Origin: a virus
Virus record (IMG/VR): IMGVR_UViG_3300024346_000039
Location: 1-64,000 of that record
Strand: one strand, 5' to 3'
DNA length: 64,000 nucleotides
The notes beneath the pieces are model-generated. The model was given only the letters and a program-made list of their open reading frames with translations. It was not told the DNA's origin and searched no databases. A program made the position numbers and the translations under genes. Positions 1 to 64,000 of this stretch are shown here, in pieces. The first letter of the stretch is position 1. The number at the start of each line of letters is the position of its first letter.

Positions 1-10
1 CATGAAAAGC

Positions 11-42
11 AAAAAAAAAAGAAACCCCCGATTTCTCGGGGG
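11..42 (-). terminator. Rho-independent terminator of the first minus-strand gene
   Basis: Read on the minus strand there is a 7 bp perfect stem (CCCCCGA at 25-31 against TCGGGGG at 36-42, 4 nt loop). It is followed by a long run of T, seen as the A run at 11-20 on the plus strand. It sits about 15 bp past the stop codon at 57, the classic intrinsic terminator layout. Confidence 0.88.
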
Positions 43-56
43 CTTCTTCACAACTT

Positions 57-281
57 TTAGAAGAAGAGTTCTTCTACTGCTGAAGAGGCTAGAAAGCGTA
101 ACTTTAGATTGAGGATACGGATTCCATATTCCTTTGCGAAGTTTTCTGCTTCTGCCTTTGTGTCTGCCTTGAATTGGTAAGCCTTGTTGCCTTCATAGAC
201 TGCCATAAAATGCTTCTTGCCGTTTGAGTTTGTGCCAGTCATTACTGCGATTAGTTCTGCGTCTGTTATTAGTTTAGACAT
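57..281 (-). CDS. Small hypothetical protein (74 aa), orphan early-type gene
   Basis: I do not recognise a family. The product is a small soluble protein with no membrane segment and no cysteines, and a basic, hydrophobic C-terminal half. The ATG at 281 is preceded by an AAAGGGA ribosome site. The gene is a stand-alone transcription unit with its own promoter (334-362) and terminator (11-42). Three further minus-strand genes to the right have the same organisation, which suggests small accessory or host-takeover proteins each expressed individually; that role is inference from architecture only. Confidence 0.75.
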   Translation of the reverse strand: MSKLITDAELIAVMTGTNSNGKKHFMAVYEGNKAYQFKADTKAEAENFAKEYGIRILNLKLRFLASSAVEELFF

Positions 282-333
282 TTGCTTCCCTTTGTTAGTT
301 GCCTTGCCCCCTGTGGCTTGGCTTCTTGGTCTA

Positions 334-362
334 AGTGTATCCGGTTAGATGGGTAGTTGCAA
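334..362 (-). promoter_or_regulatory. Promoter P1 for the 57-281 gene
   Basis: On the minus strand, -35 TTGCAA (357-362), 17 bp spacer, -10 TACACT (334-339). The predicted start is near 327, giving a leader of about 45 nt that holds the ribosome site. The same TTGCNN-17-TANNNT layout is found before the next three genes, which is the main support. Confidence 0.65.
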
Positions 363-394
363 GACCAAATGAAGAAATTGTTTAGATTTGCGGG

Positions 395-410
395 TGTGAG
401 TTACATCACA
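395..410. promoter_or_regulatory. CRP/GlxR-type operator palindrome O1
   Basis: TGTGA-GTTACA-TCACA is a perfect match to the CRP-family consensus TGTGA-N6-TCACA. Its centre is about 75 bp upstream of the predicted P1 start, close to a class I activator position. Two near-identical sites lie at equivalent positions upstream of P2 and P3. Confidence 0.7.
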
Positions 411-426
411 TTTTTCGGCGCTCGCA

Positions 427-442
427 AGTTTTTACTTTTTAC
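427..442. repeat. Direct repeat copy 1 in cassette boundary
   Basis: AGTTTTTACTTTTTAC is repeated exactly at 1091-1106. In both places it is followed by a TTTTATTTTTCC tract, a short GCAAAA stretch and the next terminator. This shows that the intergenic block was duplicated along with its gene cassette. Confidence 0.7.
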
Positions 443-461
443 GGGGTTTTTATTTTTCCAG

Positions 462-490
462 CAAAAAGAAACCCCCTCTTTCGAGGGGGC
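462..490 (-). terminator. Rho-independent terminator of the 505-879 gene
   Basis: Minus-strand stem of 7 bp (472-478 with 483-489, TTTC loop on plus), followed by a T-rich tract (A run at 463-467 on plus). It lies directly downstream of the stop codon at 505. Confidence 0.88.
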
Positions 491-504
491 TTCCTTTCCA
501 GACT

Positions 505-879
505 TTAGAAGTGTGGGTCGAAGTATTCCATTCGCACACCGACTAGGAGAACACCAGAATTAGTTGCGCCTTCACGCATATAGCGTCCGTCTTTGCGGAG
601 TGTGTAGCGTTCTTGCTTTGCATTTGGGTTTGTAGTGAATTCGTAATCTTGGCTCTCTGAATAGTAACCATTTGAATCCACACGCTTTGCGATATCGCGG
701 GTAGCAATTACTGCCTTTACTTGTCCAGCCTTCTTTCCTGTTTTGTAGGTTTCAATTCCTACAACTGTGTATGCAAGTCGGTCAGACCAGCCAATCTGTG
801 TTGCGCCCATACCGATTTCAATTTCGGTAAGGGACTTGCTGTTGCCAGCAAGTAGATTATGAAATGAGCCGTAAGACAT
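505..879 (-). CDS. Hypothetical protein (124 aa), orphan early-type gene
   Basis: Unrecognised soluble protein, beta-rich by eye, with no cysteines and no membrane segment. An in-frame GTG exists at 924, but it falls on the predicted transcription start of P2. The ATG at 879 has a strong AAGGGGAG ribosome site about 10 nt upstream, so I chose 879. The protein then begins MSYGSFHNLL. An in-frame ATG at 888 is too close to that site. The gene is flanked by its own promoter (932-960) and terminator (462-490). Confidence 0.75.
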   Translation of the reverse strand: MSYGSFHNLLAGNSKSLTEIEIGMGATQIGWSDRLAYTVVGIETYKTGKKAGQVKAVIATRDIAKRVDSNGYYSESQDYEFTTNPNAKQERYTLRKDGRYMREGATNSGVLLVGVRMEYFDPHF

Positions 880-931
880 TTCTATCATCTCCCCTTTGTA
901 TCCATCGCCCCTTGCGATTTCCACTACCTAA

Positions 932-960
932 ATAATAAGGGTTGGCTACGGATAACGCAA
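932..960 (-). promoter_or_regulatory. Promoter P2 for the 505-879 gene
   Basis: Minus strand: -35 TTGCGT (955-960), 17 bp spacer, -10 TATTAT (932-937), predicted start near 925. The sequence ACTTGCRYTATCCGTA overlapping the -35 is shared with P3. Confidence 0.7.
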
Positions 961-991
961 GTCCATTTGGCAAAAAAGGTTGGAAATGTCG

Positions 992-1007
992 TGTGATTTG
1001 CACCACA
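992..1007. promoter_or_regulatory. CRP/GlxR-type operator O2
   Basis: TGTGA-TTTGCA-CCACA differs from a perfect TGTGA-N6-TCACA palindrome at one base. Its centre is about 74 bp upstream of the predicted P2 start, the same place as O1 before P1 and O3 before P3. Confidence 0.65.
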
Positions 1008-1041
1008 CATTTGCACCCCTGCGGAAGTTGTTGAGAAGTGA

Positions 1042-1080
1042 AAGTTATCCACAGGTTTATCCACAGGGTGTGGATAACTT
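1042..1080. promoter_or_regulatory. Cluster of three DnaA boxes (candidate replication origin)
   Basis: Three perfect TTATCCACA nonamers lie within 33 bp: forward at 1045-1053 and 1057-1065, reverse at 1069-1077. The outer two form a 12 bp perfect inverted repeat (1042-1053 against 1069-1080) around the middle box. TTATCCACA is the strong bacterial DnaA box. No gene overlaps the site, which lies between the O2 operator and the next terminator. Whether it is an origin, a DnaA-titration site or a DnaA-regulated switch cannot be told from sequence. Confidence 0.8.
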
Positions 1081-1090
1081 TTCTTCTGGG

Positions 1091-1106
1091 AGTTTTTACT
1101 TTTTAC
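1091..1106. repeat. Direct repeat copy 2 in cassette boundary
   Basis: Exact 16 nt copy of 427-442, with similar sequence continuing to the terminator, so the two intergenic blocks share ancestry. Confidence 0.7.
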
Positions 1107-1127
1107 CCTTCTTTTATTTTTCCTGCA

Positions 1128-1152
1128 AAAGAAAACCCCCCTTGCGGGGGGC
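1128..1152 (-). terminator. Rho-independent terminator of the 1167-1388 gene
   Basis: Minus-strand stem of six G:C pairs (1136-1141 with 1146-1151, loop TTGC on plus), followed by a T-rich tract (A-rich at 1127-1135 on plus), just past the stop at 1167. Confidence 0.85.
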
Positions 1153-1166
1153 TTTCCTTTCCAGAC

Positions 1167-1388
1167 TTATTCTTCCCCGATTTGCTTCAGGAAGTCATTG
1201 ACAATATCTAGAGCCTTTTCACGACCCTTTAGACCCTTACCTGTGTCAATTCCTGTTAGACGCTTGAACGCCTTTAGGCTTGACTCTGCGGTAAGTTGCA
1301 TACGCAACTCTGTGCGGATTTCAAGTTCTAGACCCTGCTTCAATACGAAGAGTTGCATTGGGCTGACTTGGATTTCAACTGCGGACAT
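1167..1388 (-). CDS. Small hypothetical protein (73 aa), orphan early-type gene
   Basis: No family recognised. The sequence looks largely helical, with an acidic C-terminus ending GEE and no cysteines or membrane segments. The ATG at 1388 is preceded by an AAAGGGGG ribosome site. The gene has its own promoter P3, operator O3 and terminator, like its neighbours. Confidence 0.75.
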   Translation of the reverse strand: MSAVEIQVSPMQLFVLKQGLELEIRTELRMQLTAESSLKAFKRLTGIDTGKGLKGREKALDIVNDFLKQIGEE

Positions 1389-1415
1389 TTGGTTCCCCCT
1401 TTCTTTGTTAGCCTA

Positions 1416-1444
1416 AGCATATAATCTTTTTACGGATAGTGCAA
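1416..1444 (-). promoter_or_regulatory. Promoter P3 for the 1167-1388 gene
   Basis: Minus strand: -35 TTGCAC (1439-1444), 17 bp spacer, -10 TATGCT (1416-1421), predicted start near 1409. Confidence 0.7.
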
Positions 1445-1474
1445 GTTCATTGACGATTTTTCTTTCCTATTTCG

Positions 1475-1490
1475 TGTGAGTTGCACCACA
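1475..1490. promoter_or_regulatory. CRP/GlxR-type operator O3
   Basis: TGTGA-GTTGCA-CCACA, one base from a perfect CRP-type palindrome, centred about 74 bp upstream of the predicted P3 start. It abuts the next terminator with 3 bp between them. Confidence 0.65.
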
Positions 1491-1493
1491 TAG

Positions 1494-1520
1494 AAAAACC
1501 CCCCACATTTCTGCGGGGGG
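1494..1520 (-). terminator. Rho-independent terminator of the 1536-1790 gene
   Basis: Minus-strand stem of six G:C pairs plus two more across one mismatch (1499-1507 with 1512-1520), followed by five T, directly after the stop codon at 1536. Confidence 0.85.
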
Positions 1521-1535
1521 CTTCTCTTTAGTTCT

Positions 1536-1790
1536 TTAGGCTGATGTAGTCGCTAGGACTACGACCTCTTCTTCTTTGACCTCTGCGGGTGTTGGGTGAT
1601 TGAGGACGAGGTAAAGGATTTCCTCTGCACTCATTTCACGATGAGGTTCTCCGCGAGTTTCTTCTTGGATTTCTACCTTCTCGATAGGTGCGGTAGCACC
1701 TAGTAGAAGTTCTCTTACCTGCTCTTTTGTGTCAATGATGTAGCGGTAAGTAGTTCCCTTGATAGTAACTGCGGTTCCATATGCTGACAT
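1536..1790 (-). CDS. Small acidic hypothetical protein (84 aa), orphan early-type gene
   Basis: Unrecognised. The N-terminal half is a short beta-rich stretch (GTAVTIKGTTYRYIID) and the C-terminal half is strongly acidic, with an AEEILYLVLNH helix and an EVKEEEVVVL tail. The ATG at 1790 follows an AAGGGGAAAG ribosome site. It is the first leftward gene from the divergent control region and has its own promoter P4 and terminator. Confidence 0.75.
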   Translation of the reverse strand: MSAYGTAVTIKGTTYRYIIDTKEQVRELLLGATAPIEKVEIQEETRGEPHREMSAEEILYLVLNHPTPAEVKEEEVVVLATTSA

Positions 1791-1840
1791 TTTCTTTCCC
1801 CTTTTTTCTTTTTATTAAAGCCCTTTGCTTTAATGAGATA

Positions 1841-1869
1841 AAGGTATCTAACTCTTTGCGGTAATGCAA
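1841..1869 (-). promoter_or_regulatory. Promoter P4 for the 1536-1790 gene
   Basis: Minus strand: -35 TTGCAT (1864-1869), 17 bp spacer, -10 TACCTT (1841-1846). The -35 matches P1-P3 at the first four bases and the spacer is identical in length. Confidence 0.6.
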
Positions 1870-1881
1870 GTCCAAAAGGGT

Positions 1882-1897
1882 GTATGACTGGTCATAC
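1882..1897. promoter_or_regulatory. Palindromic operator O4
   Basis: GTATGAC-TG-GTCATAC is a perfect 7 bp inverted repeat, centred about 55 bp upstream of the predicted P4 start. It differs from the CRP-type sites before P1-P3, so a different regulator would be expected. Confidence 0.55.
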
Positions 1898-1901
1898 TTT
1901 T

Positions 1902-2190
1902 AAGCCTAGCCCCACTTAAGTTACTGACAAGTAGCGAAGTTATTAGATACCCCCACCCCCTTTCATTTCTAGACCTATACCCCCCTTTGCTAGTCCTAGA
2001 CAAGTCAAGACCTATTACATATATCTAGACCCCCCACCCCCCTGCTAGAAATAAATATCTAACTACCTTGCTTTAGATTCTTCACTAGACATCTTGGCAA
2101 GCCTTCACTTTGAGAAGTTGTTTATAGTTGCTAGACCTAAGCAAGCCTATTAGACGCAAGCCTAGACAAGTAAGCCTTGCCTTGAGCCAT
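1902..2190. repeat. Gene-free region with six CTAGAC repeats
   Basis: No open frame here looks genuine. CTAGAC occurs at 1969, 1996, 2025, 2085, 2131 and 2162, with a TTAGAC near 2150. AAGCCT occurs near 1902, 2098, 2143, 2159 and 2172. Two C-rich tracts of CCCCCACCCCC type lie near 1950 and 2031. The strand bias (C-rich, G-poor on plus) is strong. This could be an iteron-like replication or control region, or part of a non-coding RNA; sequence alone does not decide. Confidence 0.5.
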
Positions 2191-2254
2191 AGTTCATAAG
2201 AAAGTTGAGTCGCATTGACTCAAGTTTGTTGATACACATTACTTATATTAAAAA

Positions 2255-2349
2255 ATAACTTTTTGTTATATACATAAAATAAAATATATATGCCCTTGCC
2301 TTTTTATAACAAAAAGTTATAAGACAAGTTTTTGATAACAAAATGTTAT
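2255..2349. promoter_or_regulatory. Triple operator ATAAC-N5-GTTAT
   Basis: Three perfect palindromes of the form ATAAC-N5-GTTAT lie at 2255-2269, 2306-2320 (extended to 7 bp arms, 2304-2322) and 2335-2349. The surrounding sequence is very AT-rich and lies between the leftward and rightward transcription units. Three identical half-site pairs in 95 bp strongly suggest binding of a dimeric phage or host regulator. Confidence 0.65.
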
Positions 2350-2495
2350 TTTTCCGGAAACGATTTTGAAAAACCTCGAATATAAGCGCTTCCTTCTCAC
2401 AGGCCAAAAGCATTTAATGGAAAGGTTCATACTTTCGATGCTTTCGTCCAAGAATCTTGGCCTCAGTAGTGTCTGTACGGCTTTGAAAAATGCTG

Positions 2496-2510
2496 TACAA
2501 TAGAGCAATG
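2496..2510 (+). promoter_or_regulatory. -10 element and leaderless start of the rightward operon
   Basis: TACAAT (2496-2501) lies exactly 7 nt before the ATG at 2508, and no ribosome site precedes it, so the mRNA probably starts at the A of ATG. No good -35 is visible (CTGTAC at 2473-2478 is weak). A perfect palindrome CCAAGAATCTTGG (2448-2460) lies just upstream. Confidence 0.45.
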
Positions 2511-3008
2511 AAACAGAAGGTAAAACTCCCCGACGATGAGGTTAGGTTTATCTCTGCTCTTGACCCCGTTTTAGTTCCCTCCCGCCTTCGTGCACTGTGG
2601 GAAGCAGGTTGGTCTTTAGGAATTATTGCTTCTTCAATCAAACCAGCCAAGCCAAAATCAACTGTGCATTTCTGGGTAAAGAACGCTCCCTCTACAGAGC
2701 AGCGTCGCCAGATACCAATGCCACCACCAAAATCTCTTACAGTCTCTGCACCCCTCCTAGGAACCCCCAGAACTCGTTCTATCTCCCCTACGGTTCCTCC
2801 CGAACTGAGGCCACGCTTACAGGAACTCTCAGCGCTAGCAAAACGCTATCGCGCCAAGACTTCTGACGATAGCCCACTAGCCCAAGCAAATAGGGAACTA
2901 ACAGAACTATCGCTCACGCTCTATCACAGAGGGGTTCCTGCTGCTGATATTGCAGAAGCGGCTGGAGTTACCTATCGTGCAATGGCTCGGCGGTTGAGTA
3001 ATGGCTAG
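2508..3008 (+). CDS. Helix-turn-helix DNA-binding protein (166 aa), possible small terminase or regulator
   Basis: First gene of the structural operon. The N-terminal third has a helical segment (RALWEAGWSLGIIASSI) and the extreme C-terminus reads as a sigma-region-4-like helix-turn-helix (GVPAADIAEAAGVTYRAMAR). A Pro/Ser-rich linker joins them. An ATG at 2490 is also in frame, but the -10 element at 2496 would lie inside it, so 2508 is preferred. Being the first gene upstream of the portal suggests a small terminase subunit or an operon regulator. I saw no large terminase nearby, so both remain guesses. Confidence 0.65.
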   Translation: MKQKVKLPDDEVRFISALDPVLVPSRLRALWEAGWSLGIIASSIKPAKPKSTVHFWVKNAPSTEQRRQIPMPPPKSLTVSAPLLGTPRTRSISPTVPPELRPRLQELSALAKRYRAKTSDDSPLAQANRELTELSLTLYHRGVPAADIAEAAGVTYRAMARRLSNG

Positions 3009-3348
3009 GCTATACAAAACAGCATCTGGAACCTACTCCGAGTCTGAACTAGTTGTTGCCGTCTGGGTCAATCCAAATCGCAAAAAGGGACGCTCTCAGG
3101 CAAGACTTCTTGAAACACTTACAACAGATAATTCCAGTATCCCTATTGCATTTCCTTTAGAAACACTTCAGAGAATTCAATCGTGGATGTTCTGCCCTGT
3201 GGCTCACGACCCATCAGATTTAGACCTGTGGCTAGTTCTAGAGAATGGAGCAACTAGGGAGAAACCTTTGCTAGTCCCGCTGACAATTGCTAAAAAGGCT
3301 CTAGGCTGGCAAGATTTCCATATCCCTTCAGAATATACGGAGAAATAA
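3001..3348 (+). CDS. Hypothetical protein (115 aa)
   Basis: Unrecognised. It begins inside the previous gene (ATGGCTAG overlap of 8 nt), which implies translational coupling. The protein is mixed alpha/beta with basic residues near the N-terminus (NPNRKKGRSQARLLE), so nucleic-acid contact is possible but unproven. It sits in the pre-portal cluster. Confidence 0.7.
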   Translation: MARLYKTASGTYSESELVVAVWVNPNRKKGRSQARLLETLTTDNSSIPIAFPLETLQRIQSWMFCPVAHDPSDLDLWLVLENGATREKPLLVPLTIAKKALGWQDFHIPSEYTEK

Positions 3349-3716
3349 TGAAAGTTCAGGCAGACGTCTTTCCAGCAGTGATTGCTCTTGCCGAACCTGG
3401 CTCCCTCGAAGACTATATGGAGTTGACCCCAAAAGGTGCTGCTCCTGAAGGAACTCGGCGTCTAGACCGTTGCCGCGTTGTGGTTTTCAACGATATGTTA
3501 ATGGTTGCTATTGACTCTCCAGAAGGAGCAAAACTTGTTTTCCGTGAAGCGTGTCATTCCTATATTAAGGATGACAAGAAAATTCACAGGGTAATTACCG
3601 AGAGTGGAAAGATTGTTTCTTTCCGCAAAGACGACAACTGCGGCTGTGGCTCTAGACTCAGGACATGGAACCCTTATGGACACATACTGATGGCTACGGA
3701 CGGCGAAAATGACTGA
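3348..3716 (+). CDS. Hypothetical protein with CxC motif (122 aa)
   Basis: Start and previous stop overlap as TAATG, so translation is coupled. The C-terminal part contains a short cysteine motif, DNCGCGSRL, plus an upstream cysteine pair (C43 in LDRCRV and the C of REACHS), which might bind a metal. No family is recognised. It is part of the short genes leading into the portal. Confidence 0.7.
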   Translation: MKVQADVFPAVIALAEPGSLEDYMELTPKGAAPEGTRRLDRCRVVVFNDMLMVAIDSPEGAKLVFREACHSYIKDDKKIHRVITESGKIVSFRKDDNCGCGSRLRTWNPYGHILMATDGEND

Positions 3717-3999
3717 ACCACTTACCTTTGTAATAGCAGCGCTAGCCGTATATAGAGTCTCCAGATTTATTACTACAGATACGCTTTTTAACCCAATCCG
3801 AGATAGAATATGGAAGAGGTTTCCACCAGAGACTTCAAAGTTCGGATACTGGTTTACTTGCACTTGGTGTACGTCCATTTGGGTCGCATCACTATCTGAA
3901 ATATCCCGTATCATTAATCCCAGCATCACATTGGGCATCCAAACAGTGTTCGCACTGTCTGCCCTTGCGGGGCTGTTAACTGCATACGAGGAAAAGTAA
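3709..3999 (+). CDS. DUF1360-like small membrane protein (96 aa)
   Basis: The layout matches the DUF1360 family seen in Bacillus and phages: an N-terminal hydrophobic helix with the ALAVYRVSRFITTD signature, a middle P-L-R-D segment, then the FTCTWCTSIWVA cysteine-tryptophan motif, and a second hydrophobic helix near the C-terminus. It is probably inserted in the membrane; its function is unknown. It overlaps the previous gene by 8 nt and lies immediately before the portal. Confidence 0.75.
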   Translation: MTEPLTFVIAALAVYRVSRFITTDTLFNPIRDRIWKRFPPETSKFGYWFTCTWCTSIWVASLSEISRIINPSITLGIQTVFALSALAGLLTAYEEK

Positions 4000-4037
4000 T
4001 GTCCTTAGTATTCCGTAACAAAGACGAGGAGTTTTAA

Positions 4038-5792
4038 GTGGGCGTTTTTAAGCGCGATGAACAAGGCGAATCTGCCGAGGTTGTTCCTACTCCCGTCACC
4101 CCTAAAGCAAAGCCACAGAAGCGTACTAATAAATCAAAACAAACAGGTCGCTCTCGTCAAGTAGTTTTAAATCAAACACCAAAAGTAACTGGTGCAGCAT
4201 CAGTATTTTTATCTCAGCCAAACTCAGCACAGGCTGCTAACTATTCAACACCACGCACACTTACTGCCGCAGCAGCCCAAGTAAAGATTAATGACAAGGG
4301 CGAGTTCGAACAGTTTAAGCATCGTCGCACTGCTGCATCGTCAGCATGGCAAGCAGAGGCTTGGGAATATTACGACGCAATCGGTGAAATCAAATATGCA
4401 TTCAATTTAGTTGCATCTGTTGTATCTCGTATTCGTATCTACTCAGCAGTGATTGAGAATGCACACGAAACTCCAGTAGCAGTGAAATCATCTACACAGA
4501 TTGACCCACGCCTTGGTGCAGCAGCAGAGCGTGCGCTTGCACGACTTGACTCTGCATACGGCGGACAGGCTGGTCTTCTAAAAGATGCAGCACTTAATCT
4601 TTCAGTTGCTGGCGAATGTTATTTAGTTCAAATGCCAGAGCGCCCAGGTTCAGGATTGCCTGAGTCTTGGGACATTCGTTCCGTTGATGAAGTTATGGCA
4701 GATGCTCGTGGTGGGTTTAACATCATTGGTCGCCGTGAGCAATCATCTGGCGGACAAAATCAGAACAACGCAACAAATCGTCTTTCAAAGAATGCATTCG
4801 TAGGACGCATCTGGCGTTCACATCCACGCTACTCAGATGAAGCAGATTCATCACTTCGTGGTTTGCTTGATATGTGCGCTGAACTTCTTTTGCTTAACCG
4901 CACCTTCCGTGCAACAGCACGCTCTCGCCTAAACGCTGGAGCACTTTATCTTCCAGATGGTCTTTCAGTTGCTGCACAAGGCGACCCAGACCAGCCATAC
5001 GATTCAGATAACGAGTTGAATCCAAACTTTACTGCCGAGGAGGCAGAGGACGAGTTTGAAGAGCAGTTGATTGATGCGATGACAACTCCAATTCGTGATG
5101 AGGAGTCAGCATCAGCAGTTGTTCCACTTATTATTCGTGGTCCAGCAGAACTTGGCGACAAGATTAAGCAGTTTAAGTTCGAGCGTTCATTTGACCCATC
5201 ACTTGCAGAGCGTTCAGACCGCGTTCTAGAGCGCATCTTGCAGGGACTTGATGTTCCAAAGGATGTTGTAACAGGACTTGCAAATGTTAAGTATTCAAAC
5301 GCACTTCAGATTGATGAAGCGCTGTATAAGGCACACATTGAGCCAATGATGTTGCTTATCTGCGATGCTCTTACAGTTGTCTATCTTCGCCCATACCTCA
5401 TTGCACAGGGCTACAGCATCACCGATGTTGAGAAGATTGTTATTTGGTATGACCCATCAGCAGTTGCAACACGCAATGACCGTGCAGCAGATGCAGACTC
5501 AGGTCTTGACCGTGGTGCAATCTCATTAGATACATGGCGTCGTGCCCACGGCTTCTCGTCAGCAGATGCACCTACTTCAAATGAAATGGCGCTTCGTCTT
5601 TTGTCTGAGCGTGGAGCAATTACACCTGAACTTACTGAGGCAATGCTTCAAGCACTTGCTCCAGAGATTATGGATGCTGTTAAGCAAGCACAACAGGCTT
5701 CATCTGTCGCTCCTATTCCAGCAGATGTCCAACAAATTCTTGACCAAGCAACTAGCGGAGAAGCACCAGTTACAGAAGGGCAGGAGCAATAA
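4038..5792 (+). CDS. Portal protein (584 aa)
   Basis: The dodecameric portal forms the DNA channel at the capsid vertex and is where the packaging motor and the neck attach. Length, position and several stretches match actinophage portals: a variable Lys-rich N-terminus, WEYYDAIGEIKYAFNLVA, an acidic loop near residues 335-350, RSFDPSLAERSDRVLERIL-type stem helices, and an Ala/Gln-rich C-terminal helix. The start is GTG with a GAGGAG ribosome site 7 nt upstream. It overlaps the following gene by 1 nt (TAATG). Confidence 0.88.
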   Translation: MGVFKRDEQGESAEVVPTPVTPKAKPQKRTNKSKQTGRSRQVVLNQTPKVTGAASVFLSQPNSAQAANYSTPRTLTAAAAQVKINDKGEFEQFKHRRTAASSAWQAEAWEYYDAIGEIKYAFNLVASVVSRIRIYSAVIENAHETPVAVKSSTQIDPRLGAAAERALARLDSAYGGQAGLLKDAALNLSVAGECYLVQMPERPGSGLPESWDIRSVDEVMADARGGFNIIGRREQSSGGQNQNNATNRLSKNAFVGRIWRSHPRYSDEADSSLRGLLDMCAELLLLNRTFRATARSRLNAGALYLPDGLSVAAQGDPDQPYDSDNELNPNFTAEEAEDEFEEQLIDAMTTPIRDEESASAVVPLIIRGPAELGDKIKQFKFERSFDPSLAERSDRVLERILQGLDVPKDVVTGLANVKYSNALQIDEALYKAHIEPMMLLICDALTVVYLRPYLIAQGYSITDVEKIVIWYDPSAVATRNDRAADADSGLDRGAISLDTWRRAHGFSSADAPTSNEMALRLLSERGAITPELTEAMLQALAPEIMDAVKQAQQASSVAPIPADVQQILDQATSGEAPVTEGQEQ

Positions 5793-6739
5793 TGTCTATC
5801 TCTAAGACACCTGCACCAAAGAAAGACCAGATTAAAGGCTCAGATAAAAACAAAAAGGGCTCTGCATCTGGTTCTAAGAAAGTTGTTTTTAGTAAGGCAA
5901 CAGAAAATTCTTTGGCTGAAAAAGTAAAGACACACAATGCAAAAGCACCAGAAGGTCGCAAAGCAACACTTGGAATGCTTAAGGCTGTGTACCGTCGTGG
6001 GGCTGGAGCATTTTCTGTATCACACCGCCCAGGTATGAACCGCAACCAGTGGGCTATGGGTCGTGTCAATGCTTTCCTTAAATTATTAAAGTCTGGCAAG
6101 CCATCAAACTCTGCATACAAAACAGATAATGATTTGCTTCCGTCAGCACATCCACGCTCTACAAAGAAGTCAGCATCTATTACCGCTTCTGGATTAGTTC
6201 CAGAAGAGCGCGACTTAGCAGAAGCGCTTATTGCAATTACTCAGAAGCACGGTCCGTTTGACCAAGATGGCACAGGAGTTTGGGCGGGATACACACCTGC
6301 TGAAGAAAATGAAGTTAGAGACATTGGTGTCAAGTGCAGCAATTGCGTCTTTTTTCAAGGACCAAACAAGTGTCAGATTATCTCCCTTGAGGTCGAAGCA
6401 GATGGTAAGTGCCGCTTTGCTGTAATTCCAGAGGGTGTCGTCTCAGTAAAGCCAGACTACAAAGAACTTGAAGATGAAATTGAAGACTACTTTATGGACC
6501 AAGAACTTAGTGTAGAAATTAAAAATAGAGAAGATTATGAGTCCGCAGAAGACGCTATCCTTGCTATGACAGAATATTCTGGTTATGGATATGAAGCAGA
6601 GTCTGCTATTCGTGCATCTTGGCTTCGTGCAGTGCGTAATGGAGATGACCCATTCCTACGAGCAGGAATGCTTGCAGTGATGGGACAAGACAGTCTTGAT
6701 GGAAACTTACTTCCTATCCTTGAGGAGGACGGCAAATAA
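5792..6739 (+). CDS. Head-associated protein with RGAGAFS and four-Cys domains (315 aa)
   Basis: After a Lys/Ser-rich disordered N-terminus (1-55), residues about 58-125 form a conserved phage domain (KAVYRRGAGAFSVSHRPG, then DNDLLPSAHPRSTK). Such domains occur in portal-proximal and maturation-protease polyproteins of other actinophages. Residues about 180-215 carry CSNCVFF, C194 and C207, a four-cysteine motif that suggests an Fe-S or zinc centre. An ITAS motif (130-133) separates the two domains. The C-terminal 90 residues are acidic and helical. It is coupled to the portal by TAATG and to the next gene the same way. Its exact role is unknown; it is probably in the head. Confidence 0.75.
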   Translation: MSISKTPAPKKDQIKGSDKNKKGSASGSKKVVFSKATENSLAEKVKTHNAKAPEGRKATLGMLKAVYRRGAGAFSVSHRPGMNRNQWAMGRVNAFLKLLKSGKPSNSAYKTDNDLLPSAHPRSTKKSASITASGLVPEERDLAEALIAITQKHGPFDQDGTGVWAGYTPAEENEVRDIGVKCSNCVFFQGPNKCQIISLEVEADGKCRFAVIPEGVVSVKPDYKELEDEIEDYFMDQELSVEIKNREDYESAEDAILAMTEYSGYGYEAESAIRASWLRAVRNGDDPFLRAGMLAVMGQDSLDGNLLPILEEDGK

Positions 6740-9700
6740 TGAGTAGAGTAGTGCGTCGCTTTGGTTATGCCATCTCTCCTAATGGAGCACAGGCTAGCAC
6801 CTTCAAACAGGCTGCTTATTTGCGTGAGAAGGTTATTGAATTCATTGACTCTACCAATGCTGAAGCATCTACATCTCGTCGTCTAACTCGTGGTGCTGCG
6901 TTTGCAGTTGTCCACCGCTCACTTGTTGCAACAAAAGATTTGCCATTCTCAATCCGCGAGCACATTGCAATGAAGGAACTTTCACAATATGTGACACTTC
7001 TTCAGAATAATAAAGTTGCTGCGATTAAGCCAAGCCACACAGACCTTCTTCCTGTAGCGCACCCACGCTCAACAAAGATGCACACATTGACAGCATCTGC
7101 TCTCATTTCAGCACGAGCAAACTGGTATGCAGATGATTCACGCATCACCAACGAAAAAGTAAAGTCAATTGTTGCCTCTGCATATACAGCAACTCCTGGT
7201 TCTGTAGAACACTCTTATTACTCGGCAGTTCTTGCATCACTTCCACAGGGCTCAGTTCCACAAGACATTCTTGTTTCTCTTACTGCTGACGGAAACTCTT
7301 CAGCAGAACGTTCTCTTCGTGCTCGCTTACAGCGTCGTGACCGCTTCGGTCAGTTTGCTGAAATGGGTGGCGGTATGAGCGCTCTTATTCGTATGGCAAA
7401 AGATGGAGTGATTCGTAAACTAACTGGTCGTCCTGTCACAGATGGCCCTGACGGTGATGATATTCAGGTAGAACTTCCAGATGGTCGTATTGTAAATATT
7501 CCTGCATCTAAGGGTCAATTTATTCCAGCAGTTTTGGAACGTAGTAAAGATGGATTCTCTCAAACCCCTGCAAAAGTTTCTGTTGCAGATAATCAGTATG
7601 TTATTAATGAAGAAGATTTAAAATTTGTTGATTCACCTAATGGTTTTGAAAAAGTTGGCGAAAACAAGTGGCAGGGTATTGACACTATAAACGCTGGAAT
7701 GATTGTTGAAAAAGCCGATGATGGTTCCCTCAATGTCGAATTCGAGTTTATGAATGGTTCGAGACAAGATGTCGGTAACTTTAGCGACTGGGAAGATGTA
7801 TTTGACGGAATTGTTGCCTGGGACGAAGACCTCAAGGATAGGTCTGAAAAAGCAGACGCTAAAAGAAAGAAAGACCTAGAAGAGGATGATAAGCGTCGTG
7901 CAAGCCTTCCTAAGTTTGATGACGAAGATATTCAAGTAGTAGAGTTAGATAAAGATGGAAAAGCAAAAGGCCCTGCAAGAGATGCTTTCCCTAAAAAGTT
8001 TGCTTTCAACTACCCTGAAGGCGCTTACAAGATTTCTAAAGACCCAGATGCAGACATTGAAGAGTCATATGAAGACCCTACACAAATTGCACAGTATGCA
8101 GATGAGCGCGACCTTATTACCGCTTTGGAAGAAGGACTTCTTCCTAAGAAGGAAGGTCAGAACGCTACTGGCTATGGAAACATTAATACTTATGATGGAG
8201 AACAGATAGTTCCTGTCGAAAATCTTTACCTTGCACTTCAAGAAATGGGTGGAGACCCAGAGTTAGAAGTTGCTCGTATTTACGATAAGCAACTTGGCAC
8301 ATCTGAAAACGAAGACAATCTTCTTGGTTCACGCAAGCAGGAAACTATTTCAGAACCAACTCCTGAACTTGATAAAGCATTTATCCGTGAAACAAAAGAA
8401 CTTGGTCCAGATATTGAGCCAGCAACAGAAGAACCTGCATTTGATGCAGAGAAGTTTGATGCTGCTCCACTTCCTGCACTTCTTGAGGGTCTTTCAGAGA
8501 CTGAACTTGCTCGCTTTATGGAATCAGAGGACCACACTTCTTATCTTCCAAAGAATGAACAAGTTGAAATGCCTATTGGCTACGCATCTCTTAGCCCAGA
8601 ACCATACGCTGCGTGGAAGAAAGTAACAGCAGAGAATCCAGATGCAAACCTTCCAGAAGGCTTTAGCGATAACCCTGTATTTATTGCACAGAACATTCCT
8701 ACACCAGAACTTGAAAAAGAATTCCGTCGTGCACTTGAGCCAGGTAATGACATTCCAGGAACTGCAAAGATTTCACTTAAGACAGACTCTGGTGAAGAGT
8801 TTGTTGCAGATGTTCCAGGTGAGGCAGTTCGTGATGCATTGCAACTACAGGGCGTAGATACAAACGCTCTTACTAAGCAGATTGCAGATGAAGGCTTCGA
8901 AGGACAGAAGCAAGAAGTTGTTGGCCAAGAGCAGCCTGTAGCAAAGATTGAATCTGTAGAAGATGCAATCAGAGCAGACGAGGAATACATCCTCAAGATG
9001 CGAAACCTTTATGGTTTTGACCGCAGAAATGCTTTGGAAAAGTATGACCAAAAGGGTCCTCACGACCCACTAGACCCTGCTTACAAGGGCGAGTTTGCTG
9101 AAGAATTTGAGAACTATCTATACGAAGATGGAACACCTAATGGTGCATTCAACGACTTGCTTCGTAGCAACCCAGACTTTGCTCGTCTCTTTGCGTGGAA
9201 CCAGTTTGACCAAACAGGAAGCCCTATCCACGAAGAGTGGAGACCAAGCGATGAAGATGCGTTTGAAGAGTTCCCTAATGACAACTTTGAAGATGTTGAC
9301 CACGCATACATAGACCGTCTGTATGACGCTGCACCAACACCAGCAACTGCTATTAGTGCTGGTCTAAAGGTGCTTATGCAGCCTGACTATTTCTATAGCA
9401 GCAAGAAAGATAAGATTGCAATACTTCAGGATGCACTTCGTGCATTTAAAGATGGCGATATGCGCTCTGACATTAAGGATGACGAGCAAGAACTTGCTGC
9501 TGTTGAGTCCGTAACTAAATCTATTGAAGACGAGATTGCAAAACTTCAGACTGCACCTGCTGCACCTATTGCAGCGCCATCTGTAGACGAAGATAAGATA
9601 AAAGAATTAGAAGCAGAACGTGAGAAGTTTGTTAAGCAAGAGCGAGGCGCTCCAAGTGCTGATATGCAAACTAAAGCACGCATAGCAATTCAACAGATTG

Positions 9701-12700
9701 ACGCAGAAATTGCTAGGCTCAAGGGAACGCTTCCTTCTGACCCTAAAGCAATGGGTAAAGATGCATTTGCTAAGGGGAAGAAACGCGTAGCGTCAGTTGA
9801 CCCAGACCTCACAAATCTGATGGAAGGTAAGTCTTCTGAAGAGAAGACCCAACTTATGAAAGATTGGTATGAGGGCTACGATGCAGCAAACATATCAGCG
9901 CCAATGGACGACTTTGAAGTTCCAACCGAGCAAGAAATTCCAGATGGTATTGAAGCAGACCCTAAGTCTCCAAACCTAGAGCCAGACAATATCAATGGTC
10001 CTTACCGTATCGTGTCTAAGGTTTCTGATTTACAGCCTGGCGACATTACTGCTGATGACCATTTTGTTATTGAATCTGTTGGTGGACCTTTCGAGGGCGA
10101 CCCAAGTAAGTTAGAGATTGCTGGTTACTATCCAGGGCACGTTACGCAGAATACAAAGAAGTGGAATGCTTCTACAGAAATGACTGTTATTCGTGGCGCA
10201 CAAGCACCTGAGAAGGGTGACCTACCAGAACTTAGCAAGCCATTTGCACGAGATTTTGGACCTGTCTACAAGAATAAAGAAGGCAAATGGTCTATGTCTA
10301 AGGCAGAAGACCAAGCAAAACTTGATGCAGCGTGGGAAGAATACAACGCAAGAAAAGCAGAAGCGATTGCTCGTTTTGAAGACCCAACAAACAAGGACAA
10401 CACAAAGGCTCCACATCAAGTTCGTGTTAAGGCTGCTGACCTACAACCAGGTGATGTTTCTGCTAAGCCAGAAAAGGGTCACTTTGTTATTGAGCGCACA
10501 TTTACTGACGAGACAACAAAGCCAGGATTTGTTAGCGTTGAAGGCTACTATCCAGGACACGTTTCACAGCGCAAGGAATGGAAAGTCGGAACTGACATTG
10601 ATGTAATTCGCAATGTTGAAGCACCTGCAAAGGGTGAACTTCCAGAAATTCATCAACCATCTAAGACAAACGCTAAGGGCAACTGGGTTCCAGACAGAGA
10701 CCCTGCTAAGCGTGCAGAGTATGAAAAAGAAATTGCTGATGTTGCATCTAAGTGGGAAGTTCCACAAGACCTCCCAACTATTGAACCTTCTGCATCTGAT
10801 TCAGACGCAGCCGATGCTGCTGCAACTAAGCCAGTAGTTGTAAAGGCTCCAGAGCGTCCTCGCACACCAACAATGCCAGCGTTCCAAGGTGAGTTTGCTG
10901 CTATTGCTCGTGAAGCAGGTGGTGACTGGGATAAGTTCCGTGAACTTATTAAAGACCGTGAAATTATTTTCTTTGATTACGAAACAACTGGTATAGACCC
11001 TGCTGATGGCAACGAGCCATGGCAACTAGGTGCTGTAAAGGTTGTTAACGGAGAAGTTGTTGACCGTTTCAATGTATTTATGAATCCTGGTCGCTCTATT
11101 GCAGGAACATACGCTTCAAGAGATAAAGCGAAAAAGCCAAATGCTGTTGATGGAGAAGGAAACAAACTTACAGACGAGTTCTTAGCGTCACAGCCAGACC
11201 AGAAGACAGCACACGAGCAGTTTGCTGCTTGGGCTGGAGAAAACCCTCTTCTTGCTGCACACAACATGATATTTGATGATGAAGTTGCTCGTCGTATGGC
11301 GGACAAGCATGGCACTCCATACTCACCTGCTGGTCTTATGGATACACTTCCAATTGCACGAGATGTTCTTAAGGATGATTCATCTTCACCTACATATGCA
11401 TATAACGGTGAAAAAGACAACAGACTTCCAAGTCTTGCTGCACACTATGGAATTAGTTTAGAAAGAGCCCACTCTGCTGACTACGATTCTCAAGCAACTG
11501 CTGAACTCTTCTCCAAACTTGCTGACCAAGCAGGTAAGGAAAAGACTGGAGCAGACCTATTTGATGTAGATGCTCGTCAGGCAGATTGGGAAAAGGCTCA
11601 GACAGAGTTCCAGACTGCTATGTCTGATTACGAACAAAAGGCTGCTGACTTTGCTACTGCAAAGGCAATTCAAGATGCTCTTGCTGGAAAGAAAGTTGAT
11701 TTAGATAAAGTTGTTGCTGATGCAAAGGGTGCTGCAAAGCCAAACCCAGATGGACAGCAAGAATCTGAAAAGAGCGAAGCATCTACAGAACCAGCAATTA
11801 TTGACTTTGAAAGTGCTGGAACATACCCACAAGGCAAGATGAAGTTAATGCCTCGTGAATGGGCAGCAGACGATGCAAACACAACACTACTTCCTCGTGA
11901 AGATATTCGTATGAAAGACCTTTTGCCAGGTGACTTTATGACATCTGCTAGCGGCGACCATATGTATCAAATCGTTGCTGTTCGCGCTGGTGAAGACTTT
12001 GGTTTCCAAGCAGGAAAAGTTCGTGCATATCGCGCTGACCTTGAAAATGGCGAAACTCATATGATTGAGTATTGGCAAAATACAAGATTAGATGGCGTTC
12101 GTCGTCCTAAGAATCCAGACGACCTACTTCTTCCAGAAGATACAACAGATTCTCCAATTAATGACAGTGCCACTGAAGGCGAGTCATCTAATCAATACGT
12201 TCCAGTTTCTACAGGAAGTGCAACTGTTAAGGTTGAGCCATCAGAAGATGGTAGATACAAGATGGTTGCTACATTCTTTGATGACAATGGAGACGTTGCT
12301 TATCAGGTAGAAGATTCTTACCGCACTCGTGAAGGCGCTGAGGCTGAAGGCAAGGCTCTTATTCAAGACCATGTTCGTTCTACAGAGGCACAGAAAGCCA
12401 AGGAGCAAGGCGAAGAAGCCACTAAGCAAGAGGACACTCCTGTATCTCGTGGAACAGTTCCAGCCAACGCTGACAGTGCTCCTCAGCGTGTTGAAATCTC
12501 AGACTTGCCTGGTGGATTTACTGGAGACATTCAAATTACTCCATCATCTCCAGATAAAGATAAGCCTGAATACACATCAGACTCTGCTCTTATAGATTCA
12601 GATGGAGATGTCATTGATGTTCAAAAGACAGTCCATACCTCTCGCTCAGAAGCAGAGTCAAGTGGACGCGAGTTTATTAGTCGTTCAGCAGATGCATATT

Positions 12701-14700
12701 CTTCAGCAGAAGTTCCTGAAGATTTAGGAAAGAAGTCTTCTAAACCACGCAAGGTTAGCCCAGAGCGTCAAGCAGAGTTGGATGCAATTCGTATTAGTAA
12801 CGATGCTGTTCTTGATTCCACAGGTTTGCTTCCTAATACAGATGCAAAAGACCTACGAGTTGGTGACTTTATTAAGCACAATGTTAATAAAGTTTATGAA
12901 GAAATTGTTGAGATTTATCAGCATCCAACTGAAAAAGGTAAGTTGCTATTCCGCGTTCGTGACCCACGAGACGGAAACATTTACGAGCGTAAATTTGACA
13001 AGGGCTCTGACATTACAAACCCACGTCGCCCTGGCATTGAAGACCAGACAACAGAGGAAGCAAACAAGAGAGCAACCGCGCCAGAAGATGCTGAAAAGAG
13101 CAAGAGAAAAGGCCGTGGTTATGGAAAGAGAAGTTCTCGTTACAGTGACCGCGTAATTGTTGATGCTGCGGTAAAACTTAATCCACAGGCTCGTGCCAAT
13201 GCTGGTCGTTACGAAGACCGTATGGGTAATCAACTAAAGCCAGCAGATGAAGTTGGATTTGCAGAGGCTACACGAGTAGTTCACGTTTCTCAGAACTTCC
13301 GTGACAAGGTTGGAAACCAGGTTGGAACAGTTATTAACTTCTCTGGCGACCAGAAGCACGGTGGAGATGTTCGTGATGGTGTTGTATATCTAGACTTTAT
13401 CTTTGTTCAATTCCCACCTTCAGAAGAACATCCAAATGGAGTTATTCGTAAGTGGCAAGCAAACAACGTATTCCCTGTTGGCCCTAATGGAGAGATTCCA
13501 AAGGCATTTGAAGGACCTAGAAATCAAAGACCTCCTAAATTAGAGTACGAAACTCCTGAATCAGGCGAGGAAGTTATTCTTAACCAAGCCTTCCGCCCTG
13601 AAACAAAAGATGATGCTACCCCTGCTCCTACTTCTACATCGAAACCAGAAGCAGAGCCAACTACTGAAAAGCCTAAGTTTGTCAAAATGACTCCTGAAGA
13701 AAAACTTCAGTATAAAAAAGATAGAGTAGAAGGAATTCAAGCCTCTGTTGTTGACAGAATTTTTGATGACCTAGACAACACTACCGACCTTCAGTGGGCA
13801 GCAAAGTGGACTGGCATCCTTGGAGACCTTCCATACAATATTTTGACTGGAAATGCGTATAATGGAATTAACCCATTTATTTTGTATTTTTCAAAAGAAG
13901 ATAAAGGATACTCTTCAAATCGTTGGATAGGCAAGAAACAAGCCGAGAAATTCAATGGCGTTCTTAAGCCAGATGAAAAACCAACTTACATCATTACAGT
14001 AACTCCATCAAAAATTGTGTATAAAAAAGATGCTGATGGCAAAGATACTGATGAAATTGCATACAGAACAAGACAAAACTACGGCTACGCTGAGGTTTAT
14101 AACGTAGACCAGTTTGAGACTATTGACCTACCACCTGTCCCAGAAATCCCAAAGATTGAAGCGTCAGAGGCTGAAGAAGAAATTCTTAAGCGCTACAAAG
14201 ACCATCCACCAATTGAGTTTGTAAAGATGGCTCCAGGACAAAGCCCTCACTACACGTTTGATAAGGATATAATTAAACTTCCTGAAAGAGGTCAATATGG
14301 TGATGACCAATTAGGATTTATTAAAACCCTTCTTCACGAACTTTCACACAGTTCAGGTCATAAAGACCGCTTAGACCGTTCAGAGTTATTTGATAGGATT
14401 AAGATTGAAGCAGGTCTTCGTATTGATAACGGTCCAAACAGAGCAACAGAAGAACTTATGGCAGAAATTGCTGCTGCAATTATTGGTGCCAGACTTGGTT
14501 TAGAACTAGACACGAAACACACGTCAGCATATATTAAGTCATGGATTCGTGCACTTAATAATAATAGGTCTGCAATTATTGATGCTGCTAGCGCTGCTGC
14601 TAAAATTGCTGATTACATTCTTGAAGGTAAAAAACCAGGCTCTGGCGTAGGTAGATACGGCAAAACTGGCGATGAAATCGCTCAAGAAGAAAACGAATAG
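6739..14700 (+). CDS. Giant head-region polyprotein with DEDDh exonuclease and ArdC-like metallopeptidase (2653 aa)
   Basis: Residues 40-115 are a diverged copy of the DLLPxAHPRSTK domain of the preceding protein. Long acidic, low-complexity spacers follow. Four modules with a D-L-x-x-G-D core begin near residues 1088, 1225, 1724 and 2036. Residues about 1405-1600 form a DnaQ-type 3'-5' exonuclease with all DEDDh residues visible (D1413, E1415, D1513, H1578, D1583). The last 300 residues resemble ArdC antirestriction protein: an N-terminal ssDNA-binding-like part (ILTGNAYNGINPF), HELSH zinc site (2533-2537) and the typical EELMAE third-ligand motif (2571-2576). Lying between portal and capsid genes, it is probably packaged in the head and could protect entering DNA; that is inference. 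It is one continuous frame with no disruption. Confidence 0.85.
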   Translation: MSRVVRRFGYAISPNGAQASTFKQAAYLREKVIEFIDSTNAEASTSRRLTRGAAFAVVHRSLVATKDLPFSIREHIAMKELSQYVTLLQNNKVAAIKPSHTDLLPVAHPRSTKMHTLTASALISARANWYADDSRITNEKVKSIVASAYTATPGSVEHSYYSAVLASLPQGSVPQDILVSLTADGNSSAERSLRARLQRRDRFGQFAEMGGGMSALIRMAKDGVIRKLTGRPVTDGPDGDDIQVELPDGRIVNIPASKGQFIPAVLERSKDGFSQTPAKVSVADNQYVINEEDLKFVDSPNGFEKVGENKWQGIDTINAGMIVEKADDGSLNVEFEFMNGSRQDVGNFSDWEDVFDGIVAWDEDLKDRSEKADAKRKKDLEEDDKRRASLPKFDDEDIQVVELDKDGKAKGPARDAFPKKFAFNYPEGAYKISKDPDADIEESYEDPTQIAQYADERDLITALEEGLLPKKEGQNATGYGNINTYDGEQIVPVENLYLALQEMGGDPELEVARIYDKQLGTSENEDNLLGSRKQETISEPTPELDKAFIRETKELGPDIEPATEEPAFDAEKFDAAPLPALLEGLSETELARFMESEDHTSYLPKNEQVEMPIGYASLSPEPYAAWKKVTAENPDANLPEGFSDNPVFIAQNIPTPELEKEFRRALEPGNDIPGTAKISLKTDSGEEFVADVPGEAVRDALQLQGVDTNALTKQIADEGFEGQKQEVVGQEQPVAKIESVEDAIRADEEYILKMRNLYGFDRRNALEKYDQKGPHDPLDPAYKGEFAEEFENYLYEDGTPNGAFNDLLRSNPDFARLFAWNQFDQTGSPIHEEWRPSDEDAFEEFPNDNFEDVDHAYIDRLYDAAPTPATAISAGLKVLMQPDYFYSSKKDKIAILQDALRAFKDGDMRSDIKDDEQELAAVESVTKSIEDEIAKLQTAPAAPIAAPSVDEDKIKELEAEREKFVKQERGAPSADMQTKARIAIQQIDAEIARLKGTLPSDPKAMGKDAFAKGKKRVASVDPDLTNLMEGKSSEEKTQLMKDWYEGYDAANISAPMDDFEVPTEQEIPDGIEADPKSPNLEPDNINGPYRIVSKVSDLQPGDITADDHFVIESVGGPFEGDPSKLEIAGYYPGHVTQNTKKWNASTEMTVIRGAQAPEKGDLPELSKPFARDFGPVYKNKEGKWSMSKAEDQAKLDAAWEEYNARKAEAIARFEDPTNKDNTKAPHQVRVKAADLQPGDVSAKPEKGHFVIERTFTDETTKPGFVSVEGYYPGHVSQRKEWKVGTDIDVIRNVEAPAKGELPEIHQPSKTNAKGNWVPDRDPAKRAEYEKEIADVASKWEVPQDLPTIEPSASDSDAADAAATKPVVVKAPERPRTPTMPAFQGEFAAIAREAGGDWDKFRELIKDREIIFFDYETTGIDPADGNEPWQLGAVKVVNGEVVDRFNVFMNPGRSIAGTYASRDKAKKPNAVDGEGNKLTDEFLASQPDQKTAHEQFAAWAGENPLLAAHNMIFDDEVARRMADKHGTPYSPAGLMDTLPIARDVLKDDSSSPTYAYNGEKDNRLPSLAAHYGISLERAHSADYDSQATAELFSKLADQAGKEKTGADLFDVDARQADWEKAQTEFQTAMSDYEQKAADFATAKAIQDALAGKKVDLDKVVADAKGAAKPNPDGQQESEKSEASTEPAIIDFESAGTYPQGKMKLMPREWAADDANTTLLPREDIRMKDLLPGDFMTSASGDHMYQIVAVRAGEDFGFQAGKVRAYRADLENGETHMIEYWQNTRLDGVRRPKNPDDLLLPEDTTDSPINDSATEGESSNQYVPVSTGSATVKVEPSEDGRYKMVATFFDDNGDVAYQVEDSYRTREGAEAEGKALIQDHVRSTEAQKAKEQGEEATKQEDTPVSRGTVPANADSAPQRVEISDLPGGFTGDIQITPSSPDKDKPEYTSDSALIDSDGDVIDVQKTVHTSRSEAESSGREFISRSADAYSSAEVPEDLGKKSSKPRKVSPERQAELDAIRISNDAVLDSTGLLPNTDAKDLRVGDFIKHNVNKVYEEIVEIYQHPTEKGKLLFRVRDPRDGNIYERKFDKGSDITNPRRPGIEDQTTEEANKRATAPEDAEKSKRKGRGYGKRSSRYSDRVIVDAAVKLNPQARANAGRYEDRMGNQLKPADEVGFAEATRVVHVSQNFRDKVGNQVGTVINFSGDQKHGGDVRDGVVYLDFIFVQFPPSEEHPNGVIRKWQANNVFPVGPNGEIPKAFEGPRNQRPPKLEYETPESGEEVILNQAFRPETKDDATPAPTSTSKPEAEPTTEKPKFVKMTPEEKLQYKKDRVEGIQASVVDRIFDDLDNTTDLQWAAKWTGILGDLPYNILTGNAYNGINPFILYFSKEDKGYSSNRWIGKKQAEKFNGVLKPDEKPTYIITVTPSKIVYKKDADGKDTDEIAYRTRQNYGYAEVYNVDQFETIDLPPVPEIPKIEASEAEEEILKRYKDHPPIEFVKMAPGQSPHYTFDKDIIKLPERGQYGDDQLGFIKTLLHELSHSSGHKDRLDRSELFDRIKIEAGLRIDNGPNRATEELMAEIAAAIIGARLGLELDTKHTSAYIKSWIRALNNNRSAIIDAASAAAKIADYILEGKKPGSGVGRYGKTGDEIAQEENE

Positions 14701-14710
14701 GAGAGATAAA

Positions 14711-14893
14711 ATGACAGTAGAGTTCGAAAACCCGTACACAAAAGAGGAGTTAACTCCTGAACTAATAGCAAAACTTGATGAGCCAATTGTTTTGGACATC
14801 GGGTTTAACGAGTCAGATGCAGAGTTGCTCGATTCTATGGCAGATGAGCCAGAAGAAGAGATAACTGAAGAAGACCTTGAGGAGGTTAAGTAA
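14711..14893 (+). CDS. Small acidic protein (60 aa)
   Basis: The ATG at 14711 follows an AGGAGAG site 7 nt upstream; an upstream in-frame ATG at 14672 lies inside the preceding gene and has no ribosome site. The protein is strongly acidic, ending in a run of Glu/Asp (EPEEEITEEDLEEVK). No family is recognised. Wedged between two giant head proteins, it may be a small chaperone or scaffold-like component; this is a guess. Confidence 0.7.
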   Translation: MTVEFENPYTKEELTPELIAKLDEPIVLDIGFNESDAELLDSMADEPEEEITEEDLEEVK

Positions 14894-15183
14894 TGACTTT
14901 TACACCAGAAAAGCCAGAATACATTGACTCCCTATGGGCTCAGTTGGACCCTGAACTAGATGAAGTTGTCACTATTTTCTATAGGTCTGACGAAGGTCTT
15001 TTTTATCGTGAAGACGGTAACTGGAATGAGATGACAGGACCGACTCCAGAAGAAGATGAAAACGACGAAATTTATTTTATAGATTCAAAGTTTATTTCTG
15101 TTTATGACGAATCGGAAAAGGCTGGAGATGCCATTGGCATTGATGCTTTAAAAGAATACATAAAAGAATATAAGGTAGGTTAA
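14893..15183 (+). CDS. Small acidic protein (96 aa)
   Basis: Start overlaps the previous stop (TAATG). It is acidic, tryptophan- and tyrosine-containing (YREDGNWNEM), with no cysteines or membrane segment and no recognised family. It is probably translated with its neighbours as part of the head operon. Confidence 0.7.
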   Translation: MTFTPEKPEYIDSLWAQLDPELDEVVTIFYRSDEGLFYREDGNWNEMTGPTPEEDENDEIYFIDSKFISVYDESEKAGDAIGIDALKEYIKEYKVG

Positions 15184-15185
15184 AA

Positions 15186-18100
15186 ATGAAGTTCGTAGGT
15201 CGCAAAGGCGATGAAGTCTTATTTGTAATTGATAATCAGGCTGTTTTTGTCAATGAAAAGCAGAATGTTGTATCAAACATAGACAGTGCTTCTACAGTGC
15301 TGGCTTCATTCGTCCCAGAAGGGCATCAAGATAAGCCTGACTCTGTGCCTTACGAACTTGCTTTGGCTGCAACAACAGATTTAGATATTAAAGTCTTCTC
15401 AAACAATGACCGTATGTACACGATTCCAGACGCTGTTAAGGCTGAAGCAAAGCGTGCAATCGAGTGGCGTAAAGAGCATAACCGTGGTGGAACACCAGTT
15501 GGTATGAATACTGCCCGCACTCTTGCTAAGGGTGGACAAATTGGTATTAGAAAGATTCGCCACATCGCAAAGTATTTCCCACGCCACGAAGTGGATAAGA
15601 AAGGCACTGGCTACAAACCAGGACAAAAGAACTACCCTTCAAATGGTCGTATTGCTTGGGCACTTTGGGGCGGAGATGCCGCAGAGCGTTGGGCATCAGC
15701 AATTGTTGAACGTGAAAATAAAAAGGCTCAAGCAAATTCAATTACTGCTTCATACCGACACATTATGTCTGAGCAGAATGACCCTACAGCAATAGAGTTA
15801 AGTGCATTTGAACTCGCTCGAATTCTTCCGCAAGGGCTTGCTCCAGAATTTTTTATTCGTATCCGTTTAGATGGAGCAGGTATTGACCGCCTCTATAAAA
15901 CAGAGCCAACAGGAGAAGTCTCTGTTTGGGATGATGGAATGTGGGAAGACCTTGGAAACATCAACCACGACTTCCTTACCTACGACAAGTCATTAGATGA
16001 TGCTTCAGATACTGTAGAAAAAATTCACCTTCCTGTAGATATTGACTCTGCTATTGCAATCTCTGGAATGTTTGATGTTGACCCATATAAGTATGTGGGA
16101 GTTACTCAAGTAAATCCTGAAGAATCAGGGCTTGTCTCCGAAGCAGTGGATTATGTTGACTGGAATGAAATTGATTTAATATCTATGGGCGAGAGTCCAG
16201 AGTATGCCGATATTGAAATGCTTTCTGATGAAGAGGCTATGTTTGCTGTTGGCGCACCAGTTGCAGCACCTGCACAAGCAGACGCACCTACTGGAGAAGT
16301 TAAAAAGGGTGATGGACAATACACACCAGCAGAGCGCTCAAAAAACGCTAGCGGACAGGTTCGAAACAAACTAGGTATGTTTGCTAAGGCTGGTTCACAA
16401 GTTGTTATTGGTGGCAAATCTAAATACACAGGCAAGATTGTTGGAATGAATGCTGATACTCAGACTGTTCGTGTTGAGTTGGAAAATGGCATCACTGTAG
16501 ATGTTCCAGGAAACCTTACTCAAGAAGCAGAAGGATTTGTAGAAGCACCAGAAGCATCTGCTCCAACTCCAGAGCAAGCAAAAGCGCTAACTCGTAATAT
16601 TCTTGGAGAGCCAAAGCCTCCTGCCGATAAAGCAAGTGCTCGTCTTTCAGAGCGTATGTCAACTATGACACCTCAGCAGACAGCAACTGTTGTTAGCGAT
16701 TACCCTAACTTTGTTGGTGGAGAGCGTTCTGCAAATCTTAAAGCAACTGCTCAAGCACCAGCAGCCCCTGCTGCACCTGCCACACCTCTTACTGCAAAGA
16801 CCGCGTATCAAACTCCTAATGCATACAACAATCCATTACTAAGAGCGTTTCTTGAGAAGAAGGTTGTTTCTCCTACAGGTGAAGTAAGTTACCCGAACGC
16901 GATTTGGTATCGTCCTGACCTTGCTGGTATCAATCCTAACGAAGTAGAGTCATACAAAGACAATATTTCTAGCGTTGATAAATTTATTAAAAACCAAGAA
17001 GCAGCACCTCTTATGACTAGCCCTGCAATGCAGCAGCCAGCAAAGGGATTCTCCAAACCAACTGCTCAGCCAGCCGCTCCAGCAAAAACTGTATCTACAA
17101 ATAAAACACTTCCTAATGGCGTAGTCCAAAGTGGTACACCACAGGCTCCAATCTATACAGCAATGATTAATGGTTTCCCTGTAGAAACAAATAAAGATGG
17201 GGAACCTATTAAGGGTGTCTACCTAGAAGTTCCTGAAGAAGGCGTTAAATATGCTGGTGCTCTAGTTAAACGAGGAGAGTCTTATGGCGCTCTTAGGGAA
17301 ACTGGTGAATTAGGAACTCCTAAAGAAAAATACGACAAAAATTATGACGGAATTAGAGAGTATAAGGCTGCTGATGGAACTATTTATTACGGACGCAGAG
17401 GCGTTGTAGTTCCTCCTGGCAAGATGATGACATCTGCTGGAAGTATTGTTGACAAGCCTAAGACTGCATCAGCAATGATTGCTTCTGCTGAGAATGTTGA
17501 ACTCACTCCAGATACATCAGATGTGCCACCAGTCTATATGGCGGTTGTTGCACCAGATGACGCTCAGGCTGTGATGGACCTTATTTCGCTTGTACCAAAA
17601 AGTTCTCAGTCAGAAACTCCTACAACATTTAAGCGTAAAGAAGGTAAGTGGATTAAGGATGAAGCAATTCTTAATGACTTAAATAGTCCTACACCACCTC
17701 CTGTAGTAGTTCTTGACAATACAACTTTGGGAGATGTTTTAGAACAAATTGATGGTCCAGATGCTGCAACTGCTTCAGCAATCGTTGAGACAATGATGGC
17801 TGCTGGCGGTCTTGATAAGAACCGTGGTAATGCAGAAGAACTTCGTCAATACTGGCTTCGCGGAAAAGGTGCAGCAAAGATTCGTTGGAATACTCCAGGA
17901 GACTGGACACGCTGCGTCCGTCAACTTTCTAAATATATGGGTCCTCGTGCCAAAGGCTACTGCGCTCTTCGTCACAAGGAAGCCACTGGTATGTGGGCTG
18001 GTGATAAAGAAAATCGTCAGATGGGCAAAGTCACTGCAAGTGGAAAACTTTTATATAGTAATGATTTTATTATTCCAAGCAGTTCTGTTATTGCATCTGC

Positions 18101-20888
18101 CGAATGGCGTGCACAGCAGGTAGAGTCTGCTCCTACTGGAGAAAAAGGCGCACCATTCTTTATCCCTCTAGTAATTCCAGAAGGTATTGAATCTGGAGAT
18201 GGACGTAAGTTTGATAAGGGAGTAATCACAATGCGTGAACTTCCTCTTCCTTTAATGTGGCAAATTGCTACTGGCGAGGGACATTCTGGGTCAGTTGTTG
18301 TGGGCAAGATTACCGAAATGGAAAGAACAGAAAACGGTATCGGAAATGCTCGTGGCTGGTTTGATACTGGAGAGCACGGAAAAGAAGCGGAAAGACTGGT
18401 TCGCGGCGGGTTTATCCGTGGCGTCTCCGCTGATATGGATAATTTTGAAGCAGATGAAGAAACAAATGCTTCAGAAACTGACTCTGACAAGAAGGTCGGA
18501 GCAGGTAAAATGAAGATAACAAAGGCAAGAGTTATGGCTGTAACTATTGTCCCAAAGCCAGCGTTTCAGGAATGCACCATTAAGATTGCTGAAGCAAAGG
18601 CACCAGAGCAGGAGGAAAAAGCAATGCTATCTGACGGTGTATATGTCGAAGGTGTAAACCCTCTCGACGCATCAGCACTTGTCGCTTGTGGACTCGTTGC
18701 TGGAATGATTCCAGTAACTCCACCAAAAGAGTGGTTCGACAACCCTAAGTTGACAAAGCCAACTGCTCTGACAGTAACTGATGATGGAAAAGTTTATGGT
18801 CACATTGCCGCATGGCACGTTGACCACATTGGAATGGCTTTTGGAACAAAGCCACCTCGTAGCCGTAGTAACTACGCCTACTTCCACACAGGAGTTGTAA
18901 AGACTGAAGAAGGAACAGATGTTCCTGTTGGTCAACTAACTCTTGCTGGTGGACACGCTTCACTAGAAGCATCTGCATCAGAGGCAGTTCGTCACTATGA
19001 CGACACAGCATCTGCTATTGCTGATGTTCATGCTGGTGAAGATGCTTATGGCATCTGGGTTTCAGGAGCACTTCGTCCAGGAACAACACCAGAGCAGATT
19101 CGCTCACTCCGTGCATCAGCACCATCAGGAGACTGGCGCCCAATTAAGGGTGGACTTGAACTTGTTGCAGTATGCCAAGTAAATGTTCCAGGATTCCCAA
19201 TCGCTCGTGCCCGTGTTGCATCAGGTCAGGTAATGGCTTTGGTTGCAGCAGGTGCAAGTGTTCTTGCACAACTAAAGCACGACCCACTAGCAGATATCCA
19301 GGCTCGCCTAGACCGCGTTGAGTCAGTAACAACTGAACCACTAGTTGCTGCTGCTAATGAAGCAAAGGCTCGTATGGAATCAATGACTGCTGCTGTAAAA
19401 GCAGGAGAACTTTCAAAGCGCTTTAAGAGTATTAAGGATGCAGATTCTTTTTACATGACTCAGATGCTGGACGACGACACAACTGAGTTGGCAATAATCC
19501 CACGTCGTGAACGTATTAAATTGGCTGAACAAGGAAAGGCACTTAAGGATGGCTCTTTCCCGATTCGTAACGAAAGCGATTTGCGTAATGCAATTCACGC
19601 TTTTGGTCGTGCTAAGCCAGGAAAGCGTGGACTAGTTCGTCGCCATATTGTTAAAATGGCTCGCGCTCTAGACCGTAAGGACCTTGTTCCTGAAGCATGG
19701 AAAGAAGCATCAGACACTACTGTAACTGCAAGTTTGCGTGAAAGAATTGCAATTGTAGAAGCAGTTTTAGCAGCAGGAGATATTAAAGAACTCCCTTTCG
19801 TTGAGGGGGGCCAGGCACCAGTATCAGCAGACTCTGCTGACGCTTGTCCCCCTGCAACGGGAGACATCTCTATCAACCTAGCCAATCGCCAGAAGGCAAT
19901 TGACAATGGTGGATATGGCCCACTAAATCCGCAAGAACCAAACGATGAGTTTTGGCAAGAAAAAGCAACTCGTTGGTCTGTAGATATTCAAGAGGCTAAG
20001 AAGTCTGTATGTGGTAACTGCGTAATGTTCATCCGCACTCCAAAAATGTTGGACTGCATCTCTGCTGGTTTAGAAGCAGGGGACTCAAGCAAGAACAATG
20101 CTTGGGATGCTATTGATACAGCAGAACTTGGTTACTGCGAAGCATTTGATTTTAAGTGTGCAGCATCTCGCACTTGCGATGCTTGGGTAGTTGGTGGACC
20201 AATTACTGCGGCAGCAGATGAAGCAGAGGCTCCTGCTAAAACTCCTGCACCTATGGGTGTTGAACAGCCAGCAGTTGAAATTACTGATAAAGATATTGCA
20301 GACTTGTCAGATGAAGAACTTAAGATTCTAAAGCAAGAACTTAAGAAGAAGCGTCTATCAGAGCGCAAAATTGATGGAAAGTATGTTCCTGGAAAGACTC
20401 AGCCAAGAGATACTTCAGGAAAATTCCGCACTGTGCTAGCAAGACTTAAGGCAGACCTAGGACCAAATGGTTCTGCCCAGGCGCTTGCCAAGATTGAGAA
20501 GGCAGAGCAATTAGACAATGCTGGTAATTATCTAGCATCTGCTAAGGCCGCTGGCGACCTTCTTGGAATGGTTGACCGTTTGGACGCAGGGGCTCTAAAT
20601 GCTGAATCTCTAGAAAATGTCAGAACTACAGCACAAGCGTTGGGCAAGACCATTGCCAACCTACCTTTTGCCTTCGGAAAAGACGCTCAAAAAATTCGTT
20701 TTTCTGATGTCCCACCCGTTCTTCAAGACTTAATGCGAGATATGATTACCCGCGTAGAAGACAAAATTGGTGATAAGGACGCGGCTGAGGCTACGCAAGG
20801 GCTAAAGACTTTTATGTCTGGTGGAGACTATTTCAACCAGGGAGAGATATCTAGCCAGATGTCTAAACTCCTCCGCTTACTTACCTAA
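15186..20888 (+). CDS. Giant capsid-maturation polyprotein with S78-like protease (1900 aa)
   Basis: Several domains seen separately in other actinophages occur here in one chain. Near 80-180 is an Ala/Lys-rich domain with IGIRKIRHIAKYFPRH. At 874-940 is the NRGNAEELRQYWLRGKGAA domain. Residues 990-1137 are a prohead protease of HK97 gp4/S78 type, with candidate catalytic H1033 (GEGHSG) and S1081 (GVSADM) 48 residues apart. At 1200-1350 is the VYGHIAAWHVDH...PPRSRSNYAYFHTG domain. Near 1450-1510 is a DUF6582-like segment (DGSFPIRN...NAIHAFGRAK). At 1575-1680 is a Cys-rich domain (CGNCVMF, C-A-A-S-R-T-C). A helical C-terminus follows. (I/V)TAS motifs lie at domain borders (186, 949, 1513). It likely cleaves head proteins during maturation. 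Confidence 0.85.
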   Translation: MKFVGRKGDEVLFVIDNQAVFVNEKQNVVSNIDSASTVLASFVPEGHQDKPDSVPYELALAATTDLDIKVFSNNDRMYTIPDAVKAEAKRAIEWRKEHNRGGTPVGMNTARTLAKGGQIGIRKIRHIAKYFPRHEVDKKGTGYKPGQKNYPSNGRIAWALWGGDAAERWASAIVERENKKAQANSITASYRHIMSEQNDPTAIELSAFELARILPQGLAPEFFIRIRLDGAGIDRLYKTEPTGEVSVWDDGMWEDLGNINHDFLTYDKSLDDASDTVEKIHLPVDIDSAIAISGMFDVDPYKYVGVTQVNPEESGLVSEAVDYVDWNEIDLISMGESPEYADIEMLSDEEAMFAVGAPVAAPAQADAPTGEVKKGDGQYTPAERSKNASGQVRNKLGMFAKAGSQVVIGGKSKYTGKIVGMNADTQTVRVELENGITVDVPGNLTQEAEGFVEAPEASAPTPEQAKALTRNILGEPKPPADKASARLSERMSTMTPQQTATVVSDYPNFVGGERSANLKATAQAPAAPAAPATPLTAKTAYQTPNAYNNPLLRAFLEKKVVSPTGEVSYPNAIWYRPDLAGINPNEVESYKDNISSVDKFIKNQEAAPLMTSPAMQQPAKGFSKPTAQPAAPAKTVSTNKTLPNGVVQSGTPQAPIYTAMINGFPVETNKDGEPIKGVYLEVPEEGVKYAGALVKRGESYGALRETGELGTPKEKYDKNYDGIREYKAADGTIYYGRRGVVVPPGKMMTSAGSIVDKPKTASAMIASAENVELTPDTSDVPPVYMAVVAPDDAQAVMDLISLVPKSSQSETPTTFKRKEGKWIKDEAILNDLNSPTPPPVVVLDNTTLGDVLEQIDGPDAATASAIVETMMAAGGLDKNRGNAEELRQYWLRGKGAAKIRWNTPGDWTRCVRQLSKYMGPRAKGYCALRHKEATGMWAGDKENRQMGKVTASGKLLYSNDFIIPSSSVIASAEWRAQQVESAPTGEKGAPFFIPLVIPEGIESGDGRKFDKGVITMRELPLPLMWQIATGEGHSGSVVVGKITEMERTENGIGNARGWFDTGEHGKEAERLVRGGFIRGVSADMDNFEADEETNASETDSDKKVGAGKMKITKARVMAVTIVPKPAFQECTIKIAEAKAPEQEEKAMLSDGVYVEGVNPLDASALVACGLVAGMIPVTPPKEWFDNPKLTKPTALTVTDDGKVYGHIAAWHVDHIGMAFGTKPPRSRSNYAYFHTGVVKTEEGTDVPVGQLTLAGGHASLEASASEAVRHYDDTASAIADVHAGEDAYGIWVSGALRPGTTPEQIRSLRASAPSGDWRPIKGGLELVAVCQVNVPGFPIARARVASGQVMALVAAGASVLAQLKHDPLADIQARLDRVESVTTEPLVAAANEAKARMESMTAAVKAGELSKRFKSIKDADSFYMTQMLDDDTTELAIIPRRERIKLAEQGKALKDGSFPIRNESDLRNAIHAFGRAKPGKRGLVRRHIVKMARALDRKDLVPEAWKEASDTTVTASLRERIAIVEAVLAAGDIKELPFVEGGQAPVSADSADACPPATGDISINLANRQKAIDNGGYGPLNPQEPNDEFWQEKATRWSVDIQEAKKSVCGNCVMFIRTPKMLDCISAGLEAGDSSKNNAWDAIDTAELGYCEAFDFKCAASRTCDAWVVGGPITAAADEAEAPAKTPAPMGVEQPAVEITDKDIADLSDEELKILKQELKKKRLSERKIDGKYVPGKTQPRDTSGKFRTVLARLKADLGPNGSAQALAKIEKAEQLDNAGNYLASAKAAGDLLGMVDRLDAGALNAESLENVRTTAQALGKTIANLPFAFGKDAQKIRFSDVPPVLQDLMRDMITRVEDKIGDKDAAEATQGLKTFMSGGDYFNQGEISSQMSKLLRLLT

Positions 20889-20937
20889 GTTCTATAAAAA
20901 TCGTACAAAACTAAAAATCACAGTAATAAAACTAATG

Positions 20938-21045
20938 TAATATTCAGTATTAGGTGGAGTGCCTCCACGCATCTATTGCGTATTGGAGTCCCTCGGCCTC
21001 GACTGACAGCGAGACAGGAATTATTAGCCTGTCGTGACTGGCCCA
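20938..21045 (+). ncRNA. Possible structured RNA leader before the capsid gene
   Basis: The 170 bp gap before the capsid gene is unusually large for this operon. It holds TAATA-N5-TATTA (20938-20952), a GTGGAG/CTCCAC hairpin (20954-20968), and a possible branched fold: AGTC (20987-20990) with GACT (21036-21039) enclosing CTCG/CGAG (20992-20995, 21010-21013) and GACAGG/CCTGTC (21013-21018, 21028-21033). None is followed by a T tract, so they are not simple terminators. A folded leader that tunes capsid translation or mRNA stability is plausible but unproven. Confidence 0.4.
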
Positions 21046-21058
21046 GAGGAGGGACAGT

Positions 21059-23131
21059 ATGGACCAAATCAAAACAATGATGGACCAACTCTCAGACCTC
21101 GATGACTCACAAGTCAGCGAACTACAGAGTTCAATCATCAAAGAGTTTGAAGCGGTTGAGAAAGAAGAACCTTCTCTTGCAACAGTTGACGCGATGACGT
21201 CGCTTGCCGATATGCTTGACGGAGTTAGAAACGAAGTCATGCGCCGCGAAACTGCGGCCAAAGAACTCGCACAGCGAGCAGCCGAGGCCGCTAACCGCGT
21301 ACACGGACAAGATGGCGAAGCAGCGGATAAGTCAATGGATGAAGAAAATCCTGATGCCGCACCAGCAGATGCAGAAGCACCTGCTGCTCCAGTAGAAGAA
21401 ATGCCTAAAGAAGAAGTTGCTGCCGCACCAATGGAAGAAGAAGCACCTGTTGCTGACGCTCCTGTTGCTGAAGAAGCACCTATGGATGAAAAAGCAGAAG
21501 AAACTGATACTGAAGAAGACACGGAGAAAAAGGACAAGAAGGAATATTCCATGACCGAATCAACAACTAATGCAGAGAAGAACTCAGAGTTCTCAACTGA
21601 AAACGCAGAAGCAGCGCCCGTTGCTGAAGCAACCACTGAAGTAGCAGCAGAAGTTGCCGCTCCAGTAGCAGAAGAAGCACCAGCAGCAGAAGCACCAGCA
21701 GCAGAAGAGGCAGCAGCATCAGATGATGCAGCAGCAGCAGATGCAGCAGTTGCAGATGCAGTTGATGGTTCAGAAGCATCAACCCAATCAGAAGCAAGTG
21801 AACCAACTTTGGTTCAAGAAACTATGGAGGCACCTGTGACCGCCGCTGCCGAAAATGCAGACAACCTCAACATTGAGGTCCCGGCTGACCGTCGTCTTAT
21901 CTCCCAGTCTTCTGCCGCACCTGTGGCAATCACAGCGGGCGCAGATATTCCTGGGTATACAGCCGGCAGCCCAATGAACGACATGAGCGCTGTTGCTGAA
22001 GCAATGTCAAAGCGCCTACACGGCCTACGTCGTGTAAACGGTGGAGATGGAGAGCAGCACATTGTTGCATCTGTCACTACTTCATTCCCAGAAGAGCGCA
22101 CCCTTACTCAGGATGCAGAATCAAACTGGGCAAAAATCCAGGCTGTAACTGGCCCAGAAGCACTTGTTGCTTCAGGTGGTCACGCAGCACCATACACAAT
22201 CAAGTACGACATCTTTGGTCTTGGTACCACTGCACGTCCAGTACGCGATTCACTTCCAACATTCCAGGCTGACCGTGGCGGTATCCGCTTCGTAACACCA
22301 CCAGTTCTTTCATCATATGGAGACGCTGTAGGAATCTGGACAAACGCTAAGGATATTACTCCTGGCACAGACACCAAGACATCACTTACTGTTTCTGCTG
22401 CACAGGAAAACACTGTTGCAACAGATGCTGTAACTCTACAGTTGCAGTTCGGTAACTTGATGACTCGTGCTTACCCAGAACTAATCGCTCGTCACAACGA
22501 GTTGGGTCTTATCCAGCACGCTCGTGAAGCAGAGCAGAACCTTCTTTCAAAGATTGGTGCTGCTTCAACAGCAGTTACAACTACAAGCCTTATCGGCTTT
22601 GGTCGTGACTTCCTAGTCCAGATTGGACGCGCTGCTGCTGCTTACCGCTCACGCCACCGTCTAGAAGCAGATGCACCACTTCGTGCAATTGTTCCTTCAT
22701 GGGTTGCTGACGCAATGCAAGCAGACCTTGCTCTAAATATGCCTGGCGACGGCACACTTGCTGTTGCTCAGTCAGAAATCAATGGCTACGTTAAGGCTCG
22801 TGGAGTTAACCTAACTACTTCACTTGACGCAACAGTCTTTGGAGCACAGGGCGCTGCCGCTCTTCTAGAGTTCGCAGATTCATTCACATGGTACCTATTC
22901 GCAGAAGGTTCATTCTTGTTCCTTGATGGCGGTACTCTTGACCTCGGAATCATCCGCGACTCATCTCTAGTCGGTACAAACGACTACAAGATGTTCGTTG
23001 AAACATTCGAGAACGTAGCATTTGTTGGTGTCGAGTCTCTCGCCATCACATCAACCATCTCTGTTAACGGTGTGGCTGCTGCCCTCCGCGACACAACAGG
23101 TGGCGCAACTGCTGCGGCTGTTGAGTACTAA
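21059..23131 (+). CDS. Major capsid protein fused to scaffold domain (690 aa)
   Basis: The N-terminal part is typical of HK97-fold delta/scaffold domains: helical residues 1-85, then an Ala/Pro/Glu low-complexity region to about 265. From about residue 290 the chain reads as an HK97-type capsid (E-loop and P-domain features such as FGLGTTARPVRDSLPTF and the long helix RDFLVQIGRAAAAYRSRH). Candidate processing before GADIPGY (ITAG at 291-294) would leave about 396 residues, a normal mature size. A strong AGAGGAGGG site precedes ATG 21059. An internal ATG at 21551 with its own AGAAGGA site could give a shorter product. The protease is in the preceding gene. Confidence 0.88.
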   Translation: MDQIKTMMDQLSDLDDSQVSELQSSIIKEFEAVEKEEPSLATVDAMTSLADMLDGVRNEVMRRETAAKELAQRAAEAANRVHGQDGEAADKSMDEENPDAAPADAEAPAAPVEEMPKEEVAAAPMEEEAPVADAPVAEEAPMDEKAEETDTEEDTEKKDKKEYSMTESTTNAEKNSEFSTENAEAAPVAEATTEVAAEVAAPVAEEAPAAEAPAAEEAAASDDAAAADAAVADAVDGSEASTQSEASEPTLVQETMEAPVTAAAENADNLNIEVPADRRLISQSSAAPVAITAGADIPGYTAGSPMNDMSAVAEAMSKRLHGLRRVNGGDGEQHIVASVTTSFPEERTLTQDAESNWAKIQAVTGPEALVASGGHAAPYTIKYDIFGLGTTARPVRDSLPTFQADRGGIRFVTPPVLSSYGDAVGIWTNAKDITPGTDTKTSLTVSAAQENTVATDAVTLQLQFGNLMTRAYPELIARHNELGLIQHAREAEQNLLSKIGAASTAVTTTSLIGFGRDFLVQIGRAAAAYRSRHRLEADAPLRAIVPSWVADAMQADLALNMPGDGTLAVAQSEINGYVKARGVNLTTSLDATVFGAQGAAALLEFADSFTWYLFAEGSFLFLDGGTLDLGIIRDSSLVGTNDYKMFVETFENVAFVGVESLAITSTISVNGVAAALRDTTGGATAAAVEY

Positions 23132-23161
23132 GCCGTACCCAATAACTGAATAGTAAATTAC

Positions 23162-23266
23162 CGAGCAGACACTTAGAAGAAAGAGGAATACAAAGATGGC
23201 GTTTAAAGGAATTTATCCAGCATCAGAGTTGACCCCTGCCGCTTGCGGCCTTCTAAGTGTCGCTCG
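23162..23266 (+). promoter_or_regulatory. Long inverted repeat around the start of the 23196 gene
   Basis: An 18 nt arm (23162-23179) and a 17 nt arm (23250-23266) are complementary, with 11 consecutive perfect pairs (ACACTTAGAAG with CTTCTAAGTGT), a one-base bulge and five or six more pairs. The loop of about 70 nt contains the AGAGGAAT ribosome site and the start codon. It could modulate translation of the second capsid-like protein. Confidence 0.55.
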
Positions 23267-24068
23267 TGTAATGAAACACACGGGTTCAGATTCCGATGAA
23301 ACTTGGATTCGTGGATTCTCATATGAGTTTGACTCACAACCAGAAGTTGAAATTTTTACAGTAAACGATGCAGTAACAACTGGTGGGGTAGTAGGAACAT
23401 CTAATCTCCCACAGTATTTAGATTACGAGCCTTTCTTTATCCAAGTAACAGACACCCGTTCTGCTTTTGGAGTAACTGGTGAAGACCGCTTTGCAATTAC
23501 ACTAAAGCAGTTGGAAGCAGCAACACAGAAGGCGGTAGAGCGCGAACTCTGGGAAGGCGTATCGGCTCTAGCAGAAACCAATTCAAATTCATTTTTAAGA
23601 AAGAGCGGCTCAGCAACTGTTGTAGATTCAACAGCACTTGCTCCAGCAACTGCTCTTATGCTTTTAGAGCAAGCAATTGCCTCTGCACCAACAGGTGAAG
23701 CAGGGGTAATTCACATGACCCGCGACGTAGCCTCACTTTTAGGCTCTCGCCTTATCTTTCTTCCATCAGACGGTGGAAAAGCAATGACTCGCTTGGGAAC
23801 CCCAGTAGTCATTGGTTCTGGTTATACAGGTGCTGGTCGCATTGGCGATGCAAACACCGCAGCGTCTGCTTCAAATAAGTGGATGTTTGCTACAGGTTCA
23901 CTAGATGTGCACCTAAGCAAGCCAGAAGTTGTTAATGACAACCTAAGTCAGGGATTTACTGTAAGTAGTAACGTAAATACTCTATCTATCAGAGCAGTGC
24001 GCTCTGCTGCGGTATACTTTGACCCAAGTATTAATTTTACAGTTCGACTAGCGCTACCTACAACCTAA
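23196..24068 (+). CDS. Second capsid-like virion protein (290 aa)
   Basis: Directly follows the capsid gene. Several features resemble a diverged HK97-family capsid or encapsulin-like subunit: the long helix LEAATQKAVERELWEGVSALAE, a TPVVIGSGYTG loop, and a C-terminal strand pattern of VRSAAVYFDPSINFTV type. It is probably a minor capsid, vertex or decoration protein. An alternative is a head-tail adaptor. Fold prediction would be needed to be sure; the assignment as a virion protein is stronger than the fold call. Confidence 0.65.
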   Translation: MAFKGIYPASELTPAACGLLSVARVMKHTGSDSDETWIRGFSYEFDSQPEVEIFTVNDAVTTGGVVGTSNLPQYLDYEPFFIQVTDTRSAFGVTGEDRFAITLKQLEAATQKAVERELWEGVSALAETNSNSFLRKSGSATVVDSTALAPATALMLLEQAIASAPTGEAGVIHMTRDVASLLGSRLIFLPSDGGKAMTRLGTPVVIGSGYTGAGRIGDANTAASASNKWMFATGSLDVHLSKPEVVNDNLSQGFTVSSNVNTLSIRAVRSAAVYFDPSINFTVRLALPTT

Positions 24069-24098
24069 TAAAACAAGAAAACACAAAGGAGATACAGA

Positions 24099-25142
24099 AT
24101 GGCCACTCAGGACTACGCGGCTTCCGTCCAAGGTGTGGCGATTCGAGTCACAAGACTCGACGCCTCGGGTAACCTGCTCACTAACGATGGTGACAGTTAC
24201 ACAACCTCGGCGTTTCTTCGCGCTTCATTCACCCCAGAATACGAAGAGGGTGACGAAATTGTTGAGAAGTCAGCCGATGGAACAATTTGCGTTTCATACA
24301 AGGCACCAGACACACTCAAGCGCATCACAATGGAACTCGCAATTTGCGAACCAGACCCAGAATTAACATCACTTCTTTCAGGTGGCTTGCTACTTCGTAA
24401 GAACTTCGGAACACTTAACACACCTGATAATCAGTCAGTCGGTTGGGCCGCACCAGCAGTTGGCGATAATCCAGCAGGAAACGGTGTTGCTCTAGAAGTT
24501 TGGTCATTTGCAGTAAAAGATGGAAAGCGTGCAACAACAAATCCATACTTCTACTGGGTATTCCCATACGTTAAGTTGCGCCAGTCAGGTGACCGCGTAA
24601 TTGAAAACGGAATGCTTGCAAACACATTTGAAGGTTACGGCCTTGGAAACCAGTTCTTTGGAACAGGTCCAGATGGTCGTTGGGAATTCCCAGTGGCAGC
24701 AGAGCGTCCATACTCATACGCTCGCGGAAACTGGGCTCCAACAGGTCTCAAGGGCTTCTATGACTGGTTCGACAACAAGTCAGTATCAGTTAGCAACAAG
24801 TCTTTGACTTCTAACGTAGCAACTCTTACCACATCAGCCGCACACGGGTTTGAAATTGGTCAGACAGTTGTTGTTGCTGGCGTAGATAGCACCTTCAATG
24901 GTACTTATCTAATCACTAACAAGACCAACAACACATTCACATATGCGAAGACAGCAACAGATGTTGCTTCAACAGCAGTTTCTCCAGTAGGAACAGCAGT
25001 TCGCCAGCGTGGATATATACCTGTAAGCAACTTTGCATATCAGTCATCAACATCACAATATAACGTTCCTGGTGGAATTACTTATAATGCTGATTCACCT
25101 GTTGACTTCATCATTGCTTCATCACAGGACCCACAAGCGTAA
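24099..25142 (+). CDS. Major tail (tube) protein with C-terminal FCCH-like module (347 aa)
   Basis: Position after the capsid genes, and a following strong terminator as expected for a very abundant protein, support a tail tube. The first 230 residues read as a beta-rich tail-tube domain (TSAFLRASFTPEYEEGD, then YWVFPYVKLRQ). Residues about 234-300 form an extra module, AAHGFEIGQTVVVAGVDSTF ... TFTYA. This type is often annotated as ubiquitin-E1 FCCH-like and recurs in the tail proteins downstream. It likely decorates the outer surface of the tail. The ribosome site AAGGAG lies before ATG 24099. Confidence 0.75.
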   Translation: MATQDYAASVQGVAIRVTRLDASGNLLTNDGDSYTTSAFLRASFTPEYEEGDEIVEKSADGTICVSYKAPDTLKRITMELAICEPDPELTSLLSGGLLLRKNFGTLNTPDNQSVGWAAPAVGDNPAGNGVALEVWSFAVKDGKRATTNPYFYWVFPYVKLRQSGDRVIENGMLANTFEGYGLGNQFFGTGPDGRWEFPVAAERPYSYARGNWAPTGLKGFYDWFDNKSVSVSNKSLTSNVATLTTSAAHGFEIGQTVVVAGVDSTFNGTYLITNKTNNTFTYAKTATDVASTAVSPVGTAVRQRGYIPVSNFAYQSSTSQYNVPGGITYNADSPVDFIIASSQDPQA

Positions 25143-25157
25143 TATTACAAAAGGAGG

Positions 25158-25209
25158 GCGGACGACATTCCAGTCGTGTATTTTTACACAAGGAAGTCGT
25201 CCGCTTTTC
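25158..25209 (+). terminator. Strong rho-independent terminator after the tail-tube gene
   Basis: A nested hairpin: the outer stem of about 13 bp (25158-25171 with 25192-25204, one mismatch) encloses an inner GTGTA/TACAC stem (25176-25180 with 25185-25189), and TTTTCT follows. It separates the highly expressed head and tail-tube genes from the connector genes, so downstream transcription must come from read-through. Confidence 0.85.
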
Positions 25210-25228
25210 TCATTAACGTAGGAGAGAC

Positions 25229-26368
25229 ATGAGCCATCTTTGGACTAATGCAGAAGACCTAGGGTCTTATGCTAATTCTGAATACGCCTATGATGCTGTA
25301 AAAACAGCCTCTTACCTTATGTGGGCAATGTCAGGTCGTAAATACTCTGGAACAACTACAGTTACAGAGCGCTACATATCGTCTTTTTCTCCCTACCTGA
25401 GAGTTGGGGCGTCGAGCCTTAATTTCTCTCCGGTACTTGTACAGGGGCAAGTTCAGAACGTTCAGGTGAACGTTTTTGGTAGATATAACGATAGCGACTT
25501 TGCAGGAGATGGTTCATCTGCTGCAACTCGTGTGCGTTTGCGTGGACGCAAAGTAATTAAAATCCACACAGTGCGAGATATGAAGGGCAATGTAGTAGAC
25601 CCTAAAGAATATTATTTAGTTGAGCACTCAACGATGCTTGCAATTCCTGGAGCAAGTTGGACCCCATCTAACGTAGAAATTACATATACTTATGGAACAG
25701 AACCACCTACAGCAGGTAAAAATGCTGCTCGTATGTTGGCTCTTGAACTAGTTAAGTTATATGAAGGCGATGATACCTGCGCTCTTCCACAGCGTGTAAC
25801 TTCAGTATCTCGTCAAGGAGTTTCATACACAATCCTTGACCAACAAGATTTTATTGACCAAGGCAAGACTGGCTTATACGCAGTTGACCTATTCTTAAAA
25901 ACTACCAACCCAGACAATGCTCGTGCTCGTTCACGAGTCTTCTCCCCTGACCAGCCTCGTGCTCGTCGTATGACACCTAAGCCATATCTCTTTACCGAGA
26001 CAGCATTTGACCTAAAGGTTCTTCCTACAGGCGGGGACACAGAAATCTTCCTTGATGAAGTTAGTGGAGATTTTCTACTTAACGACAATGCTTGGGTAGT
26101 GTCTTTAACAGTTTCAGACTACACAGGCTCTAAGACAGTAAGTGTCCCTGGAGCAGCCACTCTTAATCGTGCTACTGGAAAGATTGCCTTATCCGTAGAT
26201 TACAGCGATATCCTTGCTATTCTTGGACCTCGTGAGCCAGGAAGTTTTGATATCTACTGCACTCGACCAAGTCTAGGCAACCCTGCCGTTGACGAAGTTA
26301 TCAACCTTCTTACAGCAAACATCTCTATTCAACTCGGAACACGAACAGAGACCATCTATACTTTCTAA
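25229..26368 (+). CDS. Head-tail connector/adaptor protein (379 aa)
   Basis: The order capsid, tube, connector, neck proteins, chaperones, tape measure is typical of actinophage siphoviruses. The N-terminal half (LGSYANSEYAYDAVKTASYLMWAMSG) resembles the helical HK97 gp6-type adaptors that bind the portal. The C-terminal half is a beta-rich domain (about 250-379). It has a GGAGAG ribosome site before ATG 25229. The assignment is by layout and partial resemblance. Confidence 0.65.
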   Translation: MSHLWTNAEDLGSYANSEYAYDAVKTASYLMWAMSGRKYSGTTTVTERYISSFSPYLRVGASSLNFSPVLVQGQVQNVQVNVFGRYNDSDFAGDGSSAATRVRLRGRKVIKIHTVRDMKGNVVDPKEYYLVEHSTMLAIPGASWTPSNVEITYTYGTEPPTAGKNAARMLALELVKLYEGDDTCALPQRVTSVSRQGVSYTILDQQDFIDQGKTGLYAVDLFLKTTNPDNARARSRVFSPDQPRARRMTPKPYLFTETAFDLKVLPTGGDTEIFLDEVSGDFLLNDNAWVVSLTVSDYTGSKTVSVPGAATLNRATGKIALSVDYSDILAILGPREPGSFDIYCTRPSLGNPAVDEVINLLTANISIQLGTRTETIYTF

Positions 26369-26395
26369 GTATAAGAATTTAAGAAGGAGAGACAT

Positions 26396-26902
26396 ATGAG
26401 CGGGTTACCAGACCTTTCACAGGTAGACGATGATGCAAAACATCTTGCTAACTTTTTACAAGCCGTACTTGATAAAGTTGTTTCGACCTACGCTTCTTAC
26501 GGTATGCCACTTCCAGCGCGACGCTACTGGACTTTAGGCGAGCCTTCAATAGATTGCGAACAACTTGTAGTATCTTTCCTTCAAATGTATGTTGGCTCTC
26601 CAGGAGATGAAGCAACACAGCCTCGCCGATGTGCTGACCCACGAAGTGCAACAATAAATATTTCTGTTTCTCGTCAAGTTCCTACAGTAGGACAAAATGG
26701 TCGTCCGCCATCAGCCGAAACTATCGAGGCAGGTTCTCGTTTATCTGCGTATGATGCTTGGGTAATGATGGAAGGCGCAGCAAAATTTGATGCCTGGGAA
26801 GAGACTGGTTTTGGTCTTGGCGTTATCGCTACAGTTGAGGTAAGAACTGCTGAAGGCGGATTTCAGACTGCTGTTCTCACGATGACTGCTGGTGTCCCGT
26901 AA
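26396..26902 (+). CDS. Neck/tail completion protein (168 aa)
   Basis: An acidic N-terminal helix precedes a beta-rich body containing CEQLVVSFLQMYVGSPGDE and SRQVPTVGQNGRPPSAETIE, stretches seen in actinophage proteins placed between connector and HK97 gp10-like genes. It is probably the tail terminator or a neck ring. It overlaps the next gene by 1 nt (TAATG). Confidence 0.6.
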   Translation: MSGLPDLSQVDDDAKHLANFLQAVLDKVVSTYASYGMPLPARRYWTLGEPSIDCEQLVVSFLQMYVGSPGDEATQPRRCADPRSATINISVSRQVPTVGQNGRPPSAETIEAGSRLSAYDAWVMMEGAAKFDAWEETGFGLGVIATVEVRTAEGGFQTAVLTMTAGVP

Positions 26903-27288
26903 TGGCAACAAAAGTAACATTTCGCAAGGCCGAGTATGAATTTTTCTTTAACGAGCCTTCTGGAAAAGTTGGAAGATATTTGGCTCTTAGAGGAGGACTT
27001 ATTGTTCGTGCCGCTAAAGCCCAAGTTGGTGTAAGAACTGGTGCTCTAAGAGCGTCAATTCATATGCGCCACGCCCGTGATATTCGCGGTCAGTACATTA
27101 GAATTGGTTCGGCTATGAACTACGCACTCCTTCATCACGAAGGAAGCAAACCTCATATGATTAAGCCTGATAGGGCTCAAGTCTTGCGGTTTACGAGTCG
27201 TGGAAGAGTCATGTATGCCCATGCGGTCATGCATCCAGGAACCAAGCCTAACCGTTATTTAACAGATAACTTAGGGTTAATAAAATAA
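26902..27288 (+). CDS. HK97 gp10-like neck protein (128 aa)
   Basis: Length and pattern match HK97 gp10-like head-tail joining proteins: a helix ending GVRTGALRASI, then strands with YIRIGSAMNYALLHHEGSKPH, a G-T-K-P repeat of the same motif near residue 114, and a C-terminal segment RYLTDNL. It joins the neck to the tail terminator. Translation is coupled to the previous gene. Confidence 0.75.
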   Translation: MATKVTFRKAEYEFFFNEPSGKVGRYLALRGGLIVRAAKAQVGVRTGALRASIHMRHARDIRGQYIRIGSAMNYALLHHEGSKPHMIKPDRAQVLRFTSRGRVMYAHAVMHPGTKPNRYLTDNLGLIK

Positions 27289-27340
27289 AAACGTTTACTG
27301 CAAAAGCAGAAACAAAAGACACAAGTGAAGGAAGAAAGAT

Positions 27341-27694
27341 ATGACGACAGCACGATTTAAAGATTTTGGTTCGGGTGGAGAAACTAACCTTGAACCGTTG
27401 TCTTTTAAGATTCATGGAGAAGAGTTCCATTGCTATCCAAATATTCAAGGTAAGACTCTCTTGGATATGGTTTCGCAATCAATGCAGGAAGATACTGCAA
27501 TGGCAATAGAAGTCCTTACTACTTTCTTTGATAAGACTCTAAAACCACAAAGTAAAGATGCATTTAATGCACTTATTAATGACCCAGAACGAATTGTCAC
27601 GGTTGAAGCCCTTGGTGAAATTGTTACTTGGTTGGTGGAGCAGTATTCCTCGCGCCCTACACAGGGGTCAGAGGACTCACAGAGTGGGCAGTAG
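27341..27694 (+). CDS. Tail assembly chaperone, short form (gpG-like, 117 aa)
   Basis: Located immediately upstream of the tape-measure gene, as are lambda gpG-type chaperones that coat the tape measure during tail assembly. The product is acidic and helical. Its end overlaps a -1 frame that continues to 28083 with no good start of its own. A GGGG run at 27664-27667 (CAG GGG TCA in frame) is the most likely slip site. The AAGGAAG ribosome site is well spaced. Confidence 0.75.
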   Translation: MTTARFKDFGSGGETNLEPLSFKIHGEEFHCYPNIQGKTLLDMVSQSMQEDTAMAIEVLTTFFDKTLKPQSKDAFNALINDPERIVTVEALGEIVTWLVEQYSSRPTQGSEDSQSGQ

Positions 27695-28083
27695 ACCTCT
27701 GGCCCTACGTTAATGGCAAAGCCCTTATGAGTGGCCTACACCTTACTTCAATGGAACTTAGTGAAATGTTAGACGTAATTCATTATCTTTTTGAAGAAGA
27801 CCTTATCCACGCACAAAGCGCTGAGCAAATAGATGCAAAAGAAAAAGTTAGAAGCATCATATATCGAGACTTTTATGGCCAAACTTACAAATACGGCACT
27901 AAAGGAACAGATTATAATATGTCTAACGAGGTTTTACAAGATGGCCTTGTTGGAGACGAAGAAGACGAACTGAAGCCTTTTGACCCTACAAAGGCTCCCA
28001 TTAAGCCTTACTTTGCCCCAACAAATCCTGACGAAAAATCTGCCAAACCTTTTGGTATGAATATTGATGCCCCGCTGGGCTGA
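27619..28083 (+). CDS. Tail assembly chaperone extension (gpT-like), expressed by -1 frameshift
   Basis: This frame opens at 27619, overlaps the upstream chaperone by about 75 nt and lies in its -1 frame. The only start near its beginning is a TTG with no ribosome site, so it is best read as the C-terminal part of a G-T fusion protein. Slippage at the GGGG run would join ...RPTQG to VRGLTEWAVDLWP. The C-terminus is Pro/Lys/Asp rich. Independent initiation at an internal ATG is less likely. Confidence 0.7.
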   Translation, partial: NCYLVGGAVFLAPYTGVRGLTEWAVDLWPYVNGKALMSGLHLTSMELSEMLDVIHYLFEEDLIHAQSAEQIDAKEKVRSIIYRDFYGQTYKYGTKGTDYNMSNEVLQDGLVGDEEDELKPFDPTKAPIKPYFAPTNPDEKSAKPFGMNIDAPLG

Positions 28084-28105
28084 GTAGTAGATTGGTGGTG
28101 ATGGT

Positions 28106-31100
28106 GTGGCTGTAGTCGGTGATGCATATGTTGTTGTCCACGCCATCACTTCTGGCGTCAAAAAAGATATTGAACAAGGTTTTAAAGGCGTAGACCGTGT
28201 CGGCGAACAAGTTGGCAAAAGAATTGGTAAAAATTTAAATACTGGTCTAGCCCAGGCTATGACAAAAACCAATAGTTTTCTTACCCCTCAGTTGCAGAGA
28301 GAGTCTATTGCTGCTGCCGATGCATTTTCAAGTTTAACTCGTGCTGGATATGTTTTGGCTCCAGCAATTACAGCAGTTGTTGGTGCTATTGGAGCACTAG
28401 GTAACGGTCTTGTTTCATTAGTAGCGGTAACTTTGGCAGCGGGCCCAGCGTTTGCTGTTCTCACTAATGCTATGGCAGGTTTGATTGGGATATTAGCAAC
28501 TGTAAAAATTGCTTTTAATGGAGTAGCCCAAGCAATTAGTGCTGGCTTAAAAGCGCAAAAAAGTTCAGTAGCAAACACTAGACAAATTGCTAAAGCAGAA
28601 CTTGCTTTAAAAAGAGCAACAGAGGACCTAGCACGAGCATATAAAGATGCCGCTGCATCTAACCAAAAAGCCCTTCGTGACGAGGAGCAAGCACAGAAGG
28701 CACTTAACAAAGCCCGTGAAGAAGCAATGGAGCAACTGCAACAACTTGCATTTGACTCAGAAGATGCGGCAATTAATGAACAGAAGGCTGCCCTTGAATT
28801 AGAAAAGGCTCGTGAAACTCTTGCTCGTGTTTCAGACCTTCCACCAAACTCTCGTGCTCGTAAAGAAGCAGAACTTGCATTTGCACAGGCTGACCTTAAT
28901 TATCGCCGTGCTATTGATAAAAACAATGACCTTAAAAAGACTGAAGCAAAAAATGCTCAGATGGGTAATGGAACAATACAAGCCCAAATTGAGGGGCAAG
29001 ATAGTGTTATTTCTGCTCAAGAGGCTGCGGCAGAGGCATCTAGAAACGTTACACAAACAAGACTAGATAATGAAATAAAACTTACCCGTGCTACAGAAGA
29101 TTTAAAACAACAGACAGAGGACTTGGCTAACCTTAAGATGGGGCCAGGTTTTGATGCTTTCCAAGACGCTTTAAATAATCTTCCAAAATCTGCTCAAGAA
29201 TTTGTTAAATATATTGTTAGTCTTAAAGGTGCATTTAAAGACCTCCAAGAAGCAATCGGACAAGAACTTTTTCCTAAACTTGAAGAGGCTATAGACAAAC
29301 TTGTAACAAAACTTCTTCCACGCCTTAAGCCTCTTTTTGCTGAAACAGGCAGCGTTCTTGGAGATGTAGCAAATAAAATTGCTGACGTTCTCACGAGAGC
29401 AGACAATATAGAACGTATTGAAAGAATTTGGAAAACCAATAACGAAGCCCTAGGAATCTTTGGCGACACTATTGCCAACCTTATTGACTCGTTCTTACTT
29501 ATTGCAGACGCTGCTCGCCCCCTAGTTATTGAGTTTGCTAAGTGGACAAGAAACATTACTGGTGCGTGGAAGGCAACTCTTGAAGCAGACACTAAGTCTG
29601 GAAAACTTGCTGGAACCCTAGAGACAGCAGCAGAAGTTGTTCGCAGACTTGGAAAACTTTTCCGCGAGACTTTTGGTGCTATTGGAACTCTTATCAAGGC
29701 AAACGTGGGTCCTGGAAGCGGTGGATTTTTCCTTCTTGACTACCTAACAAATGCTGCAACAAAATTAAAAAACCTTACTGAAGTTGATGGTAAACCTCTT
29801 AAAGAATTCTTCCTTCAGGGTGCAATTAATGCTAGCAAGTTATTAGATATTCTTGGCGGTCTTTTAGGGGTTATTTTAAAAATTGGTGCAAGCGAAGGTA
29901 TGCAAGGATTTCTTGATGCCTTAAAAGGCGCTATGCCTGATGTTGAAGGAATTGGAACGTCTCTAAGTAATTCACTACCAGCATTTGGAAAGTTTATTGC
30001 AGAATTTATTAGATTTGTTAGAACAGTAACAGATAGCGGTTCCATAACAATCTTCTTTAACACTCTTAGAATTGCACTAAAAGGCATTACTGACTTCTTA
30101 AATACAGATTTTGGACAGGCACTTCTTAAAGGAGCAGCAGTAATATTGCCATTCCTTTTAGCCTTAAAAACAATTACTCAGGCTGGAAAGTTTTTTGGCG
30201 AAGTTATTTATGGAAACTACCTTAAGGTTGCAGGTATTTTAGATAAATTCCCTGGAATACTTACAAAAATGACCACAGCATTTAGAACTGCTACAAGTGC
30301 TCAAGCGCTGTGGGGAGCAACTATGGCTGCCATCTCAAGCCCTGTAGTTATTGTTGTTGCTGCAATTGCAGCACTAATTGCAATTTTTGTTATGGCATAT
30401 AAAGAGAGCGAGATTCTTAGAACAGCAGTTTCTGCTTTTGGTCAAGTTCTAAAAGATATTTTTAAAGGCGCTCTTGAAGAAGTAAATACTGCTCTTAAGG
30501 CTTTGTTCCCAGGATTAGAGGGCGTCAAAGGTCTCTTTAAGGGCATAGGCGATGTAATTGGTTTGGTAATTATGCCTATCATCTCACTGCTTGTTGGACG
30601 TTTAGTGGGTGTTTTAGTTGGTGCGCTGACTAGTGTTATTTATAAATTAGCAGCATTTAAAGATGGCTTTATGACTGTATTTAATCTTATAAAAGGAATT
30701 GTACTTTCCGTAACTGCACTCTTTACTGGCGAGTGGGATAAAGCATTTAAAGCCTTTGGAGACTCTGGCCGTAGTTTTGTTAATATGTTTAAAAACATAA
30801 TTAAAAGTATCATTTCACCATTTGTTTCAGCATTAAATGGAATTATTAATGCATGGAACAGTCTTTCTAAAAACTTTAAAGTTAAAATTCCTGACTGGGT
30901 GCCTGGATTTGGAGGAAAAGAGTTTTCATTTCCTCCTATCCCTGGCCCTATTAACTTAGCAAATTTTGCAAAGGGAGGAATTGCCTATCCTCAAGCAGGT
31001 GGAATCATTGCTCGTGTAGCAGAAGCAGGTCGCCCAGAACGTATTGAGCCTCTTGACCCAGACGGGCTATCAAAGCGCGATAAAGCAATGATTGACTATA

Positions 31101-31222
31101 TGGGCGGTGCTGGTAAGGGTGTAACTATTGTTGTAAATCCTTCTGCTGGTATGGATGAACGTGAACTTGCAGCAATTGTTTCTCGTCAACTTTCATATGC
31201 AATGCGTAAGGGAGCAGCATAA
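28106..31222 (+). CDS. Tape measure protein (1038 aa)
   Basis: Sets tail length and is ejected at infection. Evidence: position after the chaperones, large size, an N-terminal Gly/Ala hydrophobic stretch, a long Ala/Glu/Lys coiled coil at about 150-340, further helices, a hydrophobic segment at about 745-775 (PVVIVVAAIAALIAIFVMAY) and a second around 830-860. Near the C-terminus is a Gly-rich motif, GGIAYPQAGGIIARVAEAGRPERIEP, common in siphovirus tape measures. GTG 28106 is the first start after the chaperone stop and has a GGTGGTGAT site. It overlaps the next gene by 1 nt. Confidence 0.88.
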   Translation: MAVVGDAYVVVHAITSGVKKDIEQGFKGVDRVGEQVGKRIGKNLNTGLAQAMTKTNSFLTPQLQRESIAAADAFSSLTRAGYVLAPAITAVVGAIGALGNGLVSLVAVTLAAGPAFAVLTNAMAGLIGILATVKIAFNGVAQAISAGLKAQKSSVANTRQIAKAELALKRATEDLARAYKDAAASNQKALRDEEQAQKALNKAREEAMEQLQQLAFDSEDAAINEQKAALELEKARETLARVSDLPPNSRARKEAELAFAQADLNYRRAIDKNNDLKKTEAKNAQMGNGTIQAQIEGQDSVISAQEAAAEASRNVTQTRLDNEIKLTRATEDLKQQTEDLANLKMGPGFDAFQDALNNLPKSAQEFVKYIVSLKGAFKDLQEAIGQELFPKLEEAIDKLVTKLLPRLKPLFAETGSVLGDVANKIADVLTRADNIERIERIWKTNNEALGIFGDTIANLIDSFLLIADAARPLVIEFAKWTRNITGAWKATLEADTKSGKLAGTLETAAEVVRRLGKLFRETFGAIGTLIKANVGPGSGGFFLLDYLTNAATKLKNLTEVDGKPLKEFFLQGAINASKLLDILGGLLGVILKIGASEGMQGFLDALKGAMPDVEGIGTSLSNSLPAFGKFIAEFIRFVRTVTDSGSITIFFNTLRIALKGITDFLNTDFGQALLKGAAVILPFLLALKTITQAGKFFGEVIYGNYLKVAGILDKFPGILTKMTTAFRTATSAQALWGATMAAISSPVVIVVAAIAALIAIFVMAYKESEILRTAVSAFGQVLKDIFKGALEEVNTALKALFPGLEGVKGLFKGIGDVIGLVIMPIISLLVGRLVGVLVGALTSVIYKLAAFKDGFMTVFNLIKGIVLSVTALFTGEWDKAFKAFGDSGRSFVNMFKNIIKSIISPFVSALNGIINAWNSLSKNFKVKIPDWVPGFGGKEFSFPPIPGPINLANFAKGGIAYPQAGGIIARVAEAGRPERIEPLDPDGLSKRDKAMIDYMGGAGKGVTIVVNPSAGMDERELAAIVSRQLSYAMRKGAA

Positions 31223-32367
31223 TGGCACAACTTAATCAAGCACAGAAAAATAGAATTACCCAGCAAGCGCTGACGCCACTTCCAGAGCCGCACCTAACGG
31301 GCATGAAGTTGCAGGAAGACATTATCCTCAACGACTTTGTTTTTAATACAGTTGATGAGTATGGTGTGCTTTGGGTAATTACTGACATTAAAGGTTGGTG
31401 GAGCCCTCCAGCACCTGATATGCCAGACATTAAACGTGGTTGGGCTGATGGTTCTTACGATGTAAAAGGTCGCTACAACGCTCGTGATTTGACCCTAGAA
31501 GGCTCTATTCTGTGTACTGACCCGTCTTTAGCCGCGGAGGCAAGACGACGTTTAGTTGCTCAGATTAACTTAGTAAGGCAAGGAGGATGGTTAAAAACAA
31601 ATGAAAACCCGACTAAAGCATCTTGGGTTCGCCTTAGTGGAGAACCAAACTTTGAGACAGTCAATGCTCGCGGCAGAATTGATTTTTCCATCGGTCTTCG
31701 TTCTTCTGACCCTATAAAGTATTCTTGGAATGAACTTAATGAAGATGGTTACGATGTAGAAGAAATTCTTGCTAAATCAGCAAGTCCTGCAAGAAGTGGA
31801 AAGTCTGTTTTGACAAATCAAGGTGACTATCCTGTTACTGCTTATTTTAGAATTACTGGTCCAATTACTGGCCCTGGAATTATTCTTAACGAAACTAATG
31901 GAGAGTCCATTACTATTGTCGAGCCTTTACGAAGCATTGTTACTGGAACAATTATTTCTAAATCTATTACTGGTGGTGTTGTTACCCTAACTACATCTGC
32001 TCCTCATATACTGCAAGTAGGTGACTCGGTTGAAATGTTTAGCCTTGGAGCAGGAATAGACGGAGATAGATTTATTATTTCAAGAACAAGTAATACATTT
32101 ACTTTTATTGGAACTGCTGGAGACACTCTTAACGTAGTTTCAGTTTCTGGAACATACACTTTTGGACCAGATATTCTTGAGATTGACACATACAACCGAC
32201 AGACTTCACTTAATGGCGAATATTTTGGTGCCCGTATGAAGTTAGAGGTTTACAACGACTGGATTAATCTTGTTCCAGGAGAAAATACTATTAGTTTCTA
32301 CGACAATGGAAACGCCAACTCGACTGCTAAACTAACTGTGGAATATCGCTCTGGCTGGCTAGCGTAA
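31222..32367 (+). CDS. Distal tail protein (Dit-like) with inserted FCCH-like module (381 aa)
   Basis: First protein after the tape measure, the usual place of Dit. The N-terminal domain has WWSPPAPDMPDIKRGWADGS and ARDLTLEGSI, as in siphovirus tail proteins that form the hub ring. A C-terminal galectin-like part ends in WINLVPGENTI. Between them (about 235-310) is a module VVTLTTSAPHILQVGDSVEM ... TFTFIG, the same family as in the tail tube and the next protein. Translation is coupled to the tape measure (TAATG). Confidence 0.75.
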   Translation: MAQLNQAQKNRITQQALTPLPEPHLTGMKLQEDIILNDFVFNTVDEYGVLWVITDIKGWWSPPAPDMPDIKRGWADGSYDVKGRYNARDLTLEGSILCTDPSLAAEARRRLVAQINLVRQGGWLKTNENPTKASWVRLSGEPNFETVNARGRIDFSIGLRSSDPIKYSWNELNEDGYDVEEILAKSASPARSGKSVLTNQGDYPVTAYFRITGPITGPGIILNETNGESITIVEPLRSIVTGTIISKSITGGVVTLTTSAPHILQVGDSVEMFSLGAGIDGDRFIISRTSNTFTFIGTAGDTLNVVSVSGTYTFGPDILEIDTYNRQTSLNGEYFGARMKLEVYNDWINLVPGENTISFYDNGNANSTAKLTVEYRSGWLA

Positions 32368-32394
32368 AACTAAACGACACGAGGAAAAGACGAA

Positions 32395-35394
32395 ATGGCA
32401 ATTAATTACTACGAGGTTACCCCGCCTGAATATCGCTATTACGTTGCCGATTTATTGACCAACGAAGTTATTGCAGAAATCCCTTTTACAGGTGTATCTT
32501 ATGAGCGTTCTTTAAGTAAGGCTGGTTCTTTTTCTGGAACTATTCCTCTTATCGAAGCAACAGCGCATTTAGAACTTTATGACAACACAATGCCTGGAAA
32601 GACTGCCCTTTATGTTCTTAGAGACGGCGTTTGTGTTTGGGGCGGAATTATCTGGGGACGTCAATATTCTCCAACAAACAAAACTTTAACTGTGGATGCA
32701 AATGAGTTTATAAGTTATTTATATAATCGTGCAGTATGGCAAACCCTTTACTACGGCTCCGAGCAATACTACTGCTCACGCTACGAAGCAAATGGCTCAG
32801 TTGCAACTGTTTATACCGAGGTAGACCACGGTTTTAAAGTAGGAGAAAAAGTAAGAGTTCGTAATTTAAATCCTGCTCTCAACGGGGATAGAACAATTAC
32901 AACTGTTCCATCTCCTGCAAGTTTTACTTTTGCTGTAAGCGGCGTAACCCTAGCCTCTAGTCCATCTACAACAGGACTTGCACGAACTATTGTTGACACA
33001 TATGACTTAGCCCGTGACTTAATAGGTTATATGAATGATGACTTTGCTAGCCTTGCTTTTGCTAATGAAGAAGTAAAACCAGCAAACGAGTTGCTCTACT
33101 CTCTTACCAATAAAGTCATGGCTTCGGGAGTTGCTACGCTCACTACAGCCCTGCCGCACGACCTTCTTCTTGGTCAACAAATACAACTAGTTGATGTTGA
33201 TGCCCTTCTTAACGGGTACCAAGTAATTACAGCAATACCATCAGCAACAACTTTTGTAGTTAAGCCCGCTGGAGTAACTTCAAGTTTTGCTAGCACTGCC
33301 CTAACTGCTTTAAGCACCTACGACATTACTTCTGCTCAGATACAGACAACAACTTTAAAAATTACAACAAAACAAGTTTTGAACAATGTTGCAACAATGA
33401 CGACCTCTGCTGCTCACGGGTTGGCTGTAGGCGATTCAGTAAATATAGATAACATTACAAATGTTATTAGTGTAAGTAAGACTGCTACAGCGGGAACTGC
33501 GGGGGCATCAACAATTACTATTTCTGGAAGTAACTCTGGAATTTTAGTTGGTATGGGTGTAACTGGTGCAGGGATTGGCGGAAATGCTACTGTTCAGTCA
33601 ATTAATGGTCTTACAATTACTTTGGGAGTGCCGAACGCTTCTACAGTAAGTGGAACTCTTACATTTTTTTATGAATCTATTTTAAACGGTCCTCAAAAAG
33701 TTATTGCTATTCCGTCAGCGACACAGTTTAGTTTTGCTAAAACATCTCGTGACGTAGCCTCGACTACTGTGACTAAAGTTGGTGAGCAAACTACCTACGC
33801 CTTTACAAACAGTAATAATCTTGCTTATGCCTCTACAATTCAAGGAGCCTCTGCCCCGACTAATAACCCAAATCTATACTTTATTCGTGGAAACACCTAC
33901 ACTCTTACTATCAACTCACCTGGCTACAACTTCTGGATTCAAAATCAAGGAGGAGGATATGCTGCTGGAAAAGTTTACTCCACTGGAGTAACCAATAACG
34001 GAACAGCAAGCGGAACAATTACCTTTACTGTCCCCCTCAGTGCGCCATCAACTCTCTACTACCAGGCACAGCAAACAAACAGTATGGGCGGAGTAATTAA
34101 CGTAACAGATTATGGCTCTGTCTCGTACAAGTCTGGAATTATTACTACTGCAAACAACCATGGCCTTACATCAGGTAGAAAAGTTGTTATTGAAAATGTT
34201 GGCGCAGAATACGATGGTGTCCAGACTGTTTCAAGTATTGTTGACACTAGAACTTTTAAATTTAACTCGACTTCAATAGTAAATGCCGAAGCCGAAGCGG
34301 TCTACGGTGGAACTGTTAAATGGGGCGCTAGAGCAGTTGCGGGCACATTCGGAGCATACTCTGGAAACTCTGATATTGGCATTGAAGTAACCGAAGAGTT
34401 AAGCGGTAAATATATTGGAGTATCTCAGCAAATATTTAGAGGCTCTGACTTAAGGTCTTTTGGTGAAATTCTTGAAGAGTTTTCTAAAGATGTAAACGGT
34501 TTTGAATATCGCATTGACTGTGATTTTGATAAAGATATTGGTAAGTTTTCTAGAGTTCTTACTTTTGTTCCATTTATTGCACCTCCAAATCAAATACCTG
34601 TGACTTACAAAGTTCTTGCCTCTAATGTGGCAACTTTGACTACAGCAACTGCTCACGGGCTAACTACTGGGCAAGAAATTGTAGTTAGTGATGTTGGAAC
34701 ATCTTTTGACGGGACTCAGGTGGTAACTGCCACACCGACTACAACTACATTTAGTTTTAGTGTGGTTAAGCCAGACATTCCTGGAAGTACTGCCGCTGGG
34801 TTTATTGGCTCAGTTCACCCAATTAGTGTTCTTGGTGCAGACCAATATGTGTTTGAGTATCCAGGAAATATTCTTGAGTTTGGTATTACTGAAACAGCAG
34901 AAAATTCTGCTGTGCGTATGTGGGTTGCTGGAAATAATGACGGTCTTGATAACAGCGCAAGTCAACCTTATGCGGCGGCTTCTTCTACAGATTTAATGGA
35001 CAAGGGTTGGCCACTTCTTGACCAAGTTGAAAGTAAAAATGATACTGAAACTACGGCTTTTGGAGAGAGTGCTCTCTACTCATATGCTAAAGATTTTGTT
35101 GACGAGGCTCGTCCGCCAGAGGGTAACTTTACTATTGCAATTAACGGCTCGATTGGGCCATATGTCGGGGACTTTTTGCCTGGGGATTGGTGCTCATTAA
35201 TTATTGACGATGAGTTTGTTCGTATGCGTCTTGCTAGCGACTTAGAGCCTAGAGGAGATGTTATTGTGCGTAAAATAGTTGGTTATAAAGTAAACGTCCC
35301 AGATGGAATTGCTTTTCCTGAAAAAGTTGACCTTGAACTTATCAGCGAATGGAAAGAAGACCGTCGAATTTCTGCATTAAAGATTACGGTATAG
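32395..35394 (+). CDS. Tail hub protein interrupted by FCCH-like and cupredoxin-like modules (999 aa)
   Basis: The N-terminus (RYYVADLLTNEVIAEIPFTG, then LYVLRDGVCVWGGIIW) and the C-terminus (an Asp/Asn-rich region, DFLPGDWCSLIIDD) resemble siphovirus Gp37-like tail hub proteins. About 550 residues of extra modules are inserted: five FCCH-like repeats (near nt 32803, 33106, 33370, 34120 and 34600), one 'GMGVTGAGI' module placed inside the third repeat, and one domain at about 33890-34110 with the NPNLYFIRGNTYTL and LYYQAQQTNSMGG pattern of cupredoxin-like folds. Probable roles are baseplate structure plus carbohydrate contact. Confidence 0.75.
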   Translation: MAINYYEVTPPEYRYYVADLLTNEVIAEIPFTGVSYERSLSKAGSFSGTIPLIEATAHLELYDNTMPGKTALYVLRDGVCVWGGIIWGRQYSPTNKTLTVDANEFISYLYNRAVWQTLYYGSEQYYCSRYEANGSVATVYTEVDHGFKVGEKVRVRNLNPALNGDRTITTVPSPASFTFAVSGVTLASSPSTTGLARTIVDTYDLARDLIGYMNDDFASLAFANEEVKPANELLYSLTNKVMASGVATLTTALPHDLLLGQQIQLVDVDALLNGYQVITAIPSATTFVVKPAGVTSSFASTALTALSTYDITSAQIQTTTLKITTKQVLNNVATMTTSAAHGLAVGDSVNIDNITNVISVSKTATAGTAGASTITISGSNSGILVGMGVTGAGIGGNATVQSINGLTITLGVPNASTVSGTLTFFYESILNGPQKVIAIPSATQFSFAKTSRDVASTTVTKVGEQTTYAFTNSNNLAYASTIQGASAPTNNPNLYFIRGNTYTLTINSPGYNFWIQNQGGGYAAGKVYSTGVTNNGTASGTITFTVPLSAPSTLYYQAQQTNSMGGVINVTDYGSVSYKSGIITTANNHGLTSGRKVVIENVGAEYDGVQTVSSIVDTRTFKFNSTSIVNAEAEAVYGGTVKWGARAVAGTFGAYSGNSDIGIEVTEELSGKYIGVSQQIFRGSDLRSFGEILEEFSKDVNGFEYRIDCDFDKDIGKFSRVLTFVPFIAPPNQIPVTYKVLASNVATLTTATAHGLTTGQEIVVSDVGTSFDGTQVVTATPTTTTFSFSVVKPDIPGSTAAGFIGSVHPISVLGADQYVFEYPGNILEFGITETAENSAVRMWVAGNNDGLDNSASQPYAAASSTDLMDKGWPLLDQVESKNDTETTAFGESALYSYAKDFVDEARPPEGNFTIAINGSIGPYVGDFLPGDWCSLIIDDEFVRMRLASDLEPRGDVIVRKIVGYKVNVPDGIAFPEKVDLELISEWKEDRRISALKITV

Positions 35395-35402
35395 GAGGAA
35401 TA

Positions 35403-37175
35403 ATGCCAAGTAGACGCCGCAGTGCTAATAAAAATATAGGTAATAATCTTTCTGATGTTCAACGCAGGATGCGAAACCTAGAGCGTCGTCCTGCTCGCAG
35501 CAAATTAGGTGCAAAATCAGTCACTACTGCTGCAATTGGTGCAGAGGTTATTACCCCTGAACAAGTTAACTTTGGAACAGTAGTTGTTGGTGCTCCTGGA
35601 GACATTACAGACCCTAAAGATGGTCAGTTAGTTATTAACCCCAACGATGGTTCAGTTTCGGTTTATAACGGAGACAATCAAGCATTTATTGATGTAGGAG
35701 ACCCAGCCGCTTTTGACCTTTCTGTAACAGCCTTTGCTGCTGCTAATGCTGCTGTTCAAACAGCAAATGGTAAAAACAAGGTTACATACTCTTTGGCTGT
35801 TCCTGGCACAACCGCAAATACTGCTGGAGATATTTGGTGGCAATACAACTCTTCTAACATAATTATTGGCCAGTGGACTGGTCTTGGCGGGACTTCTTGG
35901 CAAGCAAACACTATAGGAAATGCTGTAGTTGCAAACTTAGATGCAGGAAAAATTACTGCTGGTTTCCTCGATGCTGCTCGTATTAATACTGGAACTATTA
36001 CAGCAACAATGATTGCTTCTACAGCACTAGATGCCAAAACAATTACTGGTTCAACTATTAGAACAAGTGCTGGTCCTAACAGTAGAGTTATTTTTGATAC
36101 TAGTGGTATTAGAGCAATTAATGCTAGTGGAGTAACAACAGTAAATATTGCTAGCGATGGGTCAGCATCTTTTACTGGTGCTGTTAGTGCCTCTAGTTTT
36201 ACCGCAACAGGATTAGTTGACGGAGACGACCTTGCTAATAACTCTATTCTTAATAGACATATTTCTAGCCTAAGTGCAGATAAAATTAATGCTGGAACAA
36301 TTAATGCTAGCACAATTACTGTTACTAATTTAAATGCGTCTAATCTTACGGCTGGAACTATTACTAGCCGTGCTATCAATAATGGAAACGGAACTTTTTC
36401 TGTTACCGCTGGTGGTGCTATGACTTGTACGAGCGCAACTATTACTGGAACTATTAATGCTACTAGTGGCTATGTTGGGTCTGCAACAGATGGTTGGAGA
36501 TTTTCTTCTGGAGGAACTATTGCAAACGTTGGTAATTCAACTATTTTATATCCAAGTAGCGGATTTAGTCCGTATGCAATAATTACTGATAGAACAATTG
36601 CCGCTAATAGAGGTTTTCAAACAAACGGTTTAGGAATTCAAGGCGGTAACACTACAATAATCTCTCAAGGAAATTTGGGCCCTGGATTTATAAATACAGG
36701 TTCAGGTCCATCAGGAGTTGATTCAGCCTATGATTTAGGCACCACTAGTAACCGCTGGGGTGTAGCAAGAGCAGGTTCTTTTTTAACAACATCAGATGTT
36801 AGAACAAAAAATAACATACAAAATGCAAGTTTAGGTTTAAATTTTATTAAAAAACTTAGACCCGTATCTTTTCTTATAGATAGAGGTAGAGTTGATATTA
36901 CAGATGCAGTTAAAGATGAAGATGGAAATATAGACCCGGAAACTGTTGTAGTAGTTCCAGGAAGAAGAAGACACTACGGATTTATTGCTCAGGAAGTCAA
37001 AGAAGTTTTAGATGAATTAAGTTCTTCTCCTACTATGGATTTTGCTGGCTGGTCTCTTGCGGAAAAAGATGACCCTGACTCACAGCAAGCCTTGGCATAT
37101 GATGAATTTATTGCTCCCTTAGTTAAGGCAGTGCAAGAATTATCCGCTAGACTAGAAGCATTGGAAAACAAATGA
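35403..37175 (+). CDS. Tail fibre with self-cleaving S74 chaperone domain (590 aa)
   Basis: A short basic N-terminus (PSRRRSANKN) is followed by a long region of short repeats (TAGTITSRAI, ASTITVTNLNAS) consistent with a trimeric beta-helix. The C-terminal 130 residues are a peptidase S74 intramolecular chaperone, with TSDVRTKNNIQ holding the Ser-Lys dyad and HYGFIAQEV. The domain folds the trimer and then cuts itself off. ATG 35403 has an AGGAGG site; an in-frame start at 35349 lies within the previous gene and is rejected. Confidence 0.85.
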   Translation: MPSRRRSANKNIGNNLSDVQRRMRNLERRPARSKLGAKSVTTAAIGAEVITPEQVNFGTVVVGAPGDITDPKDGQLVINPNDGSVSVYNGDNQAFIDVGDPAAFDLSVTAFAAANAAVQTANGKNKVTYSLAVPGTTANTAGDIWWQYNSSNIIIGQWTGLGGTSWQANTIGNAVVANLDAGKITAGFLDAARINTGTITATMIASTALDAKTITGSTIRTSAGPNSRVIFDTSGIRAINASGVTTVNIASDGSASFTGAVSASSFTATGLVDGDDLANNSILNRHISSLSADKINAGTINASTITVTNLNASNLTAGTITSRAINNGNGTFSVTAGGAMTCTSATITGTINATSGYVGSATDGWRFSSGGTIANVGNSTILYPSSGFSPYAIITDRTIAANRGFQTNGLGIQGGNTTIISQGNLGPGFINTGSGPSGVDSAYDLGTTSNRWGVARAGSFLTTSDVRTKNNIQNASLGLNFIKKLRPVSFLIDRGRVDITDAVKDEDGNIDPETVVVVPGRRRHYGFIAQEVKEVLDELSSSPTMDFAGWSLAEKDDPDSQQALAYDEFIAPLVKAVQELSARLEALENK

Positions 37176-37199
37176 CAGTAATGACAAAAGGAGTTCGTA

Positions 37200-37670
37200 A
37201 TGTTTGAAGTTAAAGACGGCTCTAGAACCCTTCAATTTAAAGGTCGCTTACTAGGAGAGTCTTCGTCTTGGCGACGCGGCTCTACACGCTGGATTGAGTT
37301 TGAACTTTACAGAACAGAAAATGGTTCTTACATTCTTTCTCGTATTGGTGTATCTTTAGTTTTTCATGGTGCTGCTTGCCCCCTAGTTAAGCGATACGCG
37401 CTCACTGAAGAATCCTCTGACGTGCTTTCTAAAGACGCTATTCCTTGCGAAGAGTGTAATCCAGTTAGAACACTTCCAATCGTGTTCCCTGAAAAGTATC
37501 GCCACTGGGCGCAGGTAAGTGAAGACCCTCGTCCTGTTCTAGATGCTCTTTACAAATATGACCAAGGTGGTGCAAGATATCTTACTAACGTGGCGCAGAG
37601 ATTGTTAGAGCGTGCAGCAACCCTTGATGAGAGGATAGACTCGCTTTACCGCATTGAAATGATTCCGTAA
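37200..37670 (+). CDS. Hypothetical protein with CxxC motif (156 aa)
   Basis: A beta-rich N-terminal half contains HGAACPLV and a PCEECNP motif at about 82-86, which could bind zinc with the upstream cysteine. The C-terminal half is helical (LTNVAQRLLERAATLDERI). No family is named with confidence. It sits between the last tail gene and the replication genes and has an AAGGAG site. Confidence 0.7.
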   Translation: MFEVKDGSRTLQFKGRLLGESSSWRRGSTRWIEFELYRTENGSYILSRIGVSLVFHGAACPLVKRYALTEESSDVLSKDAIPCEECNPVRTLPIVFPEKYRHWAQVSEDPRPVLDALYKYDQGGARYLTNVAQRLLERAATLDERIDSLYRIEMIP

Positions 37671-37690
37671 AACCAATAGAAGGAAACTAA

Positions 37691-38524
37691 ATGACAAATG
37701 ACAGTTTTGAAATTACGCAAGAAGACTTAGACTATCTAAGCGAAGTAAAATTACACATAGCAACCCCTTGCTATGGCGGTATGTGCGGCTCTGACTATGC
37801 AATGTCCGTATTTAAATTTATAAGTTTGGCATCTTCTCTTGGGCTGCAAGTTAGCATCCAACAACTCTCTAACGAAAGTTTAATAACAAGGGCTAGAAAT
37901 CTTCTTGCAAACCATTTTTTAAAAGAAACTGATGGAACTCATTTAATGTTTATTGACGCTGATATTTCTTTTGAGCCTTTAGATATTATTAAACTTGTTC
38001 TTAGAAAAAAAGAAATTATTGGCGGAGCATACCCAATTAAAGAAATTAAATGGGACACTATTTTAAAAAATAAAGATTCAATAAATTCTGTTGAAGGTCT
38101 TATGCATTCTTCTTCTAGTTATGTTGTAAATATTCCTCAGTCCAGCATTGAAAAGTCTGTTCTGTTTGGAGGAAAAATTGAACTAGATAATGGACTGCTT
38201 GAGGTAAGCGGTCTTGGGACTGGTTTTATGCTCATTCAAAGAGAAGTTTTTAAAAAAATGAAAAAATACTACGATAATGATTGGTTTCTCTATAAAGACG
38301 AAAAAGTGCATTTATTCTTTGACACTGCTATTGAAGAGCAGAGTAGAGAGTATCTTAGCGAGGACTACTTTTTTACTAGAAGATGGTTGAATCTGGGTGG
38401 ATTTACTTGGATAGACCCCACAGTGTCTTTAGTTCATACTGGATATTACAGGTTTAATGGCGGGTCTTTAGCGTTAGATTCTATAGAATTAGAAAAAAAT
38501 AAAGAGGAGTCTGTAGATGAGTGA
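37691..38524 (+). CDS. GT-A type glycosyltransferase (277 aa)
   Basis: A nucleotide-sugar transferase by pattern: N-terminal strand VKLHIATPCYGG, the helix SLITRARNLLANHFL, and the DxD metal-binding motif in HLMFIDADISFEP (about residues 92-97). The C-terminal segment has EDYFFTRRW and a final HTGYY typical of this fold. It may modify phage or host surface glycans. It overlaps the polymerase gene by 8 nt. It is richer in A and T than its neighbours, so recent transfer is possible. Confidence 0.75.
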   Translation: MTNDSFEITQEDLDYLSEVKLHIATPCYGGMCGSDYAMSVFKFISLASSLGLQVSIQQLSNESLITRARNLLANHFLKETDGTHLMFIDADISFEPLDIIKLVLRKKEIIGGAYPIKEIKWDTILKNKDSINSVEGLMHSSSSYVVNIPQSSIEKSVLFGGKIELDNGLLEVSGLGTGFMLIQREVFKKMKKYYDNDWFLYKDEKVHLFFDTAIEEQSREYLSEDYFFTRRWLNLGGFTWIDPTVSLVHTGYYRFNGGSLALDSIELEKNKEESVDE

Positions 38525-40337
38525 GGGTCTTTCAGGTATTGAAGTAACTCTTGTTGACTCTGTAGAAAAAGCCAATCAATTTATTTCTTGGCTTGGTGAG
38601 CGTCGTCCCCACAATGCAATTGCTATTGATACAGAAACTGGCGAGCGTCCTGGTATGCCTCGTGACCATGCACTATCTCCTTGGCATGGCGACCTACGCC
38701 TTGTTCAAGTTGGCGATGGTATGCACGGCTGGTCTATTCCTTGGGAAGAGTGGAGCGGTGTTTTCTACGAAGCAATGAATAAGTTTGATGGGCCACTTGT
38801 TTGTCACAACATTGCATTTGAAGCACGATGGTTTGCAGTTAAATCCCGTTGGGAAATGCCTTGGCAACGTGCACACGACACAATGATTATGGCGCACCTC
38901 ATTGACCCGCTAGGTCCTGGAGGTTTGAAACCACTATCTGCACTTTTAATTGACCCACAGGCGGCGTATCTACAAGACAAACTTGATATTGACCTAACTA
39001 AAAATGGTTGGACTTGGGGCACTGTTCCTACAAACTTTGAGCCTTACTGGTCTTATGGTGCACTCGACACAATTTTAACTATGCGTTTGTGGGAGAAATT
39101 TTACGAGAAGTGCGGTCCAGGAAAGCCATATCACAAGGCGTATGAGATTGAAATGGCAGCACGCAAAATTGTTACTCGTATGGAAATCAATGGCGCTCGT
39201 GTTGACCTTGAGTACTCAAAAAAGAAGTATGAAGAACTTCTTACCTACACAGAGCAAGTTAAAGAGTGGGCTGCAAAGACCTATAACGGAACAAGCATTA
39301 CTAGCAATGTTCAGTTAGTTCGTCTGCTAGAAAATCTTGGAGCAGAGATTACTGAAACAACTCCTTCTGGTCAGAAGTCTGCGTCTAAAGACCAACTTAA
39401 ACTACTTACAATTCATGGCTCTGATGAAGTTAAAAATCTTGCCGAAACCGTTTTAAAACAGCGCAAGGCAGACAAACTGGCTAACACCTACTTCCTTAAC
39501 TTTCTTAATAAGAATGTTGATGGAATCTTGCACCCATCTGTTAAGACTCTTGGTGCTCGCACATCTCGTATGTCTATTACAGACCCAGCGCTACAGACTT
39601 TGCCAAAGGGTGATGACACAGTGCGTCGTGCATTTATTCCAAAAGACAAAGACCACGTCATTATTACCTCTGACCTTGACCAGGTTGAGTTCCGTATGTT
39701 TGCATCTTTATCTAAAGACCCAAACCTCATCACTCTATTTAATCGTGCTGATGCAACTGGCTCTGACCCGTTTACTGAAATTGGTCGTGAGGTTTATCAA
39801 GAACCTGATATGACTCGCTCAGATAAGCGCAGAACTCTTATCAAGGGAATGGTCTATGGTCGTCTTTACGGGGCTGGTGTTGCTAAGCAAGCGCTCACTG
39901 CGGGGGTTGCTGAGTCTCAAATGAAGGCTGTATCTGATGCTTTTGACCAGCGATACCCTGGAATGATTAAGTTTCAAAAAGAAATTGAAAACATTGGTGC
40001 TCGCCGTGAACGCGATGAGGGTCAGGGCTACATTCATACATGGACTGGTCGTAAAATTCCTTGCGACGAAAACCGCGTCTACACACTTATTAACTACTTA
40101 ATTCAGGGTGGAGCAGCAGAAGTCTTTAAGAGTAACCTGATTAAGTTAGACCAAGCAGACCTTACTGAAAATCTTATTGTTCCTGTCCACGATGAAATTG
40201 TTTTACAAGCACCTCGTGACCAGGCAGAAGAAATTAAACGCATCGTGCAAGAATGTATGACAACAACTGACGGCTGGGATGTTCCGCTTACTGCTGGAAT
40301 TGATGGGCCACTAGAGACTTGGGGCGACAAATATTGA
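38517..40337 (+). CDS. Family A DNA polymerase with 3'-5' exonuclease (606 aa)
   Basis: The N-terminal DnaQ-type exonuclease is intact, with AIDTETG (Exo I), CHNIAFEARW (Exo II) and the YGALDT segment (Exo III). The polymerase part shows motif A (SDLDQVEFRMFA near residues 384-395), motif B (RRTLIKGMVYGRLYGAG) and motif C (PVHDEIVLQAP near 556). There is no N-terminal 5'-nuclease domain, which is normal for phage enzymes of about 600 aa. It replicates the phage genome and is followed by recombination genes. The TG overlap with the upstream GT gene suggests coupled translation. Confidence 0.93.
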   Translation: MSEGLSGIEVTLVDSVEKANQFISWLGERRPHNAIAIDTETGERPGMPRDHALSPWHGDLRLVQVGDGMHGWSIPWEEWSGVFYEAMNKFDGPLVCHNIAFEARWFAVKSRWEMPWQRAHDTMIMAHLIDPLGPGGLKPLSALLIDPQAAYLQDKLDIDLTKNGWTWGTVPTNFEPYWSYGALDTILTMRLWEKFYEKCGPGKPYHKAYEIEMAARKIVTRMEINGARVDLEYSKKKYEELLTYTEQVKEWAAKTYNGTSITSNVQLVRLLENLGAEITETTPSGQKSASKDQLKLLTIHGSDEVKNLAETVLKQRKADKLANTYFLNFLNKNVDGILHPSVKTLGARTSRMSITDPALQTLPKGDDTVRRAFIPKDKDHVIITSDLDQVEFRMFASLSKDPNLITLFNRADATGSDPFTEIGREVYQEPDMTRSDKRRTLIKGMVYGRLYGAGVAKQALTAGVAESQMKAVSDAFDQRYPGMIKFQKEIENIGARRERDEGQGYIHTWTGRKIPCDENRVYTLINYLIQGGAAEVFKSNLIKLDQADLTENLIVPVHDEIVLQAPRDQAEEIKRIVQECMTTTDGWDVPLTAGIDGPLETWGDKY

Positions 40338-40801
40338 TAACTGTTCTTGCTGTAGACCCTGGAAAAGCCAGTGGTATTGCACTTGTATCTTGGTCTGGCA
40401 ATCAAGAAGATTTGCCAAAGTTAGAACTTTCATTTGAGTCGCAACCTGAAAACTTTGCCACTGATGTGACTATCTGCCTTACAAATTGGAAGCAATATGA
40501 AAAGTTTGCTATTTCTTGTGAGCGATTTACTATCAATGCTCAAACTGTCCGTAACTCTCAGGCGCCTTATTCACTAGAGCAGATAGGCGTTCTTAAGCAT
40601 CTATGTCGCACTAACGAATATGGGCCAGACAACATCAGTTTTCAAACCCCTGCTGATGCCAAAGCACTTTTTCCCAACGAGGCACTTCGTAAGGTAGGAA
40701 CTTGGCATAAGGGCGGGGAAGGGCACGCTTTAGATGCCATCCGACACGCCCTGCTAAAACTGACTAAGTTAGGCTGGAAGCCAAAAGTTCTGCTAGAGTA
40801 G
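40334..40801 (+). CDS. RuvC-like Holliday junction resolvase/nuclease (155 aa)
   Basis: The RNase H-fold pattern of phage RuvC-like enzymes is clear: VLAVDPGKASGIAL (first Asp), CERFT (Glu after a strand), and a final HALDAIRHALL (Asp). It probably resolves branched DNA before packaging. The start is uncertain: no ATG exists, and the TTG at 40334 overlaps the polymerase stop (TTGA); an in-frame TTG at 40319 would add five residues. It lies between polymerase and helicase genes. Confidence 0.8.
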   Translation: MITVLAVDPGKASGIALVSWSGNQEDLPKLELSFESQPENFATDVTICLTNWKQYEKFAISCERFTINAQTVRNSQAPYSLEQIGVLKHLCRTNEYGPDNISFQTPADAKALFPNEALRKVGTWHKGGEGHALDAIRHALLKLTKLGWKPKVLLE

Positions 40802-40802
40802 G

Positions 40803-40874
40803 TTACTAGCAAGAAAAAATAAAAAACTTAAAAATCTCTGCTAGTATATAGACTTAATGACATTAGGAGTAAAA
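40803..40874 (+). promoter_or_regulatory. AT-rich leader with inverted repeat before the helicase gene
   Basis: TACTAGCA and TGCTAGTA form an 8 bp inverted repeat separated by 27 mostly A nucleotides. This is the largest gap in the replication block. A TATATA sequence near the second arm might be a -10, but no matching -35 was found. Confidence 0.35.
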
Positions 40875-42677
40875 ATGACAGTTTCAGTAGATATTGACTC
40901 CGCTGGAGAGAATATCCTTATTAACGCTGACTGGCGCTATAAAGAACTCTGTAAGAGCCTTCCAGGGGCCTCCTGGAGCCCTAAAGAGCAGGTCTGGCGT
41001 GCTCCTTTAAGTTGGACAACCTGCCTTGCTTTACGCTCTACATTCCGCGATAACTTAGAGATTCAGCCATCTTTAGCAACTTGGGCTGGAAGCCTTCTAG
41101 AAACCCGTATAAACCCTTCTAACGCCCTTAGAGAGTTAGAGTCATATGAAGGTGACCCTGTTCTATTCCCTCATCAAAGGGCTGGAGTAGCCTTCCTCAG
41201 CACAGCAAGACGAGCACTCTTAGCCGATGAACCAGGGCTTGGAAAGACCGCTCAAGCCATCCGTGCCCTCAAAGAGTTGCACGACAAAGGCGAAGATATT
41301 TTTCCTATTTTAATTGTTTGCCCTAATACCCTTAAGAAGAACTGGGCTCGTGAGTTCAACATCTGGTGGCCAGGGGTAATAACTCAAGTTATCAAAGGGT
41401 CAGCAGTTCAACGCAAAAACCAGTTTGAGGAGCCAGCACAGGTATTCATTATCAACTGGGAGTCCTTGCGCTCTCACTCACGACTATCAGGATATGGCTC
41501 TATCGCTTTGACTCGTTGCAAGGCTTGTGGCGGTCAAGATGAAAAGACAACAGAGGCGCGTTGTGAAGTTCACTTGCGAGAGTTAAATGGAATTGATTTT
41601 AAGGCTGTAATTGCTGACGAGATTCACCGCTCTAAAGACCCTAAGTCAAAACAAAGTCGTGCTCTTTGGGCTGCTACAGGAGATGCTGATATTCGTTTTG
41701 CACTTACTGGAACGCCTATTGCTAACAATGTTGTTGATTTGTGGGCAATCCTTCACTGGCTTTCACCAAAAGACTGGCCTTCAAAGACAAAGTGGATTGA
41801 CCGAATGGTTGACACGATGCTCAACGCCTTTGGCGGAATGATGGTTCTTGGAGTTAAAGCACATATGCAAGATGAGTTCTATAAGAGTGTTAATCCTTAT
41901 ATGCGTCGTATGTTGAAAAAAGTTGTGCTTCCACATCTGCCACCAGTTCTTACTGAACGCAGAGATGTTGAGATGTCTACAAAACAAAAAAAGGCATACG
42001 AGCAGATGCGTGACCTAATGATTGCTGAACTTGGCGATGAAGGTGATGTTGTTACTGCACCCAGCGTTTTGACACAGACAATTAGATTGTTGCAGTTTGC
42101 TAGTTCATACGCTACTTTAGAAGTGGACGAAACAACTGGAGAGCAAAAGACTATCCTAAACGCTCCTTCTTGCAAGATTGATGCGTTGATGGAAGACATT
42201 GAAAACGGAGATTTTGGAGACGACTCTGTTGCTGTTTCGGCTGTATCTAAACAACTTATCAATCTTCTTAGTGCAGAACTTACAAAGAAGAAGATTGCTC
42301 ACGGGCTGATTACTGGCGACCAAGATGAAGATGAGCGTCAGCAAGCAGTTGACGATTTCCAAGCAGGAAAGATTAAGTGGATTCTGTTTACAGCACAGGC
42401 AGGTGGTGTTGGTATTACCTTGACTGCTGCTCGTAGATTGATTATGCTTCAACGACCTTGGTCTCTTGTTGATTACAAACAAGTTCTTGATAGAGTCCAT
42501 CGTATTGGCAGTGAAGTGCATGACTCAATCGTCATTACTGACTATGTCACAGACGGAACAATCGAGGAGCGAGTTATTCAAGTTCTTGAAACTAAAGCCG
42601 ACAACTTTGAGCAAATTGTTAGGGATAAAAACCAACTGCTCAAACTTCTACAAGATGATAAGGCAGGGAAACTATGA
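40875..42677 (+). CDS. SNF2-type superfamily 2 helicase (600 aa)
   Basis: Seven SF2 motifs are recognisable: DEPGLGKTAQ (Walker A), ADEIHRSKD (motif II, DEIH), FALTGTPIANN (motif III), and in the second lobe LITGDQDEDERQ, FTAQAGGVGITLTA and QVLDRVHRIGS (motifs V and VI). Between motifs Ia and II lies a small insertion with CKACGG and a second Cys-His pair, possibly a zinc knuckle. It probably remodels replication forks or drives branch migration. ATG 40875 has TAGGAG 5 nt upstream; an ATG at 40857 has none. It overlaps the next gene as ATGA. Confidence 0.9.
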   Translation: MTVSVDIDSAGENILINADWRYKELCKSLPGASWSPKEQVWRAPLSWTTCLALRSTFRDNLEIQPSLATWAGSLLETRINPSNALRELESYEGDPVLFPHQRAGVAFLSTARRALLADEPGLGKTAQAIRALKELHDKGEDIFPILIVCPNTLKKNWAREFNIWWPGVITQVIKGSAVQRKNQFEEPAQVFIINWESLRSHSRLSGYGSIALTRCKACGGQDEKTTEARCEVHLRELNGIDFKAVIADEIHRSKDPKSKQSRALWAATGDADIRFALTGTPIANNVVDLWAILHWLSPKDWPSKTKWIDRMVDTMLNAFGGMMVLGVKAHMQDEFYKSVNPYMRRMLKKVVLPHLPPVLTERRDVEMSTKQKKAYEQMRDLMIAELGDEGDVVTAPSVLTQTIRLLQFASSYATLEVDETTGEQKTILNAPSCKIDALMEDIENGDFGDDSVAVSAVSKQLINLLSAELTKKKIAHGLITGDQDEDERQQAVDDFQAGKIKWILFTAQAGGVGITLTAARRLIMLQRPWSLVDYKQVLDRVHRIGSEVHDSIVITDYVTDGTIEERVIQVLETKADNFEQIVRDKNQLLKLLQDDKAGKL

Positions 42678-43603
42678 GTGGAATCGTAAGACTTTCAAAC
42701 TCAGAACTACAAACATTTAAAGATTGTCGCCGTCGTTGGTGGCTTACTTACTATCGTCGTCTGCGCCCTAAACAACAAGATATGACTGGTGCGCTAGCAC
42801 TCGGTAGTCGCATCCACCAAGCGCTAGATGACCACTATGCAAAAGGTGTTCCACTACTTAAAGCGCACTCGGACCTAGTCGAGATTGATAAACAACTTCT
42901 TCTTGCAGACTTTCGTGATGTTGCAAACCTAGAAACTGAAGCCGAACTTGGTCGCATCATGCTTGAAGGATACGAAGAGTGGGTTGCAGAGAACGGCATT
43001 GACGCTGAACTAGAAATGATTTCAACAGAAGAAACAATTGTTGCCCCGCTATTTAATGGTGAAGTAGAACTTCAAGGCAAGTTGGATATGCGTGTTCGTC
43101 GCAAGGCTGACGGTGTGCGTATGTTCCGTGACTTTAAGACTGTTGGAGGCTCTCTTGCAGAGTTTTCTAATATGGCTCATATGAACGAGCAGGTTATGAC
43201 TTATATGCTTCTTGAATCAACTAAAGTTGACGAGAAAGAGCGTAGCGATGGTGGAATCTTTACACTACTAAAAAAGGTTCGTCGCACTGCTGCTGCAAAG
43301 CCACCATTTTATGACCAAGTAGAAATTAGACACAACATCTTTACTATGCGTTCTTTCTGGAATAGAATCCACGGAACGATTGCAGATTTAATGAGAGTTC
43401 GCACAGGACTAGATGCTGGTGAAGACCACGCATTTCTTGCTTATCCAAAAGCAAGTCGTGACTGCAAATGGAAATGCCAATTTTTCGCTATATGCCCAAT
43501 GTTTGACGACGGAAGCGCCGCTGAACAAGCACTTAGCGAAATGTATGAGGAAACAGACCCTTATGCATATTACGGAACAAACGAAACAAAAGGAAGCGAG
43601 TGA
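42674..43603 (+). CDS. Cas4/RecB-like PD-(D/E)XK exonuclease (309 aa)
   Basis: The N-terminal SNSELQTFKDCRRRWWL provides the first Fe-S cysteine. GSRIHQALDDHY is the helix typical of this family. The core nuclease shows LQGKLDMRV and MFRDFKTVGG (the D-x-K of PD-(D/E)XK). The C-terminal CKWKCQFFAIC supplies three more cysteines for the [4Fe-4S] cluster. It likely makes ssDNA for the annealing protein encoded next. It overlaps both neighbours by 4 nt. Confidence 0.85.
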   Translation: MSGIVRLSNSELQTFKDCRRRWWLTYYRRLRPKQQDMTGALALGSRIHQALDDHYAKGVPLLKAHSDLVEIDKQLLLADFRDVANLETEAELGRIMLEGYEEWVAENGIDAELEMISTEETIVAPLFNGEVELQGKLDMRVRRKADGVRMFRDFKTVGGSLAEFSNMAHMNEQVMTYMLLESTKVDEKERSDGGIFTLLKKVRRTAAAKPPFYDQVEIRHNIFTMRSFWNRIHGTIADLMRVRTGLDAGEDHAFLAYPKASRDCKWKCQFFAICPMFDDGSAAEQALSEMYEETDPYAYYGTNETKGSE

Positions 43604-44373
43604 CATATATGAGCGAAATTCAACGCTCTTTGACGGTTATGGTTTATGGGGAATCAAAGGTTGGTAAGTCATCCTTTGCTGTAACTGCACCATACCCACG
43701 ACTCATGCTTGACGTTGAGGGTGGACACCGCTTCCTCCCTATCGTTGTCAAGTATTGGGACCCTCTGCGAGAGGAACCACCTATTGCAGATGGAACTTGG
43801 GATACTTGTGTAGTCACAGTTCGTGATTACGACACGGTCATTAAGACTTATCAATGGCTACAACTTGGTCGCCATCACTTCAAGAGTTTGATTATTGACT
43901 CAATCTCTGAACTACAAGTGAAGTGTATGGACAGCATCGCAGGTAACGAACAAATGAAGATGCAACAGTGGGGCGAATTACTTCGTCACATGGGCGGTCT
44001 TCTACGCGACTTGCGTGACTTAACAATGCACGCTACAAACCCTCTTGAGGCTGTTGTTCTTACAGCAATGTCTAGAACAGCACAGGATGGTCGTCATAAG
44101 CCATATTTGCAGGGACAACTTGCAATTCAGGCTCCATATTTTTATGACATTCTCGGCGCACTGACAGTGGAGACGGTTCCAAACCCAGACCCAATGCAGG
44201 GGCCATACAAAGTTCGTCGTATGTATGTCGAACGAACAAATGAATACGAAGCAGGAGAGCGTGTTCAGGGTCGTCTTGGTTCAATTGTTGAACAAGATAA
44301 ACTCTCCATCGAGGTTATGCTTAACACTATTTTTGGTGAGAAGCAGACAACAGAAAAAACAACTAAGGAATAG
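43600..44373 (+). CDS. Sak4-like RecA-fold ATPase, single-strand annealing (257 aa)
   Basis: A P-loop (GESKVGKSSFA) and Walker B (SLIIDSISELQ) in a protein of about 250 aa, with the LTAMSRTAQDG sensor strand, match the Sak4 type of phage recombinases. These cooperate with an SSB protein, and one is encoded immediately downstream. GTG 43600 overlaps the nuclease stop; ATG 43609 is also possible but sits rather far from the AGGAAG site. Confidence 0.8.
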   Translation: MTYMSEIQRSLTVMVYGESKVGKSSFAVTAPYPRLMLDVEGGHRFLPIVVKYWDPLREEPPIADGTWDTCVVTVRDYDTVIKTYQWLQLGRHHFKSLIIDSISELQVKCMDSIAGNEQMKMQQWGELLRHMGGLLRDLRDLTMHATNPLEAVVLTAMSRTAQDGRHKPYLQGQLAIQAPYFYDILGALTVETVPNPDPMQGPYKVRRMYVERTNEYEAGERVQGRLGSIVEQDKLSIEVMLNTIFGEKQTTEKTTKE

Positions 44374-44379
44374 GAAGCC

Positions 44380-44910
44380 ATGAGTACACTAAATTGGGCG
44401 GACTTGGTCCGCGATGCTGGTGAGTCAAGCAGTTATGAACCGCTACCAGACGGCGATTACGACGTCGTTGTAGTTGAAGCAACTGCAAAAGTTACACAGA
44501 GTGGAAAGACTATGTTCTCTGTGAAAACACAGGTCGAAGGTGGGCCACACAATAAGCGCCTTGTTTGGGATAACTTAGTGGTTTCCCCTGAAAACAATGC
44601 AGCAATGGGTATCTTCTTTAAGAAGATGCACGCACTAGGAATCCCTCGTGATTTCTTCTTGCAATCTCCGTCAAACGCTCAGATTGAGCAAGCCATTAAT
44701 GGTCGTCGTTTCCGAGCACAGGTCGGAACTCGCACATGGAATGGCACAAAGAAGAACGAAATCAAGAACTACTACCCAGTAGTTTCTGGTCAGGCACCAG
44801 CAGCAACGCCAACAATGGCAGCACCTGCACCTGCACCTGCTCCAGCGCCAGCACCTGCTCCAGCGCCAGCACCTGCCGCAGCCACACAGGCTCCAGCAGC
44901 ACCGTTCTAA
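44380..44910 (+). CDS. Single-stranded DNA-binding protein, DUF669-like (176 aa)
   Basis: The N-terminal domain (about 1-130) reads as an OB-fold phage SSB of the DUF669 type (LPDGDYDVVVVEATAKVTQS, then MFSVKTQVEGG). A Pro-Ala repeat tail at about 145-172 ends in APF, resembling the C-terminal tip of bacterial SSBs (xPF) that recruits partners. Its position after the Sak4-like gene supports the assignment. A hairpin follows the stop codon. Confidence 0.8.
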   Translation: MSTLNWADLVRDAGESSSYEPLPDGDYDVVVVEATAKVTQSGKTMFSVKTQVEGGPHNKRLVWDNLVVSPENNAAMGIFFKKMHALGIPRDFFLQSPSNAQIEQAINGRRFRAQVGTRTWNGTKKNEIKNYYPVVSGQAPAATPTMAAPAPAPAPAPAPAPAPAPAAATQAPAAPF

Positions 44911-44922
44911 TAAAGATGCTAG

Positions 44923-44953
44923 GAACCGCCCAACGTTTATCGTTGGGTGGTTC
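44923..44953 (+). terminator. Hairpin after the SSB gene, possible weak terminator
   Basis: A 13 bp stem (44923-44935 with 44941-44953, one G-T pair, loop TTTAT) begins 13 nt after the stop codon. The downstream tract TTCTTGG is only weakly T-rich, so it may be a partial terminator or an mRNA stability hairpin. Confidence 0.6.
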
Positions 44954-44976
44954 TTGGCAATTAGGAAAGAGGATTA

Positions 44977-46002
44977 ATGAAAGTTTTTATGACAGGCTGC
45001 ACATCTCCACAAGCCTCTAAAACTGCAAGCGAGAGTCTTCCTTCTTTTGCTGGAATTGTTTATCTTGCTTTAACTCAATCTGGATGTGACGTAACTTGGT
45101 CAGACCCATCAATTAAGATGGATAAGGATTACTTATCTCAATTTGATGCGGTGCTTGTAGGTATGTCTTCCCCGATGGGACTAACTTCTCATAGGCTTTA
45201 CGGTGCATTATCCGTAGTAAACATTGCCTACGAACTTGGAACTTTATCTTTATTTGTTGATGCACCAGAGCCGCACAAAGTGTGGAATGGTCTTAGAGGT
45301 GTATATAAAAACCCTAAAGACCTTGTAAAAGATTTTTACATTAAGCGTAAAGAGTTTAATGACACGCTTGAACCAGCAAACTTTGAAAAAGTATTTGCTG
45401 GACTTTCAAAACTTTACACAGAGATTTGGCCTAAAACTATAATTCCTGGCTATCCTTGGACAAAGCCAGAATCTATTATCAAATATATTCCTAATGTTGA
45501 CCCTAATAATGTATTTGCTTTAGTCCCAGACTCAGCGCTGCTTAACATTGAAAGAGGCTCTAGAGGGATTGCTGAAGGCGGATACTGGTGCATTGATGAC
45601 CCTAAGACAGACTGGTTTAAGAAAACAGAGAAGCATTTAACCCATAAGACTATGCAATACCGTGATGGTAGAACTGAAACCAATCAAGATATTCTAGTAA
45701 AACTAAATAATGCAACTGGTGCTCTTATTTCGACATACCGTGATGGTGCTTCGTGGTGGCTGCCAAGCCTTGCTCAAGCGCTGTTTGTTGGCGTTCCTGT
45801 AGTTACTGACTGGAGACTCACTGTCGGTATGGGACCAGAGTGGGGAGTTCTTCCTTTTGCTATTGAAGAGATGTCTAGAGAAGAACGATTAGTTCACGCT
45901 AATACTCAAAAAGAATCATATAAAAATAATATTCCAACCTGGGAAACATTTAAAAATTCTGTGGTTGAAACATTGTTTGAAAAAGACTACGCTACTAACT
46001 AA
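44977..46002 (+). CDS. Putative GT-B-like glycosyltransferase (341 aa)
   Basis: Starts with a strand and cysteine (VFMTGCTSPQAS) and has a Rossmann-like first half (DAVLVGMSSPMGLTSHRLYG). The second half holds STYRDGASWWLPSLAQALFVGVPVV, which resembles the sugar-nucleotide loop of GT-B enzymes. Length fits. Other nucleotide-binding folds are possible. It may act with the two other transferases of the window on host or virion glycans. Confidence 0.5.
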   Translation: MKVFMTGCTSPQASKTASESLPSFAGIVYLALTQSGCDVTWSDPSIKMDKDYLSQFDAVLVGMSSPMGLTSHRLYGALSVVNIAYELGTLSLFVDAPEPHKVWNGLRGVYKNPKDLVKDFYIKRKEFNDTLEPANFEKVFAGLSKLYTEIWPKTIIPGYPWTKPESIIKYIPNVDPNNVFALVPDSALLNIERGSRGIAEGGYWCIDDPKTDWFKKTEKHLTHKTMQYRDGRTETNQDILVKLNNATGALISTYRDGASWWLPSLAQALFVGVPVVTDWRLTVGMGPEWGVLPFAIEEMSREERLVHANTQKESYKNNIPTWETFKNSVVETLFEKDYATN

Positions 46003-46021
46003 GCAGATATAGGAGACGAAC

Positions 46022-46441
46022 ATGGCTGAAGTAGACAATGATTGGGTGAGAAGTCAACTCACCGAGAATAAAACAAAAAAAGTTGTTGGAGATTCGGTTT
46101 TAAAACTTCTTGCTACTTGGGAACAATTAAAACAACCAACAGATAAAAATGCTAAAGACATTATTAACATTTTTAGTAAGTTGGCTTTGGGTCACTCAAT
46201 AGTGGAAGATAATCCTAATGAAAAATGGATTGTTGCTCAGGCTGGATATATTAAAGTAGCAGACACTGTTCGAGTCCGTAGCAATGCTTTTGACGGAGAA
46301 CAAGGTAAGGCATACAACGGACGTAGAGGACGAGTTGTCGGCGTTCGTTATGGAGATGTTATTGTTAAGACAGATGATGGCAAGACTCCAGTGCTAGATG
46401 GAATCCACTTTAAACCAGAAAACTTGGAAAAGTTGGTATAA
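46022..46441 (+). CDS. Hypothetical protein with KOW-like C-terminal domain (139 aa)
   Basis: The first 65 residues are helical. The C-terminal half (about 74-139) has the KOW/SH3-barrel look: VADTVRVRSNAF, then GRRGRVVGVRYGDVIV, and a final LEKLV. Such barrels bind RNA or proteins. It has an AGGAGACG ribosome site. Confidence 0.65.
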   Translation: MAEVDNDWVRSQLTENKTKKVVGDSVLKLLATWEQLKQPTDKNAKDIINIFSKLALGHSIVEDNPNEKWIVAQAGYIKVADTVRVRSNAFDGEQGKAYNGRRGRVVGVRYGDVIVKTDDGKTPVLDGIHFKPENLEKLV

Positions 46442-46443
46442 CA

Positions 46444-46644
46444 ATGCCAACAACTACATATAAGTTTTCTGTAAACGCTAAGAACCATAACGAGATTGTC
46501 AGTATTGCTGAGGAAAAAATTAATGCATACACTGGCCCAACAACGTCTCATAATCTAACCTACGAGATTATTGTAGAAGATGGCACAGACAACAAGACAT
46601 ACACTGCTCAAGTCATAGCGAGGATTAAAGATGAATACAGATAA
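46444..46644 (+). CDS. Small hypothetical protein (66 aa)
   Basis: No family recognised. A short alpha/beta protein (beta-alpha-beta-beta by eye) with no cysteines. It starts 2 nt after the previous stop and overlaps the next gene by 14 nt, so it is probably translated as part of this operon. Confidence 0.6.
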   Translation: MPTTTYKFSVNAKNHNEIVSIAEEKINAYTGPTTSHNLTYEIIVEDGTDNKTYTAQVIARIKDEYR

Positions 46645-46954
46645 TGAGACAACTCAACAAAACCCTCTTCGTGTCGAAGCGTTAAGAGAAGCAGCAAAAA
46701 TTATTTCTGGTGATAGAAACAAACAATATGGCTCTCCTGAAGATAACTTTGAAAGAACTGCTCAGATTTGGTCAGTGATTTTAGGTGTGCCAATTAGTAA
46801 TGAAGATGTGGCAATGATGATGGTTGGGCTTAAGGTGGCACGCTATGCCTCTAAATCTGGCTATCAGCCTGACACATGGATTGATATTGCGGGATATGCA
46901 GGATGCGGGTATGAGGTGGGCTCGCTAGAACATAATAAAAAATCCAACAACTAA
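46631..46954 (+). CDS. DUF6378-like phage protein (107 aa)
   Basis: Residues about 17-100 follow the conserved pattern of a small phage family of unknown function: AAKIISGDRNKQYGSPEDNF, then DVAMMMVGLKVAR and WIDIAGYAGCG. The family is often found beside replication genes. The helical layout resembles the MazG-type nucleotide pyrophosphatase neighbourhood, but catalytic residues cannot be confirmed. Confidence 0.7.
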   Translation: MNTDNETTQQNPLRVEALREAAKIISGDRNKQYGSPEDNFERTAQIWSVILGVPISNEDVAMMMVGLKVARYASKSGYQPDTWIDIAGYAGCGYEVGSLEHNKKSNN

Positions 46955-46973
46955 CTTTTAAGAAAGGTTTCCC

Positions 46974-47237
46974 GTGTCCCGCAAACCTTGGGAATTTGAA
47001 AATCCAACCTGTGCAGAAGTTGGACTTGACGTTTTTTATATACAAGATATAGATGAAGACCCAGAAACATCTTCTTATGACCACAAAGAAGCAAGGAAAC
47101 TTTGCTCCTCTTGTGTTTATAAGACAGAGTGTGCTGAATGGGGAATTATGCACGAAGCATTTGGAATATGGGGTGGTCTTACCCCCAGAGAAAGAGTTCA
47201 AATAAGACGGGCTAGGCACATCAATATCTCTCTATAG
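46974..47237 (+). CDS. WhiB-like Fe-S transcription factor (87 aa)
   Basis: All family hallmarks are present: four cysteines (C13, C44, C47, C53) in the C-x30-C-x2-C-x5-C arrangement for a [4Fe-4S] cluster, the GIWGG turn (64-68) and a basic C-terminus (RERVQIRRARH) that binds DNA. Wbl proteins partner with sigma factor region 4. Known phage examples alter host or phage transcription. The GTG start has an AAAGG site. Confidence 0.92.
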   Translation: MSRKPWEFENPTCAEVGLDVFYIQDIDEDPETSSYDHKEARKLCSSCVYKTECAEWGIMHEAFGIWGGLTPRERVQIRRARHINISL

Positions 47238-47273
47238 GATACAAAATAGAGATAGAATTATGCTGTAAACCAT

Positions 47274-47291
47274 ACCTCTAGAAAGAGAGGT
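47274..47291 (+). promoter_or_regulatory. Hairpin covering the ribosome site of the 47297 gene
   Basis: ACCTCT-AGAAAG-AGAGGT is a perfect 6 bp stem. Its 3' arm is the AGAGAGG ribosome site 6 nt before the start codon, so it could hide or expose that site. Confidence 0.4.
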
Positions 47292-47296
47292 TTGAA

Positions 47297-47590
47297 ATGG
47301 CAGCAGAGCCTGTACTAAGTCCTATGGCTGTGTGCGAAATATGCTGGCTTCAAGATAACGCTAACTGGGAACCACAGAGCGTTAACGAAGAAGGCAACAT
47401 TATGATGCGCCTTGTCGGGGTAAAAACCCCTGAAATTTTTGAGCCAGGAAATGTTGATGTCTGCTGTATGTGTGGTGCTATAACTATTGCAGGGATATAC
47501 GAACTTAAAGACCCACAAAAAGTTTACTTTCTTACTGACGACTCAGCCAAGGATTTTGAATACGAATTTGATACCATAGACGACGAGTAG
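47297..47590 (+). CDS. Zinc-ribbon type hypothetical protein (97 aa)
   Basis: Two CxxC pairs (CEIC near residue 13 and CCMCG near 56) suggest a zinc ribbon. The C-terminus is acidic (DFEYEFDTIDDE). The family is common in actinophages near WhiB genes but its function is unknown. The ribosome site lies in the hairpin at 47274-47291. Confidence 0.7.
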   Translation: MAAEPVLSPMAVCEICWLQDNANWEPQSVNEEGNIMMRLVGVKTPEIFEPGNVDVCCMCGAITIAGIYELKDPQKVYFLTDDSAKDFEYEFDTIDDE

Positions 47591-47605
47591 ATTCGGAGTC
47601 TGGTA

Positions 47606-47944
47606 ATGGCAAAAGACACACGACACGGGGAGCACCTGTGGTCTGAGTGGTCAGGTTGTGGGTTGTCTCAGGAAAGAAGCGATTCCCTTATTTACTTCAC
47701 TATTGACCACATTGACGTTGAGCATGAACTCATTAGGAAAGCATTAGCCTCCACAATTCAAAGAGATGGAATTGTTGATTCTTTAGGAGATGCCTTTAAG
47801 CGACTTGAACTTTCAAAAGTTGTTTGTGGTTGGATAGGGACATTTGAAGAAGATACCGACCTCTACGCTTGTGATGAGACTGGCGAAACTGAATATGGTG
47901 ATATAGTTCAAGATATTCAACCTATTACTTGGGTAGAAATTTAA
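47606..47944 (+). CDS. Hypothetical protein (112 aa)
   Basis: No family recognised. A soluble acidic protein with scattered cysteines (GCGLS, VVCGW, YACDE) that do not form an obvious motif. It has a weak ribosome site (GGAGTCTGG). It is flanked by genes with metal-binding motifs. Confidence 0.6.
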   Translation: MAKDTRHGEHLWSEWSGCGLSQERSDSLIYFTIDHIDVEHELIRKALASTIQRDGIVDSLGDAFKRLELSKVVCGWIGTFEEDTDLYACDETGETEYGDIVQDIQPITWVEI

Positions 47945-48004
47945 TAAAATTAGTTTGCTTTAGTTACATAATTTTTAATATGTTTAGTGTATTATTATTG
48001 CATT

Positions 48005-48526
48005 ATGTGGAAGCCAGCAAATAGCCTTGAATGGCAAAGAGAAGCAGTATGTGCACTACCTAAAAATAGGGAGTATATTGACTGGTTTTTTTCAAAGGAC
48101 TTCTCAGAAAAATATGCGGCAAAGAATATGTGTTTTACCTGCCCTGTCCGCAAACAATGTCTTCAGTGGGCTTTAGAGCACCGTCAAATCTGGGGCGTAT
48201 GGGGCGGAAAAGACGAAGTAGAAATTCGTAGAGCGCTATCTGTATCTTACTTAGGTGAAGAAACACGCAGACGTCGCTACCCAAACTGCCCTCATTGCAC
48301 CGCACGTCCAGGCAAACTAGAAGTGTCTATTGAACAACTTTCCACAACTGGGCGTTGGACTACAGCAAAGATTGTAACTTGCACGGAGTGTGGCTTTGCT
48401 TGGCGTAGCCGAACAAGCGCGAATGCGGTAGAGGCTTATAAGTTAGAGCGTGAAGATAAACTTGCTAAGCAACTAAAAGAAAAAGAAAAACTACAAAAGA
48501 AAAGCAAGCGAGTTAAGAAATCTTAA
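48005..48526 (+). CDS. WhiB-like protein with extra zinc ribbon (173 aa)
   Basis: The N-terminal WhiB domain has C16, C43, C46 and C52 plus GVWGG (64-68). A second domain of about 50 residues carries CPHC and CTECG, a zinc ribbon, followed by a Lys-rich tail. Such a fusion is larger than the usual 80-130 aa WhiB proteins. ATG 48005 has no ribosome site, but a TATTAT sequence ends 7 nt upstream, so a leaderless mRNA is likely. It overlaps the end of the opposing methyltransferase gene by 14 nt. Confidence 0.85.
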   Translation: MWKPANSLEWQREAVCALPKNREYIDWFFSKDFSEKYAAKNMCFTCPVRKQCLQWALEHRQIWGVWGGKDEVEIRRALSVSYLGEETRRRRYPNCPHCTARPGKLEVSIEQLSTTGRWTTAKIVTCTECGFAWRSRTSANAVEAYKLEREDKLAKQLKEKEKLQKKSKRVKKS

Positions 48527-49097
48527 CTAACCAAACTTGTAGTCCTATCTCCAATACCTTAAAACGATTAGAGTAACAAAGCATTATCGCATCAACTGCT
48601 GGTCTTGGTCGGTATGCTGGACCTTTTCCTGCATCCCACTGGTAATCATCAAATGCCAAAATACCACCTACTTTAAGAGCCTCTACAGCATTCATACCAT
48701 CTTTTAATACGGGAACTGCTTCATGGTCTCCATCTATATAAATAAAGTCATATAAAGTTTCTGGGTCTTTTGATGCAAAAAACTCGTCGCTAGTCATTTT
48801 CTTTTTGATAAGACGGCCTGCTTCGACATACTGGTTTGTTTGTGCGTCATAGGCTTGCTCTACTTCATTCCAATTAAGAGCATCGTGAGCAACTTCATTA
48901 GAGCCTCCCCAGGTGTCTACATCAGTTAACGTAGATTTTGGATGAAACAGTATGTTTTCCATAAGCCATGAAGAAGCATCACCTTTATACGCCCCTACCT
49001 GTAAACAATGCATTTCTTCTGTTCTTTTTGATGACAAGTGTCGCTCAAAGATTTCAGGTGCACCTACTGCTAAAAACCAATTAGGTAGTTCAGTCAT
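48513..49097 (-). CDS. Class I SAM-dependent methyltransferase (194 aa)
   Basis: Looks like a Methyltransf_24 / class I fold: glycine motif LQVGAYKGDASSWLMEN, acidic turn TDVDTWGG, and core DFIYIDGDHE with VGGILAFDDY. These enzymes often methylate sugars or small molecules; here it follows a glycosyltransferase. The substrate is unknown. It converges tail-to-tail with the second WhiB gene and overlaps the upstream glycosyltransferase by 8 nt. Confidence 0.75.
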   Translation of the reverse strand: MTELPNWFLAVGAPEIFERHLSSKRTEEMHCLQVGAYKGDASSWLMENILFHPKSTLTDVDTWGGSNEVAHDALNWNEVEQAYDAQTNQYVEAGRLIKKKMTSDEFFASKDPETLYDFIYIDGDHEAVPVLKDGMNAVEALKVGGILAFDDYQWDAGKGPAYRPRPAVDAIMLCYSNRFKVLEIGLQVWLVKIS

Positions 49098-50178
49098 TGT
49101 TTGCCTCTTTCATCGCTTGTTCGCAAAACTCTAAGTTTTTAAGAAGTCTTTCCATCTCGTTTGGAAGTGCCATTTTCACAGCGTCCTGTGCGTGAGTTAC
49201 TGCTTCAGCATACTTGCCTAGTCTGTAGCAAGCAATTGCAGCAAAGTCGTGTGGTAAATAGCCCCAAGCGTCTGCTTCGCAAAGATACTCTTGTGGGCGT
49301 TGTTTAATTGCCAATGCGGCCATAGCGTTGTCGTAGCACTGCTCCCATTTAGAGGTGTTGTAATAGTGCTTAGCCAACTCTACATACGGCTCACGGCGTC
49401 CTGGAGCCTCTTTAATCGCCATATTAAACCAATGCTCGCACTCATCTGGGTTCATAATTCCGATATATCGCATAGATGCGGCTCGTTCCATATCCCAGGT
49501 AGCGGTAGGCATCTCAAGGTGCTTCTTAAAATATTTTGTTGCTTCCTCATATTGACGATAGAAGTAGCATTCTCGTGCATAGTAAAAAGTATTTCTATCA
49601 TCATATGGGTCTTCATCAATAGAAAGTTTTAGTAAATCCAAATACTGGGCTCTTGACTTAGTATTATCAGCGTGATGTTCCATCACAGCGTTTGTGTGAT
49701 ATTGAATTTCTTGAATGCGGTCAGGCACTAAAATTTCGTGGACAGGGTTCTTCCAACGATATCCGTGTCGAGCATGAAATTTATCTCCCTTAAAAGTTGT
49801 CCCGGGAGTGCCATCTTCATTAAAGTTCCATACATAGTCGTACCGTGGACGTGTGGCATGGTTATCAAAGGCTTTTTGTAGTTCGTCTTTCCACCCTGGG
49901 AGCATAATTTCATCCATATCCAATGGAAGACAGTAGTCAATATCTGTCGGGACAAGAGCAAGCGATGCATTCCTTCCCACATCAAAACGCCAAGGTCTAA
50001 CAGTAATAGATACCACATTGATACCTAAAGACTTTGCAATCTCGATTGTGCGGTCAGTAGAGCCTGTGTCGGCAATTAATAGATAATCAGCGTCATCTTT
50101 TACTGAGTTATACCAGCGTTCGACGTGCTTCTCTTCATTAAGGGCAATTGTGTATACAGCAACTTTTACTTTAGCCAT
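49090..50178 (-). CDS. GT2 glycosyltransferase with C-terminal TPR repeats (362 aa)
   Basis: N-terminal GT-A domain: YTIALNEEKHVERWYNS, the nucleotide motif DTGSTDRT (39-46) and the DxD motif in LDMDEIM. Residues about 205-350 are TPR-like helices (YEEATKYFKKHLE, LGKYAEAVTHAQDAV). Enzymes with this layout glycosylate proteins or lipid-linked sugars. A palindrome GGGTAGTCTACCC (50181-50193) precedes the start. Confidence 0.8.
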   Translation of the reverse strand: MAKVKVAVYTIALNEEKHVERWYNSVKDDADYLLIADTGSTDRTIEIAKSLGINVVSITVRPWRFDVGRNASLALVPTDIDYCLPLDMDEIMLPGWKDELQKAFDNHATRPRYDYVWNFNEDGTPGTTFKGDKFHARHGYRWKNPVHEILVPDRIQEIQYHTNAVMEHHADNTKSRAQYLDLLKLSIDEDPYDDRNTFYYARECYFYRQYEEATKYFKKHLEMPTATWDMERAASMRYIGIMNPDECEHWFNMAIKEAPGRREPYVELAKHYYNTSKWEQCYDNAMAALAIKQRPQEYLCEADAWGYLPHDFAAIACYRLGKYAEAVTHAQDAVKMALPNEMERLLKNLEFCEQAMKEANND

Positions 50179-50203
50179 ATGGGTAGTCTACCCCAAACAA
50201 AGC

Positions 50204-50234
50204 AAAAACCCCGCACCAAGAGGCACGGGGTTTA
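50204..50234 (-). terminator. Rho-independent terminator after the adhesin operon
   Basis: Minus-strand stem AAACCCCG/CGGGGTTT (50206-50213 with 50226-50233) with inner pairs, followed by a run of T. It closes the transcript of the minus-strand adhesin genes. The GT2 and methyltransferase genes downstream would need read-through or their own promoter. Confidence 0.85.
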
Positions 50235-50247
50235 GGCTATTTAATTA

Positions 50248-50634
50248 TTATGCAACGTTTGCAAAACGAACGCGACCATAGATTGAAGTCCCGCCGTCAC
50301 GACTATAAAACTCTAGTACAGACTTTCCAGTTGTTGCAAGGGTAGGTGTTCCTCCACCATCCCAAGAAACGTTTGCAAAGTTGACTGTGTTTGACCCACG
50401 GTTAGCAACTTCAACCCACCATGTGTTGGCATAGTTATCAGGCACATTAGAAAATGTGATTGTTGATGTTGCAGTCTGGTTTCTTAGAACAGTCACAGGG
50501 AAGTCAATAACGCTCACAGTAATTGCGCCGTTAGCAGCAGCACCAGTAAATGTTTGTAGACGTGCTGTAACGCCTTGTGTGATGTAAGCATCAGTTGATG
50601 CGGTTAGCACCTGGGGTGACATTGTAATTGGCAT
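50248..50634 (-). CDS. Hypothetical virion-associated beta protein (128 aa)
   Basis: Rich in Thr, Val and Asn with a repeated strand pattern (VSVIDFPVTVLRNQTATSTITF) and tryptophans (NTWWVEVANRG), as in small carbohydrate-binding or fibre-tip proteins. No family name is certain. It is the last gene before the terminator of the adhesin operon. The start follows a GGAGGAATAA ribosome site. Confidence 0.6.
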   Translation of the reverse strand: MPITMSPQVLTASTDAYITQGVTARLQTFTGAAANGAITVSVIDFPVTVLRNQTATSTITFSNVPDNYANTWWVEVANRGSNTVNFANVSWDGGGTPTLATTGKSVLEFYSRDGGTSIYGRVRFANVA

Positions 50635-50637
50635 TAT

Positions 50638-50934
50638 TTATTCCTCCGCAGGGGTTTCATCAGAAGACTTCTTCTTTGAAGAGGTCTTTGCAGCAGGTGC
50701 TGCTTCTTCTGCTGCTGCTGCAACTAGTTCTTCCCATACTGGGAGACCCTTTGGCAGTTCAGGAGCAAATGTTTTGGTCTTCATGTTGTAAATCCAACCA
50801 ACTGAAGGAGGCAATACAGAGTCAGTAATGTCTATAGCCGCATACATTATTGCCTCTGGCCCAATTACATCTTCGCTTTCAGCAGCGACAATGTTTTGAA
50901 CCTTGCCGCCGCCTACTAGAGCAAATTTTTTCAT
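50638..50934 (-). CDS. Small fibre-associated protein (98 aa), possible fibre assembly factor
   Basis: The first 60 residues (MKKFALVGGGKVQNIV, then SVGWIYNMKTKTF) follow the pattern of small domains in tail-fibre assembly proteins and fibre ends. The tail is Ala/Glu/Lys rich and disordered. It lies just downstream of the large adhesin, the usual place for a fibre chaperone. Confidence 0.55.
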   Translation of the reverse strand: MKKFALVGGGKVQNIVAAESEDVIGPEAIMYAAIDITDSVLPPSVGWIYNMKTKTFAPELPKGLPVWEELVAAAAEEAAPAAKTSSKKKSSDETPAEE

Positions 50935-50951
50935 TATTTATCTCCTATACC

Positions 50952-53900
50952 TTACGCTGTGAACTTCTCAGTGTAACGAATAATAACAGTGCCATCAGCA
51001 CCATTTCCACCGTTAGCAACGTATGGATAATACTGAACTGTGTTGAAGTCAATATCGCAAACGTCACCAGCAGACATATTTAACAGTTCAACTGCAACTT
51101 GGAAGTATGCACAATTTGCTGGAGCAAGTGGTGGCTGCCATGTTGAGATTGTTCCTGCGACTGTATCAGAATATGTTGCTGCAACAAGTGCTGCGTTAAC
51201 TGATGGACGGTCTTCACGAATAAGAACCTTGTTGATGTCATACCACTGAATAGTAGGACGAGCAACCTTTGTTCCCAAGTTTGGTGTTCCTGGGTTTGAA
51301 CCAGTAGCCAAACGGAATGAGAAGCCTGAGAAGAACAACTGTGTGCGAGGCAAGATTGGGAAATCTGTCCAAGATGTAACTACCTTAGCATTTCCAGCAT
51401 CCTGAATTGTTGTACGAAGTGCGTTAGTACCGTACTTAGTAGAACCAGCAAGAAGTGCTGTTGTAGCGTTGTATACAGGAGCCCAGCGAGCCATATCTGT
51501 ATTTGGAGCAGTTCCTGCTTCAAATTGAATGAATGTTGATGCTGAGTGTGTAGCAAGTGCCAAAGGTGAGTTAGCACCATTTGAACCACCACCGCCACCA
51601 CCAGAACCTGTATTAGGAGCAGCATCAAGTCCGCGAGAGTAAACGTCTGTAACAAGACCGCCACCCTGACCAGTTAAGTATGCGATGTAAGTGTGTCCAC
51701 CCTTACCGCCACCTGCTTGACCGCGACCTGGGTTATTGTTTGAACCCTGTGCAAAAGCACTCCATCCGCCTCCGCCGCCTCCGCCGCCGAGTTGTGTAAC
51801 ACCAAGTGTTCCAGTTCCGTTAACAAGAACTCCTGGACCACCATCTCCACCATAAGCAGGGGTAGCAACGTTAGATGCAAGAATTGCGTATCCGCCTTGG
51901 TTACCTTGCTGCTGAACATTCTGAAGCATTGTTGAGCCAGTTGTTGCGTAACCAGCAGTAGTGACACCACCAGTAATCTGAGGGGCAAAACTCATAGCGT
52001 TTCCACCAGGACCACCAGAACCAGCACCGCCACCACCATATGTAGGTGTGTTAGTTGCATTTGTGATTCCGTGTCCACCTGCGTTAGCGCCTGGAAGACC
52101 AAACTGCCAGAAGCGAAGGTTAACGTTGTATGTTCCGCCTCCGCCGCCGCCCTTGGCTAGAAGGAGAGGTGCAGTAATTGTTGCAGAGTAGTGTGCTTCT
52201 CCAGCCCATGTAAAGCCAGAAGAGTTTCCATCTTTGTAGAATGTAACTGAAGCGCCCTGCTCAAGTTGAGCAAATGCTAGGTAGAACTCAGGCTCTTGAC
52301 CACCTGTTGAGTTGTTAGCAGCATTAGCAAAAGTTGCTCCTAAGCGAACATAAAATGCGTTTGCAGGTGCTGTTGCGCTTACTGTATAGCGACGACCAGG
52401 TGTTGCCTGAAGGTTGCTTGTACCGCTCATTTTAGTGCCAGTTGTGCCTAGAAGAGCAGCAGTTCCTTGTGTGCGTGAGATGGCATTGCCATCTACATCG
52501 AAGAACTCAAGGTAAGCGCTAGCGTTTCTATACTCTTTCCATGCCCATGCATAGAATGAGCCTGTGTAAACCTGTGCTGGTGTTGCTTTGATGAAGTCAT
52601 GTGAAACTTCCATGTTTGCACCAGTTGCAACAGTAGAAATCATCTTAAGAGCCACGCCTGAGTTGTAGGTAGGTGGTCGGTATGCAGTTGCAGAAGAGCC
52701 AACTTCAACCTGAACGTTATCAAACAACATAGTTACGTTAGCAGGAACAAGAAGTCCTACATAAGCCCACTTAGCAGTTAGACCTGCCGCGTATGCTGGA
52801 AGACCAGTAAATGTTGCAGAAACACGGCGCCATGCACCAGAAACAATACCTGTGTGAGCAAATGTTCCAGTTCCGCTTACTGCTGCTGCGTTGTTAGCAG
52901 AAAGAGTAATTGTTGTGCCAGCAATATTTACAACAGTCGCTGCTGCACCAACACCAGTACCAGACACATTCTGTCCGATAAAGATACCGTCAGCGCTATC
53001 AACAGTAATAAAGTTGTTGCCCTGAAGACCAGAAATTGTCTTAGAAATTGCTCCACCATAACCAGAGAGTGGAGATGTAATTGTAACCTGAGTTACGTTA
53101 TATCCACCAGATGCTGGAGAACCTGAAGAGTAAACAGTTCCTGTACCAGATGAAGTTCCCTGGTTGTTTGTTGGGAAGTTAGTACCATCACCAATACGCA
53201 ACTGAACAACAAGGTTCTGTGGTGTAGGGCTTGTGTGGTAGACGTACATAGAAACTGTGTAGGTTGCGTTAGGGTCATAAGCAAAGCCAGTTGTTCCGCC
53301 AGATAGAGCACCTGCGGCTGAAGTTGAAAGACCTACTAGACGAGCACCAGTTGTTGAGTTAGTACAGATAAGTGCGTTAGCACCTGAAGATGTACCAATC
53401 GCTGCTGGTGAAACCATTTCAGCAAGTTTTGGATAAGGGTTTGAAGATACCTGAGCAGTAATAGAGCCCTGGTTATCAAGTACGAAGAATGAAGAGCCAG
53501 TGAGAGCAACGTCTTCTAACTGAGCATACTGAGCCTGAATTACGTTGTTTGACTGGTTTGTTCCCAAAGATGCGGAAAGCGAAATATTATCGTTATAGAT
53601 AATGCTTGTTGGGGTAATTGTGCAAGACTGTAGAAGGAATGTAATTGTTCCTGAAACAGTACCTGAGTTAGCAACAGATAAAGTAATTGTGTTGCTTGCA
53701 ATTGTAGTAACAACCGCGTTAGCACCAATACCAGTACCTGTTGCTGTCATACCAACATAAATACCAACGTTATCTGGACGAATATCAATAGTGAAAAGAC
53801 CACCAGTACCTGTTGCAGTCTTCTGTGCCTGTTGAATATTGTTTGCTTCCCAGAGAGAAGTTCCCTTGTTAAAAGAAGGGTTCATCAAAAGGTTTACAGG

Positions 53901-54266
53901 AGTTGAGCCACCAAATGTTGTGGTTCCGCCTACGCCTCCTGGCATTGTGTTGATGTTGTCAGTAGCACCAGTTGTTGCACCCTGGCCACCATGTCCACCT
54001 GCACCAATTGAAACGTTGTATGTAGTGCCAGCAGTAACAGGAACTTGACGCTGGACAACCTGTCCACCGCCGCCACCGCCACCAGCAACGACGTCAGCGC
54101 CACCTCCGCCACCGCCGCCGCCACCAACAGCAACAACTTCTACTGCTGTGATGCCAGTTGGTACGGTAAATGTGCCGTTCGAGTTGAACTGGACTTCACG
54201 AATCGAGAAGCGTCCAGAGTTGTCATTAGGAAATACAATTAAATCTTTGCTACCTGAAATAGCCAT
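50952..54266 (-). CDS. Glycine-rich tail adhesin (1104 aa)
   Basis: The N-terminal 120 residues and a central-C-terminal block of about 200 residues have polyglycine turns (VVAVGGGGGGGGG-type), as in the glycine-rich recognition domains of phage adhesins. Between them are two modules of the 'GMTATGTGIG' family (about residues 165-215 and 420-475) and several jelly-roll-like carbohydrate-binding segments. It is probably the receptor-binding protein or part of it. Polyglycine loops are typical hypervariable sites. Confidence 0.7.
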   Translation of the reverse strand: MAISGSKDLIVFPNDNSGRFSIREVQFNSNGTFTVPTGITAVEVVAVGGGGGGGGGADVVAGGGGGGGQVVQRQVPVTAGTTYNVSIGAGGHGGQGATTGATDNINTMPGGVGGTTTFGGSTPVNLLMNPSFNKGTSLWEANNIQQAQKTATGTGGLFTIDIRPDNVGIYVGMTATGTGIGANAVVTTIASNTITLSVANSGTVSGTITFLLQSCTITPTSIIYNDNISLSASLGTNQSNNVIQAQYAQLEDVALTGSSFFVLDNQGSITAQVSSNPYPKLAEMVSPAAIGTSSGANALICTNSTTGARLVGLSTSAAGALSGGTTGFAYDPNATYTVSMYVYHTSPTPQNLVVQLRIGDGTNFPTNNQGTSSGTGTVYSSGSPASGGYNVTQVTITSPLSGYGGAISKTISGLQGNNFITVDSADGIFIGQNVSGTGVGAAATVVNIAGTTITLSANNAAAVSGTGTFAHTGIVSGAWRRVSATFTGLPAYAAGLTAKWAYVGLLVPANVTMLFDNVQVEVGSSATAYRPPTYNSGVALKMISTVATGANMEVSHDFIKATPAQVYTGSFYAWAWKEYRNASAYLEFFDVDGNAISRTQGTAALLGTTGTKMSGTSNLQATPGRRYTVSATAPANAFYVRLGATFANAANNSTGGQEPEFYLAFAQLEQGASVTFYKDGNSSGFTWAGEAHYSATITAPLLLAKGGGGGGTYNVNLRFWQFGLPGANAGGHGITNATNTPTYGGGGAGSGGPGGNAMSFAPQITGGVTTAGYATTGSTMLQNVQQQGNQGGYAILASNVATPAYGGDGGPGVLVNGTGTLGVTQLGGGGGGGGWSAFAQGSNNNPGRGQAGGGKGGHTYIAYLTGQGGGLVTDVYSRGLDAAPNTGSGGGGGGSNGANSPLALATHSASTFIQFEAGTAPNTDMARWAPVYNATTALLAGSTKYGTNALRTTIQDAGNAKVVTSWTDFPILPRTQLFFSGFSFRLATGSNPGTPNLGTKVARPTIQWYDINKVLIREDRPSVNAALVAATYSDTVAGTISTWQPPLAPANCAYFQVAVELLNMSAGDVCDIDFNTVQYYPYVANGGNGADGTVIIRYTEKFTA

Positions 54267-54294
54267 TGTTCTTTAGCCTCTCGTTTCTGTTTTA

Positions 54295-54630
54295 TTACGC
54301 GGTGACTTCTACGCCTGAAATAAGTACATCAAGCGCATTATTGGATGAAGCACCAACATATACGACATCGTTTGGGTTCATAACCTGACGAATATCAAAG
54401 TTTACAGTTCCGTTGGCTGGAACTTGTAGACCATTGCAAAAATTAAATGCTGTTGCTGAGTTAAAGCCGCCAGTTCCAAACTGTACGGTGATTGTAGAAA
54501 CAGATGATGTCTTGTTTGCTACAACGATGTTTGTGATGATGGTGTTTCCACCTGCTGGCACTTGGTTATAAGCGGTGACGCCAGAAGTAGTTGCTACACC
54601 TGCGAAAAGTTTCTTTGCTGTAGTTGGCAT
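54295..54630 (-). CDS. Small virion-associated beta protein (111 aa)
   Basis: A compact beta-sandwich pattern rich in Thr, Val and Asn (TIITNIVVANKTSSVSTITV). Start overlaps the previous stop (TAATG). Proteins like this decorate fibres; the role is not certain. Confidence 0.6.
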   Translation of the reverse strand: MPTTAKKLFAGVATTSGVTAYNQVPAGGNTIITNIVVANKTSSVSTITVQFGTGGFNSATAFNFCNGLQVPANGTVNFDIRQVMNPNDVVYVGASSNNALDVLISGVEVTA

Positions 54631-54968
54631 TATGCTAACACTCCCATGTATGAGTTGATGGTTAAATCATTTGCTGTTGCAGTGATTGTTGCGAGTTTTG
54701 TGTTTCCTGCTGAGTTCACTGCCGCAACTTGCGTAGTACCAGCCGTGTTGACTGCGTTTACCTGAGTAGTGCCAGCGTTATTCACGAGGGCAACAGAGGC
54801 TGAAGTAGCAGCAACAATATCATTCACTCCTAGGAGTGAGCCTAGAGTCTCTAATGCCTTAGAGATGAACACTAGGTCCTGAGCAGTATATGTACTAGCA
54901 GCGAGGCTAGTGGTAATTTCTGCCTTAACCGCATCAATTTGGGTAGACAGGCTGTCATAACTAGGCAT
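54630..54968 (-). CDS. Coiled-coil fibre protein with NxAGxT repeats (112 aa)
   Basis: The first 60 residues are helical. Residues 68-95 hold four near repeats of NNAGTTQVNAV type, a pattern found in trimeric phage fibres. It may be a fibre linker or trimerisation unit. Confidence 0.6.
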   Translation of the reverse strand: MPSYDSLSTQIDAVKAEITTSLAASTYTAQDLVFISKALETLGSLLGVNDIVAATSASVALVNNAGTTQVNAVNTAGTTQVAAVNSAGNTKLATITATANDLTINSYMGVLA

Positions 54969-54985
54969 TATTTCTCCATTCCTTG

Positions 54986-55013
54986 ATTGTAAATTCTAGC
55001 AGTTTTTTTGCTA
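54986..55013 (-). promoter_or_regulatory. Possible promoter for the 54968-50248 genes
   Basis: Minus strand: -35-like TAGCAA (55008-55013), 16 bp spacer, -10 TACAAT (54986-54991), in a 67 bp gap. The hexamers resemble those of P1 and the rightward operon. It is a low-confidence call. Confidence 0.35.
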
Positions 55014-55035
55014 TGGGTGTTTTTGTATTTTAGCA

Positions 55036-58000
55036 TTATGCCTGGGCCTCAGTCCATGAGACACGAGCAGAAATGGTGGCCTGGGCTGCTCCAATATTTG
55101 TTGCAGTGATGACTAGAACGTCAGGAGCGTTAGGATAACTTGGGCTAGCAATGTTTCCATTACCACTCAAAATTGAGTTTCCAAGTTCACGAATTGTTCT
55201 CAATTCGTAGTTTGTAATGTTAAATGCGGTACCACCAGCGGCTTCTGTATAGAAGGAGAACACTTCGTCTCCACCTTGAACTGAGCCAGTAGCAGCAACC
55301 TGAACACCACCGATAGGGCCTGTATTATCAAAATAAAGCGCCTGAGCCAGTGAACCAGAACCTACGCGCTCGCGCTCCCAGTCAAAAGGAAGACCTAGAT
55401 ATGGTCTTACACCAGTGAAGTTGATTACTTGTCCATTAGCAATACCGCCAGCGGCAACAGGTTGAGACAACTGAATTGTTGTTCCAAAGATACCTGTAAT
55501 AACGGCACCTGCTACAACCGATGCTGAGGAGCCCGCTGCTCTTACAGACATACCGATTGAAAGGTTCTGAACGCTGCTCATATTAACGAATGACTGGAAC
55601 TGAGTATTTGCGTTTGCATATGGGGCTGCTGCTGCAATTACTGTATACCCAGTTACATCGAAAGAAGAAGAAGCATGGTTGTTATACGAGATATTTGTTG
55701 GATTTAGGACTCCACGAATGAGGAACTGACCATTAGCAGAAATACCCATTGACACAAGTTTCATCTGCATACGGTTTACAAGTTCACGAGCACCAAAGTT
55801 CTTTGCTACAGCGTTATCTACTGAAGGAGCCAGACGAACAGCAACAAGAGGACGGTTTACACCGTTAGGCACTGTAAGGTTTTTCTGCATACCAGCAGTA
55901 AAGGTGTAGTTAGAGTCATCATCAAAACGACCATCCATAATTACAGATGAACCCCAGTGGGAAATCATAGGGGCACAGGTCTGAGTAACTGTTTGAACAA
56001 CTACCTGACTTGCACCATTTCCACCAAGAGTTTCATCTGGATTAAATGATAGTTCTGTAGAAGCACTACCTGCTGCCAAAACAGTAATTGCTCCTGGGAA
56101 GAATACAGTGTAGGTTTGACGACGTGCAACAGTTAAAGGATATCCTTTTGCTGTTGGATTCCAAGGACCGATAGCGCTATAAGAAATCATTTCGCAAGCG
56201 CTACTGCTTTTAATAAATGCGTACCCGCTAGTAGGCCATGCTTCTACGTTATCAACAAAGACTGTAGTGTCGTTTGGCTGCAAAGTTGAACCAACAGTTC
56301 CTGCTGCTCCTGAAGTTAAACGAGCACTCTTTGGCTCGTTATGTACTTCGTAACGAGCAGGTAGGTTACCTGAGCGCTGATATGCAGCATTGTTAATGTT
56401 GTTGTTAGCCATACGATGGCAATAGACCACGTCACCGCGGATTGTCCTAAATCCCCAGCGGATGAATCCTGCGCCATACCATGTGTAGTCAATGTAGACC
56501 ATCTGCATTTTCTTAGGGTCTAGAACATATCCTGAAGGACCTGTTCCATCCATCTTGTCAAAGTTCCATGCATCTTGACGAACACGAATCTCTTGAGTCT
56601 TTAAAATGCGGCCATTTGTAATACTTGCACCACGATATGTAGGATTTATATACATTTCTGTATCACTAAAAATGTTATTTACAATGTAAGTTTGGCCACG
56701 AATAACTACTTTATCTCCAACAGTAAGTTGTTTTCTAAATAACGTTCCTACACCAATAATTTGTCCAGAGAATGTGTTTGCACTAATACGGCCAGCCAAC
56801 TCGGTATTTGAAAAACGACGAACAACATACATATATTGACCATCATATTCAACATAAAAACCGTTCTGGTCATCAAACATACCTGTACGAGCAACAGCGC
56901 CCTTCCATCCAGAAACTGTTACTGCACGGTTTGTTCCTCCTGGAGCAGTATCTGTCAAAGTAAGTGCTGCTGGAAGAGTTATCTGGTATGTAAATGTGTT
57001 GGTATCGCCAATACTTGCAACAATAAAACTTCCATTAAATGGATTGTTTAGTGCTACGGTTTCAACGCCTTCAATAAGAACAGTAGCACCTGGCTGTAAG
57101 CCGTGGTCTTGTAGAGTAACTACAGTAACGTTCTTTGTTCCAGCAGAGAGAACATCGCTTGCAACCAAACTTACAATATCAAAAGATGGAGTAAATTTTG
57201 CACCAGTCGAAAATTGAATTGACTTACCTGACTGGTAGCGGAAGTAACGACGAGTTTGACGAATAGTTTGAGCACCTACAGCATTATTAAGTGTTGTTAG
57301 AGAAACTCCACCATCTGTTGGTCGGTGCTGAACATAGCCTTCTGGTTTTGTATAAATCACAGAAGATGATGAGGTAGATACAGAAGTAACTACAGTGTCA
57401 GAAATATCAAAGGTAAGAACTCTAGGTGTAGGAACAGTCTTTACAATCCAGTTACCATTCATACCACTTGTGTTATTGATAACAATAGGTGTCCCTGGGA
57501 AGAGACCATGAGGCTGATTAAAGGAAAGTGTAATTACTGAAGGATTTCCGCCACTTGTTGTAGCAGCAAAACCATTAAGAGTAGATGTGCTTGCAATACC
57601 GCCAGGGATATGTGCGTTATCAAAAGTATCTCCACCATATACGGTTGAGTAGTTGGCAATAGCAATTGAGCCAGAAACCAATCCACGGGCAAAGTATGTA
57701 AATGTTGTTGGAGTTGGAGTTGTGTTTACAAGGAAGGTTCCTTCAGCACGGAAGTTAGTTGTATCCTGAACGCTTACGATGCTTCCTGGAACTAAGTTGT
57801 GAAAAACAGTAGTTGTTACAGTAATAAGAGAACGTGGTCCCTGACCGTTTCCAAGAATATCTACGTTCTCAAAGGAGTTACCACCTGTGCCCTTTGCAAA
57901 GAATGAAGGGTAGTTGTTCATCAAGAAAAGTGCTTCCCATTTAGATGGCTGAACAGAGTATTCAAAGTCTGTATCCATCAAAGACTGTGGCGGAGCAGTA

Positions 58001-58332
58001 CGAAGTTTATCTACGGCATCGAGAAGAGTGTCAGAGAAAGTTACTGTCTCATTTAACTCGTCTACAATAATTGATAACTTGTCAGTAGATGACATCCCTG
58101 TAGTTGACATACCAGAGCCAAGAACCACTGTTGTTGACGGGTCCGTTGGGTTATTTGAGTATGTAAATACCGCTCCTGCACTTGCAGCATCAGCAAAGTT
58201 GTAGATAACTACACCCTTTGTGATGTTAGTAATTAAAAGGAGACGCTCTTCTTGAACAACACGAGGGATGACAATGGTCTTTGTTGATGGATTAAAGGTA
58301 TAAGTCGTACCTCTGATTACTCTTCTTGACAT
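55036..58332 (-). CDS. Large tail structural protein resembling cyanophage proteins (1098 aa)
   Basis: The N-terminus (RRVIRGTTYTFNPSTKTIVIPR) and the central RYFRYQSGKSIQFSTGAKF segment resemble large virion proteins of marine cyanomyoviruses, from memory. Three FCCH-like modules lie at about residues 165-220, 260-320 and 400-465 (for example FNQPHGLFPGTPIVINN), and a 'GMSVRAAG' module near 920-975. It is probably a baseplate-to-fibre structural protein. Confidence 0.7.
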   Translation of the reverse strand: MSRRVIRGTTYTFNPSTKTIVIPRVVQEERLLLITNITKGVVIYNFADAASAGAVFTYSNNPTDPSTTVVLGSGMSTTGMSSTDKLSIIVDELNETVTFSDTLLDAVDKLRTAPPQSLMDTDFEYSVQPSKWEALFLMNNYPSFFAKGTGGNSFENVDILGNGQGPRSLITVTTTVFHNLVPGSIVSVQDTTNFRAEGTFLVNTTPTPTTFTYFARGLVSGSIAIANYSTVYGGDTFDNAHIPGGIASTSTLNGFAATTSGGNPSVITLSFNQPHGLFPGTPIVINNTSGMNGNWIVKTVPTPRVLTFDISDTVVTSVSTSSSSVIYTKPEGYVQHRPTDGGVSLTTLNNAVGAQTIRQTRRYFRYQSGKSIQFSTGAKFTPSFDIVSLVASDVLSAGTKNVTVVTLQDHGLQPGATVLIEGVETVALNNPFNGSFIVASIGDTNTFTYQITLPAALTLTDTAPGGTNRAVTVSGWKGAVARTGMFDDQNGFYVEYDGQYMYVVRRFSNTELAGRISANTFSGQIIGVGTLFRKQLTVGDKVVIRGQTYIVNNIFSDTEMYINPTYRGASITNGRILKTQEIRVRQDAWNFDKMDGTGPSGYVLDPKKMQMVYIDYTWYGAGFIRWGFRTIRGDVVYCHRMANNNINNAAYQRSGNLPARYEVHNEPKSARLTSGAAGTVGSTLQPNDTTVFVDNVEAWPTSGYAFIKSSSACEMISYSAIGPWNPTAKGYPLTVARRQTYTVFFPGAITVLAAGSASTELSFNPDETLGGNGASQVVVQTVTQTCAPMISHWGSSVIMDGRFDDDSNYTFTAGMQKNLTVPNGVNRPLVAVRLAPSVDNAVAKNFGARELVNRMQMKLVSMGISANGQFLIRGVLNPTNISYNNHASSSFDVTGYTVIAAAAPYANANTQFQSFVNMSSVQNLSIGMSVRAAGSSASVVAGAVITGIFGTTIQLSQPVAAGGIANGQVINFTGVRPYLGLPFDWERERVGSGSLAQALYFDNTGPIGGVQVAATGSVQGGDEVFSFYTEAAGGTAFNITNYELRTIRELGNSILSGNGNIASPSYPNAPDVLVITATNIGAAQATISARVSWTEAQA

Positions 58333-58354
58333 ATTTTTATATCCTCGCCATCGT

Positions 58355-58891
58355 TTACAGTAGGGCCAGAGCGATTAGGCTGCTGGATGTTGCGCCAATA
58401 TTTGTAATATTTGTAGTTGAACTTACTGCTGTGTCTCCGAAGAGTCCTAGTCCTAGCAATGAATTCATTTCTAACAAACTAATTCTATTTGTATCTGCTG
58501 TAGTTCCGTTTGCTCCAGCAATACCTTGTGGGCCAACAGCACCAGTAGGACCTGTTGCTCCTGGTGCACCATTTGCTCCTTTAATATTGCCTTGCAGCAC
58601 CCATGTGCTGGTAGACGAACTATACGCATAAAAGTTTCCGTCTGTGGAGTTTAGGTAAACATCTGCTTGTAGAGGACCAGCAATACCTGCTGATTCTGGA
58701 GCAACTGTATTAACAGTTATTCTACTTCCGCGAGTTCCTGCAACACCTGCTAAACCAGTCGGTCCAGTAATTGATAAACCTTGCGGTCCAGTCGGTCCTG
58801 CGGGACCTGTAGGTCCTGGGGCTCCTTGAGCGCCCGGGCGTGAACCAGCAACAACTACCCATTCGGTACCTGTCCAGCGTTTTAATGACAT
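58355..58891 (-). CDS. Short collagen-like fibre protein (178 aa)
   Basis: An N-terminal WTGTEWVVV attachment motif is followed by Gly-X-Y collagen repeats (about 20-57), a globular bead (about 58-108), a second Gly-X-Y run and a C-terminal helix region with Thr/Ser tail. It is probably a trimeric fibre. It has a GTAGGAGCAA ribosome site. Confidence 0.75.
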   Translation of the reverse strand: MSLKRWTGTEWVVVAGSRPGAQGAPGPTGPAGPTGPQGLSITGPTGLAGVAGTRGSRITVNTVAPESAGIAGPLQADVYLNSTDGNFYAYSSSTSTWVLQGNIKGANGAPGATGPTGAVGPQGIAGANGTTADTNRISLLEMNSLLGLGLFGDTAVSSTTNITNIGATSSSLIALALL

Positions 58892-58967
58892 TGATTGCTC
58901 CTACACTCGTCCACAAGTAGCATCTATATATTATCCTATTTTCTCTTTTACTAGTTTCACATTAGCC

Positions 58968-60656
58968 TTAAAATACCCTGACCCACGGGACAAGGTTGGC
59001 ATATGTGGAAAGTAAAGTTGGTGCTGTTAAAGAGTCTCCTCTAGGGATTGTCCCTGAAATTGTGTTGCCTGGAACTCCTAGTCCGATAGTGTTTGCAAAC
59101 TGAGGCTTTCCTAAGTCCATACCAGCCAAAAGCAACGTAGATGCCGAGGTATCTGTAGAGAAAACAACAGCATATGCCTGACCAGGAACTAAAGTATAAG
59201 ATGATGGATACCCGCCAAAAATACTAAATGAGCGGGTATACCAAGCACCTGTCTCGGTCATCAAACTTGTATCACTATTAGTTCGTGCAACAAGAGCCAT
59301 CGAGCCAGTTTGTAGATTTATAGTGTAAAGAAGGTATCTAGCGTATGTTGCATCAGGTAAGTCCAAAAAGCCAGAGCCATTAAAACAAAACATAGAAATA
59401 CTATTAATTGTCAGTGCTTTTGGAGATATAAGAATTGCTGCTGGATTTGAACCAAAATCAGGTCTTATATTGATAGCACAGTTAGTCCCAAGATGCGCTC
59501 TTGAAATATTTTCAAGATGACTTCCAAGAATAAAATCAACTTCATTGGTTGCTCCAGGCACACCTTGTGGTCCTGTAGGTCCAGGAACAAAACTTTGTCC
59601 TGCTGGCCCCTGAGCACCTGTAGGCCCTGTAGGCCCTGTAGGCCCCTGCGGACCTTCTAAAATTTCATCTTGACCACTAGTATCAACCCAAAGAACTGTT
59701 ACATCTTCATCTGGTGCTGTAGGTTGAATAGCAAGATAATCTAAATCAATATCATCTTCATCAATCCACAAATCACCTTCAAAGCGTGTGCCTGTTGGTG
59801 GGTTTGGGTCAGAATAAATAAGTTCTTCAATTACATTTTCTTCAGATGCCCAAAATTGAAACTCTGTTGGGTCTGGTGCTGTTGTTCCAGAATAAATTGC
59901 AGCATTAGCACCAAGGTCATCAATATCAAACCAAATGTCTCCAGATGTTGGGCCTGTAGGTGAACCTAAACCAATATATGTTTCTGTAGGAATACCAGTT
60001 CCATCAGTTGAAACATAGTCTTTACCTTTTGGACCAATATTTCCAGTAGGACCCGTTGGACCAGTTGGACCCGTTGGACCGACAATTTGACCAACGCTGC
60101 TCCACGCAGTTCCGTTCCATACATACATATCACCGTCTGAGTCAACAACAAATGCATCGTTTCGAGCATTACCTGTTGAGGGAAGATTTTGTGGTGTCGC
60201 AACACTTCCTCGAACATTGATAGATGTTCCTTGAGGACCAGTACTACCTGTTGGTCCTGTTGGACCTGGAACTGTAGATGTTGGGCCTGTAGCACCAGTC
60301 GCACCTGTAGGACCAAGAATATTTCCAGTATTAAGCCACTGCCCACCTACAGTGTCCCAAACATATAAATCACCTTGAACAAGATACGCCTCACCAATGC
60401 TTCCAACAGGGTCGGCAGCAATCAGTTGGTTGAGCGTGGCATACGAGCCAAGAAGTGTTAGACCAGCGCCCTGAGCACCTGTTGCACCCGTTGGTCCAAT
60501 AATTCCTTGTGGGCCAACAGCACCTGTAGGACCAGTAGGACCAATTGGAGCAATCTTTACTACTTGCCAAACACTGCCATTCCAACGCCAAGTATTTGTT
60601 CCAGAACTAAATTCTTGATTTAGGGAAGGCGAATTAGGAAAATCAATCGCTGCCAT
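58968..60656 (-). CDS. Collagen-like tail fibre (562 aa)
   Basis: The N-terminal region (FPNSPSLNQEF, then WRWNGSVWQVV) is the same attachment motif as in the 61776 fibre. Gly-Pro-Thr repeats separate two beads of about 50 aa (GLTLLGSYATLNQLIAADP... and SINVRGSVATPQNL...), each ending with LYVW-type strands. A C-terminal globular domain (about 385-562) has no repeats and is the likely receptor-contact part. Confidence 0.8.
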   Translation of the reverse strand: MAAIDFPNSPSLNQEFSSGTNTWRWNGSVWQVVKIAPIGPTGPTGAVGPQGIIGPTGATGAQGAGLTLLGSYATLNQLIAADPVGSIGEAYLVQGDLYVWDTVGGQWLNTGNILGPTGATGATGPTSTVPGPTGPTGSTGPQGTSINVRGSVATPQNLPSTGNARNDAFVVDSDGDMYVWNGTAWSSVGQIVGPTGPTGPTGPTGNIGPKGKDYVSTDGTGIPTETYIGLGSPTGPTSGDIWFDIDDLGANAAIYSGTTAPDPTEFQFWASEENVIEELIYSDPNPPTGTRFEGDLWIDEDDIDLDYLAIQPTAPDEDVTVLWVDTSGQDEILEGPQGPTGPTGPTGAQGPAGQSFVPGPTGPQGVPGATNEVDFILGSHLENISRAHLGTNCAINIRPDFGSNPAAILISPKALTINSISMFCFNGSGFLDLPDATYARYLLYTINLQTGSMALVARTNSDTSLMTETGAWYTRSFSIFGGYPSSYTLVPGQAYAVVFSTDTSASTLLLAGMDLGKPQFANTIGLGVPGNTISGTIPRGDSLTAPTLLSTYANLVPWVRVF

Positions 60657-60695
60657 TTACACTCTCCTCAAGAATAGATATTTCTAATTGTACGG

Positions 60696-60851
60696 TTAGG
60701 AATCAAGACCAAGATTTAATCGGTTTACATATGCGGATGCCCAGTTGATGGCTGAAGCCTCTGACTCCCATGGGCCAGAACTATCAACAACTACATCATC
60801 TGACTTAACTTCACAGATAAGTTCTCTTGTTATTGTATAAGTATACGCCAT
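60696..60851 (-). CDS. Very small hypothetical protein (51 aa)
   Basis: Reads MAYTYTITRELICEVKS... to ...NRLNLGLDS. The ATG at 60851 has a strong AGGAGAG site 7 nt upstream, and the frame fills the gap between two fibre genes exactly. No family recognised. Ser/Trp/Asp-rich middle (SSGPWESEASAINWASAY). Confidence 0.65.
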   Translation of the reverse strand: MAYTYTITRELICEVKSDDVVVDSSGPWESEASAINWASAYVNRLNLGLDS

Positions 60852-60860
60852 TTTACTCTC

Positions 60861-61772
60861 CTAGTTAGTAATGAGCGATGTGCCCAGAAGCCCTAATTGA
60901 CCTGCTGCAATAAACTTTGGTATTCCTGTTGGAAAGCCATAAGCAATACTATTTATGTTAGAGCCTGAAAAACTAGAATCTCCTGCTGTCCAACTTATAG
61001 CATCTGTTGAATAAATTGCTGTTCCATTCGCACCACCAATAAAAAATGTTGCTGACCCGAAATCTATGTCTCTAAGAGTGAGGGGACCTGCTGGCTGCGT
61101 GCGTTGGGTCCAAATACTTCCATCTAACGATGTTGCAATTTTTCCATCTCCACCGCAAGCAACATAATAACCAAGCCCATATGAAATAGAGTAAATAATG
61201 CTTGTAGTAAAACTACTTGTCCGTTGAGTCCAAGAAATTCCATCCGAAGAAGTTGCTAATTTTCCAGCAGCCCCGACTGCAACATACAAAGACCCTGAAT
61301 ATGTAACACCATAAATAATTGACGTGCCAAAACTACTTGTTCTTTGAGTCCAGGAAATTCCATCTACTGAGGTTGCTAATTTTCCAGAGGCTCCTACAGC
61401 AACAAAAAGAGAGCCAGAATAAATTACATTAAGAATAATTGTTGTACCAAAACTACTTGTCCGTTGAGTCCAATTAATTCCATCTGGAGAAGTTGCTAGT
61501 TTTCCAGACGCACCGACTGCCACATAAACTCCAGCACCATATGCAACATCCCAGATGGTAGTTGTACCAAAACTACTTGTCCGTTGAGTCCAAAAAATTG
61601 CTTCGGGAGATGTTGCTAATTTTCCTGAGTTTCCAACGGCAATAAATTGACCATTTAAAAATTTTACTGATGATATTTCAGTAGTGCCAAAACTACTTGT
61701 TTGAAGAGTAAATGCTGATGGAGCATTAAGTCGAACACGAGATGACCAAATTCCATGAAGGGCTTTAAGCAT
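60861..61772 (-). CDS. Beta-propeller adhesin of seven 40-aa repeats (303 aa)
   Basis: The sequence consists of about seven repeats of 40 residues with core WTQRTSSFGTTxI...YxxGxYVAVGASGKLATSPDGI, like BNR/sialidase propeller blades. The DNA repeats with an exact 120 bp period. The protein is probably a closed seven-bladed propeller at a fibre tip that binds glycans; no enzyme residues are evident. It lies between two collagen-like fibres. Confidence 0.8.
   Translation of the reverse strand: MLKALHGIWSSRVRLNAPSAFTLQTSSFGTTEISSVKFLNGQFIAVGNSGKLATSPEAIFWTQRTSSFGTTTIWDVAYGAGVYVAVGASGKLATSPDGINWTQRTSSFGTTIILNVIYSGSLFVAVGASGKLATSVDGISWTQRTSSFGTSIIYGVTYSGSLYVAVGAAGKLATSSDGISWTQRTSSFTTSIIYSISYGLGYYVACGGDGKIATSLDGSIWTQRTQPAGPLTLRDIDFGSATFFIGGANGTAIYSTDAISWTAGDSSFSGSNINSIAYGFPTGIPKFIAAGQLGLLGTSLITN
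60961..61740 (-). repeat. 120 bp tandem repeats inside the propeller gene
   Basis: CCAAAACTACTTGT-type sequences recur at 61207, 61327, 61447, 61567 and 61687 (all plus-strand coordinates, period 120 bp), with more diverged copies 120 and 240 bp further left. The array is coding and in frame. Confidence 0.8.
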
Positions 61773-61775
61773 TAG

Positions 61776-63704
61776 TTAGCCCACCAAACTTCCAGCAAGT
61801 AACCATTCATTAGCAGCAATTTTTAGAAGAGAGCCTGTAGCGTAAGTCTGAGAAAGTTTTCTCTTTCCACCTTCAGAGTTGAGAATAACTCCAGCACCAG
61901 GAGCAATAGTTGTTTGTCCAGAGTTGTATTGGATAAGAACAATCTGTGTCCCCACAGGGAAGGTGTATCCGCTTTGACCATCTGGAGGAATTGTCACTGT
62001 ATGAGCATTAGCAACATTCATTCGAACTAATCTAAATGCATCTGCTGGAGCAAGAGTAATTGGAGTTGTGTATACGTTTCCAGTAAGTTCATAGAATGGA
62101 GTTCCTGTTGGACCAGTTGCCCCGATTCCAGTCGGACCTGTTGCGCCAGCAGGACCTGTAGGACCAGCAACAGTTGATGCAGGACCAGCAGGTCCCGTTG
62201 GTCCTTGCGGTCCAGCAGGGCCAGTGGGTCCGACAGCAGTAGATGCTGCGCCAGTTGCACCAGTAGGACCAGCAGGTCCTGTTACAGAAGGCCCTGTGGC
62301 ACCAGTAGCACCAGTTGCACCAGTCGGCCCAGTTGGGCCTGGAACAGTTGAGTCTGCACCCTGCGGTCCAGCAGGTCCAGTAATTGATAATCCAGTTGCA
62401 CCAGTAGGTCCAATTGGACCTGACACACCTTGCGGACCTACAACTGGTCCAGCGTTCTGCCAGTCAGATACAGCAGCATTCCAAATCCATAAGTTAGTTC
62501 CGACAATGTATCCATCGCCAACAAGGTTTGTTTGACCAGCACGAGCAGCAGCCAAAGCAGGATAACTTGGGTAGAAACCTAAAATCTTAATACCAATACC
62601 AGTTGGGCCTGTAACGCCAATCGGTCCAGTAATGCCCTGTGCACCAGTTGGACCAGTAATTCCTTGTGGCCCAGTTGGACCTTGAATACCTGTTGGACCA
62701 ATATTACCTGTTGCTCCTTGGAAGCCACGAATACCAGTTGGACCAGTAATACCCTGAATACCTTGCGGTCCAGTAATTGATAAACCAGTTGCTCCTGTTG
62801 CACCAGTTGGTCCAGTAATACCCTGAATACCTTGTGCACCAGTAGGTCCTTGAATGACACCTACGTTTGCCCAGACTTCAGATGCGTTCCACACATATAA
62901 AGTTCCTTGAACTAAATAACCTTGTCCAGGCATTGTTGGTCCAAATGGAAGTGCAGCAAGTAATTCTGGAAAAGTATTAAAACTTCCAGCAATAGTAAGA
63001 CCAACACCTTGGTCTCCAGTTGGGCCTTGTGTGCCAGTTGGTCCTGTTACTCCTTGTGGCCCCGTAGGTCCTAGTGGACCAGTTACACCTTGAGGCCCTC
63101 TAATACTTCCTAAGTTTTCCCAAGAAAAAGATGTTGTTGACCACGAATAAACTTGCCCGTCAACTAAATATGAATGAGTTGGAATTGTTGGGCCAGTAGG
63201 TAGTGCAGCAATGAGAGCAGCAGGGTTTGGATACGTTCCAGCAATTTTTGCTTCATATCCGCGAGGACCAGTCCAACCAGTAGGACCAGTTAATCCAATA
63301 ATTCCTTGAGGTCCAGTAAAACCAGTAGGTCCTGTAGGACCTGTAACTCCTTGTGGTCCAGTTGGCCCAGTTACACCACCAATACTTGATGCAGATTCAA
63401 CCCAATAGTTATCATAATAAACATATAACTGCCCAGTTGCAGAATCAAACCAAGCGTCACCAGATGCAGCATTAGATGGTGGTGTTGAAGATTCTAAAGC
63501 AAACTTTCCATAGCGACCAGTCGCACCTGTTGGGCCAGTGACGTTTGATGCAGCACCAGTAGGTCCTACTGCACCAGTTGGACCCGTTGGTCCAGTAAGT
63601 GGACTAACAACAATATTCCATGTTGTTCCATCCCACTTCCATTCTTGCAAACCAAATTGATAAATGTCATTTACTTGAGGGTTTGATGGAAAATTAATAG
63701 CCAT
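61776..63704 (-). CDS. Long collagen-like tail fibre (642 aa)
   Basis: The N-terminus ([18 protein letters not shown], then KWDGTTW) is an attachment motif shared with the 58968 protein. Long Gly-X-Y tracts (GPTGPTG, GPQG) alternate with beads of about 50 aa near residues 150-200, 235-285 and 370-420 (YLVxGxLYVWN type). The C-terminal 110 residues form a beta domain with [18 protein letters not shown] and a final LAGSLVG. Trimeric fibre; the N-terminus probably binds the tail. Confidence 0.8.
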
Positions 63705-63707
63705 TTA

Positions 63708-64000
63708 TTACACTGCCCTCTCATACATAAACTCAACAATAATTTCATCATTAGGATTAAATGTAAATGGGTCAGTGTGGCTTGCAGGTAATCCTTCTGC
63801 ATAAACTGCCACCTGAGTATGAATGAACAATTCAACTCTTGTTCTATCATCATTGTTAATAGCAACTGTTCCAAAGAAGTTTTTACCAGTGCTAATACTT
63901 CTCATTGTGACAGTTCCTATTGGTTCAACGTTTCTCATACCGTTCACTGCTGTGAATGGAAGTGTAATTCTATATGTTCCATTTCCACGGTTGGTGGTTG
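63708..64000 (-). CDS. Fibre/structural protein, C-terminal part (partial)
   Basis: The frame stays open to the window edge, so the gene begins beyond 64000. The visible 97 residues are beta-rich (TYRITLPFTAVNGMRN, then FIHTQVAVYAEGLPASH) and end with a FMYERAV strand. It lies directly upstream of the long fibre, so it probably belongs to the same tail-adhesin operon. No family is named. Confidence 0.65.
   Translation of the reverse strand, partial: TTNRGNGTYRITLPFTAVNGMRNVEPIGTVTMRSISTGKNFFGTVAINNDDRTRVELFIHTQVAVYAEGLPASHTDPFTFNPNDEIIVEFMYERAV

Follow-up and report, generated by a model that had tools for sequence, protein, structure and literature searches.

Clusters of DnaA boxes, promoters regulated by DnaA and DnaA boxes in phage DNA are all known kinds of element. 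DnaA is an established transcription factor, and in several bacteria it controls its own gene (PMC8203912); footprinting has also located DnaA sites close to a lambda promoter (PMC3985674). The lambda pR/pO sites offer a precedent for host DnaA acting on phage transcription, although they are only similar to the consensus, are placed downstream of pO and are linked to ori-lambda (PMC3985674). The E. coli titration locus datA gathers DnaA boxes outside oriC, two of them consensus and four with one misfit, together with an IHF site (PMC5835720), and the injection-stop region of phage T5 contains DnaA boxes along with inverted repeats, linked there to two-step DNA transfer (PMC13250531).

Here we describe a DnaA-box array at the left end of a 75,586-base phage record, of which bases 1–64000 form the stretch analysed, called the window below. 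Like the lambda sites it would place host DnaA near a phage promoter; like datA it clusters consensus boxes outside oriC, but much more tightly; and like the T5 region it combines DnaA boxes with inverted repeats in phage DNA, although this phage is not known to transfer its DNA in two steps. To our knowledge, two points are new: the pairing of such an array with a CRP-like site inside a phage gene cassette that can be excised, and the match of its geometry to chromosomal dnaA promoters.

The phage nature of the record follows from its recognisable portal, major head, tape measure, DNA polymerase, SNF2-type helicase, Prim-Pol/D5 primase-helicase and terminase genes. Its nearest named portal relatives are phages of Actinomycetota, lake phage DSL-LC01 first, and judging from these sequences its hosts are probably freshwater actinobacteria. 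Direct repeats of 120 bp lie at 61099–61642 of the window, in a tail-gene region where neighbouring genes are collagen-like. At its right end (L004) the record stops within a short tandem repeat, which is probably an assembly break.

Three exact DnaA boxes in 33 bp

Exact matching bore out the arrangement described in an earlier note, with two forward boxes and one reverse box at a start-to-start step of 12 bp within a perfect outer inverted repeat (Table 1). Three exact copies of TTATCCACA occupy 33 bp, a DnaA-box cluster by the sequence criterion, and the outer arms AAGTTATCCACA (1042–1053) and TGTGGATAACTT (1069–1080) are perfectly complementary over 12 bp. No further perfect TTATCCACA was found outside the array in the whole 75,586-base record. 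The same note held that such a cluster is very unlikely by chance. The rarity of the box agrees with this, since shuffled 64-kb windows contain a mean of 0.53 perfect copies, and we estimate the chance of three boxes in 33 bp at around 1e-8; that figure presumes independent units, but the box units are in part a tandem repeat (AGGTTTATCCACAGG), so the assumption of independence fails. Conservation in relatives is therefore a better test of the boxes than chance. A DnaA-binding site is the natural reading of the array from its sequence.

Table 1 Features of the array and of the cassette around gene B (positions in the window)
Feature	Positions	Strand	Remarks
Whole array, with 12-bp outer inverted repeat AAGTTATCCACA/TGTGGATAACTT	1042–1080		from the sequence
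DnaA box 1, TTATCCACA	1045–1053	+	exact match; invariant in five sequences
DnaA box 2 (middle)	1057–1065	+	exact match; 12-bp unit deleted in relative L008/G004 (alignment)
DnaA box 3 (inverted)	1069–1077	-	exact match
CRP/GlxR-like palindrome TGTGGTGCAAATCACA, read on the minus strand	992–1007		37 bp from the array
Predicted gene B promoter	932–960	-	-35 TTGCGT at 960–955, 17 bp, -10 TATTAT at 937–932
Gene B	508–879	-	124 aa; weak match to phrog_33370, a PHROG without assigned function
Terminator repeat, family D1, downstream of gene B	449–505		second copy; one excision end point
Terminator repeat unit, family D1, downstream of gene C	1112–1168		excision end point in L184
Gene C	1170–1388	-	73 aa; next gene upstream, running up to the terminator in front of the array; conserved in L007, L008 and L184

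The array precedes a CRP-like site and the predicted gene B promoter

The leftmost 1.8 kb of the window is filled by small minus-strand genes, most with a promoter and terminator of their own. Read along the minus strand, the order is gene C, terminator, box array, 37 bp, palindrome, 31 bp, -35, 17 bp, -10 and gene B, whose product had no Pfam match even at E 0.1. A strict promoter scan did not list the promoters of these small genes, which thus rest on pattern and conservation.

The palindrome ahead of gene B fits the GlxR consensus, TGTGA-N6-TCACA (PMC7999487), with one deviation. Further CRP/GlxR-like palindromes lie at 395–410 and 1475–1490, and genes A and C have similar palindromes but no boxes. 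Most palindromes in the record and its relatives stand 30–32 or 19–22 bp before a -35 element, distances about one helical turn apart, and this spacing supports a CRP-family activator acting at these sites. Neither PF08299 nor PF13545 was matched in four related records searched for a CRP or DnaA protein of the phage. Before the gene D promoter, at 1870–1895, the window carries a perfect 16-bp palindrome, GTATGACTGGTCATAC, with a CRP-like site in its place in relatives G004 and L184.

A second gene shows a related layout. In four genomes (G001, G003, G004 and G005), one box lies 11 bp before a palindrome, TGTGATGTAACTCACA, and the promoter of another small early-type gene, so that the order of box, palindrome and promoter occurs twice.

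The array is conserved and lost together with gene B

Gene B is carried by five contigs, the window and four others, and the array is present in 5/5. Two of these (L005 and L006) are 98–99.7% identical to the window and two (L007 and L008) about 91–92% identical, so the independent evidence rests on L007, L008 and L184, a relative described below. Across the five aligned sequences no box carries a substitution, with the left flank variable at 13/58 columns. The stretch from array to palindrome is variable at only 1/37 columns in the same alignment, which indicates that the whole control region is conserved, not the boxes alone. In L008 (G004) exactly 12 bp are missing, corresponding to the middle box and its spacer, and the outer palindrome is retained. 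An absence of the boxes from related phages, along with a skew shift elsewhere, had been named in the earlier note as grounds for doubt; the relatives with gene B have kept the boxes. Among 80 portal-bearing loci (855 kb), many of which stop short of the array region, the array was found only in L186 and L187, known relatives of L007 and L008, and we rejected the idea that it is a trait of the whole portal family.

The reciprocal case is provided by L184 (G005), whose portal is 98% identical in protein. This relative has genes A, C and D but lacks gene B, and its 36-kb record, covering part of that genome, lacks the array as well; its three perfect boxes are all single. At the joint (3560–3660 of L184), the control region of gene A is continued by the terminator found behind gene B in the window, after which comes the end of gene C. 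Terminator repeats flank the small genes, and L184 looks as if it were the product expected of recombination between the two 57-bp terminator repeats of Table 1. Array and gene B are thus found together in five contigs and are both absent from L184, as would fit boxes that lie in a promoter control region and are inherited with the gene. Because the array recurs with gene B and is lost with it, we assign it to the control region of cassette B.

Similar arrays in other phages and at chromosomal dnaA promoters

Matches to the strict pattern TTATCCACAGNTTTATCCACAGNNTGTGGATAA were found in 13 viral stretches, mostly in unrelated surroundings. Six genome contigs have it too, of which one is from Magnetococcales and the other five are Rubrobacter-type or otherwise actinobacterial. 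A looser search for boxes at 12/12 spacing recovered 25/396 genomes of one actinobacterial phylum sample (21 exact and 4 with one mismatch), with 0 for the reversed control. We checked 20 actinobacterial loci, and every one maps to the divergent rpmH/dnaA-operon promoter region, beside rpmH and rnpA, with dnaA itself inside the fetched stretch in 16/20. The arrays of Rubrobacter-type Actinomycetota (L167–L170, L172, L276–L277 and L279–L296) resemble that of the phage: a promoter region holds two direct boxes and an inverted third, each 12 bp from the next. They are chromosomal, however, have unrelated flanks and sit about 55–80 bp from the start codon that opens the dnaA operon. No exact copy of the phage array, GTT/AAC ends included, was found in the genome collection searched.

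Among phages, members of the Stanwilliamsviridae that infect Streptomyces (LukeCage, Karimac, Forrest, Annadreamy and Samisti12) carry two inverted perfect boxes 23–28 bp apart in non-coding DNA. Some have a middle box, which is degenerate in LukeCage and Karimac, and the third box is degenerate in Annadreamy. These arrays differ from the present one in belonging to another phage family, and several of them lie in long intergenic gaps. We found no paper in the literature searched that names DnaA boxes in Streptomyces phages. Similar arrays occur in further named phages, the Microbacterium phages Magritte and Squash and the Lactococcus phage AM4.

Another layout was seen in seven low-GC freshwater phage contigs (L026, L033, L046, L065, L084, L095 and L109), which are unrelated to the record. 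Here TTGACA is followed by TGTGGATAA in the spacer between -35 and -10, a -10-like hexamer and a nearby start codon; further upstream, at 33, 44 or 55 bp, lies a pair of boxes. These are apparent DnaA-box promoters, as judged from their motifs.

Discussion

The position and inheritance of the array suggest a part in the control of gene B, and we put at about even the chance that host DnaA binds it as an upstream regulator of that gene. In such a scheme, host DnaA would occupy the first two boxes in a head-to-tail arrangement and box 3 in inverted orientation, some 120–150 bp upstream of the predicted transcription start. A sigma-70-like promoter would then be modulated by DnaA together with a CRP/GlxR-type regulator bound between array and promoter, tying gene B expression to the DnaA level and nutritional state of the host. 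Occupancy of the sites by DnaA and by the regulator is inferred, as are the sign of any effect on the promoter and the role of gene B. The scheme is supported by the order in which boxes lie upstream of a palindrome, and the palindrome upstream of a -35 element, at several early-type genes, and by the identical box geometry at chromosomal dnaA promoters. Against it, 120–150 bp from the start site is a long distance for direct action, boxes occur at only two of at least five palindrome-bearing promoters, the distant gene B homologues have none, and Streptomyces phage arrays of similar type lie in long gaps with no obvious promoter.

The array could instead be a decoy, with multiplying phage DNA absorbing host DnaA and slowing host initiation, and with no specific effect on gene B. 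This would account for consensus boxes in a phage, for the extra perfect boxes that stand singly in the relatives' early region and for the repetition of such arrays in non-coding gaps of unrelated phages. We nevertheless consider it rather unlikely as the explanation of the array, given that three to six boxes per genome are few and that a decoy has no need of a fixed order relative to a CRP-like site and promoter, or of being inherited together with gene B. A decoy role can also coexist with regulation of gene B.

The earlier note had proposed that host DnaA might start phage replication at this site, and had suggested looking for a GC-skew minimum near 1 kb. The raw cumulative minimum of the record falls at about 7.3 kb, and we rejected the skew minimum as evidence of an origin, the coding-strand-corrected skew being without signal. 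After correction for gene strand, no replication-strand (two-arc) skew rose above a permutation null in either the record or the 127-kb relative G004; with only 15 permutations per test, this is weak evidence, an absence of evidence rather than proof. The array might still form part of a DnaA-dependent origin, main or accessory, in that three perfect boxes are clustered, T-rich DNA adjoins them, the direction of the genes changes nearby and Rubrobacter-type genomes have a similar array about 2.3–2.9 kb from an oriC-like box cluster. The T-rich stretch, however, is also found next to gene A's control region, which has no boxes, and between this stretch and box 3 the alignment shows no conserved sequence. 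Furthermore, DSL-LC01 has no perfect box at all, and the Prim-Pol/D5 primase-helicase and DNA polymerase of the phage are encoded far from the array, which sits upstream of a CRP-like site and promoter and not beside either gene. The lack of a skew signal, the deletion variant L184 and the position upstream of a promoter, away from replication genes, thus weaken the case for an origin; we think one unlikely here, and a start of replication by host DnaA at the array is not supported.

Separately, an AT-rich gap of 700 bp in which gene direction changes holds three copies of the palindrome ATAACNNNNNGTTAT (window 2255–2349), with two copies in the same gap of G003 and of G004 and one in that of L184; these could be operators or an origin element.

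Finally, it is improbable that the inverted repeat acts as RNA, in the shape of a hairpin or an additional terminator downstream of gene C, or as the operator of another protein, such as a phage repressor whose site looks like DnaA boxes. In favour of these roles, boxes 2 and 3 can pair into a 9-bp stem closed by a 3-base loop, with T residues next on the plus strand, and L008 keeps the palindrome despite losing the middle box. Against them, gene C already has a strong terminator behind it, the middle box is a direct repeat superfluous for a hairpin, and the 9-mer is the exact DnaA consensus in all copies and recurs in the same array at dnaA promoters.

Overall, the array looks more like a switch on gene B than a start of phage replication. 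On a wider scale, we tentatively raise the possibility, doubtful as it is, that unrelated phage lines independently took up the box geometry of chromosomal dnaA promoters, which would let early genes sense host DnaA and, in this phage, also the cAMP/GlxR state. The present case is a warning that clusters of DnaA boxes in phages should not be called origins without mapping, and the recurring 33-bp array makes a simple test object. If DnaA controls early phage genes outside lambda, then a phage has a means of sensing its host's replication state.
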